Part shown: positions 1-64,000 of the stretch, piece after piece
Layout of the letters: each line of letters begins with the position of its first letter
Numbering within the stretch: position 1 is the first letter of the stretch
From: Bacteroidota bacterium
Lineage (GTDB): Bacteria > Bacteroidota > Ignavibacteria > Tepidaquicellales > Tepidaquicellaceae
Length of the DNA: 64,000 bases
Reading direction: 5' to 3'
NCBI GenBank assembly: GCA_018266845.1
Contig: JAFDZO010000010.1
Coordinates: 62,001-126,000, forward strand
Translations under genes and position numbers: made by a program
The notes under the pieces: generated by a model
What the model was told of the DNA's origin: nothing
What the model saw: the letters and a program-made list of their open reading frames with translations, nothing else
Databases searched by the model: none

Positions 1-672
1 ATAGGTATGAGCCTTTTAGGATTTAGAAAATTGATTTGTGTAGATGTAAGAAAACTTGTTTTTGAAGATCTGTTAAATGATACGCTTCGAAAGTTCCGGT
101 TTGTAAATGATCCTTTTTTTCAGTTAAATGAAACTCAAAAAAATACAATTTTTACCAAACATAACTCGGGAAATACATTTGAAAAAAATTTTAATATATA
201 CTATTTAGCTCCTTTTGATGCTAGAAATACGAAAATAAACGAAAACTCCATTGATTATTGCATTACTAATGCCGTTCTTGAACATGTGCCCGAGGATATT
301 ATTTATGAATTATTGAAAGAAACTTTTCGGGTAATGAAAAAAGGTGGAATAATGTCAAACGTAATAGATTATAGAGATCACTTTGCGTATTTTGATAGTA
401 AAATAAATTTTTATAATTATCTTCAATTCTCCAAACAGAAATGGGGAACTATGAATCCTGATGTTATGCATCAAAACAGAATGCGGCATAAAGACTATAT
501 TAAAATTGTGCATGATGTCGGATTTGAAATTGTAAAGGAAGTACTAGCTTATCCGGATGATGTTTTATTTAGCAAATTGAAAGAGATGTATATCTCTGAA
601 GAATATTTTAATAGTTACACTTTGGATGAGTTAAAGATACTTGGTTCACAATTAGTCTTAAGAAAACCCTGA
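1..672 (+). CDS. SAM-dependent class I methyltransferase, 5' end outside window
   Basis: The frame is open from the first base, so the gene probably starts upstream; the first ATG inside (position 7) falls in the middle of what looks like the SAM-binding half. Visible signatures are a strand ending in ICVDV (the acidic residue after motif I), DYCITNAVLEHV (the motif after the second acidic strand in Methyltransf_11-type enzymes) and FRVMKKGGIM, the usual strand before motif III. About 224 residues are present and the C-terminus is complete. It stops one base before the next glycosyltransferase, so the two are co-transcribed. The context suggests methylation of a sugar or lipid-linked glycan, but the substrate cannot be read from the sequence. 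Confidence 0.8.
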   Translation: MGMSLLGFRKLICVDVRKLVFEDLLNDTLRKFRFVNDPFFQLNETQKNTIFTKHNSGNTFEKNFNIYYLAPFDARNTKINENSIDYCITNAVLEHVPEDIIYELLKETFRVMKKGGIMSNVIDYRDHFAYFDSKINFYNYLQFSKQKWGTMNPDVMHQNRMRHKDYIKIVHDVGFEIVKEVLAYPDDVLFSKLKEMYISEEYFNSYTLDELKILGSQLVLRKP

Positions 673-673
673 A

Positions 674-1471
674 ATGCCTCATCTCAATATTTCAATAGTA
701 ATAATAACCTGGAATGCTTTAAATTTTTTACAAATTTGCCTGAAATCTTTGTTTGAAAAAAATTCTTCATTTGAATTTGAACTGATTGTAATTGATAACA
801 ATTCTACCGACGGCTCCATAGAATACATTGAAAAAAATTATCCCGATGCAATACTTATAAAGAATAATACCAATAAAGGTGTAGGACCTGCGCGAAATCA
901 GGGGCTGCAGATTGCCAAAGGAAAGTACATACTTATTCTCGATGTTGATACAGAATTTCTTACTGAAGACGGATTACAAAAACTTTATGGTTTTATGGAG
1001 GAAAATCCTTCTTATGGAGTTACCGGTGCTAAGCTTCTTTTTCCTAATAATGAAATTCAGCATACTTGCAGGAAGTTTCCAAGTGTAGCTGTAAAGCTTT
1101 TTAACAGGTTTGAGAGTATAGGTATTATTCGTGATTCCAAAAGTCTGAGGGAACATTACATGATAGATAAAGACCATAATAAAATTCAAAAAGTAGATTA
1201 TGTGATTGGCGCTTTTCAGTTTATACGAAAAGAAGTTGTAGATAAAATCGGTTTTTACGATGAGCATATTTTCTATGGTCCTGAAGATATTGATTTTTGT
1301 CTCCGTGCCAAAAAGGCAGGATACTATACGGCTTATTTTCCCTATGTAGAACTCTATCATTTTTATCAGAGAATTACTAAGAAATTTTTCACAAAGATCA
1401 CTTGGGAGCATATCAAGGGGCTTGTTTATTTTTACAGAAAGCATAAATATATTACTTATCCCAAAATTTAA
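674..1471 (+). CDS. Family 2 glycosyltransferase
   Basis: A 265-residue GT-A fold glycosyltransferase, probably adding one sugar to a lipid-linked polysaccharide at the inner face of the membrane. The N-terminus has the GT2 start IVIITWNA, then VIDNNSTDGS for nucleotide-sugar binding, and the DVD metal-binding triplet in LILDVDTEF. The C-terminal part carries YGPEDIDFCLRAKKAGY, the ED-containing motif of rhamnosyltransferase-like GT2 enzymes. No membrane segment is evident. It begins one base after the methyltransferase stop and is followed 8 bases later by a polyprenyl-phosphate sugar transferase, so it sits inside a polysaccharide operon. Donor and acceptor are unknown. Confidence 0.9.
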   Translation: MPHLNISIVIITWNALNFLQICLKSLFEKNSSFEFELIVIDNNSTDGSIEYIEKNYPDAILIKNNTNKGVGPARNQGLQIAKGKYILILDVDTEFLTEDGLQKLYGFMEENPSYGVTGAKLLFPNNEIQHTCRKFPSVAVKLFNRFESIGIIRDSKSLREHYMIDKDHNKIQKVDYVIGAFQFIRKEVVDKIGFYDEHIFYGPEDIDFCLRAKKAGYYTAYFPYVELYHFYQRITKKFFTKITWEHIKGLVYFYRKHKYITYPKI

Positions 1472-1479
1472 CGTGGCAT

Positions 1480-2856
1480 TTGTCAAAGACACAGGAAAAA
1501 ATATTTCTTTTCCTCTCGGATTTTATATTTTTGAATCTCGCATGGGCTGTCTATTACTTTGTCCGCGTTGAAACAGGGTGGATTAAATATGCTAACCCGG
1601 TTCAGTTTTTAGTTCCGCTTGTTGTAATTTATTTATACTGGATTGTAATTTTTTCTTTTACAGGTCTATACCAATATTGGTTTGTTCGTTCACGATTCGA
1701 TGAGTTTGCTTCCGTAGTTAAGTCAGTTTCTATAGGCTGTTTCATATTGTTCTTTCTCATATTCATTGATGATACAATAAACAACGCGCCTATTATTTCG
1801 CGATTTCTTATTCTAATTTACTGGCTGCTTACGCTTCTGCTTGTGGGCTTTGGAAGAATTATCATCCGTGGTTTTCAGAGAAATCTTCTTCAGAAAGGAA
1901 TCGGTCTTCGTAATACTCTAATCATAGGAGAAGGTGAAAAAGCCGCCAATCTTTTTGAAATGGTTACAAAATTTCCTCAGCTGGGATATAAAGTAATCGG
2001 ATTTATTTCTCTCGGAAAAAATTCTGATGTAAAATATTTAAACAGCATTGAAAAAATTTCCGAAACAATTAAGAAAAGAGAAATTTCTGAAGTGCTTATT
2101 GCTCTTGAACCGGGTGAAAAAGAAAGACTAGTTGATGTGATAAAATTTTGCACCGGCAACGATGTTCACCTAATGATTATGCCCGATATGTATGAAATTG
2201 TCAGTGGTATGGCACGCACAAATCAGATTTACGGTGTTCCTCTCATTGAGGTAATGCCTGAAATCATGCCGCCCGGCTCAAAACTTTTTAAGCGCATCGT
2301 TGATATTGTTCTTTCGGGTTTAATTCTTATTTTGTATTCTCCACTGCTTTTGATTTCAATAATCCTGATTAAACTTACGTCCAAAGGACCTGTCTTTTAT
2401 AAACAGGAAAGAGTCGGTAGAAACGAAAAAGTTTTTACAATGTATAAGTTCCGCTCTATGGTTCAGAATGCAGAAGAGTATGGACCTGAATGGGCAGGTG
2501 AAGATGACCCTCGTATAACAGGTGTGGGGAAAATTTTAAGAAAAATGTATATAGATGAAATTCCTCAGGTCATAAATGTGTTAAAAAATGAAATGAGCAT
2601 TGTCGGACCCAGACCTGAACGCCCTTATTTTGTTACGAAACTTAAAAACGAAATTCCGTATTACTATAAACGCCTTTCTGTTAAACCGGGAATTACAGGA
2701 TGGGCGCAGATAAAACATAAGTATGATTCTTCACTTGAAGATGTAAAAGAAAAACTTCAGTACGATTTCTATTACATAGAAAATATGTCGCTGAAACTTG
2801 ATTTCAAAATTATGATTAATACAATCATTGTAGTTCTTCTTATGAAAGGACATTAA
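1480..2856 (+). CDS. Polyprenyl-phosphate sugar-1-phosphate transferase (WcaJ/WbaP type)
   Basis: 458 residues, starting at TTG; it is the first usable start after the upstream in-frame stop at 1444. The N-terminal third has four or five hydrophobic segments, followed by a Rossmann-like CoA-binding-type domain (about 140-250). From about residue 270 comes the complete bacterial sugar transferase domain: a re-entrant membrane helix, GPVFYKQERVGRN, MYKFRSM, the catalytic Asp-Glu pair in YIDEIPQ (D359, E360), and SIVGPRPERP. Such enzymes transfer a sugar-phosphate from a UDP-sugar to undecaprenyl phosphate, the first step of capsule or exopolysaccharide repeat-unit assembly. The sugar is not predictable here. 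It is the initiating enzyme of the cluster. Confidence 0.93.
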   Translation: MSKTQEKIFLFLSDFIFLNLAWAVYYFVRVETGWIKYANPVQFLVPLVVIYLYWIVIFSFTGLYQYWFVRSRFDEFASVVKSVSIGCFILFFLIFIDDTINNAPIISRFLILIYWLLTLLLVGFGRIIIRGFQRNLLQKGIGLRNTLIIGEGEKAANLFEMVTKFPQLGYKVIGFISLGKNSDVKYLNSIEKISETIKKREISEVLIALEPGEKERLVDVIKFCTGNDVHLMIMPDMYEIVSGMARTNQIYGVPLIEVMPEIMPPGSKLFKRIVDIVLSGLILILYSPLLLISIILIKLTSKGPVFYKQERVGRNEKVFTMYKFRSMVQNAEEYGPEWAGEDDPRITGVGKILRKMYIDEIPQVINVLKNEMSIVGPRPERPYFVTKLKNEIPYYYKRLSVKPGITGWAQIKHKYDSSLEDVKEKLQYDFYYIENMSLKLDFKIMINTIIVVLLMKGH

Positions 2857-2867
2857 ACTGTAAAGAG

Positions 2868-3590
2868 GTGAAAAAGATTTTAGTAATAATACCGACTTAT
2901 AACGAAGCAGAAAATATTCTTAATATCATTCCTGAAGTCCTCAAATTCTCGAATGAAAATTACGAATTTAATGTGCTTGTTGTGGATGATAACTCCCCTG
3001 ACGGAACTGCAAAGCTTGTTGAAGATTTTCCGAGCGACCATGTATATATTTTAAGCAGAGAAAAGAAAAGCGGACTCGGCACGGCTTATGTTTTTGGATT
3101 TAAGTACGCAATAAAAAATAATTATGACTACGTTTTTGAAATGGATGCTGATTTCTCCCACGACCCTAAATATCTTCCGAAGTTCATAGAAAAAATTGAA
3201 ACAGGATATGACCTTGTCGTAGGCTCCCGATATGTAAATGGAGTATCTGTAATAAACTGGCCCATATCTCGTCTTGTGTTAAGCTATGGCGCAAATATCT
3301 ACACTCGCTGGGTTACCGGATTAAAAGTAAAAGATACCACAGCAGGATTTATGTGTTACCGCGTTACATCTCTTTCACAGATAAATTTGGATAATATTCG
3401 CTCTAACGGTTATTCATTTCAGATAGAAATGAAATTTAAATTTACAAAAAGTAATTTTAAAATTACAGAAATCCCCATCATATTTATAGATAGAAGAGCA
3501 GGCTCATCGAAGATGTCACGTAAAGTTGTTTACGAAGCTTACTTCATGGTATGGAAGCTCAAAATCCGTTCGTGGTTCGGAAAACTATAA
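2868..3590 (+). CDS. Polyprenol monophosphomannose synthase-like GT2
   Basis: 240 residues with a GTG start 11 bases after the preceding stop. It matches the DPM1 branch of GT2: IIPTYNEAENI at the N-terminus, VVDDNSPDGTA, the DAD metal motif in FEMDADFSHDP, then VVGSRYVNG and RRAGSSKMS near the end. The family transfers mannose (or another hexose) from a nucleotide sugar to polyprenyl phosphate, supplying lipid-linked donors for extracytoplasmic glycosylation. The form here lacks a C-terminal membrane domain, so it is probably peripheral to the inner membrane. It belongs to the polysaccharide operon by spacing and direction. The exact sugar is inferred from family only. Confidence 0.9.
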   Translation: MKKILVIIPTYNEAENILNIIPEVLKFSNENYEFNVLVVDDNSPDGTAKLVEDFPSDHVYILSREKKSGLGTAYVFGFKYAIKNNYDYVFEMDADFSHDPKYLPKFIEKIETGYDLVVGSRYVNGVSVINWPISRLVLSYGANIYTRWVTGLKVKDTTAGFMCYRVTSLSQINLDNIRSNGYSFQIEMKFKFTKSNFKITEIPIIFIDRRAGSSKMSRKVVYEAYFMVWKLKIRSWFGKL

Positions 3591-3611
3591 TTTTCTCACA
3601 CAATCTCTTAA

Positions 3612-5549
3612 ATGGATATTTCAATTATCATAGTTAATTACAACGTAAGAGATTTACTCGATAATTGCATATCATCTATTTATAAAGCTGCTTCAGATAA
3701 ATACTCCGTAGAAATTTTTGTCGTGGATAATAATTCCATAGATAAAAGCGCCGATTTAGTAGAAGAAAAATATCCGAATGTAATTGTAATTGAAAACGAT
3801 AAGAATATCGGTTTTTCAAAAGCAAACAACATTGCTTTGAAGGAGGCATCGGGAAAATATATTTTAATTCTTAATCCCGATACAGTTCTGGAAGAATCGA
3901 CTTTCGAAAAGATGATTTCTTTTATGGCTAAGAATGAAAACACAGGCGCTGTAACATCAAAATTAATTCTCACAAACGGCAAGCTCGATTCTGCCTGCAG
4001 AAGAAGTTTTCCAACTCCATCAGTTGCAATACCAAGAATGCTTGGACTTTCTAAGTTATTTCCAAAGAGCAAAGCATTCGGCAAATATAACCTTACATAC
4101 CTTGACGATGATAAGACTTACGAAGTTGATGCAATATGCGGAGCATTTATGTTTATTCCTAAAACTGTTCTTGATAAGACTGGTTATTTCGATGAAGATT
4201 ATTTTATGTATGGTGAAGACCTGGATTTATGCTACCGAATAAAAAAAGCGGGATACAGAATTTTTTATTACCCTGAAGTTACAACAATTCACTTCAAGGG
4301 AGAAAGCACAAAAAAAACTAATCTCTCCTATGTAAATAATTTTTACGGAGCGATGAGAATTTTCGTAAGAAAAAATTTCACGGGCTATTCACGCTTGCTT
4401 TCGGGAATTTTACAGTTTGGAATAATTTACCGCTCAGGGCTTTCATATTTCATAAGAATATTTTCTTACTTGGTTTTTCCGTTATTGGATGCCGTCATTC
4501 TTTTTGCCGCCGCAATTTTATCTGTAAAGCTTCGTTTTAATATTTTTCCCAATAAACAGTATTTTTTTATTATTTCGGTATATGCATTGATATGGATTTT
4601 TTTGCTTACTTTTCAGGGAATATATTCGCGCAAAAATCTTTTTTCTTTTAAGAAAACTTTTTATGCAATTATCATTGGCTTCTTTGTAAATTCATCCATT
4701 ACTTATTTCTTTAAAGAATATGCGTTCTCCCGCGAGGTAATTTTAACAACTACAGTGCTTGGTGTTGCAGGGCTTCTTTCGTGGAGATTTATAGGGAGAA
4801 TTACAGCTTTCTTTAAATCAAAAAATATTTTATTAAACAAAGTTAACCTTCTTGTTGTATCTGACTCGCGTTTAAAATCTGATGTTGAGGATAATCTCAT
4901 TTCAAAGTACAATATAATTTATTATTCTGATATAAAAGAAAAAAATACAATAGACGAGCTGCAAGAAATTATTCAGATTAAGAATATTCATGAAGTAATT
5001 TTTTCAGGAGTGCAGTTTTCTAATCTGGAAATATTAAACCTGATGTGGTCGTTCAGAAACAGGAATGTTAGATTTAAAATTGTGCCTTCGGATAAAGAAT
5101 TAATTCTTTCCAAGCTGAATCTCAATGCGCTCGATAACCTTGCTTTAATAGAAATTGAATATAATATTAACAATAAATTGAATATATTTTTAAAGAGATT
5201 ATTCGATATTGTTGTTTCGTTTGTTCTTTTAGTTACGGTTTACCCTGTTCTTTTGATTATGAAGCATATTCTGAAAATAAATCTTTCAAAATACGCTTCA
5301 AAATTATTGCTGCTTCCGAAGGTTTTTACAGGGGAATATTCATTTGTAGGAAATCCTATCTGGTTGGATTACAGCAGTAAAGAATTTATAGGTAAAAAAG
5401 GACTGACGGGACTTGTACAGTTGAATTATTATGAAAATATTACAGCAGAAGAACTGCTTAGTTACAATTTGTTTTATGCAAAAAATCAGTCGCTGTTTTT
5501 AGATATCGAAATCTTATTAAAAACATTTTTCTCTTTTTTCAAAAAATAA
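3612..5549 (+). CDS. GT2 glycosyltransferase fused to a degenerate polyprenyl-phosphate sugar transferase
   Basis: 645 residues. Residues 1 to about 250 form a full GT2 domain (VVDNNSIDKS, NPDT as the metal motif, YGEDLDLCYRIKKAGY). Then follow hydrophobic segments (about 280-400), a Rossmann-like stretch (about 410-510) and a tail that parallels the C-terminal end of the protein at 1480-2856: KRLFDIVVS, EYSFVGNP in place of MSIVGPRP, and GKKGLTGLVQLNYY in place of VKPGITGWAQIKHK. The segment that should hold FYKQERVG, KFRSM and the catalytic Asp-Glu pair is missing. The second half is therefore probably not a working phosphotransferase and may anchor the GT2 domain in the membrane or bind a partner. 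Confidence 0.88.
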   Translation: MDISIIIVNYNVRDLLDNCISSIYKAASDKYSVEIFVVDNNSIDKSADLVEEKYPNVIVIENDKNIGFSKANNIALKEASGKYILILNPDTVLEESTFEKMISFMAKNENTGAVTSKLILTNGKLDSACRRSFPTPSVAIPRMLGLSKLFPKSKAFGKYNLTYLDDDKTYEVDAICGAFMFIPKTVLDKTGYFDEDYFMYGEDLDLCYRIKKAGYRIFYYPEVTTIHFKGESTKKTNLSYVNNFYGAMRIFVRKNFTGYSRLLSGILQFGIIYRSGLSYFIRIFSYLVFPLLDAVILFAAAILSVKLRFNIFPNKQYFFIISVYALIWIFLLTFQGIYSRKNLFSFKKTFYAIIIGFFVNSSITYFFKEYAFSREVILTTTVLGVAGLLSWRFIGRITAFFKSKNILLNKVNLLVVSDSRLKSDVEDNLISKYNIIYYSDIKEKNTIDELQEIIQIKNIHEVIFSGVQFSNLEILNLMWSFRNRNVRFKIVPSDKELILSKLNLNALDNLALIEIEYNINNKLNIFLKRLFDIVVSFVLLVTVYPVLLIMKHILKINLSKYASKLLLLPKVFTGEYSFVGNPIWLDYSSKEFIGKKGLTGLVQLNYYENITAEELLSYNLFYAKNQSLFLDIEILLKTFFSFFKK

Positions 5550-5561
5550 AAAATTTTTATC

Positions 5562-6515
5562 ATGGCTGTAAATACAATGCTTGAGTTTGAACGCCCCGTT
5601 ATTGAAATGGAACAGAAGATAGATGAGTTACGTAAAATGTCAGATACGCTGGATTTATCAAACGAAATCAGTAAGCTGGAGGCAAGATTGAAAGAAGCAA
5701 GAAAAAAGATATTCAGCTCTCTCACACCATGGCAGATTGTGCAGCTTGCCCGTCATCCCGAACGCCCTTATACTCTTGACTATATTTACTTGATGACTGA
5801 AAATTTTATCGAGCTTCATGGAGACAGGTACTACGGAGATGATAAGGCAGTTGTCGGCGGATTTGCATCAATCGATGACCAGACTGTAATGATAATAGGG
5901 CAGCAAAAGGGGAGAGATACAAAATCAAATTTATACAGAAACTTCGGAATGCCTAATCCCGAAGGATATAGGAAAGCATTACGCTTGATGAAGCTGGCAG
6001 AAAAATTTAACAAACCCGTAATTACGCTGATTGATACTCCGGGCGCATTCCCCGGTATAGAAGCTGAAGAGCGAGGACAGGCAGAAGCAATTGCAAAAAA
6101 TATTTTTGAAATGTCCAGACTTCAGGTACCTATTATAGTGGTTATCATAGGTGAAGGCGCATCAGGCGGAGCGCTTGGAATGGGAGTAGGCGATAGAATT
6201 TTAATGCTGCAATATTGCTGGTACTCGGTAATTTCACCGGAGTCATGTTCGCAGATCTTATGGAGAAGCTGGGACTTTAAAGAGCAGGCAGCAGAAGCGC
6301 TAAAGCTGACTTCTCAGGATATGCTTGATTTAAAAATCGTTGATAGAATTGTTGAAGAACCGGAGGGCGGCGCGCACAGAGACCATAATCAGGCAGCGCA
6401 ATTGCTGAAGGCAGCTCTGCTGGAGGAGATAGAAATAGTATCAAAGATTAAGAAGGATAAGCTGCTGGATAACCGGGTTAAAAAGTTCGGCGAGATGGGG
6501 TATTTTAAGGACTAA
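5562..6515 (+). CDS. accA: Acetyl-CoA carboxylase carboxyltransferase subunit alpha
   Basis: 317 residues, the usual AccA length. It forms the carboxyltransferase with AccD and moves the carboxyl group from carboxybiotin to acetyl-CoA, giving malonyl-CoA for fatty-acid synthesis. The N-terminal helical region ([17 protein letters not shown]) leads into the crotonase-like core with [43 protein letters not shown] and [12 protein letters not shown], all conserved in AccA. It starts only 12 bases after the fused glycosyltransferase, so it may be co-transcribed with the polysaccharide genes, although the function is unrelated. accD is not in the window. Confidence 0.97.
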
Positions 6516-6672
6516 TTTTTCAACTTACGCTTAATTGGGGAAGCGCAAAATAAATAGTTGTTAATTCATAGGTATATTTCGGCATTATGTAAAGTTGAGA
6601 TTATTTTATTGATTTGCCAATATTTATTTGAACGCGTTTTCCCCGTTTTTCTCTTTTATTTCATTTCCCATT

Positions 6673-6706
6673 AAAGTACCTCAATTTTTAAAGTACCTCT
6701 ATTTTT
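6673..6706 (+). repeat. Two-copy 17-bp tandem repeat upstream of murA
   Basis: Two adjacent 17-base units, 6673-6689 and 6690-6706, differ at a single base (core AAAGTACCTC followed by a T-rich half). They lie 40 bases before the murA start in a 230-base gap that otherwise shows no gene. A doubled regulator site or simple slippage are both possible; the sequence alone cannot decide. Confidence 0.6.
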
Positions 6707-6745
6707 AACTTAAATCCCACCATTGAAATATGTAATTTTTATCTT

Positions 6746-8062
6746 ATGTCAGATTCCAATTCAAAATTTATCATTCAAGGCGGAAATCCTTTAAGCGGCA
6801 ATATTAAAGTAAGCGGTTCCAAAAATGCAGCCCCAAAGCTGTTAGTTGCTTCGATGCTATCCGGCAAGCAGTCAGTATTGCATAACTCTCCGAATAAAAT
6901 CAGCGACCTTAATATAAACAAAGTTATTTGCGAGAAACTGGGAAGCTCAATTTCTGTTTTTGAAGACACTTTAAAAATCACAACCGAAAAAATCTCCAAT
7001 ACTCTCATTCCCGAAGATTTAGGTAATCTTACGCGCATCGCAGTTCTTATGGCGGGACCATTACTGAACAGAACAGGCAAAGCTGAAATTCCTATTCCCG
7101 GCGGATGCAAAATCGGCGCGCGCCCTGTGAATTTTCATATTGATGCTCTCGAAAAACTCGGCGCTAATGTTGAGATAAAAGACGATTATTATATTTTAAA
7201 AACAGACGGATTAAAAGGCGCAAACATTCACTTAGACTATCCAAGTGTCGGGGCAACTGAAAATGTTATTATTGCAAGCTCGCTTGCGAAAGGCAGAACG
7301 ATTTTAACTAATGCTGCTGTCGAACCGGAGATAATTGACCTCATTAAGTTCCTTCAAAAAATGGGAGCGATAATTGAGCTAAGCACGGATAGAAAAATTA
7401 CAATCGAAGGTGTTGACAGGCTTGAAGGCGCAGAGCATACAGTTATTCCCGATAGAAATCAGGTTGCTTCCTTTGCATCTGCTACGCTTGCTTCAAAGGG
7501 AGATGTGTTTATAGAAAATGCTATTCAGGAAGATATAATAACTTTCTTAAATAATGTCCGCCGCATAGGCGGAAAGTTTGAAGTAAAAGATAACGGAGTC
7601 CGTTTTTATTATGACGGACCTTTCAAATCAATTGCTCTTGAAACAAATGTGCATCCCGGTTTTATGACTGACTGGCAGCAGCCGTTTGTAATTCTGATGA
7701 CTCAGGCAAACGGAATTTCAATCGTGCATGAAACTGTTTACGAGCAGCGGTTCGGCTATGTGCATGAGCTTAAAAAAATGGGAGCAGATATAGAGCTTTA
7801 CAATCAGTGTCTTGGCGGAACTCCCTGCCGTTTTGCAACATCCAATTATTTTCACAGCGCAGTAATAAAAGGTCCTACGCCATTGCACGGAGCAGAAATA
7901 AATGTTCCCGACTTACGCGCGGGATTTTCTTACCTTGTTGCAGCAATTATTGCCAAAGGTGAATCTATTGTAAACGGAGCCGTATATATAGACAGGGGCT
8001 ATGAAGATATTGATTTAAAATTAAAATCAATAGGGGCTGATATAAAAAGAGTTTTGATGTAA
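6746..8062 (+). CDS. murA: UDP-N-acetylglucosamine 1-carboxyvinyltransferase
   Basis: 438 residues, slightly longer than typical MurA (about 420). It catalyses the first committed step of peptidoglycan synthesis: transfer of enolpyruvate from phosphoenolpyruvate to UDP-GlcNAc in the cytoplasm. Supporting motifs are VSGSKNAAP (K26, N27), the catalytic-loop PGGCKIGARPV with the active-site cysteine at C121, and the C-terminal VPDLRAGFSYLVAA and YIDRGYEDI. Because the cysteine is kept rather than replaced by aspartate, the enzyme is predicted to be fosfomycin-sensitive in principle. An independent unit by spacing: 230 bases follow accA and 31 precede the carboxylase gene. Confidence 0.97.
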   Translation: MSDSNSKFIIQGGNPLSGNIKVSGSKNAAPKLLVASMLSGKQSVLHNSPNKISDLNINKVICEKLGSSISVFEDTLKITTEKISNTLIPEDLGNLTRIAVLMAGPLLNRTGKAEIPIPGGCKIGARPVNFHIDALEKLGANVEIKDDYYILKTDGLKGANIHLDYPSVGATENVIIASSLAKGRTILTNAAVEPEIIDLIKFLQKMGAIIELSTDRKITIEGVDRLEGAEHTVIPDRNQVASFASATLASKGDVFIENAIQEDIITFLNNVRRIGGKFEVKDNGVRFYYDGPFKSIALETNVHPGFMTDWQQPFVILMTQANGISIVHETVYEQRFGYVHELKKMGADIELYNQCLGGTPCRFATSNYFHSAVIKGPTPLHGAEINVPDLRAGFSYLVAAIIAKGESIVNGAVYIDRGYEDIDLKLKSIGADIKRVLM

Positions 8063-8093
8063 TCTATTTATTAATGTTAATATTTAAAACCTC

Positions 8094-9644
8094 ATGAATA
8101 ACCAGCAAAAAATTGACGACTTAAAAGCCAAACGCGCCGAAGCATTATTGGGCGGCGGACAAAAAAGAATTGACCAGCAGCATAAAAGAGGCAAGCTGAC
8201 AGCCCGCGAAAGAATTGAATTATTAGTTGATAAAGATTCCTTTGAAGAGATGGATGTATTTGTAAAACATCAGTCAAAAGATTTCGGACTTGAAGAACAA
8301 AGATTTTACACAGACGGAGTTATAACAGGAACAGGCACTATAGACGGAAGAACAGTATGTGTTTTCTCACAGGATTTTACAATCCTCGGCGGTTCGCTTT
8401 CAGAATATTATGCAAAGAAAATTTGTAAAGTGATGGATCTTGCTATGAAAATCGGCGCTCCTGTAATAGGCATCAATGATTCAGGCGGCGCAAGAATTCA
8501 GGAAGGCGTTGTATCGCTCGGCGGATATGCTGATATATTTTTAAGAAACACTTTATCAAGCGGAGTTGTACCGCAGATTTCTGCAATCGTCGGACCATGC
8601 GCAGGCGGCGCAGTTTACTCGCCTGCAATCACTGATTTTATTTACATGGTAGATAAAATTTCCTACATGTTTGTTACCGGTCCTAACGTTGTGAAGACAG
8701 TTACCAATGAAGATGTTACGTTCGATGAACTTGGCGGCGCAGCTACTCACGCAATTAAATCAGGGGTAAGCCAGTTTACCTGTGAAAATGAAGTGGAATG
8801 TTTCCAAAGCATCCGCAAGCTTGTTTCATATATTCCTTCTAACAATATGGATACGGCTCCGGTTTATGAATATGACGGACCGATGGATAACGAACTGCCC
8901 GAGCTAAATACTTTCCTTCCTGATAACGTAAATAAGCCTTATGATATGAAAGAGCTTATTGAAAAAATTGTTGACGAAAACAGCTTCTATGAAGTGCATA
9001 AAGAATACGCTGAAAATATTATTGTCGGCTTTGCAAGAATCGGAGGTCGTTCAATCGGTATTGTTGCAAATCAGCCGTTAGTATTAGCCGGTGTGCTTTG
9101 TCTTAATTCTTCCATTAAGGGCGCAAGGTTCGTAAGATTTTGCGATGCGTTTAATATTCCGTTATTGGTGCTTGAAGATGTTCCGGGATTTTTACCCGGC
9201 ACTGACCAGGAATGGAGAGGTGTTATCCGCCACGGAGCAAAGCTGCTTTACGCATTCTGCGAAGCAACTGTTCCGAAGATTACCGTCATCACAAGAAAGG
9301 CATACGGCGGAGCATACGACGTTATGAATTCAAAGCACGTTCGCGGAGATATAAACCTTGCTTGGCCCACTGCTGAAATTGCAGTTATGGGAGCAAAAGG
9401 CGCAGCTGAAATTATTTTCAAAAGAGAAATAGACGCAGCCGATGATAAAGTAAAAGCATTAGATGAAAAAGTTGCGGAATATACTGAAAAATTTGCTACT
9501 CCATATCTTGCAGCCGAAAGAGGATTTATTGACGATATAATTGAGCCGAAGGATACACGCAAGAAACTGATAAAATATTTTAAGATTATTGAAAACAAAG
9601 TAGATACCAATCCGAAGAAGAAACACGGAAATATTCCGCTGTAA
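8094..9644 (+). CDS. Acyl-CoA carboxylase beta subunit (propionyl-CoA carboxylase / methylmalonyl-CoA decarboxylase type)
   Basis: 516 residues, the normal size of PccB/MmdA carboxyltransferases. The protein carries both halves of the fold: an N-terminal crotonase domain with [24 protein letters not shown] and [13 protein letters not shown], and a C-terminal one with [25 protein letters not shown] and [14 protein letters not shown]. The family moves a carboxyl group between biotin and propionyl-CoA or a related acyl-CoA. Biotin-carrier and carboxylase subunits are not in the window, so direction and substrate are open. It follows murA by 31 bases and may share its transcript; downstream lies a long palindrome-rich gap. 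Confidence 0.92.
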
Positions 9645-9671
9645 TTATAGGGGTAACGCTGCTCCTTTAAT

Positions 9672-9840
9672 ATTTTTGAACTCTTTCCCAAGCTCCGGCA
9701 TGGGAAAGAGAGTATTAGAGTTTTCTCCTTACGAAGCTCCAGCTTCGTAAGGAAGCATGTTTTATGAAACTGCGTTTCATTGCGAAACAGAGTTTCGTGG
9801 ATACTTTCCGTCCCAAACAGGGTTTGGGGCGGAGAATTTG
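9672..9840. repeat. Hairpin-rich interspersed repeat, copy 1
   Basis: A 169-base unit of five consecutive palindromes: stems at 9681-9690/9701-9710, 9727-9738/9741-9752 (12 bp, loop CC), 9764-9770/9774-9780, 9782-9788/9792-9798 and 9807-9818/9822-9833. It is repeated in direct orientation at 9846-10014 (period 174) and inverted at 37761-37875. No open frame or transposase is associated. It resembles clusters of REP-type palindromic units rather than a terminator. Confidence 0.85.
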
Positions 9841-9845
9841 TAATT

Positions 9846-10014
9846 ATTTTTGAACCTTTTCCCAAGTTCCAGTTTGGTAAAGAGTTTTTTAGAGTTTTCT
9901 CCTTACGAAGCTCCAGCTTCGTAAGGAAGCATGTTTTATGAAACTGCGTTTCATTGCGAAACAGAGTTTCGCGGATACTTTCCGTCCCAAACTGGGTTTA
10001 GGACGGAGAATTTG
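9846..10014. repeat. Hairpin-rich interspersed repeat, copy 2
   Basis: Direct copy of the preceding 169-base unit, offset by 174 bases. The central 12-bp palindrome (9901-9926 region) is identical, while the first and last hairpins differ in stem and loop bases. The array arose by local duplication or double insertion in the 671-base gap between the carboxylase gene and the sigma factor. Confidence 0.85.
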
Positions 10015-10022
10015 AAATTTAC

Positions 10023-10159
10023 AGGCGCCCTGTCCCGACTTTGTCGGGACGCGGCATACTGATGGATTGTAAGTAATCTGCTAAAAGACAGTCATCTTTA
10101 GTTAAAGATAAATAAGATAGTTGAGGATGCCGCCCGACCTTTCAGGTCGGAGGGCGCCT
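10023..10159. repeat. Nested palindromic element with cloverleaf-like potential
   Basis: An outer perfect stem AGGCGCCCT (10023-10031) pairs with AGGGCGCCT (10151-10159). Inside it are a hairpin GTCCCGAC-TTT-GTCGGGAC (10032-10050), a second stem GCGGCAT (10051-10057) with ATGCCGC (10127-10133), another hairpin CCGACCT-TTC-AGGTCGG (10134-10150) and an inner ATCTTTA/TAAAGAT hairpin (10094-10109). Every base of the outer arms is accounted for by pairing. No protein is encoded. It could be a miniature mobile element, a REP-type cluster or a structured RNA. Confidence 0.8.
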
Positions 10160-10259
10160 TGAATGAACCTGCCGGAAAACTAGAACCGGACTGTAACAAA
10201 TACAAATAGTTTTCGTTTACTCAAATATATTTTTCATTTCTAGTAAACCTTTTTCTTAT

Positions 10260-10300
10260 ATGCTGCATCTTACTGATAAATACGGTGGTGCAGCATTTTA
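10260..10300 (+). promoter_or_regulatory. Leader hairpin with T-rich tail before an ECF sigma gene
   Basis: ATGCTGCA (10260-10267) pairs perfectly with TGCAGCAT (10289-10296) and is followed by TTTAATTTT. It lies 16 bases before the TTG start at 10316. It looks like a weak intrinsic terminator and could act as an attenuator in the sigma-factor leader; the long 21-base loop lowers certainty. Confidence 0.35.
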
Positions 10301-10315
10301 ATTTTATCACCGCCT

Positions 10316-10849
10316 TTGGCAAATATCACAGAAAATATTTCCGATACAGAACTTATTTCGCAATGCGTTTCAGGCAGCGCTGATGCTTTCAGATTTATAT
10401 ATGAAAAATTCAGCAGGCGTGTTTATGCTTTGGCTTTAAGATTGTGCGGAAATCAGGATGCTGCAGACGACCTCACACAGGAAGTTTTTATTAAAACGTG
10501 GGAGGGGTTAAGTTCTTTCAAAGGAGAATCGGCTTTGTATTCGTGGATTCATAAAATCTGCATCAATTGTTTTTTGATGAAGCTGCGCGCTGATAAAAAT
10601 TATGAGAAAAAAATTGCAGGCAGTTCTGAAAATCCGCTTATGCTGGCATATAATAATGACGACATTTCTCTCGATTTGGAAAAAGCCCTTCAAAAACTTC
10701 CGCCTCAGGCAAAACTTGTATTTATCCTTTTTGAAATAGAAGGATACGGACATAAGGAAATATCGAAAATGCTGAATATAGAGGAGGGGACTTCAAAAGC
10801 CCATCTTCATAAAGCAAGAAAAATTTTAAGGGAGGAATTAGCAAAATGA
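10316..10849 (+). CDS. ECF-family RNA polymerase sigma factor
   Basis: 177 residues from a TTG start. Region 2 is clear (FRFIYEKFSRRVYALALRL, then DAADDLTQEVFIKTWEGL for -10 recognition) and region 4 ends the protein (KLPPQAKLVFILFEIEGY, HKEISKMLNIEEGTSKAHL, the helix-turn-helix). There is no region 1 or 3, as expected for ECF factors. It overlaps the following gene by 4 bases (ATGA), a translational coupling typical of sigma/anti-sigma pairs. The partner has a zinc-finger anti-sigma domain, so this factor is probably held inactive at the membrane until an envelope signal arrives. Target promoters are unknown. Confidence 0.93.
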   Translation: MANITENISDTELISQCVSGSADAFRFIYEKFSRRVYALALRLCGNQDAADDLTQEVFIKTWEGLSSFKGESALYSWIHKICINCFLMKLRADKNYEKKIAGSSENPLMLAYNNDDISLDLEKALQKLPPQAKLVFILFEIEGYGHKEISKMLNIEEGTSKAHLHKARKILREELAK

Positions 10850-12654
10850 ACTGCTCTCAGGTTCGGGAATATTTTGATGAATACTACAACAGTGAACTAA
10901 ATTCTGAAACAAAAAATTTAGTTCAGCAGCATCTTAATGAATGTAAGGAATGCTCGTCGGAATATTCTGCTTTTCTTGAATTAAAAAAACAGGCAGCATC
11001 TTTGAAAAAAGAGGTTATGCCTCCAAAACAGATTTTTGAAAAAATTGAAAAAGAGTTAAGCGGGAAAAATAAAATGAAAACCGATATTAAAATTACTCCT
11101 CTCTCAAACAATATTCTCACAATAGATTTTAATGAAGAAAAAAAATCTTCGGCTGAGCAAAAACCGCAGAATTTTCTTGGAAGAAACTGGTATTGGCTTG
11201 CTACTGCCGCTGTATTCCTTTTGATAGTATCCGTTGTATTTATGAATTATTCTTCTAAAAATGTTTTTTCAGTTGAAGAAATGTCAAACTGGAAGCTGAT
11301 TAGTCTCAAAGGCGGAGCTATCGTAAATGGTGTTCGAACCGAAAAAGTAAATGTCGGCGACTGGATACAAACGGATTCGGTGTCATCGGTTATACTGAAA
11401 ATAGCCAATGTCGGAGATGTTAGCATAGAGCCGAATACTAAAGTGCGCTTTATACAGTCCGATAATAATGTGAGCAGGATAGAGGTTCTGTACGGCACGG
11501 TAAACACCACAACTTCGCAGGCAGATAAATTTATACTCCAGTCCAGTAATATGAAGGTGCAGGATAAGGGAGGTTCATATTCTTTCAAAGTTGATGATAA
11601 GGGCAACGGAGTAATTTACGTTAATAACGGAATAGCGAACGTTGAGTCGGGTAATAAATCTGCTGTAGTTACTGACGGGAAATTCTGTTTGTATAAGCCG
11701 GAGTTTGGCGTGGGCATTCCTTTCAGAAAAGATTCCAAACCGGAATTTCAGAATGCTCTTTTCAACTATGATTTTAATAACGGCGGTATGCCTTCAGTTT
11801 ACTACGCTATTGCCAATGCAATGCCTGAAGATTATGCTTCGCTGATGAATCTTATACCGAGAGTTGATGAGAAAACTAAATATTTAGTGCTTAACAAACT
11901 AAATAGGCTTGCTCCGATGGCAATGCCTACTATTAATATTGATAGTCTCGATTATTTTGATGATGAAGATATAGAAAAGTCTTTCAAAGATATGCATGGT
12001 AAAATAAAGGTTGAGCTGAATTTCAATAAAGATGAGCTTGCGAAAGAAATGGATGAGCTTGCAAAAGAATTGGGCAATATGAAAATGAAAATAAAAATTG
12101 ATACGAAGAAGATGGCTGAAGACATTAAAAAAGAAATGGCTAATCTTAAAATTGAGTTGATTAACTTGGGTAATCTGAGCGATACAAATGAAATGAAAAT
12201 TTATTTAAAAGGATTTGACCAGGAAGAGTTTAAAAAAGATATGGAAAAAATGAGGATTGAGCTGAATGAGAATCTCGGAAAGATGGCAGAAGAGCTAAAG
12301 AAAAACTCTAAAGAATGGGAAAAAAACAGCGAGGAATGGGAAAAAAACAGCGAGGAGTGGGAGAAAAACAGCAAGGATTGGGAAGAGTACGGGAAGAAAT
12401 GGGAAAAATGGGGAGAGGAATTCGGGAAGAATTTTACGCCCGGCAAATTTAACTTCAAGTTTGATTCACTGAATATAAAAATAGAAGGGCTTGAAGACCT
12501 CGAACAGTTAGAAGAATTAAAAATAGATACGACAAAAGGAAAAAAGAGCTTACATTTTAAATTTGATAGAGACAAAAAAGACAATATGAAAAAAGATAAG
12601 AAAAAAAATAATGAGGATGGCAAGGACGATGAGGAAAAATCTGAAGAGATTTAA
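10846..12654 (+). CDS. Membrane anti-sigma factor with FecR-like domain and long Trp-heptad tail
   Basis: 602 residues, far longer than usual anti-sigma factors. The N-terminus is a zinc-binding anti-sigma domain (C3, H29, C33, C36 in the Cys-x25-His-x3-Cys-x2-Cys pattern). One membrane helix lies at about 115-134. Outside the membrane a FecR-like beta domain follows (about 150-270; GGAIVNGVRTEKVNVGDWI, KVRFIQS, VLYGTVNT). The C-terminal half is strongly charged and helical, with exact 7-residue repeats carrying one Trp each at about 490-530 and a Lys/Glu/Asp-rich end. Coupled to the sigma gene by a 4-base overlap. The topology suggests that the long periplasmic part senses the envelope, but the ligand is unknown. 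Confidence 0.88.
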   Translation: MNCSQVREYFDEYYNSELNSETKNLVQQHLNECKECSSEYSAFLELKKQAASLKKEVMPPKQIFEKIEKELSGKNKMKTDIKITPLSNNILTIDFNEEKKSSAEQKPQNFLGRNWYWLATAAVFLLIVSVVFMNYSSKNVFSVEEMSNWKLISLKGGAIVNGVRTEKVNVGDWIQTDSVSSVILKIANVGDVSIEPNTKVRFIQSDNNVSRIEVLYGTVNTTTSQADKFILQSSNMKVQDKGGSYSFKVDDKGNGVIYVNNGIANVESGNKSAVVTDGKFCLYKPEFGVGIPFRKDSKPEFQNALFNYDFNNGGMPSVYYAIANAMPEDYASLMNLIPRVDEKTKYLVLNKLNRLAPMAMPTINIDSLDYFDDEDIEKSFKDMHGKIKVELNFNKDELAKEMDELAKELGNMKMKIKIDTKKMAEDIKKEMANLKIELINLGNLSDTNEMKIYLKGFDQEEFKKDMEKMRIELNENLGKMAEELKKNSKEWEKNSEEWEKNSEEWEKNSKDWEEYGKKWEKWGEEFGKNFTPGKFNFKFDSLNIKIEGLEDLEQLEELKIDTTKGKKSLHFKFDRDKKDNMKKDKKKNNEDGKDDEEKSEEI

Positions 12655-12676
12655 AAAATGAAATTTACGAATTCAA

Positions 12677-12710
12677 AAGCCCTTTTGTGAAAGCAGAAGG
12701 GCTTTTTTTA
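12677..12710 (+). terminator. Intrinsic terminator after the first sigma/anti-sigma operon
   Basis: AAGCCCTT (12677-12684) pairs with AAGGGCTT (12697-12704) and is followed by a run of T. It lies 22 bases after the anti-sigma stop. Confidence 0.85.
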
Positions 12711-12831
12711 TTGCCTATATCATTTTTTGGGAGATTGGTTTTTATGAAACAGTTAATTCCTGTTTTTATATCCAAAGCCGCTCTTTAATCATATAAAATG
12801 CCTACCATTAAATTCAAATAATAAGTAATTT

Positions 12832-13545
12832 GTGTACGAGATTAAAAACTCTTATTACAATTTGAAAGAAACTCGCTCTACAACAATTGATTCAGAAAGA
12901 GATGATTATTCCGATAACAATGAAAATGAGTTAGAGGAATTTTCCGATGCAGACCAGAACAACCTTTCCAAGGAAGAATTAGAAAAACTACGCGAAGAGT
13001 TCAACAAAGAGGCAATGCCTCATATTAAACTGCTGCACAACTATGCCTATCGAATGACAAACAATCAGCTCGATGCAGATGACCTTGTGCAGGAAACATA
13101 TCTGAGAGCATTCAGATTTTTTCATAAATTCGAACGAGGAACTAATTGCAAAGCATGGTTGTTCAGAATAATGAAGAATCTGTATATCAATAATTACCGC
13201 AAAGCTCAGAAGGAGCCGGGCAAAGTTGACTATGAAGAAGTAGAGAATTTTTTTGACAGCATCCGCTCGGAGAAAATTGATTCTAACGATTTACAGCAAA
13301 AAGTTTTTTCTAATTTACTTGATGATGAATTACTAATCGCCTTGAACTCATTGCAGGATGATTTTAAGACTGTTGTGATACTTTGCGATTTGGAAGGCTT
13401 AAGCTACGAAGAGATTGCCGAATTCCTTAACTGTCCTGTCGGCACTGTAAGAAGCAGGCTTCACCGCGGCAGAAAATTGTTACAAATGAAACTGATGGAT
13501 TATGCCAGAAAAAAAGGATATGATGTAGAAAACAATCTGATGTAA
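12832..13545 (+). CDS. ECF-family RNA polymerase sigma factor with acidic N-terminal extension
   Basis: 237 residues from a GTG start. The first 60 residues are acidic and poorly ordered; after them region 2 reads LLHNYAYRMTNNQLDADDLV and QETYLRAFRFFHKFE, and region 4 reads LQDDFKTVVILCDLEGLSY, EEIAEFLNCPVGTVRSRLHRG. This is the RpoE-like ECF architecture. A membrane protein that looks like its anti-sigma factor begins 76 bases downstream, and a thioredoxin lipoprotein follows that, so an envelope-stress role is likely. An alternative start inside the acidic region cannot be excluded, because no strong ribosome-binding site is visible before the GTG. Confidence 0.92.
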   Translation: MYEIKNSYYNLKETRSTTIDSERDDYSDNNENELEEFSDADQNNLSKEELEKLREEFNKEAMPHIKLLHNYAYRMTNNQLDADDLVQETYLRAFRFFHKFERGTNCKAWLFRIMKNLYINNYRKAQKEPGKVDYEEVENFFDSIRSEKIDSNDLQQKVFSNLLDDELLIALNSLQDDFKTVVILCDLEGLSYEEIAEFLNCPVGTVRSRLHRGRKLLQMKLMDYARKKGYDVENNLM

Positions 13546-13621
13546 TTTTTTTGTTTATAAGTTTTATTTCTAAAAATAATTTTAAATCAAAATTCCATTA
13601 TTTGAATTAAATTTTTACTTA

Positions 13622-14497
13622 ATGGCGAAATTTACCGAGCATCAGCTTGAACTTCTGACAGACTATGTGGGAAATCGTCTTTCAGGAGATGAGCTGAATC
13701 AGGTTGAGAATCTAATTAATTCCAATCCTGATTTTAAAATGCGCTACATATTGGAAAAAAATACGGCTGAGTTATTTTCAACAAGATTAAAAAACATCGA
13801 AACTCCGCTGTATGTTTATCAGAACATTAACAAAGGAATAGACGAGTTAATCTCTTCGAGGGCTTCCGTTCAGAATACTCTTCCAGACACACAATACCGG
13901 ATTCCAAAAATCTCTATACAAAGCAAAGTAAATGTTGCTCCTTCTTCAAGGAGATATTATTATGCTGCGGGAGCATTGGCAGTTGCAGTGCTGGTATTTT
14001 TTGTGTACAGCTACTACTTTAGCAATGTAATACCTAAAGACAAAGATTTTATTGAAGTCTCCAGAAATATTTTTGATAAAGTTGATGCGGGAGAGATAAA
14101 ACTTCAGTACGCCACAAACAATCCGGCAGAGCTTGCAAATTTTTTCAAAGATAAAGTTGATTTTAATGTATTTATTCCTGACATAAAAGATGCGGAACTG
14201 CTTGGCGGTGTTTATAATGAGATTGCAGGAGAAAAGTTAGTTCACTTTGTTCATAGATGCGGAAATAAGTTAATCTATACAATGCAGGGATGTATGAAAG
14301 ATGTGATGAAGGAAGATAAGCTGATGCTAAGAGAGCATCACAAAGATGACATTGTAAAAGGAGAAAACTGGAAACCCTGCGCCCCGATAGAAGGGGATAA
14401 CATTGTGGTTTGGTACAGAGACGGCGTAGTGTGTTCTTCTGTTTCTAAAATAGCTCCGCAGCAGATTGCTTCAGTATTAACAAGTTACAAAAAATAA
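13622..14497 (+). CDS. Probable membrane anti-sigma factor with periplasmic cysteines
   Basis: 291 residues. A cytoplasmic helical N-terminus (EHQLELLTDYVGNRLSGDEL, then NSNPDF) resembles the RskA/RseA-type anti-sigma helical domain but lacks the zinc Cys/His set. One membrane helix is at about 112-133. The outer domain (about 135-290) ends with VVWYRDGVVCSSVS, similar to the W-x-x-DG-x4-S motif common at the C-terminus of transmembrane anti-sigma factors. It has four cysteines (C213, C224, C253, C271) and histidines nearby (H208, H211, H239, H240), suggesting a disulfide or metal site. It lies 76 bases after the sigma gene and 18 before the thioredoxin gene. The role is inferred from position and topology. 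Confidence 0.72.
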   Translation: MAKFTEHQLELLTDYVGNRLSGDELNQVENLINSNPDFKMRYILEKNTAELFSTRLKNIETPLYVYQNINKGIDELISSRASVQNTLPDTQYRIPKISIQSKVNVAPSSRRYYYAAGALAVAVLVFFVYSYYFSNVIPKDKDFIEVSRNIFDKVDAGEIKLQYATNNPAELANFFKDKVDFNVFIPDIKDAELLGGVYNEIAGEKLVHFVHRCGNKLIYTMQGCMKDVMKEDKLMLREHHKDDIVKGENWKPCAPIEGDNIVVWYRDGVVCSSVSKIAPQQIASVLTSYKK

Positions 14498-14515
14498 ATT
14501 TATATAAACAACATA

Positions 14516-15142
14516 ATGAGAAAAAACATCTTAATTGCTTTCGCATTAGTAATATCAATAGGGCTTTACTCCTGCGGAAAAAAAGGCGACAACACAACAA
14601 CTGAAAATAAGAAGGATAATACACCCGTTCCAACAAATAATACAACTCCTAAAACTTCATCAACATCAGGAGCTTCTTATTACACGGTTTCATCGGTAAC
14701 AGCATCAACTTCAAAAAATACCGCGCCTAACTTTACATGGGAAGAGAACGGAAAAAAAATGTCAATGGACGATTTGAAAGGCAATGTTGTACTGGTAAAT
14801 CTTTGGGCAACCTGGTGCGGACCTTGTAAAAAAGAAATTCCCGACTTGTCAAAAATATCTCAGGATTTAAAGGATAAAAATTTTAAGATGATAGGGGTTA
14901 ACATTTTTCAAAACCCGAAATCGCAGTCTATAGGAGATTTTCTTAAAGAGAACCCTATCCCATATACAATTCTTGATGCAAATGAAGACTTTGTAAAAGC
15001 ATTTGCAGATGCGACTAAAAACGAAATCGAAGCAGTGCCGACAACATTTATTGTTGATAAAAAAGGCAACATTGTTGAAACCATTGTCGGGGCAAGAGAT
15101 GAAGCTTCTTTCACAAAAACCATTAATAAATACCTTAACTGA
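14516..15142 (+). CDS. TlpA/ResA-like thioredoxin lipoprotein
   Basis: 208 residues. A lipoprotein signal peptide ends at a lipobox LYSC with the lipidated cysteine C20. A Thr/Asn/Ser-rich linker (about 25-70) leads to an AhpC/TSA-Redoxin-type thioredoxin domain with the active site WATWCGPCKKE (C101, C104) and the cis-proline region AVPTTFIVD. It should reduce or isomerise disulfides of envelope proteins, drawing electrons from a CcdA/DsbD-like partner not seen here. Its start is 18 bases after a cysteine-bearing anti-sigma factor, so the two are probably one operon, which makes that protein a candidate substrate. A terminator follows at once. Confidence 0.93.
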   Translation: MRKNILIAFALVISIGLYSCGKKGDNTTTENKKDNTPVPTNNTTPKTSSTSGASYYTVSSVTASTSKNTAPNFTWEENGKKMSMDDLKGNVVLVNLWATWCGPCKKEIPDLSKISQDLKDKNFKMIGVNIFQNPKSQSIGDFLKENPIPYTILDANEDFVKAFADATKNEIEAVPTTFIVDKKGNIVETIVGARDEASFTKTINKYLN

Positions 15143-15151
15143 TTTTAATAT

Positions 15152-15184
15152 AAGCCGGAGATTTTTACTCCGGCTTTTGTTCTT
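15152..15184 (+). terminator. Intrinsic terminator between the thioredoxin gene and dxr
   Basis: AAGCCGGAG (15152-15160) pairs perfectly with CTCCGGCTT (15168-15176), followed by TTGTTCTT. It ends only some 13 bases before the dxr start, so dxr must be read by readthrough or by a promoter embedded in the preceding gene. Confidence 0.85.
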
Positions 15185-15196
15185 AAAAGCAAATCT

Positions 15197-16354
15197 TTGA
15201 ATAATCTTACCATCTTAGGTTCTACAGGCTCTATTGGCTGCAGCGCATTAAAGGTAGTTACAAATCTTAACCGAAATAATTATCCTGTAAAAGTTAAATA
15301 CCTTTCTACAAATTCCCGTATTGAAGCTCTTGCCGAACAAGTGAGAGAATTTAATCCCAGCGGAGTAGTAATTACTGATGAAACGAAGGCAAAGGAGTTC
15401 AGGAAAAAATTTTCGTTTGAAAAACTTGAAGTGCTGTCTGGAGAAGCGGGCTTAAAGGAAATAGCTTCGAGGGAAGATTATGATACATTGGTATGCGCTT
15501 TAGTAGGATTTTCAGGGCTTGCGCCTGTTATTAATGCAATAAAAGCGGGAAAGAAAATTGCACTGGCAAACAAAGAGACTCTCGTTGTTGCAGGAAGTAT
15601 TGTTAACGAATTGCTGCGGAAGCATAAAACCGATTTGATACCGATTGACAGCGAGCATTCTGCCATTCTTCAATGTCTTCTCGGCGAGGGCAAAAATAAA
15701 ATTGAGAAAATAATTTTAACGGCATCGGGCGGACCATTCAGAACAAAATCTTATGAAGAAATGCGCAATGCTTCGGTTGAAGATGCTCTTAACCATCCGA
15801 ACTGGAAAATGGGAGCAAAGATTACTGTTGATTCCGCTACTATGATGAATAAAGGTTTGGAAGTTATTGAAGCGAAATGGCTCTTCGATTTGCCGGAAAG
15901 CAAAATTGAAGTTTTAATTCATCCTCAATCTATAATTCATTCAATGGTTGAGTTTGAAGATTCTTCCATAAAAGCGCAGCTTGGGATTCCCGATATGAAA
16001 ATTCCAATTCAGTTTGCTCTTACATATCCTGAAAGAGTTATCTCGGATTTTCCTAAAATGAATTTTAAAAATTACTCATCTCTCACCTTTGAGGAACCTG
16101 ATTATAAAAAATTCGAGTGCCTTAAAATTGCATTTGATGTTTTGCGGGAAGGCAAAACCTATCCTGTGGTAATGAATGCTGCAAATGAAGTTGCAATAGA
16201 TTATTTTTTGAAAGGTGAGATTTTTTTCACGGATATTCCTAAGCATATTTTGTCTTGCCTTGAAAAACATACTCCCTTAGAGTCATTTGGTCTTGAAGAA
16301 ATATTTGAAATTGACAGACAGACACGGGAAATTTCACCTGTAAAAACCGCATAA
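15197..16354 (+). CDS. dxr: 1-deoxy-D-xylulose 5-phosphate reductoisomerase
   Basis: 385 residues from a TTG start, the usual DXR length. It converts DXP to methylerythritol 4-phosphate with NADPH, the second step of the MEP isoprenoid pathway. The NADPH-binding loop GSTGSIG (residues 8-14), ALANKETLV, the metal and substrate residues in PIDSEHSAI, the flexible-loop LTASGGPFR, VDSATMMNKGLEVIEAKWLF and HPQSIIHSMVEF are all present. It is followed 67 bases later by rseP; dxr next to rseP is a common bacterial order (often with cdsA and uppS, absent here). Confidence 0.97.
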   Translation: MNNLTILGSTGSIGCSALKVVTNLNRNNYPVKVKYLSTNSRIEALAEQVREFNPSGVVITDETKAKEFRKKFSFEKLEVLSGEAGLKEIASREDYDTLVCALVGFSGLAPVINAIKAGKKIALANKETLVVAGSIVNELLRKHKTDLIPIDSEHSAILQCLLGEGKNKIEKIILTASGGPFRTKSYEEMRNASVEDALNHPNWKMGAKITVDSATMMNKGLEVIEAKWLFDLPESKIEVLIHPQSIIHSMVEFEDSSIKAQLGIPDMKIPIQFALTYPERVISDFPKMNFKNYSSLTFEEPDYKKFECLKIAFDVLREGKTYPVVMNAANEVAIDYFLKGEIFFTDIPKHILSCLEKHTPLESFGLEEIFEIDRQTREISPVKTA

Positions 16355-16421
16355 ATTGAATATCTTTTGTGGTTAAAATTGTGTAACTTTCCTACTGTTT
16401 TGTTTGTTCTTAGAATAAATT

Positions 16422-17792
16422 ATGGAGCTTTTTAATACAATATTTTATTTTCTGATTGTAATCGGAATACTTGTCTTTATTCACGAATTCGGACATTTTG
16501 CCGCTGCGCGCCTTATGGGAATGAGAGCAGAAGTGTTTGCTCTTGGCATGGGCTACAGGTTATTCGGATATAACAAAGTAACCGGTTTTACTTTCGGAAA
16601 AATTCCTGAAGACATAAAACTTGGTGAGTTTACTGACTACAGGTTATGCGCATTTCCGATTGGCGGATATGTAAAAGTTGCGGGTATGATAGATGAAAGT
16701 ATGGATAAAAACTTTCTTGAAACTGAGCCGCAGCCATGGGAGTATCGTTCTAAACCCGTTTGGAAAAGAATGGTTGTAATTACTGCCGGGGTGATAATGA
16801 ACTTCCTTCTTGCTTTTGCAATCTTCTATTCGATTACTCTTATTAAAGGGAAAACGATTACAGATTCTACTACTATAGGGTATGTTACCAGCAATTCTTC
16901 TGCTAAAAATGCAGGGCTTGAAGCCGGTGATAAAATTATCTCGATAAATAATCACAACGTAAACTCATGGGAAGAAGTGCAGAGTAATTTGTACTTTGAA
17001 AACCTCGGCGAAGCGCTCACTTTTGTTGTTGAAAGAAACGGCGCAAAGCAGACTATCAGTATTCCTAAAGATAAAGTCGGCGATTTAACGGAAAGAAATT
17101 TCGGAATTGCAGTAGGGAATATTTCTGCCGAAATAAATGATGTGGTTGCAGATAAGCCTGCTTCAAAATGCGGAATTCAAAAAGGCGATGTTATCACTGA
17201 TTTTGCCGGTGCGCATATTACGCACTCGCAGCAGCTTACGGATTTAATAAGAGCGAATGCAAATAAGGAAGTTGAAATAAAATGGAGCCGTGACGGAAAA
17301 ACACTGGATTGTAAAATTACACCGTCAAGTGATTCCACTATCGGAGTTATAATCGCCGGAAAATATACAGGTCCGGTTAAGAAAGAATCTTACAACGTAA
17401 TTACTGCTGCTCCAAAAGCAGTGGGCGATATGTATTACCTCGGAGTAGAACTTTTCTTTAAAACTATTGTAAAAATTTTCAAGGGTGAAGTAGCATTCAA
17501 GAAAGCAATCGGCGGTCCTGTAAAAATTGCTCAGGCATCTGCTCAATCAGCCGAAGGCGGATTTTTAAGCTTTATCGGTTTCCTTGCGCTGCTTTCTATT
17601 TCACTTGCTGTTATTAATATTCTGCCGTTCCCGGCGTTAGACGGCGGGCATTTTGTAATGCTTATGTACGAGGCAATTGTAAGAAAGCCTGTTCCTCACA
17701 AAGTTCAGATTGTAATTCAAAACATAGGGTTTGCAATTTTGATTCTTTTTATGATATTCGTTCTCTATAACGATATTGTATCTATAAAGTAA
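16422..17792 (+). CDS. rseP: RIP metalloprotease (site-2 protease)
   Basis: 456 residues. The zinc site is at the start of the first membrane helix (HEFGH, H21, E22, H25) and the second metal motif, NILPFPALDGGH, in a later helix. Between them are two PDZ domains (about 140-225 and 230-310) in the periplasm. An extra segment around GMGYRLFGYNKVTGFTFG precedes the first PDZ domain. The enzyme cleaves the membrane helix of substrates already trimmed on the outside, notably anti-sigma factors. Two membrane anti-sigma factors are encoded 2-6 kb upstream, making them plausible substrates. A terminator follows. Confidence 0.96.
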   Translation: MELFNTIFYFLIVIGILVFIHEFGHFAAARLMGMRAEVFALGMGYRLFGYNKVTGFTFGKIPEDIKLGEFTDYRLCAFPIGGYVKVAGMIDESMDKNFLETEPQPWEYRSKPVWKRMVVITAGVIMNFLLAFAIFYSITLIKGKTITDSTTIGYVTSNSSAKNAGLEAGDKIISINNHNVNSWEEVQSNLYFENLGEALTFVVERNGAKQTISIPKDKVGDLTERNFGIAVGNISAEINDVVADKPASKCGIQKGDVITDFAGAHITHSQQLTDLIRANANKEVEIKWSRDGKTLDCKITPSSDSTIGVIIAGKYTGPVKKESYNVITAAPKAVGDMYYLGVELFFKTIVKIFKGEVAFKKAIGGPVKIAQASAQSAEGGFLSFIGFLALLSISLAVINILPFPALDGGHFVMLMYEAIVRKPVPHKVQIVIQNIGFAILILFMIFVLYNDIVSIK

Positions 17793-17815
17793 ACTTTGTT
17801 TCATACAATTTTTTT

Positions 17816-17856
17816 AAAGCCTTCTTGAATATTATTTAAGAAGGCTTTTCTTTTTA
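17816..17856 (+). terminator. Intrinsic terminator after rseP
   Basis: AAAGCCTTCTT (17816-17826) pairs with AAGAAGGCTTT (17838-17848), followed by TCTTTTT. Confidence 0.88.
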
Positions 17857-17898
17857 GTCCGCGAAATCCAATCCCGGTTTATTTGCGTATTTCTATCA

Positions 17899-18255
17899 AT
17901 GATTAAATTGATAAGAAATATATCCGTTATTCTTATTGTTATGCTTAGTTCGGTAATAATGACTTCACAAATTTATAATGCTAATAGCGCAGGTTCGGAT
18001 ATTTTTCAAATAACCAAACATTTTAATCTGGAGCATGTACATAAGTTAGCTTTTAGCAGTTTGGATATAAAGTTACACAAAATTGATAATTCTGTTCCCA
18101 AGGTTAATTTTTCTAACAATGTAAGCTTGTTATTTATATTAGCAGGTTTTTCATTGCTAATATTTATCAGCTATGAAAGATTAAAAATTTTTACAAATAA
18201 ACTCACTCACAATCACTTCATAACCGCCTTTCTTATTCCGCCGGAATTCTCTTAA
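17899..18255 (+). CDS. Small membrane protein preceding a TonB-dependent receptor
   Basis: 118 residues, not recognised as a named family. An N-terminal hydrophobic segment (about 7-25) can act as a signal peptide or anchor; a middle part with scattered histidines (KHFNLEHVHKL) is followed by a second hydrophobic helix (about 75-95) and a short basic tail. It ends 52 bases before the TonB receptor gene and runs the same way, so the two are probably co-transcribed. The layout matches small accessory proteins found before metal-related receptors, but no metal-binding signature is conclusive. Confidence 0.6.
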   Translation: MIKLIRNISVILIVMLSSVIMTSQIYNANSAGSDIFQITKHFNLEHVHKLAFSSLDIKLHKIDNSVPKVNFSNNVSLLFILAGFSLLIFISYERLKIFTNKLTHNHFITAFLIPPEFS

Positions 18256-18307
18256 TCGTTTTTAAAAATATTTACAAACTTTTAAGAGAATTTTTCTTTT
18301 TAACATT

Positions 18308-20563
18308 ATGAAAAAAATAATAATGGCTCTTTTATTGGGTTTGTTTGTTAATTCTTTTTCGCAAACAAAGTCAATTGAAGGCAGGGTATATTCGGGAAGC
18401 TCTAAATATCCTTTGACGGGGGCAATAATAAAAAATGATTACAATAATATTTCTACTTCATCCGATGTTACAGGTTCATTTTCATTTGCCGGTTTAAATG
18501 ACGGAAAGTATGAGTTAACGGTTACATATATAGGTTATAAAACCCAAAAAATTTCCATTGAAATAATTAATAAAGTGTCTGCTTATCAGGATATATATCT
18601 TGAAGACAATTATCTAACAATTTCAGAAATAGAAGTTTCAGAAAATCGTGAGTATGGGAAAACCAATTACTCAGGTCTTGATTTGAAGCTTCGTCCTGTA
18701 AATAACGCTCAAGATTTGCTTAGGATTGTTCCGGGGCTGTTTATTGCGCAGCATGCCGGAGGCGGAAAAGCCGAGCAGCTTTATCTCCGTGGATTTGATT
18801 TAGACCATGGAACAGACATAAATATTTCGGTTGATGGAATGCCGGTTAATATGATTTCTCATGCTCACGGACAGGGCTATGCCGATTTGCATTTTGTGAT
18901 TCCTGAAACAATAGAAGGATTTGATGTTTATAAAGGACCTTACTACGCAAAGTTTGGAGATTTAGCAACTTCGGGAGCAGTTGTATTCAATACAAAAAAC
19001 TCGATTGAGAAAAATTTTTTTCAAATTGAAAGTGGCTTGTTCAATAGTTACAGAGGGCTTGCAATGTTCAATCTGCTTGGAAAAAATGGAAAACTATTTA
19101 AGGGGATAAAAGAAAGCGCGTATATTTCAGCAGAGTATAATACAACGGACGGGTATTTTGATAACAAACAGAAATTCAACAGGGTGAACATATTCGGCAA
19201 ATACAATGGGCTTCTCAGTCCGAATACGATTCTTTCACTTTCTGCTTCCCATTTTTTCAGCAGGTGGGATGCTTCCGGGCAGATTCCCGGGCGCGCAGTT
19301 GAAACAGGTGTAATTTCCAGATTCGGTTCGATTGACCCGAGTGAGGGGGGAAATACATCGCGTTCCAATATTAATTTTATTCTTAATAATTCTATAAGCC
19401 CAAATCTGGAAATAAAAAATCAGCTCTACTTTGTGAATTACAATTTTGACCTTTATTCAAATTTTACCTTTTACCTAAACGACCCGGTAAACGGAGATGA
19501 AATTAATCAAAATGAGAACCGGAATATCTACGGATACAGCTCTTCATTTGTTTTGAAAAATTTCTTGAATAATCAGGACTGGAAAACTGAGTTTAGTATA
19601 GGAACTAGAATTGATGACGTAAAAAAAATTAATCTCTCGCACACTGTTGAAAGAAGCTATCTCAATGATATTGTTAAGGGAAGTATAGTAGAGAAAAATG
19701 TTTATGCAAGTTTAGATCAAAATTATAAATTCGGAAACTTGGTTGTAAATCCCGGTTTGAGATTTGATTACTTTGATTTCTCTTTTTCTGATGAACTTGA
19801 CAATAATAATATATATAAGAAATCTGAAAATATTTTTAGTCCGAAACTGAATTTATATTATAATTTATCTTCTAAGGCACAAATATACGCAAAGTCAGGT
19901 CTGGGCTTTCATTCAAACGATGCGCGCGCAGTGGTATTTGCGTTGCAGGAAAAAACTTTACCCGGCGCATTCGGTTATGAAGCCGGCGCTTCGTTCAGTG
20001 CGGGCAATTCTCTTGTAAATGTAAGTGTTTGGGGGCTGAACCTTGAAAGTGAATTCGTTTATGTAGGCGACGAAGGGGTTGTTGAGCCAAGCGGAAGAAC
20101 GCAAAGAACCGGTATAGATTTTTCCGGCAGGTATCAATTCACAGATTACTTGTGGGCGGATATGGATGTCAATTATGCGCGGGGAAGATTTGTTGATTTG
20201 CCGGAAGGTCAAAATTTCGTACCGCTTGCCCCGGAAATTACATCAGTCGGCGGACTGTCTTTCAAATTGGAAAAAGGACTATCGGGCAGTCTGCGTTACA
20301 GATATATTGGAGATAGACCTGCCAATGAGGATAATACAACTATAGCAAAGGGTTATTTTTTGATGGATGCCGTACTGAATTATACCTTATCTAAAATAAC
20401 TTTTGGGTTCTCAATTGAAAATTTGTTAAATAATAGAAACTGGAACGAGGCGCAGTTCGATACAGAGTCTAAGCTATTTAATGAAGAGAAGCCGGTTACG
20501 GAATTACATTTTACTCCCGGAACACCGCTTTCTTTAAAAGGGAAAATTTCCGTATTTTTTTAG
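18308..20563 (+). CDS. TonB-dependent outer-membrane receptor with carboxypeptidase-like regulatory domain
   Basis: 751 residues. A signal peptide (LLLGLFVNSFSQ) precedes a CarboxypepD_reg-like beta domain (about 22-105; IEGRVYSGSSKYPLTGAII), a plug domain (about 115-230; LRIVPGLFIAQHAGGGKAEQ, YLRGFDLDHGTDI, VDGMPVN, SHAHGQGYADLHF) and a 22-strand-type barrel ending in a phenylalanine-containing final strand (LKGKISVFF). It imports a ligand using TonB/ExbBD energy. The His-rich plug loop and the His-bearing small protein upstream make a metal or metal chelate plausible; that is inference. It converges with the histidine kinase gene 12 bases away. Confidence 0.92.
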   Translation: MKKIIMALLLGLFVNSFSQTKSIEGRVYSGSSKYPLTGAIIKNDYNNISTSSDVTGSFSFAGLNDGKYELTVTYIGYKTQKISIEIINKVSAYQDIYLEDNYLTISEIEVSENREYGKTNYSGLDLKLRPVNNAQDLLRIVPGLFIAQHAGGGKAEQLYLRGFDLDHGTDINISVDGMPVNMISHAHGQGYADLHFVIPETIEGFDVYKGPYYAKFGDLATSGAVVFNTKNSIEKNFFQIESGLFNSYRGLAMFNLLGKNGKLFKGIKESAYISAEYNTTDGYFDNKQKFNRVNIFGKYNGLLSPNTILSLSASHFFSRWDASGQIPGRAVETGVISRFGSIDPSEGGNTSRSNINFILNNSISPNLEIKNQLYFVNYNFDLYSNFTFYLNDPVNGDEINQNENRNIYGYSSSFVLKNFLNNQDWKTEFSIGTRIDDVKKINLSHTVERSYLNDIVKGSIVEKNVYASLDQNYKFGNLVVNPGLRFDYFDFSFSDELDNNNIYKKSENIFSPKLNLYYNLSSKAQIYAKSGLGFHSNDARAVVFALQEKTLPGAFGYEAGASFSAGNSLVNVSVWGLNLESEFVYVGDEGVVEPSGRTQRTGIDFSGRYQFTDYLWADMDVNYARGRFVDLPEGQNFVPLAPEITSVGGLSFKLEKGLSGSLRYRYIGDRPANEDNTTIAKGYFLMDAVLNYTLSKITFGFSIENLLNNRNWNEAQFDTESKLFNEEKPVTELHFTPGTPLSLKGKISVFF

Positions 20564-20575
20564 TGCTAAGGAAGC

Positions 20576-22546
20576 TTAGGAGTTTTCCTGAGCTTCCATT
20601 TGTTTAAAATCTTTGAATATAATAATAAATTTTGCGCCTTTGCCTTCAGAGCTTTCAATATGAATTTTTGCTCCTGTTACATCTGCAAGTTTTTTTACAA
20701 TTGAAAGACCAAGCCCGACAGAATTTTCTCCTGCGGTGGGTCTTGCGCTTAGTTTTGCAAATTTTTGAAACATCATTTCTTTATCTTTTTCGGTGAAGCC
20801 CGGTCCTTCATCCATAATTTCGCAAACAGGCTCGTCTTCTTTGCTAAGATAAATTCCGACAAATATATTTTTATTCGGAAATGTATATTTTATTGCATTG
20901 GTAAGAACATTGGTGATGATTTGCTCCACCGCAATTTTGTAAGAAGTGAACTTTATGTCGTAATCCGGCTTGCTGATGCTGATACTAATTCCTTTTTGAG
21001 AAGCGGAATTTATATTTTCCTTTATTAATCTTGATGTAAGTTCTGTCAGGTTTACAACGGCAGGTTTTCCTTCTAATTGACCTGATTCGATTGCATTTAA
21101 ATTCAATAAATTTGAAATCAGAGCCAGCATCTTTTCCGAGCTAATTTTTATTTCCTGCATAATCTCGGTCTGCTCTTCGTTTAAATTTTCACTGCCGTCG
21201 AGATACAGTTCGGATAGGGAGAAAATTGCCCCAAGGGGATTTCTTAAATCATGGGCAAGTATTCCTATAAATTCATTTTTTTCGCTGTTGAGCTTTTCAA
21301 GTTTTTCATTCAAAAGAGTTAAATTGTTTTTTTCCTCTTTCAGTTTTTTAGTTTCGTAATCAAATTTTTCCACCTCAAACTGTATTATCAGATTATTGGT
21401 GATTTTATCTACCTCTTTATCGTGAATTTCTTTATACATTTCAAACTGCTTTTGTTTGTAGCTGAAAGCAATTTCAAAATCCTTTTTTTGCGAAAATACA
21501 TTGCTGAGAAATTCAAAATTTGTAAATAAAATATTTTTCAGATTGTTTCTCTGCGCCAGTAAGATGCTATCGTAAGCTAAGTTGACAGCCTTATCAATGT
21601 TGCCGCTTTTAAAATAAAGTTCAGCCAGCAGGCATTTTGTTTCCGAGATTCCATTTTCATCTTTTAATTTATCCCAGATTAAAAGGCTGAGATTGCATTG
21701 AGTAAGCGCCTCGTAGGTGTTTCCCGTTCGGTTGTAAATTTTCCCTTTGAAAAGGTAGTTTGATGCGAGGCGGGCTTTATTGCCAAGATTTTCATATAAC
21801 GCTATACTTTTATCACAAAATTCTAATGACCTAACAAGCTCATTTGTGGAATAATATAAGTCTGATAAATTTTGATAGATGTTTGCTTTTTTTAATCCGT
21901 CATTTAATTCCTCTGCAATTTCCAATGCAAGGTCATAGTATTTAAGAGCATTTTTGTAATCCTTAAGGTTTTTATATATCAAGCCTATATTAGCAAAACA
22001 TCTTTCAAGATTACCGGTATCGTTCAGTTCTTTGGAGACTTTTACGCTTTCTAAAAAATATTTAAGGGCTTTTTTATAGTCTTCAATACTGAAATAAATT
22101 GCTCCGAAATTATTCAGAAGAGTCCCTTTAATGGAAAGATTTCCTGCGATAGAATTATATTTACTGCTTTTCATGCAGCAGTTTAATGCCTTTTTGAAAT
22201 CTTTACAATTAATGTAAACCATACTTAAGTTAAGCCAGCTCGAAGCCAATCCGCGCACATCGCGTATTTCTTCGTAATTTTGAATTGCTTCTAAAATTAA
22301 CTCCTCGGCGGTATCATTTTGTGAAAGAAGGCTGCTGCAAACTCCCTTTATTAATTTGAAGTATGCAATGTCAGTTTTGCTTTGTAGATATGATGCCAAA
22401 TCAATTCCGTCGCTGCAAATAGACAGAGCTGAGTTTACATCATTATGAATGGTATTTTTGAGAGCTTCTTTGAGTTCTTCGAGTTTTTTCTTCTCGTCAA
22501 CACCCTGATTAAGCTCTTTTACAATATTATAAAAGCTTTGATTCAA
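20576..22546 (-). CDS. Soluble TPR-containing sensor histidine kinase
   Basis: 656 residues with no signal peptide or membrane helix. The N-terminal 370 residues are tetratricopeptide repeats (for example NYEEIRDVRGLASSWLNLSM, NNFGAIYFSIEDYKKALKYF). A coiled coil (about 380-425) leads to the HisKA domain with the phospho-acceptor in LAHDLRNPLG, and the HATPase domain has NAIKY, DEGPGFT and GLGLSIVKK. No receiver domain or response regulator lies nearby, so its partner is elsewhere. The TPR part probably binds a protein that controls the kinase. The helical-repeat gene upstream is 104 bases away in the same direction and may be functionally linked. Confidence 0.93.
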   Translation of the reverse strand: MNQSFYNIVKELNQGVDEKKKLEELKEALKNTIHNDVNSALSICSDGIDLASYLQSKTDIAYFKLIKGVCSSLLSQNDTAEELILEAIQNYEEIRDVRGLASSWLNLSMVYINCKDFKKALNCCMKSSKYNSIAGNLSIKGTLLNNFGAIYFSIEDYKKALKYFLESVKVSKELNDTGNLERCFANIGLIYKNLKDYKNALKYYDLALEIAEELNDGLKKANIYQNLSDLYYSTNELVRSLEFCDKSIALYENLGNKARLASNYLFKGKIYNRTGNTYEALTQCNLSLLIWDKLKDENGISETKCLLAELYFKSGNIDKAVNLAYDSILLAQRNNLKNILFTNFEFLSNVFSQKKDFEIAFSYKQKQFEMYKEIHDKEVDKITNNLIIQFEVEKFDYETKKLKEEKNNLTLLNEKLEKLNSEKNEFIGILAHDLRNPLGAIFSLSELYLDGSENLNEEQTEIMQEIKISSEKMLALISNLLNLNAIESGQLEGKPAVVNLTELTSRLIKENINSASQKGISISISKPDYDIKFTSYKIAVEQIITNVLTNAIKYTFPNKNIFVGIYLSKEDEPVCEIMDEGPGFTEKDKEMMFQKFAKLSARPTAGENSVGLGLSIVKKLADVTGAKIHIESSEGKGAKFIIIFKDFKQMEAQENS

Positions 22547-22650
22547 GTTTTCCCCCTATTGAAAACTTATATAGCAAATATATCTAAATATGCGGTATTA
22601 AACAAAACTGATAATAATATTTTTCTGCGAAATAATTTTATCAGGTTATG

Positions 22651-24129
22651 TTATTTTTTACCTTGCCGGGCAAGGATATGATTTATTTTTTCCAGAGCGA
22701 ATGCTTTTTGAAAAAACCTTTTTGTGTTTTGCGCTTCTGCTAATATTGAGTAGTCCAATATCTTTACTCCCGCAAGCGATAAAATAATTTTTCTGAAAAT
22801 TTTTATCGAGTCCTTCATATGAGCCAGCAGGTATTTCGGAATTTTTTCGTTCGCTGAAGAAAAATGCTGCATTGAATCTATTAAAGAAAGAGCCGATTCG
22901 TAGTGCTTCATTTCTATATAGTTTACCAGAGTGTAAAAGCGAAGATTTATCTTCATGTTTATATCGCACTGTTCCACCTTGCTTAGATGCTCAAGCGATT
23001 TTTCATATTTTTTAGTTTTGAAGTTCAATACTCCGAGGCAGTAATTAATCTGGTTTTGACGTACGTTCGGGTGAAGCGTTGGTCCATACTTATTTATGAA
23101 ATTTTCCGACCATTCAAATTCTCTCTCGATAACCGCCGCTGCAAAAACGTTTTCAAATACTTGAGGCACAAAGTACTCCTCATCCTCATTCGGATAAACT
23201 CCCAGCTTGAGGAAATAATCGTTCAATTCAAAAACCTCTCTTTTAAATGAAAGGTCTGCCGGAATTAATTTCAGGTAGAGAGTTTCACAAAGCACAGCCC
23301 AAAGCATATAAGCATCGGTTGCATCAAAATCCGTTGCATGTTTAAGAAACAAAGATTTCAATTCTTTGTAAACTTGCAGCGGTTCGTTTGTAATTTTGAT
23401 TTTGTAGGTCAGGAAATATGCTTTAATGTAAGGAAGATATTTGCTTTTATTTTTTTCAAGAAATTTTATAAATCCTTCAGGGTTAATTGACTTTGCAAAC
23501 TCAAAGAGAATATCATTTTCTTTGTTCCGAAAAGTTGTGATTTCGTTGTGAGTGATATGTTCGCTAAGCAGCACAAAGAATGTGGAAAAAAAGTGAGCAA
23601 TTACCGGTTCAGCTTTTCTTGATGAAAATTCCATGCGTTCATACATTCCCTCCTCGCTTAGCTGAAGCGTATTATAATGAAAAGTTTCTTCAAGGATTTG
23701 CTTGTGCATAAAGTAGTCAGGTGAAATTTTTAAACCGCCAAGTTTTTTTTTGTTCATGAGAATTGCTTTGTTAGAGAGTGAAAAGCACTTTCTTTTTTGC
23801 AGCTCAAGCATAAGCAATTTATAGTAATCGTTCTCATTTTTCTTTAACCTTTCATAAGCAAGAAAATTTCTCAATTCCTGCGAAAACTCTGTCAGCCTGT
23901 TTTTAATTGTCCTATCGCTAAACTTTTTTTTCGGATACAGCTTTTGATAGATGAGTTCATAAGATAGTTTTTTATCAGAATACTCCGGGTGAAATTTTAA
24001 CAACTCCTTATAAAGCTGAATAAGAATCTTGTTTGAATTGTGGTAAGGTGATGAAATAAAATCTCCGAAGTTTTTAATATCGTTTTTGCTAAAGGTTTTT
24101 AAAATTTCGACTGTATTTGCAGGTAACAT
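22651..24129 (-). CDS. Helical-repeat protein of unknown function
   Basis: 492 residues; I do not recognise a named family. No signal peptide or membrane helix. The N-terminus (LPANTVEILKTFSKNDIKNF, then SPYHNSN) is followed by Lys/Leu-rich helices that look like degenerate TPR units (for example QINYCLGVLNFKTKKYEKS, FYTLVNYIEMKHYESALSLI). It is upstream of, and in line with, the TPR histidine kinase; the 104-base spacer has no clear terminator, so a shared transcript is possible. A scaffold or regulator role is a guess from the repeats only. Confidence 0.75.
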   Translation of the reverse strand: MLPANTVEILKTFSKNDIKNFGDFISSPYHNSNKILIQLYKELLKFHPEYSDKKLSYELIYQKLYPKKKFSDRTIKNRLTEFSQELRNFLAYERLKKNENDYYKLLMLELQKRKCFSLSNKAILMNKKKLGGLKISPDYFMHKQILEETFHYNTLQLSEEGMYERMEFSSRKAEPVIAHFFSTFFVLLSEHITHNEITTFRNKENDILFEFAKSINPEGFIKFLEKNKSKYLPYIKAYFLTYKIKITNEPLQVYKELKSLFLKHATDFDATDAYMLWAVLCETLYLKLIPADLSFKREVFELNDYFLKLGVYPNEDEEYFVPQVFENVFAAAVIEREFEWSENFINKYGPTLHPNVRQNQINYCLGVLNFKTKKYEKSLEHLSKVEQCDINMKINLRFYTLVNYIEMKHYESALSLIDSMQHFSSANEKIPKYLLAHMKDSIKIFRKIILSLAGVKILDYSILAEAQNTKRFFQKAFALEKINHILARQGKK

Positions 24130-24483
24130 GTTCGGTATTGTTTTGAAAAAAATGTTAGTTTTTAATCTAAAATATGGGATATTTCTATGAAATGCTAATA
24201 AAAATTTCGGTATTTTTTCGGATTTTCTCTTTGAATTGCTGATGCTGCGGTTCTATTTTTACAAAGTTAAACTAAAGAAAATGACTTATGACAAAAATAG
24301 TTTTAAAACCTTTATCCCAATTAGTTTTTACCGCAACATTTCAGGTTATGAGATTAGTTATAAACAATTTTTCCAATACAAAAAAATAAATTACCTATGA
24401 CTGAATTGAGTTTTGGTTTTTCGGAGAAGGCAATCATTCTCCCATAGATTGCTGAAGTACTTAATGCTTGGTGAAAGGATATT
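24130..24483. other. Intergenic stretch without a recognisable gene
   Basis: About 350 AT-rich bases between the start of the helical-repeat gene and the terminator of the decayed T9SS gene. The promoter of the helical-repeat gene is expected near its right-hand start, but I cannot point to a convincing motif. No coding potential was seen on either strand. Confidence 0.5.
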
Positions 24484-24516
24484 AAAAAAGCGGATTACTA
24501 TTTAAGTAATCCGCTT
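24484..24516 (-). terminator. Intrinsic terminator reading leftwards
   Basis: AAGCGGATTAC (24488-24498) pairs perfectly with GTAATCCGCTT (24506-24516). On the minus strand the stem is followed by six T, so it terminates the T9SS-domain gene remnant that ends at 24563. Confidence 0.85.
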
Positions 24517-24562
24517 GGTAATAATAAAATTGGGTTTATCCTAAGAAAAAATTTTTACTAAC

Positions 24563-25113
24563 TTACTTAATCAGCAGCATTTTTTTAGTAATAACAATAT
24601 CTTTTTCTTCGTTTCGGGCAGTAAGTTTGTAAAAATATGTTCCGCTTGTCAAATTTCCGGCATTAAACTCCACTTTATAAAATCCCGCTTTTTGCATGCT
24701 GTTATTAACGAGGCTGGCAACTTCTCTTCCAAGCATATCTAATACATTCAGCGTTACCCTGCTATCTGACGGAATATTGTATTTAATTTGAGTAACAGGA
24801 TTAAACGGGTTCGGATAGTTTTGCAATAAACTAAACTCCGCCGGAATACCTGTGGAATGTGAGATTCCGACAGGAACGGGAGAACTGTTTAATTGAGCTA
24901 CGCAAAAATTTCCTTGCGCGCCTGAAGTTCCTGCGTAGGTTGAAGCCCAGCAGGCGCTGAAGTCCACATCATATCCGCCGCACTGGTTAAAATTACGTCG
25001 TTGGTTCTCGTCGTACAGGCAAAAGTCCAATAATAAAGTTTTACAAAACTGTAAATATAAACCTTAGGGATTCTATCAAGTATTATTTGCGAAAAATTAT
25101 TTATTGCTACCAA
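24563..25113 (-). pseudogene. Remnant of a T9SS-secreted protein
   Basis: The minus strand from about 25063 to 24563 encodes a complete type A sorting domain (LLQNYPNPFNPVTQIKYNIP, LDMLGREVASLVNN, GTYFYKLTA, ending in KKMLLIK) preceded by only about 65 residues with a Gly/Ala/Cys-rich stretch (SACWASTYAGTSGAQGNFC). There is no signal peptide and the frame is closed by a stop at 25064-25066. A neighbouring frame stays open to 25113. The simplest reading is a cargo gene that lost its N-terminal part by deletion and frameshift. A terminator still follows it. Confidence 0.65.
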
Positions 25114-25242
25114 TAGGTGAGAAATGTTTGAATAAAGAAAATAGAAATTGTAATTTGAGAAATAGTGAATTCATATAATGTGAATTCAAATTGAAACGAA
25201 ACCTGCCAAAACGTTAATTAGAATAAAAAATTTCTCACCATA

Positions 25243-25504
25243 CGACAAAAAATTTTTATAACCTGTAAATATGTACTTAACCGCAAAGAACGCAAAATAT
25301 GACAGCAAAGTTCGCAAAGACCTTAATAACGAACTCAAAATATGATTTCTAAAACTCGAAATTTTTCAGACAAAACAGACATTAAAGCGCAATTAGTTTT
25401 ATGTTTGAGATATTTAGAAAAAATATATTATATTTTTTGCGCGCTTTGCCAAAAACTTTGCATCTCTGCGGTTAATTTCCGTTTTTTAAGAAAAATTTTT
25501 GTCG
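25243..25504. repeat. MITE-like inverted-repeat element
   Basis: Left end CGACAAAAAATTTTT (25243-25257) is matched in inverse by AAAAATTTTTGTCG (25491-25504). Further inside, AACCGCAAAGAACGCAAA (25280-25297) is echoed inversely by the CTTTGC and CTGCGGTT motifs at 25444-25473, so the arms are about 80 bases long but imperfect. No transposase lies inside. It sits in the 744-base gap before hsp20. Confidence 0.6.
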
Positions 25505-25795
25505 CGTGATAAGAAAAAATTTACAGTATTTCAAGTAGCTTGGGGTTTTTAGCAACTCCCAAACTTCATGGTTTTTAAAGATTGTGGCTTGATGTTTGAA
25601 ACAGAAAACAAAATGTTATTTTTTAAGATGAAGCAGCTAAGTTTTTTCCTACTTTACTTAAATTATCAAGGATGAGATTTTCAAATTTTTGAAAATTATT
25701 TCAGTTGTTTGGTAGGTTTTTTCATTAAATTGCAGATTTTAGGAAGAATTTTTCATTGAAAGCCTTAAAAATAACCTGTAATTGCGGTTTTTGCT

Positions 25796-25812
25796 TTGGC
25801 ACGCCTATTGTA
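25796..25812 (+). promoter_or_regulatory. Sigma-54-type promoter upstream of hsp20
   Basis: TTGGCACG (25796-25803), four bases, then TTGTA (25808-25812). The GG and GT doublets have the -24/-12 spacing of RpoN promoters, with one departure from the consensus TTGCA. Transcription would start near 25823, leaving a 35-base leader with an AAGGAG ribosome-binding site before the ATG at 25858. Confidence 0.6.
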
Positions 25813-25857
25813 TTATAATAAGACAAAAGACAAACTAAAAACATAAGGAGACAAAAA

Positions 25858-26304
25858 ATGAACATAGTAAAATTCAATAGACCAACAAAAGATATTTTCA
25901 ACTTAGAAGCTTTTGACAAGCTTTTCGACTGGAAAGATTTATCCGACGTTGCTTTTAACTTTGATAAAGCCTGGGGCTTTACACCAAAGTCTGAAATAGT
26001 AGAAGATAAAGACAATTTCTACATTTCCGTTGAATTACCGGGTGTTTCAAAAGAAGATGTAAAAATCAATCTTGAAGAAAACACATTAACAATCACAGGT
26101 TCTAAAAAGAAAGACGAAACCATTAAGGATAAAAATTCTATCCGAAATGAAAGATACTATGGCGAGTTTAAGAGAACATTTACTTTAACAAACGAGATTA
26201 AGAAAGACAACATCGAAGCTGCATACAAAGACGGTGTATTGCATGTCTTGTTACCGAAGGTAGAGGAAGCAAAGCCGGTTGTAAAAGAAATCACCATTAA
26301 GTAA
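25858..26304 (+). CDS. Small heat shock protein, Hsp20/alpha-crystallin family
   Basis: 148 residues. A short N-terminal region is followed by the alpha-crystallin domain (about 45-145), with VELPGVSKEDVKINLEENTL, GEFKRTFTL and AAYKDGVLHVLLPK. The C-terminal EITIK contains the I-x-I motif that docks into neighbouring subunits. Such proteins hold unfolding proteins as oligomers without using ATP. The start has a strong AAGGAG site, and a sigma-54-like promoter lies 45 bases upstream. dnaK is 570 bases further on, so chaperones are clustered although not in one operon: a terminator lies between. Confidence 0.96.
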   Translation: MNIVKFNRPTKDIFNLEAFDKLFDWKDLSDVAFNFDKAWGFTPKSEIVEDKDNFYISVELPGVSKEDVKINLEENTLTITGSKKKDETIKDKNSIRNERYYGEFKRTFTLTNEIKKDNIEAAYKDGVLHVLLPKVEEAKPVVKEITIK

Positions 26305-26430
26305 ATAACTTCCGGCTACCGGTCGGAAATGCAGGGGTTCACCCACAGGACTTTTGCAGCTTTACGAAAATTTAATTCGATTACGAAAGACTAAGTTTGG
26401 TTGGATAAATAAAAGATGAAGAGGTAAGAA

Positions 26431-26466
26431 AAGGGTGTTTGGTATAACAATCGGACACCCTTTTTA
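26431..26466 (+). terminator. Intrinsic terminator after hsp20
   Basis: AAGGGTGT (26431-26438) pairs with ACACCCTT (26455-26462), followed by TTT. It is about 125 bases after the hsp20 stop; the intervening leader-like stretch has no gene. Confidence 0.75.
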
Positions 26467-26495
26467 TATGAAGTTCAAAATCAAAACGCAAATAG

Positions 26496-26795
26496 ATGGA
26501 AATAGTTTTTACTTTAATTTTATTAATCGGGATGGGGTTTAACAGCTATCGTTTTGAACAGCGAAAGATTGAACTTCAAGAAACAAATAGCATATATGAA
26601 ACCACAAAGGAGTTAAAAAAAATTACAAATGATGCTTCAATTGATAAAAACGAAAATGGACATGCGAGGACTTTAATTACAGTAAGCGGGCGTAATGTTT
26701 CGGTTAAGATACTTAAAAAAGAAAAAGATTCAAAAAATTCATCAAATTTATACCAAAACAGCAGATTATACCGGAAATTATTTGATAAAACCTGA
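26496..26795 (+). CDS. Small hypothetical protein with one membrane helix
   Basis: 99 residues, no family recognised. A hydrophobic N-terminus (about 3-16) is followed by a Lys/Glu/Asn-rich, probably cytoplasmic tail. It starts just after the hsp20 terminator, and its stop codon lies inside a small hairpin (GATAAAAC 26784-26791 with GTTTTATC 26797-26804, then TTT) that could terminate it. The ribosome-binding site is weak. It may be a real short gene or a chance open frame. Confidence 0.4.
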   Translation: MEIVFTLILLIGMGFNSYRFEQRKIELQETNSIYETTKELKKITNDASIDKNENGHARTLITVSGRNVSVKILKKEKDSKNSSNLYQNSRLYRKLFDKT

Positions 26796-26873
26796 TGTTT
26801 TATCTTTAAAATAGTTTTATAAATGGTTAATTTGCGAATTACAGTTTTTTAAAGAAAGGAAATATTAAACATT

Positions 26874-28826
26874 ATGGGTAAAATAATAGGAATTGACTTA
26901 GGGACAACTAACTCGTGCGTAGCGGTGATGGAAGGTAACGACCCGGTGGTTATTCAAAATGCAGAAGGAGCCAGAACTACTCCGTCTGTAGTTGCATTTA
27001 CAAAAAACGGTGACAGGTTAGTCGGCGATCCGGCTAAAAGACAGGCAGTAACAAATCCACACAACACAATCTTCTCTATAAAAAGATTTATGGGTAGAAG
27101 ATATGATGAGGTAACAAGCGAAATCGGCAAAGTGCCTTACAAAGTTGTAAAGGGTGAAAACGATACTGCAAGAGTTGAAATCTCTGATCCTGCAACCAAC
27201 CAGACGAGAGTTTATTCTCCGCCGGAAATTTCTGCAATGACTCTTCAGAAAATGAAGAAGACTGCTGAAGATTATTTAGGCGAACCTGTAACTGAAGCAG
27301 TTATCACTGTTCCGGCTTACTTTAACGATGCACAGAGACAGGCAACAAAAGACGCAGGTAAAATAGCAGGTCTTGAAGTCAAAAGAATTATTAACGAGCC
27401 TACAGCCGCAGCTTTGGCTTACGGTCTCGATAAAAAGAAAGCTAATGAAAAAGTCGCCGTATATGACTTAGGCGGCGGTACATTCGATATATCTATTCTT
27501 GAATTAGGCGACGGTGTATTTGAAGTAAAATCAACTAATGGTGACGGGCACTTAGGCGGTGATGATTTTGATCACGTATTAATTGATTATCTTGCCGAAG
27601 AATTCAAGAAAAAAGAAGGAATTGATTTACGAAAAGATGCCATGGCAATGCAAAGATTAAAAGATGCTGCTGAAACCGCCAAGAAAGCTCTTTCTTCAAG
27701 TTCACAAACTGAAGTAAATCTTCCTTACATTACGGCTACGGCAGAAGGACCGAAGTTCTTACTTGAAACAATCACAAGAGCTAAGTTTGAATCATTAATT
27801 TCAAGCTTAGTCGAAAGAACAGTAGGACCTTGCGAGCAGGCTTTAAAAGATTCAGGATTCAGCAAAAATGAGATTGATGAAGTTATACTTGTCGGCGGTT
27901 CAACAAGAATTCCGATGGTTCAGGAAAAAGTAAAAGCTATATTTGGTAAAGAGCCGAACAAGGGCGTAAATCCTGACGAAGTAGTTGCAGTCGGTGCTGC
28001 AATTCAGGGCGGTGTTCTTGCCGGCGATGTAAAAAACGTTCTTTTACTTGATGTTACTCCGCTTTCACTTGGTATTGAAACATTGGGCGGCGTAATGACA
28101 AAACTTATCGAAGCAAACACAACTATTCCGACTAAGAAATCACAGGTATTTTCTACTGCAAGTGATAACCAGCCGGGTGTTGAAATCCACGTGTTGCAGG
28201 GTGAAAGACCAATGGCAATGGATAACAGAACATTAGGAAGATTCCACTTAGAAGGGATTCCGCCTGCACCAAGAGGCATTCCGCAAATCGAAGTTACATT
28301 CGATATAGACGCCAACGGTATTCTTCACGTTGCTGCAAAGGATAATGCTTCAGGTAAAACTCAGTCAATAAAAATCACTCATTCTTCAGGATTGAGCGAT
28401 GCTGAAATTGAAAAAATGAAGAACGATGCAAAAGCACACGAAGCTGATGATAAGAAGAAAAGAGAAATGATTGACTTAAAGAATCAGGCTGACTCAATGA
28501 TATTCCAGGGCGAAAAACAGCTTAAAGAATTTGAAGCTAAGTTAGATGCCGGTGCGAAATCAAGCATTCAGTCTGCAATTGACAGATTAAAAGAAGCTGT
28601 AAAATCAGATAACGCTGCTACAATGCAATCTGCTATAGATGAATTTAATAAGGCATGGAACGATGCATCTTCACAGATGTATTCACAGGCAACTCAAAAC
28701 CCGGGAGCTGGCGCTGACCAAGGCGCAGGACCGCAAGGACCTAACCCAAATGCAGGCGCGGATGCTTCGGGCGAAAAAGTCGAAAATGCAGACTTTGAAG
28801 TTGTTGACGAAAAAGATAAAAAGTAA
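26874..28826 (+). CDS. dnaK: Molecular chaperone DnaK (Hsp70)
   Basis: 650 residues. ATPase motifs [29 protein letters not shown] and the linker after [12 protein letters not shown] are present, followed by the substrate-binding domain ([20 protein letters not shown]) and a lid ending in an acidic [12 protein letters not shown] tail preceded by a Gly/Ala/Pro-rich stretch. It refolds and protects proteins in the cytoplasm with DnaJ and GrpE, neither of which is adjacent. I saw no CIRCE inverted repeat upstream, so HrcA control is not indicated. AAAGAAAGG at 26852-26860 serves as ribosome-binding site. Confidence 0.98.
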
Positions 28827-28853
28827 TATTATCTATTAAAAGATAAGTTCACC

Positions 28854-28880
28854 AAAAGGCGCGGCAACGCGCCTTTTGTG
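28854..28880 (+). terminator. Intrinsic terminator after dnaK
   Basis: AAAAGGCGCG (28854-28863), GCAA tetraloop, CGCGCCTTTT (28868-28877). A perfect 10-bp stem with a T-rich end. Confidence 0.92.
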
Positions 28881-28915
28881 TTTTAATATGAACTATGATT
28901 TTTGTAAATTGATAT

Positions 28916-29374
28916 ATGAAAACTTTAAGAGTTTATTTAGATACATCTGTAATCGGAGGTTGTTTTGATGAAGAGTTTGAAGACGCATCTAATAAGTTGA
29001 TAGAGGAGATAAGATTAGGATTGAAAATAGGAGTGGTATCGGAAATTTTTCTAAAAGAACTTGAAGGGGCTCCAATTCAGGTTAAAGAACTTTTTGATAG
29101 TCTGAAAGACTATGTAGAAATTTTGGTATGGACTGATGAAGTAGATAAGTTATCAAAAGAGTATCTAAATAATAAAGTAGTTACATTGAAATACTACGGA
29201 GATGCAATGCATATTTCATACGCAACTGTTTATAATGTAGATGTTTTGGTTAGTTGGAACTTTAAGCATATTGTAAATTATGATAAAATTTTACGATTTA
29301 ATTCAATTAACTTAGCAAACGGTTATAAAAATTTACAAATTTATACTCCAATGGAGGTTATTTCAAATGTCTAA
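28916..29374 (+). CDS. PIN-domain protein, putative type II toxin (VapC-like)
   Basis: 152 residues. The PIN fold is indicated by the first acidic residue in VYLDTSVIGG (D9), an acidic pair in SEIFLKELEGAP, and GDAMHISYATVYNVDVLVSW, where the third catalytic aspartate and the downstream W-N-F-K-H motif are typical of this subgroup. PIN toxins are Mg-dependent RNases that usually cut tRNA or rRNA. The next gene overlaps by 8 bases and has the look of the cognate antitoxin, giving a toxin-first operon. Target RNA is unknown. Located between dnaK and ada, apparently a self-contained insertion. Confidence 0.85.
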   Translation: MKTLRVYLDTSVIGGCFDEEFEDASNKLIEEIRLGLKIGVVSEIFLKELEGAPIQVKELFDSLKDYVEILVWTDEVDKLSKEYLNNKVVTLKYYGDAMHISYATVYNVDVLVSWNFKHIVNYDKILRFNSINLANGYKNLQIYTPMEVISNV

Positions 29375-29735
29375 AAAAGAAAAAACATTCGATACAATGA
29401 AATGGGTAAGAAGTGTCAGAGATGAAATGTTTGATAAATATTACAAAGGTGATTTAACCGAATATTCAAAAGCAATGTCAACTCCGGCGAAAAGCTCAAT
29501 AGATAAATTGTTCCCAAGAGACCCAATACCTCAAAGTAGGATTAAAAGAAAATCCTCAGACAAAAGAGTTAAATCATTTGATGCGGTGAAATGGGTTCGT
29601 GAGATTAGGGATAAGATGTATGAAGAGAATAAACATTTGACAACAGAAGAATACTTTAAAAAAATTTCGAATCGTGTTCAAGATGAATTCGTTGTAAAAG
29701 AGAAAAAAATACAGTATAAAAAAAATAAACGTTAG
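29367..29735 (+). CDS. Putative antitoxin with a duplicated motif
   Basis: 122 residues, basic. Two copies of one motif, FDTMKWVRSVRDEMFDKY (residues 8-25) and FDAVKWVREIRDKMYEEN (71-88), are separated by a Pro/Ser/Lys-rich linker. In PIN-linked systems of related bacteria the antitoxin usually has one such motif, so this protein looks like an internal duplication or fusion of two antitoxin peptides. It overlaps the PIN gene by 8 bases, implying coupled translation. No DNA-binding fold is evident; neutralisation of the toxin is inferred from gene order. Confidence 0.72.
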   Translation: MSKKEKTFDTMKWVRSVRDEMFDKYYKGDLTEYSKAMSTPAKSSIDKLFPRDPIPQSRIKRKSSDKRVKSFDAVKWVREIRDKMYEENKHLTTEEYFKKISNRVQDEFVVKEKKIQYKKNKR

Positions 29736-29827
29736 TTTTTTTTTACTTCCAAAAATTCCCTGTTCAAAAATCGGTTGTCCTGCCAAATCATTTCATTTAT
29801 CTTTGTATAGATAAATTAATCAAACAA

Positions 29828-30880
29828 ATGCAAACGCTTCCTTCTCCTAAAATAATGTATAATGCTCTGCTGAAGAAAGATTCTTCCTATGACGGATTAT
29901 TTTTTATTGCAGTTAAAACAACCGGGATTTTTTGCAGAACTGTATGCACTGCTAAAAAACCAAAGCAGGAAAATGTCGAATTTTATAAAACTGCTGATGA
30001 AGCATTGAAATTCGGTTACCGCCCGTGCAAGGTATGTAAACCGTTAAGTATTTATGATAAACCGGATTTTGTAAAGAAAGTTTTGAATGAAATCGAGAAA
30101 GACCCGTTTGTAAAATTAAATCAAAGAAAGCTGATAGATATGGGAATAAATCCTCATACGCTTTCAAGATGGTTCAAGAAAAATTTAAACATGACTTTTT
30201 CAGCATATCACAAAATGACAAGACTAAATAAAGTTTACGGAAATCTCCGCGAAGGGCAGAAGGTAACGGAGACAGCTTTCGATTCGGGATACGAATCATT
30301 AAGCGGATTTACTGATTTCTTCAAAAAGACACTTGGGTTTAATCCTTCCGAATCTTCTTATAAAAGAGTAATCACAGCAGAGAGAATTATAACTCCGCTT
30401 GGTCCAATGCTTGCCGCAGCAACAGATAAAGGAATTTGTCTTCTGGAATTTGTAGATAGAAGAATGCTACAAAACCAGATTCTCTCCCTTGAAAAAAGAT
30501 TGAAAGCAAAAGTCATCCCGGGAAAGTCTCCATTCTTCAAAGAGCTTGATAAGCAGATGAAGGAGTATTTTGAAAGCAAACGAAAAGATTTTGATATTCC
30601 GCTTGACCCATCCGGCACAGAATTTCAAACAAAGGTATGGAAAGAGTTAATGAATATTCCATACGGAAAAACTGTATCATACCAAACACAAGCTAACAAT
30701 ATCAAAATGCCTAAGGCTGTCCGCGCGGTGGCAAATGCAAACGGCATGAATAAAATTTCTATTATCATTCCCTGCCATAGAGTCATCGGTTCTGACGGAA
30801 CACTAACAGGTTACGGCGGAGGATTGTACCGCAAAAAGTATCTGCTGGATCTAGAACAAAACACATCTAAGCTATTTTAA
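29828..30880 (+). CDS. ada: Ada: bifunctional methylated-DNA repair protein and transcription regulator
   Basis: 350 residues, near the 354 of the E. coli protein. The N-terminal zinc domain has the four cysteines C36, C40, C67 and C70 (GIFCRTVCTA and YRPCKVCKP); one of them takes methyl groups from phosphotriesters and turns the protein into an activator. An AraC-type helix-turn-helix follows (about 90-180; LSRWFKKNLNMTFSAYHK, SGYESLSGFTDFFK). The C-terminal O6-methylguanine methyltransferase domain has the active-site IPCHRVIG with C316. All functional cysteines are intact. A terminator follows; no alkA or alkB neighbour is seen. Confidence 0.96.
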   Translation: MQTLPSPKIMYNALLKKDSSYDGLFFIAVKTTGIFCRTVCTAKKPKQENVEFYKTADEALKFGYRPCKVCKPLSIYDKPDFVKKVLNEIEKDPFVKLNQRKLIDMGINPHTLSRWFKKNLNMTFSAYHKMTRLNKVYGNLREGQKVTETAFDSGYESLSGFTDFFKKTLGFNPSESSYKRVITAERIITPLGPMLAAATDKGICLLEFVDRRMLQNQILSLEKRLKAKVIPGKSPFFKELDKQMKEYFESKRKDFDIPLDPSGTEFQTKVWKELMNIPYGKTVSYQTQANNIKMPKAVRAVANANGMNKISIIIPCHRVIGSDGTLTGYGGGLYRKKYLLDLEQNTSKLF

Positions 30881-30957
30881 TCCGGCTCATTAAAATGAAG
30901 TATTTGGCTCAAAAAAATGCCTTCTAAAGGAGCTGTAAATCTTGTAAAAACATATAT

Positions 30958-30987
30958 CAAAACTTACGCCCCCTCGTAAGTTTTTCT
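30958..30987 (+). terminator. Intrinsic terminator after ada
   Basis: AAAAACTTACG (30958-30968), loop CCCCCT, CGTAAGTTTTT (30975-30985): an 11-bp perfect stem. The rest of the gap up to 31344 is AT-rich and shows no gene or clear regulator site; the promoter of the following secreted-protein gene must lie there. Confidence 0.88.
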
Positions 30988-31344
30988 CTAAAATATTGTT
31001 AAAACAAGACAGGCGCAATCTGAAAAATTTGTGTTTTTTCAAGTATTGATAAAGAACTCCAGAAATTTAACAAACCCGGCAATCATTTCAAATACAATCC
31101 AACCTATTACTATATATAGGTAATTTATTTCTCTTTTCTCTTGACATATATTTTAAGCCAAATCTGCATCAATAAAAAAATGTAATAAAAAATTTTTTCT
31201 AACAAATTATTGGGAATAATTAGTTACATTTTTTAATCGGTTAGTTTATTTATTTTGAAATAGCAGAAAAACTAAACTTCATTACTTCTGATACACTTCC
31301 TTTATCAGATTTCCTCTGCTTTTAAAAAACTTATCCCAAATTTT

Positions 31345-34300
31345 ATGAAAAGAATTTTTTCGTTAACATTTTTATTAACAGCTATAGTTTTATCGGCTTT
31401 TTTTCTAAAAGTTGAAAATTCTCCCGAACATGAAAAATCTGACTCACCTTATTCTATAGGTGATGATGATAATCCGAACGCGAGATTAGACTGGGAATTC
31501 AAAAAACTTCGCGACCCGGTTACAAATAAAATTCCTGAAAACATCAGGCAAAAAGAACTGGAATTTGCTTCTAAACTTCCTAAGCGGGAAGGGGATGCGC
31601 CCAATGCTTTAACATGGAGCGAAAGAGGTCCTAATAATGTAGGCGGAAGAACAAGGGCAATACTTGGTGATATTAATGATACAAGCATAATTATTGCCGG
31701 CGGAATTTCCGGCGGAATATGGCGCTCGACAAACTCAGGTATTAACTGGGTCCAAAGAACTACCACAACTCAGCTGCATAATTCAACATGTATTGCTCAG
31801 GATATTAGGGCAGCAAATACAAATAAATGGTATGTAGGAACGGGTGAACGAACAGGTAATTCAGCAGGTCAGTTTGGCGCTCCCGGAGCATTTACCGGCG
31901 ATGGTCTTTTCAAATCCGTTGATAACGGTTTAACATGGAGTTTGCTTGCCTCAACTTCTGGGGCGCCTGCGAGCGGATTTACTTCAAACTGGCAATATGT
32001 CTGGAGCGTAGCAACTGACCCTTCTAACGGAGTAGAAGATGAAGTCTATGCAGCTACAATCGGTTCAATCCAAAGGTCTTCAAATGGCGGAACTAATTGG
32101 ACGACTGTTCTTGGAAATTTTACTGATGTATCGGAATATACCGATGTAAAATGCGCAACAACAGGAGTTGTTTACGCTGCAGGAAGTTTTGTAACGGGCG
32201 GACCAATGAACGGAATATTCAGGTCAGTTGACGGAATAACATGGACAAATATCACACCGGGTTCGTTCCCCGCCACATACGGACGTATTGTTGCAGCTAT
32301 TGCTCCGTCCAATCAAAATATAGTTTACTTTGCAGTACACAACGTTCCTAATGCAGAACCGAATTCAGTAAACAGGCATCAGTTCTGGAAATATCAATAC
32401 GTAAGCGGTGATGGTACAGGCGCAGGGGGAATTTGGACTGCACTGGGCGGTAATCTTCCTCAGGCAGGGCAGGGAAATTTTGGAAACTTTAACGAGCCAT
32501 TTGATACACAAGGCGGTTACGATTTAACAATGCAGGTAAGCCCTACTGACCCAAACCTTGTACTATTGGGCGGTGTAAACCTTTACCGTTCTACCGACGG
32601 CTTTGCTACAAATACTAATACAAAAAGAATAGGCGGTTATCAGCCGGGAAATGAGAACGGCACATACACTAATAGCCATCCTGATATTCATGCAGGATTT
32701 TTTCAACCCGGAAGCAGTACTGTTTATTTCAGCGGGCATGACGGGGGAATTTCAAGAACAGACGATATTACCGGAAACGTAACAGCCAATAATCCTGTAA
32801 CATGGTTCTCACGCTCAGGCAGCTTTAATGTAACACAGTTTTATGCTGTTTCTTTAGATCCTGAAAATGGTTCAAATGTAATGGCAGGCGGATTTCAGGA
32901 TAATGGTTCTTATGTAACAACTTCAGCAGTTCTTACGACACCTTGGAACGCTATTAACAGCGGTGATGGCGGTTATTGCTCAATTCCTCCTTTAGCTGAT
33001 GATAGATATTATTCTACATCTCAAAACGGCGATATTGATAGAGTCAACAGGGATGGAAGCAACGGCGCAGCTATGAAGCCAACCGGACTTGGAAACCCTG
33101 CATTTATTAATCCGCATATCTTAGACCCAAATAACTCTTCTATAGTATATTATGGCGGCGGTACTTCAGGCACTACGACGGGTATATGGAGAAATAATAA
33201 TATTGCAAATGGAACTGCTGTTGTAGGCTGGAGCTATCTTGCCGGAACAGATGTGGGTTCGGCAGGCGCTCAGGTATCGGCAGTGAGCGTTTCTAAAGCG
33301 GGCAATGCAAACGTGGTTTATTACGGAACATCAGAAGGACATATAAGAAGAATTGATGATGCAAACACAACTGCGACTGTTAGCGCAAATTTGAATACAG
33401 GAGCTATGCCGACAGGATTTGTTTCATGCCTTGCAATAGACCCGGCAAACTCAAGCAAAGTTATAGCAGTTTTCAGTAATTATAACGTTCAAAGACTTTG
33501 GTATTCTTCTGATGCAGGAGCAAGCTGGACAAATATTGACGGAAACTTAGCAGGCGCAAGCGGACCTTCATGCAGGTGGGCAACTATACTTTATAAGGAT
33601 AGCCAGCTGCACGTATTTCTTGCTACATCTGTTGGAGTTTATTACACATTAAATATAAACGGCGCATCAACAGTTTGGACACAGGAAGCTGTTTCCTCTA
33701 TAGGAAATGTAGTTACAGTTATGTTCGATTACCGTTCTTCCGATAATGTCTTCGTTGCTGCAACTCACGGAAGGGGAAGCTTCTCGACTGTTATTAATCC
33801 TGCTCTGCCCGTAGAATTACTTGCATTCACATCGGAAGTATCGGATAAAAATGTATTGTTAAAATGGTCAACAGGTTCCGAGCTAAATAACAGAGGTTTT
33901 GAAGTCCAAAGAAAATCAGGAAATGCAGACTGGGCTACATTAGGATTTGTGAACGGCAATGGAACAAGTAATACACAATCAAGTTATTCATTCTCCGATA
34001 ACAACTTGCAGACAGGAAAATATAAATACAGACTGAAGCAAATAGACTACAACGGTAACTTTGAATACTACAATCTTGCGAGTGAAATCTCAATCGGATT
34101 ACCGAATAGCTTTGTATTGAAACAAAATTATCCCAATCCGTTTAACCCTGTAACAAAAATTGAATTTGCATTGCCGTTAAACTCGAATGTATCGTTGAAA
34201 ATATTTGATATGACGGGAAGGGAAGTTGCGCGATTGATTAATAACGAATTCAGAAATTCAGGAAGTTACTCTGTAGAATTTAATGCTTCAAATTTATCTT

Positions 34301-34371
34301 CGGGAGTTTACTTCTATAAGATTGAAGCAGGAAGCTATACAGGCATTAAAAAAATGATGCTTGTAAAGTAA
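31345..34371 (+). CDS. Large T9SS-secreted beta-propeller (sortilin/BNR-like) protein
   Basis: 1008 residues. After an N-terminal signal anchor (LTFLLTAIVLSAFFLKV), a propeller-like region (about 90-810) has many BNR/sortilin-type blades: GGISGGIWRSTNSGINWVQR, GLFKSVDNGLTWSLL, GSIQRSSNGGTNW, GIFRSVDGITW and YSSDAGASWTNIDG. Next comes a fibronectin-like segment starting LPVELLAFTS (about 812-905), then the type A sorting domain with QNYPNPFNPVTKIEF and the terminal KKMMLVK. It is expected to cross the outer membrane by T9SS and stay at the surface or be released. Ligand or activity is unknown; such propellers are often glycan-binding or enzyme scaffolds. A terminator follows. Confidence 0.9.
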   Translation: MKRIFSLTFLLTAIVLSAFFLKVENSPEHEKSDSPYSIGDDDNPNARLDWEFKKLRDPVTNKIPENIRQKELEFASKLPKREGDAPNALTWSERGPNNVGGRTRAILGDINDTSIIIAGGISGGIWRSTNSGINWVQRTTTTQLHNSTCIAQDIRAANTNKWYVGTGERTGNSAGQFGAPGAFTGDGLFKSVDNGLTWSLLASTSGAPASGFTSNWQYVWSVATDPSNGVEDEVYAATIGSIQRSSNGGTNWTTVLGNFTDVSEYTDVKCATTGVVYAAGSFVTGGPMNGIFRSVDGITWTNITPGSFPATYGRIVAAIAPSNQNIVYFAVHNVPNAEPNSVNRHQFWKYQYVSGDGTGAGGIWTALGGNLPQAGQGNFGNFNEPFDTQGGYDLTMQVSPTDPNLVLLGGVNLYRSTDGFATNTNTKRIGGYQPGNENGTYTNSHPDIHAGFFQPGSSTVYFSGHDGGISRTDDITGNVTANNPVTWFSRSGSFNVTQFYAVSLDPENGSNVMAGGFQDNGSYVTTSAVLTTPWNAINSGDGGYCSIPPLADDRYYSTSQNGDIDRVNRDGSNGAAMKPTGLGNPAFINPHILDPNNSSIVYYGGGTSGTTTGIWRNNNIANGTAVVGWSYLAGTDVGSAGAQVSAVSVSKAGNANVVYYGTSEGHIRRIDDANTTATVSANLNTGAMPTGFVSCLAIDPANSSKVIAVFSNYNVQRLWYSSDAGASWTNIDGNLAGASGPSCRWATILYKDSQLHVFLATSVGVYYTLNINGASTVWTQEAVSSIGNVVTVMFDYRSSDNVFVAATHGRGSFSTVINPALPVELLAFTSEVSDKNVLLKWSTGSELNNRGFEVQRKSGNADWATLGFVNGNGTSNTQSSYSFSDNNLQTGKYKYRLKQIDYNGNFEYYNLASEISIGLPNSFVLKQNYPNPFNPVTKIEFALPLNSNVSLKIFDMTGREVARLINNEFRNSGSYSVEFNASNLSSGVYFYKIEAGSYTGIKKMMLVK

Positions 34372-34382
34372 AAATTTCTAAG

Positions 34383-34424
34383 CTCGCGGGCAGATAAATA
34401 AAATGCCCGTGAGTTTAATTTTTC
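34383..34424 (+). terminator. Terminator between converging genes
   Basis: CTCGCGGGCA (34383-34392) pairs with TGCCCGTGAG (34404-34413, one G-T pair), followed by TTTAATTTTTC. It overlaps the end of the opposite-strand phosphatase gene at 34415. Confidence 0.8.
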
Positions 34425-35512
34425 TTTATCACTGCGAAAGTAAAATCGTCATTCACTTCTGTTGTTCCTCTAAAATTGCTGACGGAATCAACCAGAATTT
34501 TCTTTATATCCGATGAACTCTTATAGGCATTTGCCGATAATACCTCTTTAACTTTCCATAGCCCATATTCTTCTTTTTGTGAATTCATTGCCTCAAACAA
34601 GCCGTCCGTATAAATAAAAATCACATCGCCTTTTTTTGGAGTTACTTCTAATGTATCAATCACTTTATCAAACATTGCTTCATTTATCATACCTAAGGCA
34701 GAGCCATTCGGCTTTAACTCTTCACATTTGTTTTCGGATTTATTAAAATATAAAACGGGGGGATGTCCTCCGCGGCAGATTTGAATTTTTTCGTTTTCTA
34801 TCTCGGCTAAAACAACGGTAAGGAATAAACCCTTTTTGAAGTTCTTTAAAATATCCCTGTTAAGTTTTTTTAGTATCTCTCCCGGTTCGGAAATCAAATC
34901 GCTTACATATCTTATTATTGCCCTTACATGAACCATATGCAGAGCTGCGCCCATTCCTTTCCCTGAAATATCGCCGACGCTGATTAAAAGTTTATTATCC
35001 CGGAAGATAAAATCTATAAAATCTCCGCCGACATCATTTGCAGTTTCACAATAGCAGTCAATATCATATCCCTCATAAGAAGGGGCAGTTTTAGGAATCA
35101 TCGAGTTTTGCACTTCACGCGCTATAGAGATTTCATCTTTCGCAACTATTTTATCGGCAACCTCTAATACTACAAGCAATACCAGAATGACAAAAGAATA
35201 GTTAAACCAGTAAGGGTTTTCAAAAACAAATCCTATGATAAATAATAAAACCGCGGCGGAAAACAGAAGCCGTCTGAGCGGGCTGAGTTTTTTCAGCAGT
35301 GCAACAACAAAATTTCTGATGAAATAAAGCCAGCGGTTAAACTTGTCGTGGTCTTCATCCGGTTTTTTCATATCGCGGGCGTAAAAGCGGTACATGCCCG
35401 GAATATCTTTGGTAACAAGCTTTTCAAACTCATCCGAGGTTAAATCGCTCGTATAAAGGTGATATATTTTTTGGAAGACGTTCAATTTTGTGTGTTTGAA
35501 AAATATACGCAA
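34415..35512 (-). CDS. SpoIIE/RsbU-type serine phosphatase with membrane anchor
   Basis: 365 residues. The first 75 residues are soluble, two hydrophobic helices follow (about 80-120), and a linker leads into the PP2C-like domain (about 130-365) with REVQNSMIP, the metal-binding NDVGGDFIDF, VGDISGKGMGAALHM, RGGHPPVLYF and FIYTDGLFEAMN. Such phosphatases dephosphorylate anti-sigma antagonists in partner-switching pathways. No STAS-domain or anti-sigma kinase gene lies next to it, so its substrate is elsewhere. It diverges from the short gene at 35584 and converges with the propeller-protein gene. Confidence 0.92.
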   Translation of the reverse strand: MRIFFKHTKLNVFQKIYHLYTSDLTSDEFEKLVTKDIPGMYRFYARDMKKPDEDHDKFNRWLYFIRNFVVALLKKLSPLRRLLFSAAVLLFIIGFVFENPYWFNYSFVILVLLVVLEVADKIVAKDEISIAREVQNSMIPKTAPSYEGYDIDCYCETANDVGGDFIDFIFRDNKLLISVGDISGKGMGAALHMVHVRAIIRYVSDLISEPGEILKKLNRDILKNFKKGLFLTVVLAEIENEKIQICRGGHPPVLYFNKSENKCEELKPNGSALGMINEAMFDKVIDTLEVTPKKGDVIFIYTDGLFEAMNSQKEEYGLWKVKEVLSANAYKSSSDIKKILVDSVSNFRGTTEVNDDFTFAVIKKN

Positions 35513-35583
35513 AGAAAGGTAGAAATGTTATGCGGAAAACATAATATCATTTATATGGAAAGTTTTGTCTTATTTTCATAAAT

Positions 35584-35826
35584 TTGGAAATTCCTATAAA
35601 CTACCCTATGCTGCAAGATGATAACTCTAAGGAGATAAGCATCCGTAAAGTGGAGCTTGTTACCTTAAATGAGAAAAGTATTATATTTCATTTGAAATAT
35701 TCAGGTGAAAAACAGACAAAAACTTATGCTTCTATAGAAGAAGCAAAATCGGAGTTTGAGAAAATATCACGCCGGATTGAAAACTACTTTATAGTTAAAT
35801 CAGGCAAGCCGCTTAACAGCCTTTAG
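35584..35826 (+). CDS. Small hypothetical protein
   Basis: 80 residues from a TTG start; not recognised. A beta-rich, mixed-charge sequence (ISIRKVELVTLNEKSIIF, SIEEAKSEFEKISRR) without signal peptide or membrane helix. It lies in the divergent gap of the phosphatase gene and its stop overlaps the stop of the exonuclease gene on the other strand by a few bases. Coding periodicity is plausible, but the start is weak and upstream signals are unclear. Confidence 0.5.
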   Translation: MEIPINYPMLQDDNSKEISIRKVELVTLNEKSIIFHLKYSGEKQTKTYASIEEAKSEFEKISRRIENYFIVKSGKPLNSL

Positions 35827-37544
35827 TTTTTCATTATCCATTTTATTATTTCTTCCTTTGTCATTGTGTCGTCTATTTCGAGCACGATGCTCTTATCTCT
35901 GTTCACTGCAAGCCAGTTAGATATTACTTTTATTTCATCAAGGTCTTCTGCTGTAAATTTGTGCTTGATGAATTTTGACAAAGAGAAAAATAGGTACTCT
36001 GTTGTTTCAAAAATTTCGTCGAGAATCATATTTTCGTCCATAACCTCATCCATAGTGATGGTGTAAGTCTTCATCAGCTTACCGTTGTGGATAAAAAATA
36101 TTTCTTCCTTATCTCCGTACTTTTGCTTTATAATTATTTTTTTGTTGTTAATCGCGGAAGTGATAACTTTTTGATAACTCATCACTCTCTGAATATCTTT
36201 TAGCCTGTCGCGCAGAAACGCCGCTCTTTCGTAATCTTCTTCCTCTGAAAATCGTATCATCTGCCTTTCGTAAAATTTCTGAATGCTCTCGTTCCCGTCC
36301 CCCGTAATAAACTCATGCGTACGCATAACCTCACCTTTATATTCCTTTTTGCTTTGAGTCAGGTTGCAGGGAGCATTGCATTTGCCAATATCGTAATACA
36401 TGCAAGTCGAGTGTTTTACTGTGGGGCGAAGATATTTATACTCGCACTTTCTTAACTTGTAAATATCGTTCACTTGTTTCAAAATTCTGTTCACTGTTCT
36501 TCCGCTGGAGAAAGGTCCGTAATAATTCGCGCCGTCATTTTCTATTTCGTAAACTTTTTCGATTTTCGGAAACTGATTCTGGACATCAATCTTTAAATAC
36601 GGGTGAAACCTGTACCGCTTTATTGCAGTATTGAATCTCGGCTTGTGCTTCTTTATCATTTTAGATTCGAGAATGAGCGCTGAAAGCTCGGAGTCAGTAA
36701 TCTGATACTCAATCGAATGTACTGACTGAATAAGATTTCTTATTTTCGGCGGAAGCTCTGCAGAGAAATTCAGATATGTCGAAAGCCGTTCACGCAAGCT
36801 CTTTGCTTTTCCTATGTAGATAATCTCACCGCTGCTGCTTTTCATAAAATAAACTCCCGGTAATTTGGGAAAGTCTTTTATGTTAGCTTTTATTCTTTTT
36901 AATATGGGAGATTTATTTACGGCAGTGTAGATTTTTGTGTTCTGAAATTTAAGAACCTCTTCAGTAGTTTCTAATTCATATTCTTCGTTAAGAATATCCA
37001 GAAATTTCAGAAGGATTTTTGAGGTAACTAATGTGTCATCAAACGCTCTGTGAAAATTTTCTGCCCGTATTTCAAAATACTCGGCAACTCTGTATAATGA
37101 TTTGCTCTTTAATTTTTTAAGAAGTCTTCTCGCAAGCTTGCAGGTGCAGATTGTTTTTAAGTTAAAATCAAATTCATGCCCTGCTCTTAAAAAAGATTTT
37201 TTGATAAAGTTATAATCGAAGGCAACATTATGTCCTGTGAAAAGAAACATCGAGTCAGCGCCGTTGGAAGTGTGAGATTTATCGAAAATAAAATCATGAA
37301 TTTGCGGTGAAAGCTCTCCGAACGTCGGCTTATCCATTACATCTTCATTAGTAATTCCCGTAAGGTATGTTATCTGGCTTGGAATGTGCTGCTGCGGGTT
37401 TACGAGGGAAGTGAACTTATCTATTATTTCTCCGTTGTAAATTTTTATCAAGCCGATTTCAGTAATGCGGTTGAAATCGGACGACATTCCCGTCGTCTCA
37501 ACGTCGCAGACAATGAAAGTCGTATCGTATATTGGTGTGCCCAT
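35823..37544 (-). CDS. DEDDh exonuclease fused to UvrC-type GIY-YIG nuclease domain
   Basis: 573 residues with the start at 37544 (MGTPIYD); an in-frame start 30 codons upstream would put coding sequence into a palindrome and adds a non-homologous hydrophobic stretch, so I reject it. The N-terminus is a DnaQ-like 3'-5' exonuclease (VCDVETTGM, FTGHNVAFDYNF, FHRAFDDTLVT). After a linker comes the UvrC GIY-YIG domain (LPGVYFMKSSSGEIIYIGKA), the Fe-S type cysteines in CMYYDIGKCNAPC, and a UVR motif (YERAAFLRDRLKDI). The C-terminal endonuclease half of UvrC is missing. The combination resembles Cho-like/DnaQ fusions thought to act in DNA repair. Confidence 0.9.
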   Translation of the reverse strand: MGTPIYDTTFIVCDVETTGMSSDFNRITEIGLIKIYNGEIIDKFTSLVNPQQHIPSQITYLTGITNEDVMDKPTFGELSPQIHDFIFDKSHTSNGADSMFLFTGHNVAFDYNFIKKSFLRAGHEFDFNLKTICTCKLARRLLKKLKSKSLYRVAEYFEIRAENFHRAFDDTLVTSKILLKFLDILNEEYELETTEEVLKFQNTKIYTAVNKSPILKRIKANIKDFPKLPGVYFMKSSSGEIIYIGKAKSLRERLSTYLNFSAELPPKIRNLIQSVHSIEYQITDSELSALILESKMIKKHKPRFNTAIKRYRFHPYLKIDVQNQFPKIEKVYEIENDGANYYGPFSSGRTVNRILKQVNDIYKLRKCEYKYLRPTVKHSTCMYYDIGKCNAPCNLTQSKKEYKGEVMRTHEFITGDGNESIQKFYERQMIRFSEEEDYERAAFLRDRLKDIQRVMSYQKVITSAINNKKIIIKQKYGDKEEIFFIHNGKLMKTYTITMDEVMDENMILDEIFETTEYLFFSLSKFIKHKFTAEDLDEIKVISNWLAVNRDKSIVLEIDDTMTKEEIIKWIMKN

Positions 37545-37628
37545 AAATAAATATAGTAATATATTTGCTAACAAAAATTTCCAAAAAAATAGGCTTTCCT
37601 GCTCTATTATAATGTGGGATAACATTAA

Positions 37629-37739
37629 CCCCACCCTTTAGGGTGGGGTGATGAGATAACCGAGAAGCCCTTTAGGGCAAAAGTTTAACCCTAAAGGGTA
37701 TATTTGTTGTACTTGTTACCCCATCCTGAAGGATGGGGT
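37629..37739. repeat. Cluster of four short palindromes
   Basis: CCCCACCC-TTTA-GGGTGGGG (37629-37648), GCCC-TTTA-GGGC (37667-37678), ACCCT-AA-AGGGT (37688-37699) and ACCCCATCC-TGAA-GGATGGGGT (37718-37739). They occupy the 5' side of the exonuclease gene and precede a copy of the large hairpin repeat. No gene is encoded. Confidence 0.8.
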
Positions 37740-37760
37740 TATCATTACTTTCAATTTTGG

Positions 37761-37875
37761 TTCTCCGTCCCAAACTCTGTTTGGGACGGAAAGTTTCCGC
37801 AAAACTCTGTTTTGCAATGAAGCAGAGCTTCATAAAACATATTCCTTACGAAGCAGGGGCTTCGCAAGGAGAAAA
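37761..37875. repeat. Hairpin-rich interspersed repeat, copy 3 (inverted, truncated)
   Basis: Reverse-orientation match to the units at 9672-9840 and 9846-10014, covering four of the five hairpins. Stems are kept despite base changes: TCCGTCCCAAAC/GTTTGGGACGGA (perfect), GCAAAAC/GTTTTGC, ATGAAGC/GCTTCAT and CCTTACGAAGC/GCTTCGCAAGG. The rest of the gap up to 37997 shows no gene. Confidence 0.85.
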
Positions 37876-37997
37876 AATGGACTTTGCACACAGTCTCTAA
37901 AGGATGGGGGTACTGTAAGTTCTAAATTAATTAATCTATATAAATATACCCATATTAATAACCTTTATTAAAATCTAAATCTTTCTCAAATTGCCGG

Positions 37998-39752
37998 ATG
38001 AAAACGCTTACAGAATTATTTCTTCAAAATTCAGAAAAATACCCCGCGGGGAAAAAAATCTTTTTCACAAAGGAAGAAGATAATTCATACTCTTCTGTTT
38101 CTTACAAAGAATTTATCCGGCATATTTCTTCTTTGATTCATTTTTTCAACTTTAACAATCTGAAGAAAGGGGATAAGGTCGCGATTCTTTCCGATAACAG
38201 GTTTGAATGGGCTGCTGTTGATTTTGCCTGTATGTTTTCGGGATTGGTTTCAGTGCCGACTTACGTCTCTTTAACTCCTGAACAGATAAAATATATTTTA
38301 AATGATGCCGAAGTAAAGGTTATTTTCGTAATGAATAAATTCACGCTTGAGAAAATTCTGAAAGTAAAAAACGAGCTCCATTCGTTAAAAACGATTGCTG
38401 TGTTTAATTCATTGCAGGAAGAAAATCTTTCAACGGAAATAATAAACTACTCTTCCATAAGTAAAAATTTTTCATCTGATGAAAATTTGAAAAACCTTTC
38501 TGCTTCTGTAGATGAAAAAGATTTGCTTACAATTATTTATACATCGGGAACAACGGGAAATCCCAAGGGGGTTATGCTTTCTCATAAGAATTTGTACTCA
38601 AACATAAAATCCTGCATGAAGGTATTGCAGATAAATGAGAGGGACAGATTTCTTTCATTTCTTCCTTACTGCCATGCTTATGAAAGAACTGCCGGATATT
38701 ATCTTGCGCTGTTTTCCGGGGCGGAAATATTTTTTGCAAAAAATATTGACACTATCTCTGCTCAAATGCCTGAAGTAAAGCCGACCATTCTCATCTGCGT
38801 GCCGCGTCTTCTTGAAAAAATGTATGCAAAGATTATTGATAGCCCTAATTCGCTTTCGGGATTTAAAAAGAAAATTTCTTCATGGGCAATTAATATGGCT
38901 AAAGAAAGAAAAATAAAGCCGCATTCGTTGAAATGGAAAATAGCCCGCAAACTTGTTTATTCAAAAATCGCTGCTAAAACCGGCGGATGTCTTCGCTTAA
39001 TGTGTTCGGGCGGCGGCGCGTTGAATAAAAATATATCTGAGTTTTTTATTTATATGGGAGTAACAGTTATTGAAGGATACGGAATGACGGAGCACTCACC
39101 GGTAATTTCAGTAAATCCTCCTGATAAAAATAAACCCGGAACTGTCGGTCCTTCGCTAAGCGGAGTGAATGTAAAAATTGCTAACGATGGGGAAATACTT
39201 GTGCAAAGCGATTCCGTTATGGAAGGGTATTATAAGCATCCGAAAGAAACTTCAGATACAATAATAAATGAGTGGCTTCATACAGGAGATATAGGCGAGC
39301 TTGACGCAGACGGCTATATTAAAATCACTGACAGGAAAAAAGAATTGTTTAAAACCTCCGGTGGAAAGTATATCGCTCCGGCGCAGATAGAGGAAATGCT
39401 GAAGCAGTTGAATTACATTGAGCAGATATTGATAATCGGCAATGAAAGAATGTTTGTTACGTCATTAATTGTCCCTCAGATAGAGCACCTGAAAATGCTG
39501 GCGGGAAAACTGAAGGTAAATTATAAATCGGAAAAAGAGCTTCACGGCAATAAAGAAATTCTTAAAGAGATTGAAAAAGATATAAATTCAGTGCAGAAAA
39601 ATCTTGCAGCATACGAGAAGGTGAGAAGGTTTGCGCTGCTTGAAGAGCCGTTTAGTGTGGAAAATAATCAGCTTACCCCCACATTGAAAGTGAAGCGGAA
39701 AATTGTTGAGGAAAGATATAAAGATGTAATTGAAAAAATGTATGAGAAATAG
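37998..39752 (+). CDS. Long-chain acyl-CoA synthetase (AMP-forming)
   Basis: 584 residues. It activates fatty acids to acyl-CoA through an acyl-adenylate. The P-loop-like motif IIYTSGTTGNPKGVMLSH, VIEGYGMTEHSPV, LHTGDIGELDADGYIKITDR and the C-terminal KTSGGKYIAPAQIE lysine region are all present, and the size fits the FadD15/long-chain group (about 590). No signal peptide; the protein is expected to be peripheral to the membrane. It precedes nuoA by 69 bases in the same direction, but a shared role is not evident. Chain-length preference cannot be read. Confidence 0.93.
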   Translation: MKTLTELFLQNSEKYPAGKKIFFTKEEDNSYSSVSYKEFIRHISSLIHFFNFNNLKKGDKVAILSDNRFEWAAVDFACMFSGLVSVPTYVSLTPEQIKYILNDAEVKVIFVMNKFTLEKILKVKNELHSLKTIAVFNSLQEENLSTEIINYSSISKNFSSDENLKNLSASVDEKDLLTIIYTSGTTGNPKGVMLSHKNLYSNIKSCMKVLQINERDRFLSFLPYCHAYERTAGYYLALFSGAEIFFAKNIDTISAQMPEVKPTILICVPRLLEKMYAKIIDSPNSLSGFKKKISSWAINMAKERKIKPHSLKWKIARKLVYSKIAAKTGGCLRLMCSGGGALNKNISEFFIYMGVTVIEGYGMTEHSPVISVNPPDKNKPGTVGPSLSGVNVKIANDGEILVQSDSVMEGYYKHPKETSDTIINEWLHTGDIGELDADGYIKITDRKKELFKTSGGKYIAPAQIEEMLKQLNYIEQILIIGNERMFVTSLIVPQIEHLKMLAGKLKVNYKSEKELHGNKEILKEIEKDINSVQKNLAAYEKVRRFALLEEPFSVENNQLTPTLKVKRKIVEERYKDVIEKMYEK

Positions 39753-39821
39753 TTGAAAAAACCCTCATTTTATTTTCATTTTGCCTAAAAAAAAATAGAA
39801 AAAAATCATATATTGTAAACT

Positions 39822-40190
39822 ATGATTGAATCCTATATACCAATAATGCTTATCCTATTTATTTCAGTAGGATTTGCTGTTGTAAACGTTAATATGTCCT
39901 GGATATTAGGACCCACACGTCCAAACAGAGAGAAACTTTCCACTTACGAAAGCGGAATGGAGCCGGTCGGTACTGCGCGAGAAAAATTTTCAGTTAAGTA
40001 CTATATGGTTTCGGTGCTTTTTATTTTGTTCGATATTGAAGTGGTTTTTCTTTATCCATGGGCAGTATCGTTTATGAACTTTGAACCCGCTAAAATGGTT
40101 TATTCTTTCATAAGCGTAATAATATTCGTTGTAATACTTTTCATCGGTTATTTTTATGTAATAAAGAAAGGGGCTTTAAAATGGGATTAG
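39822..40190 (+). CDS. nuoA: NADH-quinone oxidoreductase subunit A
   Basis: 122 residues with three membrane helices (about 5-25, 62-85, 90-112). Motifs typical of NuoA are [18 protein letters not shown] and [23 protein letters not shown] (split here as YYMVSVLF and [12 protein letters not shown]), which form part of the quinone-site region of complex I. It is the first gene of the complex I cluster; its end overlaps nuoB by 10 bases, so translation is coupled. Confidence 0.97.
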
Positions 40191-40669
40191 AGGAAATGCT
40201 ATCCAATGACGGATTTGTAACATCAAAATTAGACGAGCTTATCAAGTGGTCCCGTAAGAATGCTCTTTGGCCCATGCCTATGGGTATTTCTTGCTGCGCT
40301 ATCGAGATGATGGCTGTAGCAGGTCCGCGTTTTGATATTTCCCGTTTTGGTTCGGAAGTATTCAGATTTTCTCCGAGGCAGTCGGATGTAATGATTGTTG
40401 CCGGAACAGTAACATATAAAATGGCAAAAGTAGTAAGAAAGATTTACGACCAGATGCCTGACCCCAAATGGGTGATAGCTATGGGCGCTTGTACATCTTC
40501 TGGCGGAATGTACAGAACTTATTCAGTTGTACAGGGCATTGACCAATTTTTACCCGTTGACGTTTACGTTGCCGGATGCCCCCCACGACCTGATAATCTT
40601 TTAAATGCTCTTATAAAGATTCAGGAAAAAGTTTCCGCAAAAGAGACAAGTTCGTTTTCTTATAATTAA
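40181..40669 (+). CDS. nuoB: NADH-quinone oxidoreductase subunit B
   Basis: 162 residues. NuoB carries the terminal 4Fe-4S cluster N2 that passes electrons to quinone. The ligands are visible: the adjacent cysteines in [11 protein letters not shown], one in [12 protein letters not shown] and one in VAGCPPRPD. The protein is soluble and binds between the membrane arm and NuoCD. It overlaps nuoA by 10 bases. Unusually, nuoC does not follow: a secreted-protein gene starts 11 bases after the stop. Confidence 0.97.
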
Positions 40670-40679
40670 AAAACTAGAT

Positions 40680-41633
40680 ATGAAAAAATCATTCTACACC
40701 CTCCTCTCATTTGTTCTTTTATTCGTGTTTTCAAATGCAGCTTTTTCGCAGGTAAAACTTCAAGAAGGATTTGAAAATATTCCAATAGGTGTAGGCAATA
40801 TCCCTTCAGGTTGGTCAACTTGGAACAACGCTTCTTTTCCAATAGATCCCGCTTCAAACTGGAATGTTCAATATAAAGATAGTGCAATTGTCGGAATTTC
40901 GTCAAGCACTAATAAAGTAAACTCCGGGGTTAAATCAATAGTAGTTTCTTGGAATAGTGGAAACGATACCAATGGTGGTTCTTTTGTTTCAGATGCTTGG
41001 TTAGTTACTAAAAGAATAAGTATTTCCGCAGGAGATTCTTTAAGATTTTTTGCTGCTGGTGGAAAACCTAATCCCGGAGGATGGTGGGATAGTTTGCAAG
41101 TATGGGTAAGTATTATTGATTCTACACCAACAGGTTTTACAGCAATACCTGAATACAGAATAGGTTCAATATTGTTTAATCCGAATTCAATAGGCTCACA
41201 ATTTGAATTTAAGCGCTATGCTTTTAGTTTATCCCGTTTTATTGGTCAAACTGTATGGATTGGATTTAGATATAATACTAACTGTGCAACTCAAGGTTAT
41301 GCTGTTATAATTGACGATATTAAATTAGCCAATCCTAATGTTGAAGTACAGCAAAACTCAATTTTAGTGGATAAGTTTGAGTTATCGCAAAATTATCCGA
41401 ATCCGTTTAACCCCACAACGAATATTAAATTTAGTCTGCCAAAAGCAACCGATGTTAGAATTGTAGTATATAGTTCTTCAGGGCAGGAGATAAGAACTCT
41501 GGTCAACGAATACAAAACCGCCGGTTCTTACAATGTTGACTTTAATGCTTCAGATTTGGCAAGCGGAACATACTTCTATAAAATTGTAACGAGCGATTTC
41601 ACTGAAACAAAGAAAATGACTTTAGTAAAATAA
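40680..41633 (+). CDS. T9SS-secreted adhesin-like protein lodged between nuoB and nuoC
   Basis: 317 residues. The signal peptide ends near SNAAFSQ. A cleaved-adhesin/choice-of-anchor-J-like lectin fold follows (about 25-220; EGFENIPIGVGNIPSGWSTW, DSLQVWVSIID, QTVWIGFRYN, YAVIIDDIKLAN), then a type A sorting domain with SQNYPNPFNPTTNIKFSLP and the terminal KKMTLVK. It should be exported and anchored at the cell surface. It is related along its length to the protein at 54403-55329. Start lies 11 bases after nuoB, so it can be read from the nuo transcript; a terminator follows. Confidence 0.9.
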   Translation: MKKSFYTLLSFVLLFVFSNAAFSQVKLQEGFENIPIGVGNIPSGWSTWNNASFPIDPASNWNVQYKDSAIVGISSSTNKVNSGVKSIVVSWNSGNDTNGGSFVSDAWLVTKRISISAGDSLRFFAAGGKPNPGGWWDSLQVWVSIIDSTPTGFTAIPEYRIGSILFNPNSIGSQFEFKRYAFSLSRFIGQTVWIGFRYNTNCATQGYAVIIDDIKLANPNVEVQQNSILVDKFELSQNYPNPFNPTTNIKFSLPKATDVRIVVYSSSGQEIRTLVNEYKTAGSYNVDFNASDLASGTYFYKIVTSDFTETKKMTLVK

Positions 41634-41644
41634 TTTTTAAATAT

Positions 41645-41676
41645 AAGCCCGCTGAAATATGCGGGCTTTTCTCTTC
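41645..41676 (+). terminator. Intrinsic terminator inside the nuo cluster
   Basis: AAGCCCGC (41645-41652), loop TGAAATAT, GCGGGCTT (41661-41668), then TTCTCTTC. It follows the T9SS gene and ends only a few bases before the nuoC start, so it should reduce transcription of nuoC-F from the nuoA promoter. Confidence 0.85.
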
Positions 41677-41679
41677 TAT

Positions 41680-42162
41680 ATGACTGAACAAAGACTTAAC
41701 ACAATCAAAGAAAAGCTGGCAAATTTTAATCTTGTTTACACTGATGTTAACGGTTCGCTTTCCATTACAATCCCAAATGAAAATCTTCTTGAAGTCTGCA
41801 ATATCTTAAAGAACGATGCAGATATTAAAATGGAGCAATGCAGAGATGCAGTTGGTGTTGACCGCTTTACAAAGAAAAACAGGTTCGAAATTATCTACAA
41901 TTTGTACTCTTTAACATACAAAGACAGAATGTTTGTCAGGGTAAAAATTGACGGTAAGAATCCTGAATCTCAATCTCTTGTTTCGGTTTGGGCTTCAACT
42001 AACTGGTATGAAAGGGAAGCATATGATATGGTGGGAATAAAATTTACAGGTCATCCCGATTTACGCAGAGTGTATATGCCGGAGGAATATGAATATCATC
42101 CTTTAAGAAAAGATTTTCCTCAAATGGGTATCGAAGGCTCGATACCATTACCTAATAAGTAA
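41680..42162 (+). CDS. nuoC: NADH-quinone oxidoreductase subunit C
   Basis: 160 residues with the start at 41680 (MTEQRL). An in-frame ATG at 41659 lies within the terminator hairpin and is rejected. The NuoC signature is complete: NRFEIIYNLYSLTYKDRMFV, SVWASTNWYEREAYDMVGI, HPDLRRVYMPEEYEYHPLRKDFP (the last read as HPDLRRV and EYHPLRKDFP). The subunit helps join the peripheral arm to the membrane arm next to NuoD. nuoD follows 56 bases later. Confidence 0.96.
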   Translation: MTEQRLNTIKEKLANFNLVYTDVNGSLSITIPNENLLEVCNILKNDADIKMEQCRDAVGVDRFTKKNRFEIIYNLYSLTYKDRMFVRVKIDGKNPESQSLVSVWASTNWYEREAYDMVGIKFTGHPDLRRVYMPEEYEYHPLRKDFPQMGIEGSIPLPNK

Positions 42163-42217
42163 TTCTTTTTTACACTCAAATAGAATTATCAATTACTCAT
42201 TAATTATCAATTGACGA

Positions 42218-43495
42218 ATGTCACACACGATTTATAAAGATTTACAAGAAGGAAATGCTGATATAAAGAAGACACAGATTCTTCGCGCATTAGAGTCGGA
42301 AGATTTGAGCGCTACGTTTGAAGATGCTTTGGATAATGAGATGGTTTTAAACATGGGACCTCAGCATCCGGCTACTCACGGCGTTTTGCGTCTGCTTTTG
42401 AGTCTCGATGGTGAAACAGTAAAGAAATGCGTTCCTGAGCTTGGCTATCTGCACAGAGGTTATGAAAAACTCGGAGAGTCATGCACTTACCATGAATTTA
42501 TCCCGCATACAGACAGACTTGACTATCTTCAGCCTATGGCAAATAATGTTGCTTATGCGCTGGCTGTTGAAAAATTGATTCATCTTGAAATTCCCGAAAG
42601 AGGAAAATATATCAGAACGCTTATTGCAGAGCTTGCAAGAATTCAGTCTCACTTGCTTGCATTCGGCGCAATGGTGATGGATATAGGAGCATTAACTCCG
42701 TTCCTTTGGGCTATCAGGGAAAGAGAAAAAATTCTTGACATATACGATTTAATTTGCGGCGCGCGATTCACAACTTCATACACGCGTATAGGCGGAGTAG
42801 CTCAGGATATAACCGATGAAGCACTAAGAGGAATTAAAAAATTCATTACTGAATTCCCGGGTTATTTACAGGAATGCCGCGATCTAGTTGAGAGAAATAA
42901 AATCTTTATCAATAGAGCCGAAGGTATAGGTTATATGTCGAAAGAAGATATTATTAACTATGGAATTACCGGACCGGTTTTAAGAGCTGCCGGTGTTGAA
43001 AGCGATGTGAGAAAAGATAATCCGTATCTTGTCTATGACAGGATGGATTTCAGAATCCCGACATACACTGATAGCGATTGCCTTGCAAGATATTATGTAA
43101 GGGTTGAGGAAATGCTTGAATCAGCAAAGATTGTTGTTCAATGCTTGGATAAAATGCCGCAAGGGGCTTACAATGCTTATGCTACAAAGAAAGTTCTTCC
43201 AAAGAAGGAAAGAATTTACACGAAGATGGAAGAGCTTATTCACGACTTTATGCTGATTAACTTCGGACCAAATCCTCCTAAAGGAGAATCATATTTTGCG
43301 ACCGAAGCATCAAAAGGGGAACTTGGTTTTTATTTTATCAGCGACGGCAGCGGTCATCCGTTCAGGCTGAAAATCCGCTCTCCCAGCTTTTGTAATTTGC
43401 AGGCATTGCCTGTAATGATGAAAGACTGCATGATAGCTGATACAGTTGTTATCATCGGCGGTGTTGACCCTGTTATGGGTGAAGCAGATAAGTAA
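42218..43495 (+). CDS. nuoD: NADH-quinone oxidoreductase subunit D
   Basis: 425 residues. NuoD forms the quinone pocket with NuoB. Diagnostic motifs are NMGPQHPATHGVLRLLLSLD, RGYEKLGESCTYHE, DRLDYLQPMANNVAYALAVE and the C-terminal GDGSGHPFRLKIRSPSF-type segment (here SDGSGHPFRLKIRSPSF) with VDPVMGEADK. The first 35 residues form a non-conserved extension before the core. nuoE follows 30 bases later in the same operon. Confidence 0.97.
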   Translation: MSHTIYKDLQEGNADIKKTQILRALESEDLSATFEDALDNEMVLNMGPQHPATHGVLRLLLSLDGETVKKCVPELGYLHRGYEKLGESCTYHEFIPHTDRLDYLQPMANNVAYALAVEKLIHLEIPERGKYIRTLIAELARIQSHLLAFGAMVMDIGALTPFLWAIREREKILDIYDLICGARFTTSYTRIGGVAQDITDEALRGIKKFITEFPGYLQECRDLVERNKIFINRAEGIGYMSKEDIINYGITGPVLRAAGVESDVRKDNPYLVYDRMDFRIPTYTDSDCLARYYVRVEEMLESAKIVVQCLDKMPQGAYNAYATKKVLPKKERIYTKMEELIHDFMLINFGPNPPKGESYFATEASKGELGFYFISDGSGHPFRLKIRSPSFCNLQALPVMMKDCMIADTVVIIGGVDPVMGEADK

Positions 43496-43524
43496 TGAGA
43501 TAAATAATTTTACATTTAACCTTT

Positions 43525-44034
43525 ATGTTTGAAAATATATCCAATCATCTCTTCAATCAGGAAGAACTAAAACAAGTTGAATATCACATTTCCAAGTATC
43601 CTAAGAAAATGTCGGCAGTGATGCCTGTTCTCTGGATGATACAGGAAAAATTCGGATGGATTTCAATTGACTCAATGAAATATGTGGGCGAGCTTCTTGA
43701 GCTGCCTTACGAGCATGTGCTTGGCGTTGCTACTTTCTATACAATGTATTTCAAAAAGCCCGTCGGAAAATACCATCTGCAAATCTGTACAAATGTTTCG
43801 TGTATGCTTTGCGGTGGCGATAAGCTTTTTAAATATGTAAGCGATAAGCTTGGCATTAAAAATAAAGAAGTTACCTCGGACGGCATTTTCTCTATTGAAG
43901 AAGTTGAATGCCTCGGCTCATGCGGAACCGCTCCTATGTTACAGGTGAACAACAAAGAATATTATGAAAATCTTACTCTGCCTCAGGTAGATGAACTGCT
44001 GGATAGATTCAGAGCCGAAGCATCAAAAAACTAA
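43525..44034 (+). CDS. nuoE: NADH-quinone oxidoreductase subunit E
   Basis: 169 residues of the thioredoxin-like 2Fe-2S family. It holds cluster N1a beside the flavin subunit NuoF. Cysteine motifs are CTNVSCMLCGG and ECLGSCGTAPM, the usual two pairs, with an extra cysteine in the first. The N-terminal helices (KYPKKMSAVMPVLWMIQEKF) are typical. nuoF follows 26 bases later. Confidence 0.96.
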   Translation: MFENISNHLFNQEELKQVEYHISKYPKKMSAVMPVLWMIQEKFGWISIDSMKYVGELLELPYEHVLGVATFYTMYFKKPVGKYHLQICTNVSCMLCGGDKLFKYVSDKLGIKNKEVTSDGIFSIEEVECLGSCGTAPMLQVNNKEYYENLTLPQVDELLDRFRAEASKN

Positions 44035-44059
44035 ACCCTAATCACAAAGTTTTTAGATT

Positions 44060-45454
44060 ATGACTAAAATAATTTTAAAAGATATACCTGACTATCATAA
44101 AATAGATGTCTATGTTCAAAACGGCGGTTACCAGTCCTTAAAGAAAGCTTTGGGAATGACAACTGACCAGGTAATTGATGAAGTGAAGAAATCGAATCTC
44201 CGCGGAAGAGGCGGCGCTTGTTTCCCTACAGGATTGAAATGGTCGTTTATGCCGAAGGGAAATGACAAGCCGAAATATCTCTGCTGCAACGGCGACGAAT
44301 CAGAACCGGGAAGCTTTAAAGACAGGGAAATTTTTGAAAAGAATCCGCATCAGTTCATTGAAGGCACTTTGATTGCCTGCTATGCAATGGGCTGTAAAGC
44401 AGCTTATGTTTATATAAGAGGCGAATACTGGAAATGGGTTGAGATGATGGAAGTTGCAGTTGCCGATGCATACAAAAAAGGTTACATAGGAAAAAATATT
44501 CTTGGGACGGATTTCTCGGTTGATATATATGTTCACAAAGGCGCAGGCGCATATATCTGCGGAGAGGAATCTTCACTGATGAATTCACTCGAAGGCAAGC
44601 GCGCTTATCCTAGAGTAAAGCCGCCATTTCCTGCGGCAGTAGGTGTGTGGGGTTATCCTACAACTATTAACAATATCGAAACACTTGCGAACGTCCCTGA
44701 TATTATAAAAAACGGCGGCGAATGGTTCTCTAAAATAGGCGAGCCGAAGCACCCGGGTACATTGTTATTCGGAGTCAGCGGTCACGTAAATAAGCCGGGT
44801 GTTTATGAGCTTGAAACAGGTATTCCGCTTATGGATGTAATCAATAAAGTCTGCGGCGGTGTGAAAGACGGCAAGCAGATTAAGATGGTTATTCCGGGCG
44901 GTTCATCAATGCCCCCGCTTACGAGGGAAGAATGCTTAACGATGAAGATGGATAACGAATCTCTGAAGGCAATCGGTTCTGCAATAGGAACTGCCGGCGT
45001 GATTGTAATGGATGAAGATACTGACATTTTAAAAGTGTTAAAGAGAATCACTAAGTTTTATTATCACGAATCCTGCGGACAGTGTACTCCCTGCCGTGAA
45101 GGATGCGGATGGATGCTGAGAGTTCTCGATAGAATTGACAGAGGTGAAGGCAGACAGGAAGATCTGGATTTACTTATATCAGTTGCTGAAAACATCGAAG
45201 GCAATACAATCTGCGCGCTTGGTGATGCAGCAGCTTGGCCCGTTAAATGGACTATCAGAAAATTCAGAGATGAGATTGCAAAGAAAATCCCTGCTCATAA
45301 AATTACATTGCCTGTGCTTAACAAAGTTCACGGTGTAAGAGATTACGAAGGTTATAGCACATTAAAGCGAGATAATGAAAACGAAGTTGTAGAGTCGCTT
45401 ATGGGCAAAGTTCAGGAAGAGCTTAATGATGAATCTGTAAGATATTCGGGATAA
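44060..45454 (+). CDS. nuoF: NADH-quinone oxidoreductase subunit F
   Basis: 464 residues. NuoF binds NADH and FMN and carries the 4Fe-4S cluster N3. Visible are the NADH/FMN region [29 protein letters not shown] and [15 protein letters not shown], and the cluster motif [16 protein letters not shown]. The C-terminal extension ([17 protein letters not shown]) is variable. It is the last nuo gene here; no nuoG-N follow, so the remaining complex I genes are elsewhere. A terminator lies 22 bases downstream. Confidence 0.97.
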
Positions 45455-45475
45455 ATTATTACAAATGCGATTATT

Positions 45476-45511
45476 AAAAAGCCATTCAGAGTGAACTTGA
45501 ATGGCTTTTTT
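45476..45511 (+). terminator. Intrinsic terminator after nuoF
   Basis: AAAAAGCCATTCA (45476-45488), loop of 9 bases, TGAATGGCTTTTT (45498-45510), T-rich end. A second, similar hairpin reading the other way sits at 45602-45636. Confidence 0.9.
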
Positions 45512-45546
45512 GTTTAAGGTTTAAATGTTTTAAAGTTTGGTATTTG

Positions 45547-45572
45547 CGTTCCAACGCGGGAGCGTTGGAACG
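45547..45572. repeat. Single REP-like palindrome
   Basis: CGTTCCAACGC-GGGA-GCGTTGGAACG: a perfect 11-bp stem with a GGGA loop and no T-run. Located between two terminators. The GGA-type loop is shared with palindromes at 9727 and 62839, although the stems differ. Confidence 0.75.
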
Positions 45573-45601
45573 AGTATTGGCTGTAATTGAGACTATATAA
45601 A

Positions 45602-45636
45602 ATAAAAAAGCCATTGAGTTTTTAATTCAATGGCTT
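45602..45636 (-). terminator. Intrinsic terminator of the S8 protease gene
   Basis: AAGCCATTGA (45608-45617) pairs with TCAATGGCTT (45627-45636). On the minus strand the stem runs into TTTTTTATT. Confidence 0.85.
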
Positions 45637-45692
45637 CTTTGTTTATACTTTTACGTTACGAATTATCGTTATTTCATTATTTTGCTATCTCA

Positions 45693-47462
45693 CTACTTGA
45701 TGAGCATCATTTTCTTTGTATCCTGTAAAACTCCGTTTGTATATAATGAATAGAAATAAACTCCGCTGCTTAATGTCCCTGCATCAAAAGTAACTCCGTA
45801 GCTTCCTGCGGGTTTGCTTTCGTTCAGCAACGTTCTTACTTCTTTTCCTGCCGTATTGTAAACAACAATTTTTACATTTGCGTCTGCTCTTAAACTGAAC
45901 TCAATTCTTGTTGCCGGATTAAATGGATTCGGAAAATTTTGTGCTAAATAAAAATTTGCTGCAATAGATGACGGGTCAATAATATTTGTCATTGTTCTTG
46001 CAAGCTTTATAGATTCCCATGCATTTATCAATCCGTATCCTCTTTGTCTTCCGGGCGCAAAGGATGAATCTGCTTTGCTTGTCAGAATTGTTTTTATTTG
46101 AGCCGGAGTTAAATTGTGGTTTGCCTGCAATAACATTGCAACAACGCCTGCTGTCATCGGGCAGGAAAATGATGTTCCCGAGCCTGTCGTATATGTGGTC
46201 GGAGTTCCTGAGCCGTAGCTTGGCATTGCAACGTAGTTGCCGTTTCCGAGTGCGCAGATATCAGGCTTTATTGCACCGAGCGTTGTAAGACCAACTGATG
46301 AAAAAGATGAGCGCTGTTTGTTTGAATTTACCGAGCCGACACAGATTACTTTTTTACCGTCTGACGGAGCGCCGAGTGTATTATGTGTTGCATTATATCC
46401 TTCGTTGCCTGCTGAGTTTACCACTACAATTCCAATATCAACTGCGTGATTAGCGCCTTTTGTAATTACCGTGCTATCGCCGTTCATCCATGTCCAGTCG
46501 TATGTTCTTATTGAGCCAGCGTCCATTGCAATGTAGCCGAGTGAACTTGAGATAATATCCGCCCCTAGATTATCAGCCCATTGAACTGCCGCAATCCAGT
46601 TATCTTCTTCAAGCGGAGTTTCGGATGCAGTGTTTTCAGTCTTTGCAAGTAAAAATTTAGAGCGGTAAGCCGGTGAAATCAAGCTGCCGGGTTTATAACC
46701 GCCGATTAATGATAAAGTTTGAGTTCCGTGCTCGCCCGTCCCTTGTCCTCCGTTGGCTACATTTGTATCTCCGTTAACAAAATCTTTTGTTCGAAGTCCT
46801 CTTGCTCTTATTGAATCAAAGCAGGGATGCCCTAAGTTATCCCATCCTGCATCAAACGTAGCAATAATAACACCTGCTCCATTGTAGCCGCTGTCCTGAG
46901 CGGTAACAGCATTTATCAATGTCATTTGAGAAAGCGAGGAGCCGTAGCTCATTGAGTTGCCGTTATCTGCATTCGGATTGTATTCAACTTCAGGGTATTC
47001 CTGATTTTTTACAAACTCAATATCTTCAGCTCTCTTTTTAAACTTTGCTACTAAGTCAACTTTTTTTACACATGGAAGGTTTGTGATTGTTTCAATTTGC
47101 TCTCTGGTTGCATAAGAAGAAATTGCGTTAAGCATATTTATTTTCTGCTTAACCGTAATACCTGTGTTTACTACCTGCTGAACATAATTTTCAAAAACCG
47201 GAATATCTTTTTCATCAAAAGTGCCTCTTAATTTTCTTCTGATAATTGATTCTTTTGATAAAGTATTAATGGCATCTGCAATTGTATTAGTGCCCTTATC
47301 GTTGAAGTAAATCCAGATAAGAGTTTTATCGCTGTTAGTTCTATCGGCAAGCTCGTTATTCAGAAAAAAAGATATTTTTGAATTGTTATGGCTTGTAAAA
47401 CCGTAGAAGATATATGCAATAATAAATATGGTGAATGAAACTACGACGTATGACTTTTTCAT
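45693..47462 (-). CDS. T9SS-secreted subtilisin-like (S8) serine protease
   Basis: 589 residues. The signal anchor at the N-terminus (VVSFTIFIIAYIFYGFT) is followed by an inhibitor-like propeptide (about 45-140), then the S8 catalytic domain with the triad D204 (IATFDAGWD), H245 (GTGEHGTQTLS) and S431 (GTSFSCPMTAGV) and the oxyanion asparagine in NSAGNEG. The type A sorting domain at the end has AQNFPNPFNPATRIEFSL and KKMMLIK. All catalytic residues are intact, so it should be an active exported protease, possibly for nutrient scavenging or surface maturation. It converges with nuoF. Confidence 0.94.
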   Translation of the reverse strand: MKKSYVVVSFTIFIIAYIFYGFTSHNNSKISFFLNNELADRTNSDKTLIWIYFNDKGTNTIADAINTLSKESIIRRKLRGTFDEKDIPVFENYVQQVVNTGITVKQKINMLNAISSYATREQIETITNLPCVKKVDLVAKFKKRAEDIEFVKNQEYPEVEYNPNADNGNSMSYGSSLSQMTLINAVTAQDSGYNGAGVIIATFDAGWDNLGHPCFDSIRARGLRTKDFVNGDTNVANGGQGTGEHGTQTLSLIGGYKPGSLISPAYRSKFLLAKTENTASETPLEEDNWIAAVQWADNLGADIISSSLGYIAMDAGSIRTYDWTWMNGDSTVITKGANHAVDIGIVVVNSAGNEGYNATHNTLGAPSDGKKVICVGSVNSNKQRSSFSSVGLTTLGAIKPDICALGNGNYVAMPSYGSGTPTTYTTGSGTSFSCPMTAGVVAMLLQANHNLTPAQIKTILTSKADSSFAPGRQRGYGLINAWESIKLARTMTNIIDPSSIAANFYLAQNFPNPFNPATRIEFSLRADANVKIVVYNTAGKEVRTLLNESKPAGSYGVTFDAGTLSSGVYFYSLYTNGVLQDTKKMMLIK

Positions 47463-47609
47463 TTCTAGTTAGTTTTCCTAAAATTAGGTGTATTGCTTTC
47501 AAAATTCAAATTATTAATTATAGAGAGAAGGGTTGATTAGTTTTGAATAAATTCTTCCTTTATATATGATTATCAATTGAATATTTTAGAAAAACAACTC
47601 CATTTTTCC

Positions 47610-49334
47610 ATGTCAAAATATTTTTTTCTTTTTTTTCTTTTGATTTTTTCAAACTCTTTCTCGCAATGGTCAGGCAATACTGCGTTAAATAATCCTCTTG
47701 TAATTGCTCCCTTTAACCAGCTTGGCGCAAAGTGCATTTCTGACGGAGATGACGGAATGATAATTGTCTGGGAAGACAACAGAACGCAATCTTCCGGCAA
47801 CCGTGATGTTTATGCGCAGAGAATAAATAAATTCGGTCAGCGTGTATGGGGAGACTCAACCGGTATTCCAATCGGAGTAAAAATAAATGAAGACGAAAGA
47901 TATTACGATATCTGCTCTGACGGCAAAGGCGGCGCAATAATTATCTGGGACGATAACATTTTAACTACGCGCACAATTTTAAAAGGACAACGCATTACAA
48001 AAGCCGGAGTAAAGATGTGGAGCGATACAGGAAAGGTTGTAATCAACGATGGCAACAGACAGTCTCAATCTAAAATCACTTCCGATAATAACGGCGGATG
48101 CTTCATAGCGTATTTAACGAGTGAGTTAAGCTCAAACGATTACGAAGTAAAGGCAAACAGATTAGACAGCAGCGGAAATAAATTGTGGGGAGCCGGTTCA
48201 TGGGTTTCGCAGCAGGATGGCAACGCTTCCGAAATAGAAGGATGCACAACAAGCGATAACGGATTTTTTATTGTATGGAGCGACCCCCGAAATGCGAAAA
48301 TTACATGGAGCGATTTATACTGCCAGAAAATAAATTCTGGCGGAACTGCTTTATGGACGGCAAACGGAATTCCTCTCTGCACATCAAACTACACTCAGCA
48401 ATACGAGCGATGCATTCCCGATAATTCAGGGGGAGCATTTATTGTTTGGAACGATAACAGAAACTCCGATTCAATCACAACGCGAGTAGATATTTTCTGC
48501 CAGAGAATAAACGGCAGCGGCAATGCAGTCTTCGGCGCAAACGGTAAGGCGATATGCACTGCTCCCGAATCACAATACAGACCTGACCCTGTTACGGATA
48601 TGAAGGGCGGAGTTATTGTTAACTGGAACGATTTCCGCAACGGACCTTCATCGCCTTTCAACATAGATATTTATGCGCAAAGATTTGATTCGCTCGGCAA
48701 TATGAAATGGACTGCCGACGGAAAACAAATTTGTGATGCAGTGCTTTCGCAAAATAATAACAGAGGAGTTTCAGACGGCAACTACGGAAGCATAATTGCA
48801 TGGGACGATAGAAGAGCCGGCGCAACAGTGTATGATATTTATGCGCAAAGAATTGATTCAAGCGGAAATTTGTTATGGGGAAATGACGATGCGTTGGTGA
48901 GCAATGCAGCAGGAAATCAATATAAGCCGCAGCTTGTTAAAACTTCTGACGGAGTTATCTTCTGCTTTGAAGATACAAGAACGGGCTTAAGTGATTATAA
49001 TTTGTACACGATGAAATTATTGAACGGCGGTGGAGTTGTGAGTGTAAATACAAGCGGAAATGAGATAGTGAAAAATTTCAGATTGTACCAGAACTATCCT
49101 AATCCTTTTAATCCGGCTACGACAATAAAATTTGAGCTACAAAAATCTTCGTTCGTTCTGTTGAAAGTTTATAATTCGCTGGGCAGTGAAGTTGCGGAAT
49201 TAGTAAACGGAAAAAACGAAGCAGGAACTTACGAAATAAATTTCGATGCGGCTTCGCTTTCAAGCGGAGTGTATTTTTATAAGCTCACTTCGGGAGATTT
49301 TTCAGAAGTGAGGAACATGGTTTTGGTGAAGTAG
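47610..49334 (+). CDS. T9SS-secreted repeat protein (propeller-like), paralog of 55496-57349
   Basis: 574 residues from the ATG at 47610, which begins a signal peptide (YFFLFFLLIFSNSFSQ); a TTG 33 bases upstream adds non-signal residues and is rejected. About eight repeats of roughly 55 residues follow, each with a D-x-x-GG-x-I-x-x-W-x-D-x-R core and a D-I-Y-A-Q-R strand (for example DGNYGSIIAWDDRRAG, YDIYAQRIDSSGNLLWG). The sorting domain has YQNYPNPFNPATTIKFELQ and ends in VRNMVLVK. The repeats suggest a beta-propeller; function unknown. Confidence 0.85.
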   Translation: MSKYFFLFFLLIFSNSFSQWSGNTALNNPLVIAPFNQLGAKCISDGDDGMIIVWEDNRTQSSGNRDVYAQRINKFGQRVWGDSTGIPIGVKINEDERYYDICSDGKGGAIIIWDDNILTTRTILKGQRITKAGVKMWSDTGKVVINDGNRQSQSKITSDNNGGCFIAYLTSELSSNDYEVKANRLDSSGNKLWGAGSWVSQQDGNASEIEGCTTSDNGFFIVWSDPRNAKITWSDLYCQKINSGGTALWTANGIPLCTSNYTQQYERCIPDNSGGAFIVWNDNRNSDSITTRVDIFCQRINGSGNAVFGANGKAICTAPESQYRPDPVTDMKGGVIVNWNDFRNGPSSPFNIDIYAQRFDSLGNMKWTADGKQICDAVLSQNNNRGVSDGNYGSIIAWDDRRAGATVYDIYAQRIDSSGNLLWGNDDALVSNAAGNQYKPQLVKTSDGVIFCFEDTRTGLSDYNLYTMKLLNGGGVVSVNTSGNEIVKNFRLYQNYPNPFNPATTIKFELQKSSFVLLKVYNSLGSEVAELVNGKNEAGTYEINFDAASLSSGVYFYKLTSGDFSEVRNMVLVK

Positions 49335-49370
49335 TTTCAGATTACCTCCTCCTTAACAAAGGAAGGGGAA

Positions 49371-49690
49371 GTAAGAGGTTGAGAATCTGAATGTTAAAAT
49401 TTTTATGGATAGTGTTTCGAACCCCCTCCTTTTTTAAGGAGGGGGCAGGGGGTGGTTAGGGAGAGTGTTTTTTCATCTCTGACTTTTATGCTGGCTGGAA
49501 ACGGAAAACAATATAAGTTTATTAAATTAGTTTTTCAGACCACCCCCTCAATCCCCCTCCTTAAAAAAGGAGGGGGAGGTAAGAGGTTAAGAATTTGAAT
49601 GTTAAAATTTTTTATTGATGGTGTTTCGAACCCCCTCCTTTTTTAAGGAGGGGCAGGGAGTGGTTAGGAGAATAGAATATTTATATCTTA
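49371..49690. repeat. Two direct copies of a palindrome-bearing repeat
   Basis: A unit of about 100 bases beginning GTAAGAGGTT at 49371 recurs at 49579 (period 208). Each holds CCCCCTCCTT-TTTT-AAGGAGGGG, and an inverted CCCCCTCC/GGAGGGGG version lies between them near 49552-49578. The gap 49335-49778 holds no gene; the upstream stretch near 49346 has a related CCTCCTCC motif. Confidence 0.75.
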
Positions 49691-49778
49691 AAAATAGTTT
49701 ATTAGTTAATTACAGGACTCCTTTTTTAAGGAAGGGAGTAGTTGCCGAGAACAATTTTTCATTTAACAAAATCACAAA

Positions 49779-51593
49779 ATGAAATCAAAAATATTTTTAC
49801 TCTTTACGTTTGTAATCTTAACGGGATTTATCCGATGGGACGGGACGAATCCTGAAATATCCAAAGATGACATTTCTAAGCACGTAAAATATCTTGCATC
49901 GGATGAGCTTGAAGGAAGATTTCCCGGCACAAACGGCGACAAGCTTTCCGAAAAATATATCATAAAAGAATTTGAATCATACGGATTAAAGCCAGCAGGA
50001 GAGAACGGCTTTCTTCAGCCGTTTGAAATGGTTACAGAGTTAAAGCTCGGTGAGAAAAATTATTTCAATACAACTCTCAACGGAGCTATGACAAGATATC
50101 AGGAAGGAACTGAATACGTGCCTTATGGTTTTTCCGATAATAAAGCTGCAAGCGGCGAGCTTGTTTTTGTAGGGTATGGAATCACTGCTCCCGAACTTGG
50201 CTATGACGATTACAAAGATAAAAACGGCAATGTGATGGACCTGAAAGGCAAAATAGTTGTAATGATGCGATACGCTCCGCCTTCAAAAGACCCGCACAGC
50301 AATCCTTTCAGTAAGTATGAAAATACACGCTACAAAACTTTACCAGCAAGAGAAAGCGGCGCTGCAGGAATGATTTTAATCAGCGGATATGATGCTGACC
50401 CCGACGATAAACTTGCGAAGCTGAGATTCGATAATTCATTAAGCAATGCAGGAATACCTGTGATAAACTGCAAGAGAAATATAATAGAAAATCTTATGCA
50501 GTCAGCAGGATATAATTTTAAAGATGTTGAAAAGGGAATTAACGAATCGCAAAAACCGAATTCATTTGCTCTTAGCGGAGTAAAAGCTGAGTTCATGACG
50601 GATGTAATTCAGGTAAAGATTACAACAAATAATATTATAGGCAAAATAGAAGGCAACGACCCGCAGCTTAAGAAAGAGACGATTGTTATCGGAGCGCATA
50701 AAGACCACCTTGGCTACGGTTCGCAATACGGCTCATTGTATGAAGGAAATGAGCGTTTAATTCATAACGGAGCCGATGATAATGCATCGGGCACAAGCGC
50801 AGTGCTTGAGCTTGCGCAGAAGTTTGCATCGAACAAAGAGCTTACGAAAAGAACAATGGTGTTTATGCTGTTCAACGGAGAAGAAGCAGGCTTGCTGGGT
50901 TCGGCTTATCTTACGAAGTCAAAATTATTTCAGGATTTGAACGTTACTGCAATGATAAATCTTGATATGGTGGGAAGACTTTCCGATAATAAACTGAACA
51001 TTGGCGGAACAGGAACATCGTCATTGTGGAGCAATCTGATTGACTCGCTGAATAAGAGTTACAATTTTAATCTGAATAAAACTCCGGACGGATTCGGTCC
51101 GTCAGACCATGCATCTTTCTATACACAGAATGTTCCGGTATTATTTTTCTTTACGGGAAATCATCCTGACTACCACAAACCCTCTGACGACTGGGATAAA
51201 ATAAATACGGCAGGGGAGGAGTCTATTACAAAAATGGTTTATGATGTTGCTGTTACAATGGCAAACTATCCGAATAAAATTGAATTCATAAAAGTAGTTA
51301 CGAGCAATGAAAATAAAACGATGGGAAACATAAGAGTTTATATAGGAACAATTCCTGACTATTCATCTCAGGCAGAAGGTATGGAAATAACGGGAGTGAA
51401 AGCAGGCAGTCCCGCTGAAAAAGGCGGCTTGCAGGCAAAAGACGTGATAATAAAATTCGGTAAGCATGATATAAAAAATGTTTATGATTACACATATGCC
51501 CTTGCAGAGTATAAGCCTAACGAAGAAGTTGATGTAGTTGTAAAACGAAACGGTGAGACGGTTACGCTGAAGCTTGTGTGCGGCAGCCGTTGA
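49779..51593 (+). CDS. M28-family zinc aminopeptidase with PA and PDZ domains
   Basis: 604 residues. A signal peptide (IFLLFTFVILTGF) is followed by a helical segment, a protease-associated domain (about 110-280), the M28 catalytic domain and a C-terminal PDZ domain (about 505-600; GMEITGVKAGSPAEKGGLQA). Zinc ligands are H310 (GAHKDHLGYG), D333 (GADDNASG), E368/E369 (NGEEAG), D396 (NLDMVG) and H444 (PSDHASF). It should trim peptides in the periplasm or at the surface. There is no T9SS domain, so a periplasmic location is likely. The architecture resembles Bacteroidota M28/PDZ peptidases. Confidence 0.93.
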   Translation: MKSKIFLLFTFVILTGFIRWDGTNPEISKDDISKHVKYLASDELEGRFPGTNGDKLSEKYIIKEFESYGLKPAGENGFLQPFEMVTELKLGEKNYFNTTLNGAMTRYQEGTEYVPYGFSDNKAASGELVFVGYGITAPELGYDDYKDKNGNVMDLKGKIVVMMRYAPPSKDPHSNPFSKYENTRYKTLPARESGAAGMILISGYDADPDDKLAKLRFDNSLSNAGIPVINCKRNIIENLMQSAGYNFKDVEKGINESQKPNSFALSGVKAEFMTDVIQVKITTNNIIGKIEGNDPQLKKETIVIGAHKDHLGYGSQYGSLYEGNERLIHNGADDNASGTSAVLELAQKFASNKELTKRTMVFMLFNGEEAGLLGSAYLTKSKLFQDLNVTAMINLDMVGRLSDNKLNIGGTGTSSLWSNLIDSLNKSYNFNLNKTPDGFGPSDHASFYTQNVPVLFFFTGNHPDYHKPSDDWDKINTAGEESITKMVYDVAVTMANYPNKIEFIKVVTSNENKTMGNIRVYIGTIPDYSSQAEGMEITGVKAGSPAEKGGLQAKDVIIKFGKHDIKNVYDYTYALAEYKPNEEVDVVVKRNGETVTLKLVCGSR

Positions 51594-51625
51594 TAGTTGT
51601 CAGTTGTTAGTTATCAGTTTGAACA

Positions 51626-51666
51626 GAAGACCTGTCAGGTTTTCAATCCTGACAGGTCTTCTTTAT
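51626..51666. terminator. Bidirectional terminator between converging genes
   Basis: GAAGACCTGTCAGG (51626-51639), loop TTTTCAAT, CCTGACAGGTCTTC (51648-51661), then TTTATAAG. A 14-bp perfect stem; GACCTGTCAGGTC also occurs alone at 62275-62287. Confidence 0.85.
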
Positions 51667-51728
51667 AAGTGTTTTAAGTTTTTATCTGTGTCATCATTTA
51701 AAATCATATAAATCAGTGATTCAAATTC

Positions 51729-54101
51729 TTAAAAATTATCCAGCGCAAAATCCAGTTGCCATCTTCTATCATTAATATTTGTCAGACGCATCGCTAAGTT
51801 CACTCTGAAAATATCGAGAATTCTTCCAACGCCTCCGCCGATTTCAAGATAAGTTCCGTCTGCGCCGGAGAAGCCCTTCCATGCTGCAAGATTATAATTT
51901 GCATCGCTGATTTCCATTTTACCTGCATTTACAAATCCTATGAAGTCAAAATTCTTGAGGAAAGGCACATTGCCGAAAATAAATTTCCCGAAGTTGTTTT
52001 CAAAGTTTATATAGAACAGCTTATCACCTAAAAATTCCTGATGCTTTAAACCCTTAAAAGTAATTCCTGAACCGCTAAGTCCCGGGTCAGTAGGGAAGAA
52101 TAATAAACTTTGGTAAGGAACATCGCCCGTTGCTATTTCACCGCCTATCTTGTACTTTACATTAAAGAGTGAGTTTATGTACTGGCTTCCCGAAATTGAT
52201 GCCTTAAACTTTCTATATTCAAATGTGCTTCCGATTTCCTTCGGCGAGTATTGGAATCCTAAATCAAGATAAGGGTAACGTGTTTCAGAAAAACGCGAAA
52301 CATTGCCGTCGCCGAAATCTATGAACTTATATTTGTTCGGGTCTAAGCGAAGGCTTACTCCGATAACCCGCTGGAAGGCATCATTTACAGGGGGATTTAT
52401 CCTGTACGATTCACCGGATTTAACGATGCTCCAGTCTGTGTTATTTTGCGCAGATGATTCTTTGCCTTGTGAAAAACTTCCGCCAATTCTTATCTGAGGA
52501 ATAGGAAGGTAGTTGAAGCCAAGCTCGTATCCTGTCGAGTAGTAATAATCAACAGCATCATCTTTATCAAACCAGCTTGTGAGCGTATTGTAAAAACGCC
52601 CAAGTCCGCTATAGTCAACATTTGCAGCTTTCAGCTTTTGAAAAGCCGAACCGTAAATATTTAGAGTTCTTCCTTTTAAAAATCTTTGAGTATATCTAAG
52701 GTCATACTTCTGCTTTTTATCGGCAAAGCCGTAACTGTAGTTTGCGTCAAATCCTATTCTATTAAAATCGCTTCTGTAATTCAGGTTAAAATTCAGTGCG
52801 CTGCCTTCTACTCTGTTGAAATAATAATACTGAAGCGGCTGTGATGAAATATACTTTCCGAATTTTAACTGTGTAATCTGAAATGAAACTGCGCTGCTTT
52901 TTCTCTCCTCATCTTTTTCAATATCTCTGAATGCCTTGTTTTCTTCATCGGTAGATTTTATTAATTGCTTCTTTGCAAAGTACGAGGAATCTTTTTTCGC
53001 ATCAGGCAAAACCTGAACGACAGTTTCATCAAATATTCCAGCCGGGATTTTTTCATTTAATGTATAATTGGATACAATCGAGTTCACGCTTCCCGCAAAT
53101 TTTACAAATCCAAGGAAAGAGCCGTCAAACTCAATTTGATTATCCGTAGGAAGCCAGAAAGATTTGTTCTGTTTATCTTTGTAATTTGAAAACTTCTGAA
53201 AGAATCTCACATTGTCTATTGCCCTCAGTCTTGCAGCGTCGTTATTTGTTAAATCTACCTTTACCAAAGTGAACTCTTTATCAAGCACATACAATGTTCC
53301 CTTTAGCTGCGGAACAATGTTTGAGTTGTTAATCATTTCGATTTTAAACACAGTGCTTGTATCCAGCGTTGTTGTGCCGAGCAGTTTGTAGTCGTAATTA
53401 TCGAAGGCATTATCCGCCACGGGACCCGGAACTTTGAACTCGTCAAAGTCCAGTTTCTCATCATAAAAATTTACGATGAATGGAATTGCAAATCCGCGGG
53501 TGATGTTTGCAGTTTCGCGTTTTGCTTTTACAATCTCTTTATAAAGATCTGGCTTTTTGAAATATCCTTTTGTTTCAGATTCCAATATTCCGAAGATGCC
53601 AAGCTTCTTTTTATCTCCGGTTGTGTCCGCAGGATTTTCTTTATCCGTTACGCTTTGATTTGAGCGTATCACCATTTTTGTATAAGCATCGTATTCATAG
53701 TTTTTCAAATTTTCCTGAAACTGCTTTTTAGTCTTGATAACTTTCCTTATTATCTCATAAGCAGGGTCTTCGCCGAGCACTTCTATCTGCTCTGTGAAAA
53801 CTCCCGAAGTATTCATGTAAATATCTTTTTTCACATCTTCATTATATACTTCAATTTCTTCCGTTTCAGTTTTGTAGCCGATGTAGGAGTAAATAATGCT
53901 GTATTTACCCGGAGCAAGATTGACGAAGTAGTTTCCTTCTTTATCTGAGATTGTTCCGTAGGTAGAATCTGCGATTTTTATGGTTGCATATTCCAGCCCT
54001 TTGTTGTTTTTTGCATCGGCTATTCTGCCCGATACTTTATACGTCTGCGAAAAGGCGCTTGCGGTAAAAATAAAAAAAAGAAAAATGATGAATGGCTTCA
54101 T
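51729..54101 (-). CDS. DUF5686 outer-membrane protein with carboxypeptidase-like regulatory domain
   Basis: 790 residues. A signal peptide (FIIFLFFIFTASAFSQ) precedes a CarboxypepD_reg-like domain (about 20-105; VSGRIADAKNNKGLEYATI, YFVNLAPGKYSIIYSYIGY). The rest matches the DUF5686 family: AYEIIRKVIKTKKQFQENL, the helical linker and many alternating strands to the C-terminus that could form an outer-membrane barrel (final strand WQLDFALDNF). Family function is unknown; gene-level data link it loosely to envelope maintenance. It converges with the M28 gene through a shared terminator. Confidence 0.9.
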   Translation of the reverse strand: MKPFIIFLFFIFTASAFSQTYKVSGRIADAKNNKGLEYATIKIADSTYGTISDKEGNYFVNLAPGKYSIIYSYIGYKTETEEIEVYNEDVKKDIYMNTSGVFTEQIEVLGEDPAYEIIRKVIKTKKQFQENLKNYEYDAYTKMVIRSNQSVTDKENPADTTGDKKKLGIFGILESETKGYFKKPDLYKEIVKAKRETANITRGFAIPFIVNFYDEKLDFDEFKVPGPVADNAFDNYDYKLLGTTTLDTSTVFKIEMINNSNIVPQLKGTLYVLDKEFTLVKVDLTNNDAARLRAIDNVRFFQKFSNYKDKQNKSFWLPTDNQIEFDGSFLGFVKFAGSVNSIVSNYTLNEKIPAGIFDETVVQVLPDAKKDSSYFAKKQLIKSTDEENKAFRDIEKDEERKSSAVSFQITQLKFGKYISSQPLQYYYFNRVEGSALNFNLNYRSDFNRIGFDANYSYGFADKKQKYDLRYTQRFLKGRTLNIYGSAFQKLKAANVDYSGLGRFYNTLTSWFDKDDAVDYYYSTGYELGFNYLPIPQIRIGGSFSQGKESSAQNNTDWSIVKSGESYRINPPVNDAFQRVIGVSLRLDPNKYKFIDFGDGNVSRFSETRYPYLDLGFQYSPKEIGSTFEYRKFKASISGSQYINSLFNVKYKIGGEIATGDVPYQSLLFFPTDPGLSGSGITFKGLKHQEFLGDKLFYINFENNFGKFIFGNVPFLKNFDFIGFVNAGKMEISDANYNLAAWKGFSGADGTYLEIGGGVGRILDIFRVNLAMRLTNINDRRWQLDFALDNF

Positions 54102-54402
54102 TTGAAAAATTTGAGTTGACTAATATATTATTAAAATGGGAAAGTTTAAACTTAGAGATACTTCACTATTATACTATAGACGGATAGAAAAGTTCTGGAG
54201 TTTCAGAGCTGTTAGATTATCAAGTAAACCCAAATTTTCCCGAAACCGAAGTCTGTAAAAGAGATTTTTTAGTTTAACCCGTGATTTAAAAAATTTGTCT
54301 GGCAGGAAAAAAACCGCTATTCTATATAAAGAAGTAAACTCACTTTCAACTTTCCTATAATTTATTTAGATTTATCCGTTTATAGAAAAAATTCTTCTCA
54401 CT
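54102..54402. other. Divergent intergenic region
   Basis: 301 AT-rich bases between the DUF5686 gene (leftward) and the adhesin-like gene (rightward). Promoters for both must be here, but I could not identify a clear motif or palindrome. Confidence 0.5.
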
Positions 54403-55329
54403 ATGAAAAAAATACTTACTGCTGTAGTTTTCTTCTTGCTAATGGGTTCCGGTTTTTCTCAGTATAAAGTGGCGCAAAACTTTGAAACTACATCTCCCGG
54501 CTCTTTGCCGAGCGGCTGGACAAGATACAATAGGGCAGCATTTAATATATATAGCACCTCAAACTGGACAGTAAGAGATTCCGGCTCAACCATTTATCAG
54601 GTAAATCCTACGCACTTTCTTGCTAAGTGTAGAAGCGGGAAACGCTCCATCGCTGTCAGCTACTACTCGGGATTTGATTCAACGGGAAACAATATAGTCC
54701 ACAACTCGAATGCATGGTTTGTAAGCCCCAGATTTGCCTGCGCTTCCAACGATTCTATTTCTTTTTATGCCACCGGAGGCTCGCAGCAGTATTATGACAG
54801 CCTGCAGGTATGGGTTAATACTTCAAACACACTTCCTGAAAATTTTACAGTCAGGATTGGGACAATTTATTGGCCCGAAGGCTCGCAGTACGGAAAATTT
54901 GTGAGATACAGATACAGTCTTTCTCAGTTTGCGGGACAAACGATAGCTATAGGTTTTAAATACAATATGGACCTTAACTTTCCGAATTCAGGCTTGCTTG
55001 TGCAATTAGACGATATTTATGTGGGACCTTCAGTCGGAATACAGAATATTTCTGCCGATGTGCCAAGCTCATACAAGCTTTCGCAAAACTATCCCAACCC
55101 GTTCAATCCTGTTACCAATATAGCTTTTGATATTCCTAAAAATACTTTTGCCATACTGAAAGTGTATGATATGCTGGGCAGGGAAGTTGAAACGCTCGTT
55201 AATGAAAAGCTTGATGCAGGTTATTACAGAGTTGATTTTAACGCATCAAATCTCTCTTCGGGAACATATTTCTATAGTTTAGTTACTTCTGATTTCGTGC
55301 AAACCAGAAAACTTACTGTAGTTAAGTAA
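54403..55329 (+). CDS. T9SS-secreted adhesin-like protein, paralog of 40680-41633
   Basis: 308 residues. Signal peptide (VVFFLLMGSGFSQ), choice-of-anchor-J-like domain (about 20-205; FETTSPGSLPSGWTRYN, DSLQVWVNTSNT, QTIAIGFKYNMD, LLVQLDDIYVG), and sorting domain (SQNYPNPFNPVTNIAFDIP, DMLGREVETLVNE, ending in RKLTVVK). It is collinear with the nuo-embedded protein, including the W-x-x-x-N-x-A-x-F and D-S-L-Q-V-W-V patterns. It probably binds surface or extracellular glycans or proteins; this is by fold only. Confidence 0.9.
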   Translation: MKKILTAVVFFLLMGSGFSQYKVAQNFETTSPGSLPSGWTRYNRAAFNIYSTSNWTVRDSGSTIYQVNPTHFLAKCRSGKRSIAVSYYSGFDSTGNNIVHNSNAWFVSPRFACASNDSISFYATGGSQQYYDSLQVWVNTSNTLPENFTVRIGTIYWPEGSQYGKFVRYRYSLSQFAGQTIAIGFKYNMDLNFPNSGLLVQLDDIYVGPSVGIQNISADVPSSYKLSQNYPNPFNPVTNIAFDIPKNTFAILKVYDMLGREVETLVNEKLDAGYYRVDFNASNLSSGTYFYSLVTSDFVQTRKLTVVK

Positions 55330-55350
55330 ACTCTCCTTCTTTTTCTTGAA

Positions 55351-55396
55351 TTTTGTGCAAAATAAAGATAGTTTGCTAACTTTATTTTGCACAAAA
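55351..55396. repeat. Perfect 17-bp inverted repeat
   Basis: TTTTGTGCAAAATAAAG (55351-55367), 12-base spacer, CTTTATTTTGCACAAAA (55380-55396). It lies between two T9SS cargo genes, 22 bases after the first. No T-run follows on either strand, so it is not a classic intrinsic terminator and could be a regulator site or RNA hairpin. Confidence 0.75.
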
Positions 55397-55495
55397 AACC
55401 TAAAAAATGCTTTATAAATTGCCTTGCATTTTTGAATTAAATGTAGTTTATTGACTCCAAGTTTATAGGCATCAAATCTAAAGTTTAAACAATTC

Positions 55496-57349
55496 ATGAA
55501 AACAAGAATACTTCTCGTCTTGTCTCTACTATTGTTATGCTCCCTGCATAATAAAGTCTTTTCCCAATGGTCCACAAGTCCATTAGTGAACAATCCTGTT
55601 TGTCAGATTACCGGCAATCAGTCAAATTGCGTTTCAGTATCTGATCAAAAAGGCGGAGCAATTATTTGCTGGGAAGATGACAGAAACGGAAACAAAGACA
55701 TTTACGCCCAAAGAATGAGCCAATACGGTCAGCCTATGTGGCTTACAGGCGGTGTAAAAATCTGCGGCGCAAGCGGCGACCAGATGTATCCGCAGCTTTG
55801 CACTGACGGAAACGGCGGAGCTATTATCTGCTGGTCAGATGATAGAAACCACACCGGAGATGTTTATGCTCAAAGAGTTAAAGTTGACGGAACAATTATG
55901 TGGGCAAATGACGGCGTGCTTTGCACAACTGAAGGAACAAGCGTTCCTGCATCACTTTGCCACCCTGCTATTCAGCACTCAGGTTCAGGAGCAATTGTTT
56001 GCGCTAATAACTCTCACGGAGTAAAAGGCATTAAGCTTACTGCTTACGGCGAGTATGAATGGGGAGCTATTGCAGGTAACTACATGAGAACTGTAGCTTC
56101 GGGCTTCTTTGTAAATACTGTTGCAGGAATTCAAATGTGTCCTGATGGCGGTAACGGCGCTCACGTTTGCTGGAGCGGCTGGGACGGCTTAACACACGGA
56201 CATAAAGTTTATGCGCAGCATTTGAACTCAGACGGTACTGCTCACTGGTCAGGCGCTATGGGTAAAAGAGTTTGTAATCAATCAGAAGGACATCAAAAGA
56301 AACCAAGAATTTGCAGCGATGAAGTTGCAGGCTGTGAAATTGTATGGGAAGACGGCAGAAGAGATACGAATACAGTAACAGGAAGACCTAACCATGATAT
56401 TTATTGCAACAGATTAGACTGGAACGGAAACCATCAGTGGAATTCTGACGGACATCCGGTTTGTACAGATACCGCTGACCAGACAAACCCTTCATGTATC
56501 CCGGATAGCTGGGAAGGCATGCACTGCGTATGGCAGGATTACAGAAATTATGATGCCGGTCCTGACTCAGGGCTTGGTGTAAACTTATATTGTCAGGATG
56601 TACATTTTAATGGATATAACAGATGGACTCATAATGGTGTTCAGGCAGCTATACTTTGTGATGTAGGTAAAGCTCAAGACCCAAGATACAATCCTCAAAT
56701 TTGCGCTAACGATGATATTGGCGGATTTATGCTTTGCTGGTTAGGATATTCAGATACAACAGGTCATTCATTAAATAACTTTGGCGTATATTGCCAGAGA
56801 ATGAGCTACGGCGGTCAGCATCAGTGGCATCCGACAACTCCGGGAGTTTCAGGACATCCGAACGGAGCAAGGGTTTCTATAAAGCCGGGTGATAAAAACT
56901 GTGTTACAATGTGCAACAACAGAACCGTAACCGATGCAGGCGGTGATGATTCAAGCGGCGCAGTTATCGCATGGGCTGATGATAGAGATTTCGGTTCAAC
57001 GCAAACCGATATTTATGCTCAACACATAAAATCAACATCTGATTTAGGCGATGTTCGCGCAGGCGGAAATAACGGAAACGGCGCTGACAGAGTTATATTA
57101 AATCAAAATACACCAAATCCATTCAATCCTTCTACTGTAATTTCTTTCAGCCTTCCGCAAGGCGAGTTTGTAACAGTAAAAGTATTTGATATGCTTGGAA
57201 GGGAAGTTTCTACCTTGATAAACGGACAGCTGGCGGCAGGTTCACATAGCGTTGTTTGGAATGCAAACAACCTTACCTCCGGCGCTTACTTCTATAAAAT
57301 TCAGGCAGGAGCTTACTCAGAAATTAAAAAAATGCTTCTTGTAAAATAG
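55496..57349 (+). CDS. T9SS-secreted repeat protein (propeller-like), paralog of 47610-49334
   Basis: 617 residues. Signal peptide (ILLVLSLLLLCSLHNKVFSQ) followed by about seven repeats with G-G-A-I-I-C-W-x-D-D-R cores and D-I-Y-A-Q-R strands (GNGGAIICWSDDRNHTGDVY, DSSGAVIAWADDRDFG). The repeats here are richer in cysteine and tryptophan than in the paralog (ICGAS, LCHPA, CNNRT), so disulfides may stabilise the blades. The sorting domain has NQNTPNPFNPSTVISFSLP and ends in KKMLLVK. A terminator follows. Function unknown. Confidence 0.87.
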   Translation: MKTRILLVLSLLLLCSLHNKVFSQWSTSPLVNNPVCQITGNQSNCVSVSDQKGGAIICWEDDRNGNKDIYAQRMSQYGQPMWLTGGVKICGASGDQMYPQLCTDGNGGAIICWSDDRNHTGDVYAQRVKVDGTIMWANDGVLCTTEGTSVPASLCHPAIQHSGSGAIVCANNSHGVKGIKLTAYGEYEWGAIAGNYMRTVASGFFVNTVAGIQMCPDGGNGAHVCWSGWDGLTHGHKVYAQHLNSDGTAHWSGAMGKRVCNQSEGHQKKPRICSDEVAGCEIVWEDGRRDTNTVTGRPNHDIYCNRLDWNGNHQWNSDGHPVCTDTADQTNPSCIPDSWEGMHCVWQDYRNYDAGPDSGLGVNLYCQDVHFNGYNRWTHNGVQAAILCDVGKAQDPRYNPQICANDDIGGFMLCWLGYSDTTGHSLNNFGVYCQRMSYGGQHQWHPTTPGVSGHPNGARVSIKPGDKNCVTMCNNRTVTDAGGDDSSGAVIAWADDRDFGSTQTDIYAQHIKSTSDLGDVRAGGNNGNGADRVILNQNTPNPFNPSTVISFSLPQGEFVTVKVFDMLGREVSTLINGQLAAGSHSVVWNANNLTSGAYFYKIQAGAYSEIKKMLLVK

Positions 57350-57381
57350 TCTTACTTAGATTAATTCATTACCCCTAAAAC

Positions 57382-57416
57382 AAAGGCAGCTAAGTTAAAT
57401 TAGCTGCCTTTTTTGT
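57382..57416 (+). terminator. Intrinsic terminator after the repeat-protein gene
   Basis: AAAGGCAGCTAA (57382-57393), loop GTTAAA, TTAGCTGCCTTT (57400-57411), then TTT. Confidence 0.9.
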
Positions 57417-57491
57417 ATGGTGAAAAGTTATATCTAAAATACTTAGGCTTGGCCGGTTTTTATTCCCGTCAGGCATAAATTATCGTTAGCT

Positions 57492-58109
57492 CTATATCAC
57501 TACCAGCTTTTTATCCTCAACACCGTACCCCTCCAATTCATTATAATCAATAACATTAACTTTTTGCTTCAATCCTTTTATCTCTTCAGAAATATCTCCG
57601 CCTTTTATTAAAATATATCTGCCGTTGTTATTCATAAAATCTTTTCCGAATTTCATTACCTCTTTTACGGGAGCTACAGCTTTTGCGGTAACAAAATCAA
57701 ATCTCCCTTGATATTCTTTTTTTCTTCCAATTTCTTCGCCTCTCCCTGCAATTGCCGTAATATTTTCTAATTCCATTTTAGCAATAACATCATTCACAAC
57801 CATAATTTTTTTTGATATGGAATCCACGCATAAAATTTTTGCTTTCGGGAAAATTATTTTCAGCGGAATGCCCGGAAATCCTCCTCCCGTTCCAATATCA
57901 ACTAAAGAAAAATTCCCGCCGGGATTGAATTTCGTGAGAAAGAAAACCGAGTTGATAATATTATTTTCTATGCTTTCCTGTTTCCGCGATACGAGATTTA
58001 TCTTCGCGTTCCATTCCATAAGCAAAGCATTGTACTGCAAAAATTTTTCATAGACAGAAAAATCACTTATTTTTAGCTCTTTTTCTAAAAATTCTTTTAA
58101 TCTTTCCAA
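57492..58109 (-). CDS. rsmG: 16S rRNA (guanine527-N7) methyltransferase
   Basis: 205 residues, the RsmG/GidB length. It methylates N7 of G527 in the 530 loop of 16S rRNA. The SAM site is VDIGTGGGFPGIPLKI, with YNALLMEWNAKINLVSRK upstream and FDFVTAKAVAPVKEV after. Loss of this gene in other bacteria gives mild streptomycin resistance. It is divergent from rplY, with 104 bases between the starts. Confidence 0.95.
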   Translation of the reverse strand: MERLKEFLEKELKISDFSVYEKFLQYNALLMEWNAKINLVSRKQESIENNIINSVFFLTKFNPGGNFSLVDIGTGGGFPGIPLKIIFPKAKILCVDSISKKIMVVNDVIAKMELENITAIAGRGEEIGRKKEYQGRFDFVTAKAVAPVKEVMKFGKDFMNNNGRYILIKGGDISEEIKGLKQKVNVIDYNELEGYGVEDKKLVVI

Positions 58110-58213
58110 CTTATTCTCAAATAAAATTTACCTGAAATTAACTATTATTTTGCATTGATTAAATTCACAAAAACCCTTAATTTAAAGTTTATTCATTTTT
58201 TAATTCACTCACT

Positions 58214-58855
58214 ATGTCAGAAATTAATATAACGGCTGTAAAAAGAGAAGATTTTAAAGGCTCAGCCACGCTAAACTACAGAAAAAATGGTATGGTTCCC
58301 GGCATTTTCTACGGGCATGCATCAGGCAATATTCCGATTGCCGTTAACGAACTCGCGTTAAGACCATTAATTTATACATCTGAATCTCACGTCGTAAATC
58401 TTAATATTGAAGGCGTAAACGAAAAATTTAATGCTATTATCAAAGATGTGCAGTTCCATCCTCTTTCGGACAGACCAATTCATTTTGATTTTCAGGCATT
58501 GAGCGAAGACAGGGAAATCCACATCGAAGTTCCGGTGCATTTGGTAAACAATGCTATTGGTGTAAGAAACGGCGGACTTCTTCAGCACGTATTCCACAAA
58601 CTTGAAGTGGTATGTCTCCCGAAGAATATTCCTGCGCAAATCGAAATTGATATAGTAAACCTTGACATTCATCAATCCATTAAGATTGGCGATTTGAAAT
58701 ACGAAGGCGTAAAGTTTGTTAACGATGCAAACGCTACTATTGTAGCTGTTGTTCCCCCGACTAAGGCTTCTGATGCTGCTGCCGGCGCTGAAGGCGCAGA
58801 TGCTGCTAAAGAGCCTGAAGTAGTTGCAAAAGGCAAGAAGGAAGAAGATAAATAA
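58214..58855 (+). CDS. rplY: 50S ribosomal protein L25 (CTC form)
   Basis: 213 residues, so the long CTC form with a C-terminal extension rather than the short E. coli L25. The N-terminal 5S-rRNA binding domain (about 1-95; REDFKGSATLNYRKNGMVPG, FNAIIKDVQFHPLSDRPIH) is followed by a beta domain (about 96-180) and a Lys/Glu/Ala-rich tail. It binds 5S rRNA in the large subunit. pth follows 199 bases later, the usual rplY-pth neighbourhood, but separated by a terminator hairpin. Confidence 0.95.
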   Translation: MSEINITAVKREDFKGSATLNYRKNGMVPGIFYGHASGNIPIAVNELALRPLIYTSESHVVNLNIEGVNEKFNAIIKDVQFHPLSDRPIHFDFQALSEDREIHIEVPVHLVNNAIGVRNGGLLQHVFHKLEVVCLPKNIPAQIEIDIVNLDIHQSIKIGDLKYEGVKFVNDANATIVAVVPPTKASDAAAGAEGADAAKEPEVVAKGKKEEDK

Positions 58856-58908
58856 AAATCTTCCCTTTTATTCTCATCTCAAATTTCATTTAAAATATTT
58901 ATATTATA

Positions 58909-58948
58909 ATTCTCTTCTTTCTTTTTACGGAAAGAAGAGAATATTTTC
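58909..58948 (+). terminator. Terminator-like hairpin between rplY and pth
   Basis: ATTCTCTTCTTTC (58909-58921), loop TTTTTACG, GAAAGAAGAGAAT (58930-58942), then ATTTT. A 13-bp perfect stem. Confidence 0.75.
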
Positions 58949-59054
58949 TAAAGCAGTTCTTGTGTTTTTAATAATGTCCCTGCGCCGTTTTTAAAAAAAT
59001 TTGTTTTAGAATTCAATTCGCATCCCTCAACATAGGGATAAACCAAACTAAAAA

Positions 59055-59639
59055 ATGAAATTAATCGCTGCTCTTGGAAACCCGGGTCCCAAATACGAAT
59101 TAAACCGCCACAATATCGGATTTATCGTTCTCGATTTACTCTCTGACAATCTTGGTATCAATTTTAAAGCAGGCAAAGGCGATTGGTACTATGCTCAGGG
59201 AAAAATTGACAATCAGGATTTTATGCTCCTGAAACCGACTACCTTTATGAATAACAGCGGGCACGCTGTCAAAGAATTCGCTGACTCCCACAATATTAAA
59301 TACTCCGACCTGCTTCTTGTCTATGATGATTTCCAGCTTCCGCTCGGAACTATCCGTGTGAGAAGAATGGGCTCTGACGGCGGGCATAACGGAATTAAAA
59401 ATATTATTTATCATCTAAACACTATTGAGTTTCCGAGAATGAGAATCGGCATCGGTCCTGATGAAATTATTAAGGGCGAGGACTATGTTGATTACGTTCT
59501 TACAAACTTTACCGACGAAGAAATTGAAACAATAAAACAGCTTCTCCCGCATTATTTCAACTGTATCATTAGCTATCTCACTAAAGATATTGTTCAAGTA
59601 ATGAATGAGTACAACAGAAGCTTTATTGTAAAAGAATAA
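59055..59639 (+). CDS. pth: Peptidyl-tRNA hydrolase
   Basis: 194 residues. It releases peptides from prematurely dropped peptidyl-tRNA. The start GNPGPKYELNRHNIGF holds the catalytic histidine H19; LLVYDDFQLPLGTIRVRR and the GSDGGHNGIKNI loop that contacts substrate are intact. It precedes hppA by 42 bases; a weak hairpin with AATAAAGC arms lies between. Confidence 0.96.
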   Translation: MKLIAALGNPGPKYELNRHNIGFIVLDLLSDNLGINFKAGKGDWYYAQGKIDNQDFMLLKPTTFMNNSGHAVKEFADSHNIKYSDLLLVYDDFQLPLGTIRVRRMGSDGGHNGIKNIIYHLNTIEFPRMRIGIGPDEIIKGEDYVDYVLTNFTDEEIETIKQLLPHYFNCIISYLTKDIVQVMNEYNRSFIVKE

Positions 59640-59681
59640 AGCCTTACTTACAGCTTTTATTTATTCAAAAACAAAATATAC

Positions 59682-62120
59682 ATGAAAAAAAACTTATTGC
59701 TCTCAATTTTAATGGTTCTGGCGCTGCCTGTGTTTGCATTTGCAAGCGAAGCCGACCTTAAAATTCCTGAGTTTTCCCCTGCGCAGAACCAGTATCTTTA
59801 TATGGGTTTTGCAGTCTGCGCCTTTGGTTTACTTTTCGGATTGATGCAATTTCTTAAAGTAAAAAAATTGCCCGCGCATAAGTCTATGCTTGATGTTGCG
59901 CAGATTATTTTTGAAACTTGTAAGACTTATCTTATTCAACAGGGAAAATTCCTCTTTATTCTTTTTGTTATTATCGGCGCTATTATCGGATTTTATTTCG
60001 GCTTCCTGCAGCATCAGTCAGCGGGCGGCGTTGTGCTTATTCTTCTATGGACGGTTATCGGTATTCTCGGCTCTTACGGTGTTGCATGGTTCGGTATCAG
60101 AATGAATACTCTTGCTAACTCAAGAATGGCTTTTGCTTCGTTAAGAAGAAAACCCCTTGCTCTTTTAAATATTCCTCTCGATGCAGGTATGTCTATCGGC
60201 GTTGTGCTGATTTGTATCGAGCTTCTTTTAATGCTTATAATTCTTCTGTTCGTTCCGCGTGAGCTTGCAGGAGCATCTTTCATCGGCTTTGCTATCGGTG
60301 AATCTCTCGGCGCATCAGCGCTCAGAATCGCCGGCGGTATCTTCACAAAGATTGCCGATATTGGTTCTGACTTAATGAAAGTTGTTTTCAAAATCAAAGA
60401 AGACGATCCGCGTAACCCGGGCGTTATTGCAGACTGTACAGGTGATAACGCAGGTGATTCAGTCGGTCCTACGGCTGACGGTTTTGAAACATACGGCGTA
60501 ACAGGTGTTGCTCTTATTTCATTCATCGTTCTTGCAGTTACCGGCGCAGGATTTCAGGCAGAGCTTCTCGTATGGATTTTCGTAATGCGTGTGCTTATGA
60601 TTCTTACTTCCATCGCAGCTTTCTATATCAATAAAGCATTCTCCAGCGCAAAGTATTCTAAAGCTGAAGACCTTGATTTCGAAAAGCCGCTTACTTCATT
60701 AGTATGGATTACATCCATTCTTTCAATTGTAGTTACATTCGGAGTATCGTATGTTTTAATCGGTCATCTTGCAAATAATCTATGGATGACTCTTTCAATT
60801 ATTATTTCCTGCGGAACTTTGGGCGCAGCGCTTATTCCCGAGTTCACAAAAATCTTTACATCACCAAAATCAGGACACGTACAGGAAGTTGTTGAGTCTT
60901 CAAAAGAAGGCGGCGCTTCTCTTACAATTCTTTCCGGTTTAGTAGCAGGTAACTTATCTGCTTTCTGGAAAGGCATGGTATTCTTTGTGCTGATGTTCAT
61001 TGCTTACTATACTTCACACAGCATCAACGTTGCAGGTCAGCCTGAAATTATGATTTACCCGGCTATCTTTGCATTTGGTCTTGTTGCCTTCGGATTCTTG
61101 GGTATGGGTCCTGTTACAATCGCCGTTGACTCATACGGTCCTGTAACAGATAACGCTCAGTCAGTTTATGAATTATCATTGATAGAAGAAAACAAAGAAA
61201 AGAACAGCGCAGATATTGAAAAGGAATTCGGTTTCAAGCCTGACTGGGAAAAAGCAAAATTATATCTGGAAGAAAACGATGGTGCAGGAAACACATTCAA
61301 AGCTACTGCAAAGCCTGTGCTTATCGGTACGGCAGTTGTAGGCGCTACAACAATGATTTTCTCGCTCATCCTTGTTTTAAAAAGCACACTTGGGTTTGAG
61401 CCTGAAATGGTTCTTAACTTATTAAACCCATGGTCACTTCTCGGTTTCTTATGCGGCGGCGCGGTCATTTACTGGTTCACAGGCGCTTCTACTCAGGCAG
61501 TTACAGTCGGCGCTTACAGAGCAGTAGAATACATTAAGAGAAATATTAACCTTGATGAAAATGCAGATATGTCAGCATCTACAGAGAAGTCAAAAGAAGT
61601 TGTGAAGATTTGTACTGAATATGCTCAAAAAGGTATGTTCAATATCTTCATCGCAATTTTCTGTTTTGCGCTTGCGTTTGCTATGTTCTCTGCTCCGTCT
61701 GATTTAGTAGGCACAATGGATATTAAAGCAAAAATTGCTGCTTCTGCTCCTGCATGTTTCTTCGTAGCATATCTTATTTCAATTGCAGTTATCGGTCTGT
61801 TTCAGGCATTGTTTATGGCAAATGCCGGCGGCGCATGGGATAACGCAAAGAAGGTTGTTGAAACCGATTTAAGAGAAAAAGGAACTCCGCTTCACGATGC
61901 AACAGTTATCGGCGATACAGTGGGTGATCCGTTCAAAGATACATCTTCAGTAGCATTGAACCCGATTATTAAGTTCACAACATTGTTCGGACTTCTTGCT
62001 ATGGAAATTGCCATCTCAGAAGGCTTCAGAACAATAGCTCCTAAAGTAGGTATTGTATTTTTCTTGATTGCATTGTTATTCGTATGGCGCTCATTCTATA
62101 AGATGAGAATCAAATCATAG
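59682..62120 (+). CDS. hppA: Membrane-bound proton-translocating pyrophosphatase, divergent clade
   Basis: 812 residues with about 16 membrane helices and an N-terminal signal-like segment. It couples pyrophosphate hydrolysis to cation pumping. The Mg-PPi motif reads EDDPRNPGVIADCTGDNAGD then SVGPTADGFETYG, in place of the usual DNVGDNVGD-x-AG-MG-x-DLFGSY, and GDTVGDPFKDTSSVALN is kept near the end. The position that separates K-dependent (Ala) from K-independent (Lys) enzymes reads GASTQAVT, with Gln. This fits the divergent clade known from Chlorobi-type bacteria rather than the two common classes. A charged 60-residue loop (about 505-555) is inserted. Confidence 0.9.
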   Translation: MKKNLLLSILMVLALPVFAFASEADLKIPEFSPAQNQYLYMGFAVCAFGLLFGLMQFLKVKKLPAHKSMLDVAQIIFETCKTYLIQQGKFLFILFVIIGAIIGFYFGFLQHQSAGGVVLILLWTVIGILGSYGVAWFGIRMNTLANSRMAFASLRRKPLALLNIPLDAGMSIGVVLICIELLLMLIILLFVPRELAGASFIGFAIGESLGASALRIAGGIFTKIADIGSDLMKVVFKIKEDDPRNPGVIADCTGDNAGDSVGPTADGFETYGVTGVALISFIVLAVTGAGFQAELLVWIFVMRVLMILTSIAAFYINKAFSSAKYSKAEDLDFEKPLTSLVWITSILSIVVTFGVSYVLIGHLANNLWMTLSIIISCGTLGAALIPEFTKIFTSPKSGHVQEVVESSKEGGASLTILSGLVAGNLSAFWKGMVFFVLMFIAYYTSHSINVAGQPEIMIYPAIFAFGLVAFGFLGMGPVTIAVDSYGPVTDNAQSVYELSLIEENKEKNSADIEKEFGFKPDWEKAKLYLEENDGAGNTFKATAKPVLIGTAVVGATTMIFSLILVLKSTLGFEPEMVLNLLNPWSLLGFLCGGAVIYWFTGASTQAVTVGAYRAVEYIKRNINLDENADMSASTEKSKEVVKICTEYAQKGMFNIFIAIFCFALAFAMFSAPSDLVGTMDIKAKIAASAPACFFVAYLISIAVIGLFQALFMANAGGAWDNAKKVVETDLREKGTPLHDATVIGDTVGDPFKDTSSVALNPIIKFTTLFGLLAMEIAISEGFRTIAPKVGIVFFLIALLFVWRSFYKMRIKS

Positions 62121-62211
62121 TTCAGAATTCAGAGCGCAGACTTCAGATTTAAAATCTGTTATCTGAAATCATAATTCTGAAATCAAAAAAAAGTCACTGT
62201 TATAAAAACCA

Positions 62212-62247
62212 AACCCTCACAGACGAAAGTTTGTGAGGGTTTTTTGT
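62212..62247 (+). terminator. Intrinsic terminator after hppA
   Basis: AACCCTCACA (62212-62221) pairs with TGTGAGGGTT (62232-62241), followed by TTTTT. Confidence 0.88.
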
Positions 62248-62391
62248 TTGTGTTATTTAATCAATGTAAAGTTTGACCTGTCAGGTCATTTTATTTATAT
62301 GATGATGGAGCAAATATTAGACCACAACATTCGGCAATAACATGGATGGTTTAATTTGTTTAAAGAAAAAAAGTTATGCCATATAACCAAA

Positions 62392-62428
62392 CCCTCACAG
62401 TTCTCTGGTGAATTGTGAGGGATTTTTG
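62392..62428 (+). terminator. Second, related terminator-like hairpin
   Basis: CCCTCACA (62392-62399) pairs with TGTGAGGG (62414-62421), followed by ATTTTTG. The 14 bases CCAAACCCTCACAG are shared with the hppA terminator 180 bases earlier, so one is probably a duplicate. No gene lies between. Confidence 0.7.
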
Positions 62429-62497
62429 TTTGGCGATAAAATTAACAACTCGTAAAATTAAGCAAAATATTCAGAAGGTGGGAGTATATTGTGCTCC

Positions 62498-62817
62498 CTC
62501 CCCTTTGTAAGAGCAATTATATACGAGTTGGAACAAACGCAGAGAAAGTAGTTAGTAGTTTAAATTCTCCCCTTGAGGGGAGCCCGACCGAAGGTCGGGA
62601 GGGGTGTTTGAACGAACACCCACCGTCTCGCTTTGCTCGACACCTCCCTCAAGGGAGGAATTTTTGTTCTTGTTCCAACTGGTATATAGTTACTTTTATA
62701 AGGGGAGGGCAGAGAGGGGTTTAACGCAAGTTTGTGATACAAAACTGAATAATAAATTTATAATGTATAATTATGCGTTAAACCACCCCTTTAATTCCCC
62801 TCCTTATGAAGGAGGGG
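62498..62817. repeat. Composite nested inverted repeat
   Basis: Outer arms 62498-62536 and 62670-62707 (about 38 bases, mostly complementary) enclose CTCCCC-TTGA-GGGGAG (62567-62582), CCCGACC/GGTCGGG (62583-62599) and GGGTGTT/AACACCC (62602-62621). A second nested set, GGGGTTTAACGCA (62716-62728) with TGCGTTAAACCACCCC (62774-62789), and a CCCCTCCTT-ATG-AAGGAGGGG hairpin (62797-62817) adjoin it. No protein homology. It fills most of the 809-base gap after hppA. Confidence 0.75.
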
Positions 62818-62929
62818 AAAATAATCATCTTTCTCGTTGCTACGCTCCCGCGTAGCAGCGGAAGTAAACCCCCAGCATTGTTTCCGAACAACGAACTCCG
62901 AATAACGAACAACGATCACCAACTGACCG

Positions 62930-63418
62930 CTATTCATCCAATGGAAGCGGCACAACAAACCTGTCCGTCGGCTCGGGAAAAGTCAGTCGCCCCGGAAGCA
63001 TTTTGGAATTTGCGCCGGGTTTTTTCCTGTCCTCAAAAAGCAGGGGATAGTAAACTCTTCCGCGCAGCTTCTTGGCGTCTCTTTCAATATTAACGAGATG
63101 CTCATCCTTCCATGAAATTTTTCTCGGCTTATGTTTTTTTAGAGCATCGTAATTGCCGTCGGGAAAATGCGTAAGGAACCATCGGGCAGTTTCGTAGTCG
63201 CCAGAAAGCAAAACGCGGGCGATATTCATTTTTGCGTAATCCCACATTCTGCCTTCCTCATGCTGAAGGATTTCGCGCAAGTCATGGTTTTCCGGTTTGC
63301 TTAAAAATTGCGATACGGCAGAGCGTGTAACGTGCAGGTCATCGGCAATGTTTTGGATGATTCCGAATGAAAAGGGAATTGCTTTGAGAACTTTTTCTCT
63401 TGTAATTTTATTCGTCAT
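62930..63418 (-). CDS. Orphan HTH protein, possibly terminase-small-subunit-like
   Basis: 162 residues. The N-terminal half has a helix-turn-helix (IIQNIADDLHVTRSAVSQFL) and a helical segment (MWDYAKMNIARVLLSGDYET, then ARWFLTHFPDGNYD) of the kind seen in phage terminase small subunits and related DNA-binding proteins. The rest is basic and Pro-rich. No capsid, portal or integrase genes lie nearby, so it may be a stray phage remnant or a domesticated regulator. It sits between palindrome-rich DNA and an AT-rich region. Confidence 0.6.
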   Translation of the reverse strand: MTNKITREKVLKAIPFSFGIIQNIADDLHVTRSAVSQFLSKPENHDLREILQHEEGRMWDYAKMNIARVLLSGDYETARWFLTHFPDGNYDALKKHKPRKISWKDEHLVNIERDAKKLRGRVYYPLLFEDRKKPGANSKMLPGRLTFPEPTDRFVVPLPLDE

Positions 63419-63707
63419 AATATTTTTTCCGGTGCAAGTTATATTGCGTTGAGATGAAATTCAAAGCGAAAGAGCCTATTAGCAGTAATAGGTAATTTTT
63501 TTTATTTTTTGCTTGACAAAGAAAATTAAGCAGAAAATGTAGGAATGCGCGAAGAAATCAGGAAAGTTTTAGCTTGTTTTAATAGCTGTTTATATCATGC
63601 TCCAAAAAATGTAAAAATAAATTATTGATTTATCAATAATGTAAATGCAATCATGTCGTTTTAAGCGTAAGTTGCAAAATTTGCCCATTTTTAACCAAAA
63701 TGCCCAT

Positions 63708-63870
63708 AAAAAAAAATGCCCGCCGGCAAAAGCCAACGGGCATCCCTCTAAGAAAGGAATCGTAGTATCTCACCTCGATCCCGTACTAAATTAAAATTAT
63801 TAACCTAAAAGTGCAACCCCTAAAACAAATTCTGCCCCCATTTTTTTAATCACTTTCTTGGCTGTTTTTT
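63708..63870 (-). ncRNA. Candidate small RNA with strong minus-strand terminator
   Basis: On the minus strand a stem ATGCCCGTTGGC/GCCGGCGGGCAT (63716-63743, one internal mismatch pair) is followed by nine T, a strong intrinsic terminator. Just upstream is a second hairpin GGGATCG/CGATTCC (63756-63762 with 63776-63782). No minus-strand gene lies to its right for about 190 bases, so the terminator must end a short transcript. A 13-codon frame (63841-63800, MGAEFVLGVALLG) lies inside and could be a micropeptide. The 5' end is uncertain, and the region upstream of the HTH gene (63419-63707) holds only small AT-rich palindromes. Confidence 0.4.
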
Positions 63871-63934
63871 TATAGGGGGATTGTGCTTTTTTTATTAATT
63901 TTATTTATCCGAACATATACCTATCTTTATTTTT

Positions 63935-64000
63935 ATGACAAAAAATTCTACTCAAAAAGTCTCTGCTAAGCCGCTTCCTAAAACTGCTGATTTAGATATT
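63935..64000 (+). CDS. Start of a gene continuing beyond the window
   Basis: An ATG at 63935 opens a frame that reaches the window edge, encoding 22 residues (MTKNSTQKVSAKPLPKTADL, then DI). Too short to identify; the polar, Lys/Pro-rich start suggests a cytoplasmic protein. No clear ribosome-binding site is visible. Confidence 0.45.
   Translation, partial: MTKNSTQKVSAKPLPKTADLDI

What the first reader, a model, noticed from the sequence alone, without database searches (positions are those of the whole stretch)
10023..10159. A 137-base element folding into nested arms with almost every outer base paired
Outer stem, two flanking hairpins and an inner stem abut with no unpaired bases between them, giving a cross- or cloverleaf-like shape. 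It could be a miniature transposon, recombination site or structured RNA.
Basis: seen in the sequence. Interest (0 to 1): 0.52.

Follow-up and report, generated by a model that had tools for sequence, protein, structure and literature searches.

The report
Cross-shaped DNA repeat with swappable arms
The element is one copy of a scattered family of about 100-base repeats in one bacterial genus; all of them fold into the same four-armed cross, yet their letters differ from copy to copy because both sides of each arm have changed together, so the shape is kept while the sequence is not.

Summary
10023-10159 folds into a four-way junction: outer stem 9 bp, hairpin 8 bp, inner stem 7 bp, hairpin 7 bp, no unpaired base at the junction (0 of 200 shuffles fold as well). 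By letters it is single-copy. By shape it is not. A structure scan, then a covariance model built without the window copy, found 17 copies in this genome and 14 in the only congener held. The model recovers the window copy and finds no comparable family in 391 class or 395 phylum genomes. In 25 aligned rows all 46 pairs show two-sided changes (358 cells against 12 one-sided). G-U pairs are 26 of 1399. Copies sharing up to 94% of the shell have unrelated third arms. Of seven resolved orthologous sites, two hold a copy in both genomes, five in one only. I read it as a dispersed, non-coding, DNA-level cruciform element, REP- or MITE-like in style, kept paired by arm-to-arm copying. The window copy is an odd member with an imperfect 83-nt third arm. 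Mobility and mechanism are inferred.

The parts
10023..10159 (+). whole cross-shaped element (window copy), orientation set by the GTCCCG hairpin coming first
   Evidence: folds; covariance models R1 43.3 bits E 2.3e-7 and R2 47.1 bits E 2.4e-9, neither trained on it
10023..10031 (+). outer stem, 5' side (AGGCGCCCT), terminal inverted repeat
   Evidence: parsed from the fold
10032..10050 (+). hairpin A, GTCCCGAC-TTT-GTCGGGAC, the most conserved arm of the family
10051..10133 (+). third (inner) arm: 7-bp stem 10051-10057 with 10127-10133 around 69 nt without a good fold; in the other copies this arm is a 35-48 nt palindrome, near-perfect in most
10134..10150 (+). hairpin B, CCGACCT-TTC-AGGTCGG
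10151..10159 (+). outer stem, 3' side (AGGGCGCCT)
9671..10018 (+). neighbour, not part of the element: two tandem copies of a different 174-nt hairpin-rich dispersed repeat

Best explanation
The element belongs to a genus-level family of about 100-nt, non-coding, dispersed DNA repeats. Each is made of terminal inverted repeats (about GGGGCGCC) that close a four-way junction carrying two short hairpins (A, near GTCCCG/CGGGAC, and B; loops of 3 nt in most) and a third palindromic arm. Shown: the family, its shape, its two-sided covariation, its presence or absence at orthologous sites. Inferred: the unit acts as folded DNA (cruciform, or hairpin in single-stranded DNA at replication) rather than as RNA; it spreads as a non-autonomous element moved in trans by an unidentified enzyme that reads the fold; and its arms stay complementary because replication template switching copies a change in one arm into the other, so that sequence drifts fast while shape does not. 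The window copy is a member whose third arm was replaced by an imperfect 83-nt segment.
For: Family: a model made from six others finds the window copy; 17 places in G000 and 14 in G001. Covariation: all 46 pairs changed on both sides, 358 cells against 12 one-sided, covariation score 0.863 against 0.204 shuffled and at most 0.140 slid. Low G-U: 26 of 1399 pairs; without the window copy 19 of 1346, against 9 G-U of 135 standard pairs in the 6 tRNAs parsed as a control. Arm replacement: pairs with shell identity 0.94, 0.92, 0.90, 0.87, 0.86 have third-arm identity 0.56, 0.31, 0.56, 0.59, 0.56, where pairs with shell below 0.6 average 0.45. Turnover: 7 resolved orthologous sites, 2 shared, 3 only in G000, 2 only in G001. 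No clear strand preference relative to genes: 11 to 7 among 18 tandem contexts (with the re-orientation of L184). Template switching is described as creating and maintaining perfect hairpins (PMC8794818, abstract and start of the introduction seen).
Against: No target-site duplication (mean best 1.47 nt against 1.49 for mismatched flanks), so insertion as such is not proven. No mobilising gene was identified; G001, with 14 copies, has no Y1_Tnp match. Two shared sites could mean positional function. G.T exceeds A.C (21 to 11), which leans weakly to RNA, although folding programs favour G-U. Copies were found by their pairing, so decayed ones may be missed and the perfection overstated; a blastn look in the 1.65 Mb held with the 30 elements found only 2 other places besides the 19 known there. 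Arm-to-arm copying is not observed, only consistent with block changes.
Confidence: 0.58

Rival explanations
1. Structured RNA: the copies are transcribed (3' UTRs, intergenic leaders or small RNAs) and selection on the RNA's four-way junction makes the compensatory changes.
For: Perfect, heavily covarying structure; 11 of 30 copies lie within 35 nt of the stop codon of an ORF of 90 aa or more and none within 35 nt of such an ORF's start (counted); 2 of 7 sites keep a copy in both genomes.
Against: G-U pairs 1.9%, few one-sided changes, no clear strand preference relative to genes, no Rfam match, restricted to one genus in what was searched and present in only one genome at 5 of 7 orthologous sites.
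Confidence: 0.2
2. REP dimer inside a palindrome, moved by a RAYT (Y1 HUH) transposase: A and B are the two REPs, the third arm is their spacer and the outer stem the target palindrome.
For: REP dimers inside palindromes and with complementary spacer ends are described for other bacteria (PMC3733652, passages seen); G000 has 4 Y1_Tnp matches.
Against: G001 has 14 copies and 0 Y1_Tnp matches; hairpin A has no unpaired GTAG or CGTC tag beside it; no outer-plus-third-arm palindrome with only one hairpin was noticed in the stretches held, though it was not looked for systematically.
Confidence: 0.17
3. Bidirectional intrinsic terminators.
For: At G000 C11:82352 the copy stands where G001 has an ordinary hairpin-plus-T-run terminator.
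Against: T-rich tail in 2 of 30 copies downstream and A-rich head in 0 of 30; 6 of 30 copies lie between divergent ORFs.
Confidence: 0.04
4. Chance stack of independent REP hairpins.
For: Intergenic regions here hold many hairpin repeats, and single junctions of other make-up turn up elsewhere (1 in 491 kb of other bacteria, 3 in 400 kb of G065).
Against: 0 in shuffles at score 65 or more; 31 copies of one oriented family; the model built without the window copy finds it.
Confidence: 0.01

Closest known systems
REP / BIME elements and REP dimers, incl. GTAG and CGTC families (PMC3733652; passages and part 1 of the Discussion seen)
   Same: short hairpins in pairs, mostly intergenic, often near 3' ends of genes; some dimers sit inside longer palindromes or have complementary spacer ends
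   Different: no unpaired GTAG/CGTC tag; third arm is a palindrome renewed independently of the rest; four arms meet in one junction; copies have median pairwise identity 0.66; G-T pairs rare, whereas that paper cites frequent G-T pairing as support for transcription
MITEs (features recalled; titles only)
   Same: short, non-coding, dispersed, with terminal inverted repeats
   Different: no target-site duplication found, no parent transposase identified, letters poorly conserved between copies
Mitochondrial double-hairpin elements / repetitive hairpin-forming elements (search listings only)
   Same: dispersed hairpin elements thought to be mobile
   Different: organellar; I recall no four-way flush junction for them
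Integron attC sites (recalled)
   Same: structure more than sequence is what is conserved
   Different: attC boxes, extrahelical bases and cassette arrays were not tested here

Membership tests
GTAG/CGTC REP | terminal GTAG or CGTC motif outside the base pairing | tested here: not met
   by the MFE parse 19 of 30 copies have no unpaired base at the junction and 11 have 1 to 8 in all; no unpaired tetranucleotide tag recurs beside A
RAYT-mobilised REP (GTAG type) | a Y1 (HUH) REP-associated transposase in the same genome | tested here: not met
   G000 4 matches, but G001 0 matches with 14 copies
MITE | terminal inverted repeats | tested here: met
   outer stem of 6-11 bp in the parse of 30 copies
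MITE | target-site duplication | tested here: not met
   0-3 nt flush, mean no better than mismatched flanks, 291 of 500 controls at least as high
MITE | parent autonomous transposon with the same ends | not tested
   no transposase family other than PF01797 was searched for
Intrinsic terminator | hairpin followed by a T-run | tested here: not met
   2 of 30 in the element's orientation, 0 of 30 in the other
Known structured RNA (Rfam 15) | match at gathering score | tested here: not met
   0 in the window; best below threshold at the element is UnaL2, 19 bits where 55 are needed, taken as chance; in 20 element loci only a tRNA
The cross-shaped family described here | full-length match to a covariance model not trained on the copy | tested here: met
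   R1 43.3 bits, R2 47.1 bits, full length; the lowest best-strand score among the R2 members, because of its third arm

The most novel reading that the evidence does not exclude
A DNA element whose heritable unit is a shape: a Holliday-junction-like cross recognised and moved, or acted on, by a junction-specific enzyme, with arms that are rewritten and then made complementary again by templated copying, so that new copies share architecture but not sequence.
Probability: 0.2. Interest if true: 0.87.

Novelty: new variant of a known kind. Interest (0 to 1): 0.62.

Why it matters
Sequence search with one copy does not see such a family, so dispersed elements defined by shape may be widely overlooked. 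Thirty-one natural copies with almost only two-sided changes give a direct test of whether DNA template switching, rather than slow compensatory selection through G-U intermediates, keeps stems paired. If the unit is mobile, an enzyme that reads a four-way junction awaits discovery.

Tried and rejected
Sequence search for copies: one in the own genome at E <= 0.001; in 99 genomes (own included) 98 ring at E <= 10, but apart from the window copy only with short partial hits. Pattern for the inner stem: one place, read on both strands. Hairpin pattern CCCGAC/GTCGGG: 5 places, leads only. MAFFT on six copies in the orientation found failed (A1); turning two of them solved it (A2). MAFFT on 27 copies lost the outer stem, so covariation was counted on the model-guided A5; two of its 25 rows are the reverse reading of a copy already in it, and such an alignment leans to its structure; the unguided A2 gives the same picture. 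Third arm as a capture of other DNA: 23 matching 14-mers in 0.86 Mb against 16.3 expected by shuffling, rejected. Copies with a large cargo in the third arm (up to 3 kb): none beyond those known. The G065 junction, G068 and G117, G217, G036, G170 are other repeats, some with similar topology, not counted as members. The R2 scans of 391 and 395 genomes scored only 10 candidates per genome and the R1 scan of 99 genomes 39, so weak or single copies elsewhere can be missed. Searches for a prior description; none of the listed titles and abstracts shows this architecture, in a library of open-licence papers only.

Rows dropped: the thirty-first copy (G001 C5:392595, folded) is not in the counts. 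Four copies were turned round after so that the GTCCCG hairpin comes first (L185, L182, L184, L187). The window copy was left out of the mismatch and G-U count. The place C13:37574, found by R1 only, is counted among the 17; the weak 45-nt match C22:43242 is not. An earlier count said about 14 one-sided cells; recounting the table gives 12.

Full report
CHECK. The element at 10023-10159 is real and exactly placed. It is the junction of an outer stem, two hairpins and an inner stem without a free base between them. The folding energy is 6.8 (RNA) or 7.8 (DNA) standard deviations below dinucleotide shuffles. The 69 nt enclosed by the inner stem are not well folded.

PLACE. The window lies in genome G000 (3.53 Mb, 46 contigs). 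The closest named relative of the upstream carboxylase gene in the genome collection is an Ignavibacteria MAG, 80% identical (records very near the window may be left out there), so I call the organism Ignavibacteria-like; its name is not known to me. The element stands between a carboxylase-like gene and an ECF-sigma-like gene (the names are my reading of the sequences), behind two tandem copies of an unrelated 174-nt repeat.

COPIES. Nucleotide search finds one copy. Partial hits to its hairpins led to the same architecture with other letters in the congener G001 and elsewhere in G000. A script that looks for four-way junctions was run on 457 kb of G000, 400 kb of G001 and 400 kb of G065. 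With strict settings it found 2, 2 and 0 at score 65 or more and none in shuffled sequence. With up to two spare bases and a shorter inner stem it found 5, 3 and 5, against none shuffled; the five in G000 and two of the three in G001 are alike, only one of the five in G065 scores above 70, and the third in G001 (L122) did not become a member. Six of these, without the window copy, align in one orientation (36 of 47 pairs with two-sided changes). The model R1 built from them finds the window copy at 43.3 bits. Among 99 genomes it finds 24 matches in G000, 18 in G001 and weak ones in G065, G068 and G073; the other 27 genomes of the family and the 15 of the order have none. Matches on both strands count twice; distinct places are 17 and 13. 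R2, from 25 model-aligned rows, adds one place in G001. In 391 class genomes R2 rings beyond these two only weakly, in 5 genomes; in 395 phylum genomes, besides G000, only in G117.

ANATOMY. In 30 copies the parse gives three branches inside the outer stem in every case. Hairpin A mostly begins GTCCCG and ends CGGGAC, with a 3-nt loop in most; B is often CGAACC..GGTTCG or TTCGCC..GGCGAA; the third arm is 35-48 nt except in the window copy, with AATTGAA...TTCAATT common at its apex; the outer ends carry a GGGGCGCC-like motif. Copies are 98-137 nt. Two copies carry a further hairpin nested in A (L181, L187). The window copy's third arm is 83 nt, and it has the lowest paired fraction, 0.74.

EVOLUTION. 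On A5, 97.1% of cells are paired against 63.2% after shuffling, and every one of the 46 pairs has two-sided changes. On the unguided A2 it is 92.0% against 68.2%. G-U pairs are 26 of 1399. Copies with nearly the same shell have third arms hardly more alike than those of copies with unlike shells (mean 0.51 in 17 pairs with shell 0.8 or more, 0.45 in 182 pairs with shell below 0.6), so the arm is replaced or drifts much faster while it stays a palindrome. Mismatches are 21 G.T to 11 A.C in 29 copies, not clearly strand-asymmetric. A blastn look for decayed copies found 2 further places beside 19 known ones.

SITES. Seven orthologous sites could be resolved between G000 and G001, with flanking sequence about 70-85% identical. 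Both hold a copy at C22:137334 / C2:843036 and at C22:115147 / C2:857475, with different letters. Only G000 holds one at the window site, at C11:82352, where G001 has a plain terminator, and at C41:171646. Only G001 holds one at C2:1684129 and at C2:1744170, where G000 has another hairpin repeat. The other copies were not resolved, because the partner stretch was not held or only one flank matched. Eleven of 30 copies lie within 35 nt of the stop codon of an ORF of at least 90 aa, counted; the ORFs there are mechanical.

MECHANISM. Shown: family, shape, covariation, turnover. Inferred: DNA-level action, mobility, arm-to-arm copying. Low G-U and block changes fit replication template switching, described for hairpins in PMC8794818 (abstract and start of the introduction seen). 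The closest described architecture is a REP dimer inside a palindrome (PMC3733652), but the tag test fails and the RAYT test fails in G001, so I do not file it as a REP. It may still work like one.

VERDICT. Real, a family, and not described in the papers that my searches listed. The mechanism is open.

Noticed in passing
window 9671-10018; L084 1012-1075: A 174-nt hairpin-rich repeat, two tandem copies here; a search with both gives 71 BLAST matches in the genome; one copy ends about 10 nt from a RAYT-like Y1_Tnp ORF on contig C7, so it may be that transposase's REP family.
   Followed up: partly
window 62577-62671; also L031, L032, L033: Another dispersed repeat of G000 folds into a cloverleaf (outer CTCCCCT/AGGGGAG type stem with three hairpins), a second family with the same topology.
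   Followed up: partly
L250 1439-1588; L201 89-213; L291 about 1490-1640; L290 about 1490-1620: Repeats of the GTCATCCTGAG / CTTCGAC type in other bacteria also carry two extra hairpins at opposite places of a long stem.
   Followed up: partly
L108 2344-2470 against L325 7590-7700: In G000 a cross element stands where its congener has a hairpin-plus-T-run terminator, with a T-run kept behind it.
   Followed up: no
window 37601-37760: Long near-perfect palindrome around TAACCCCACCC...GGATGGGGTTA.
   Followed up: no
window 49330-49670: Cluster of CCCCCTCCTT/AAGGAGGGGG inverted repeats.
   Followed up: no
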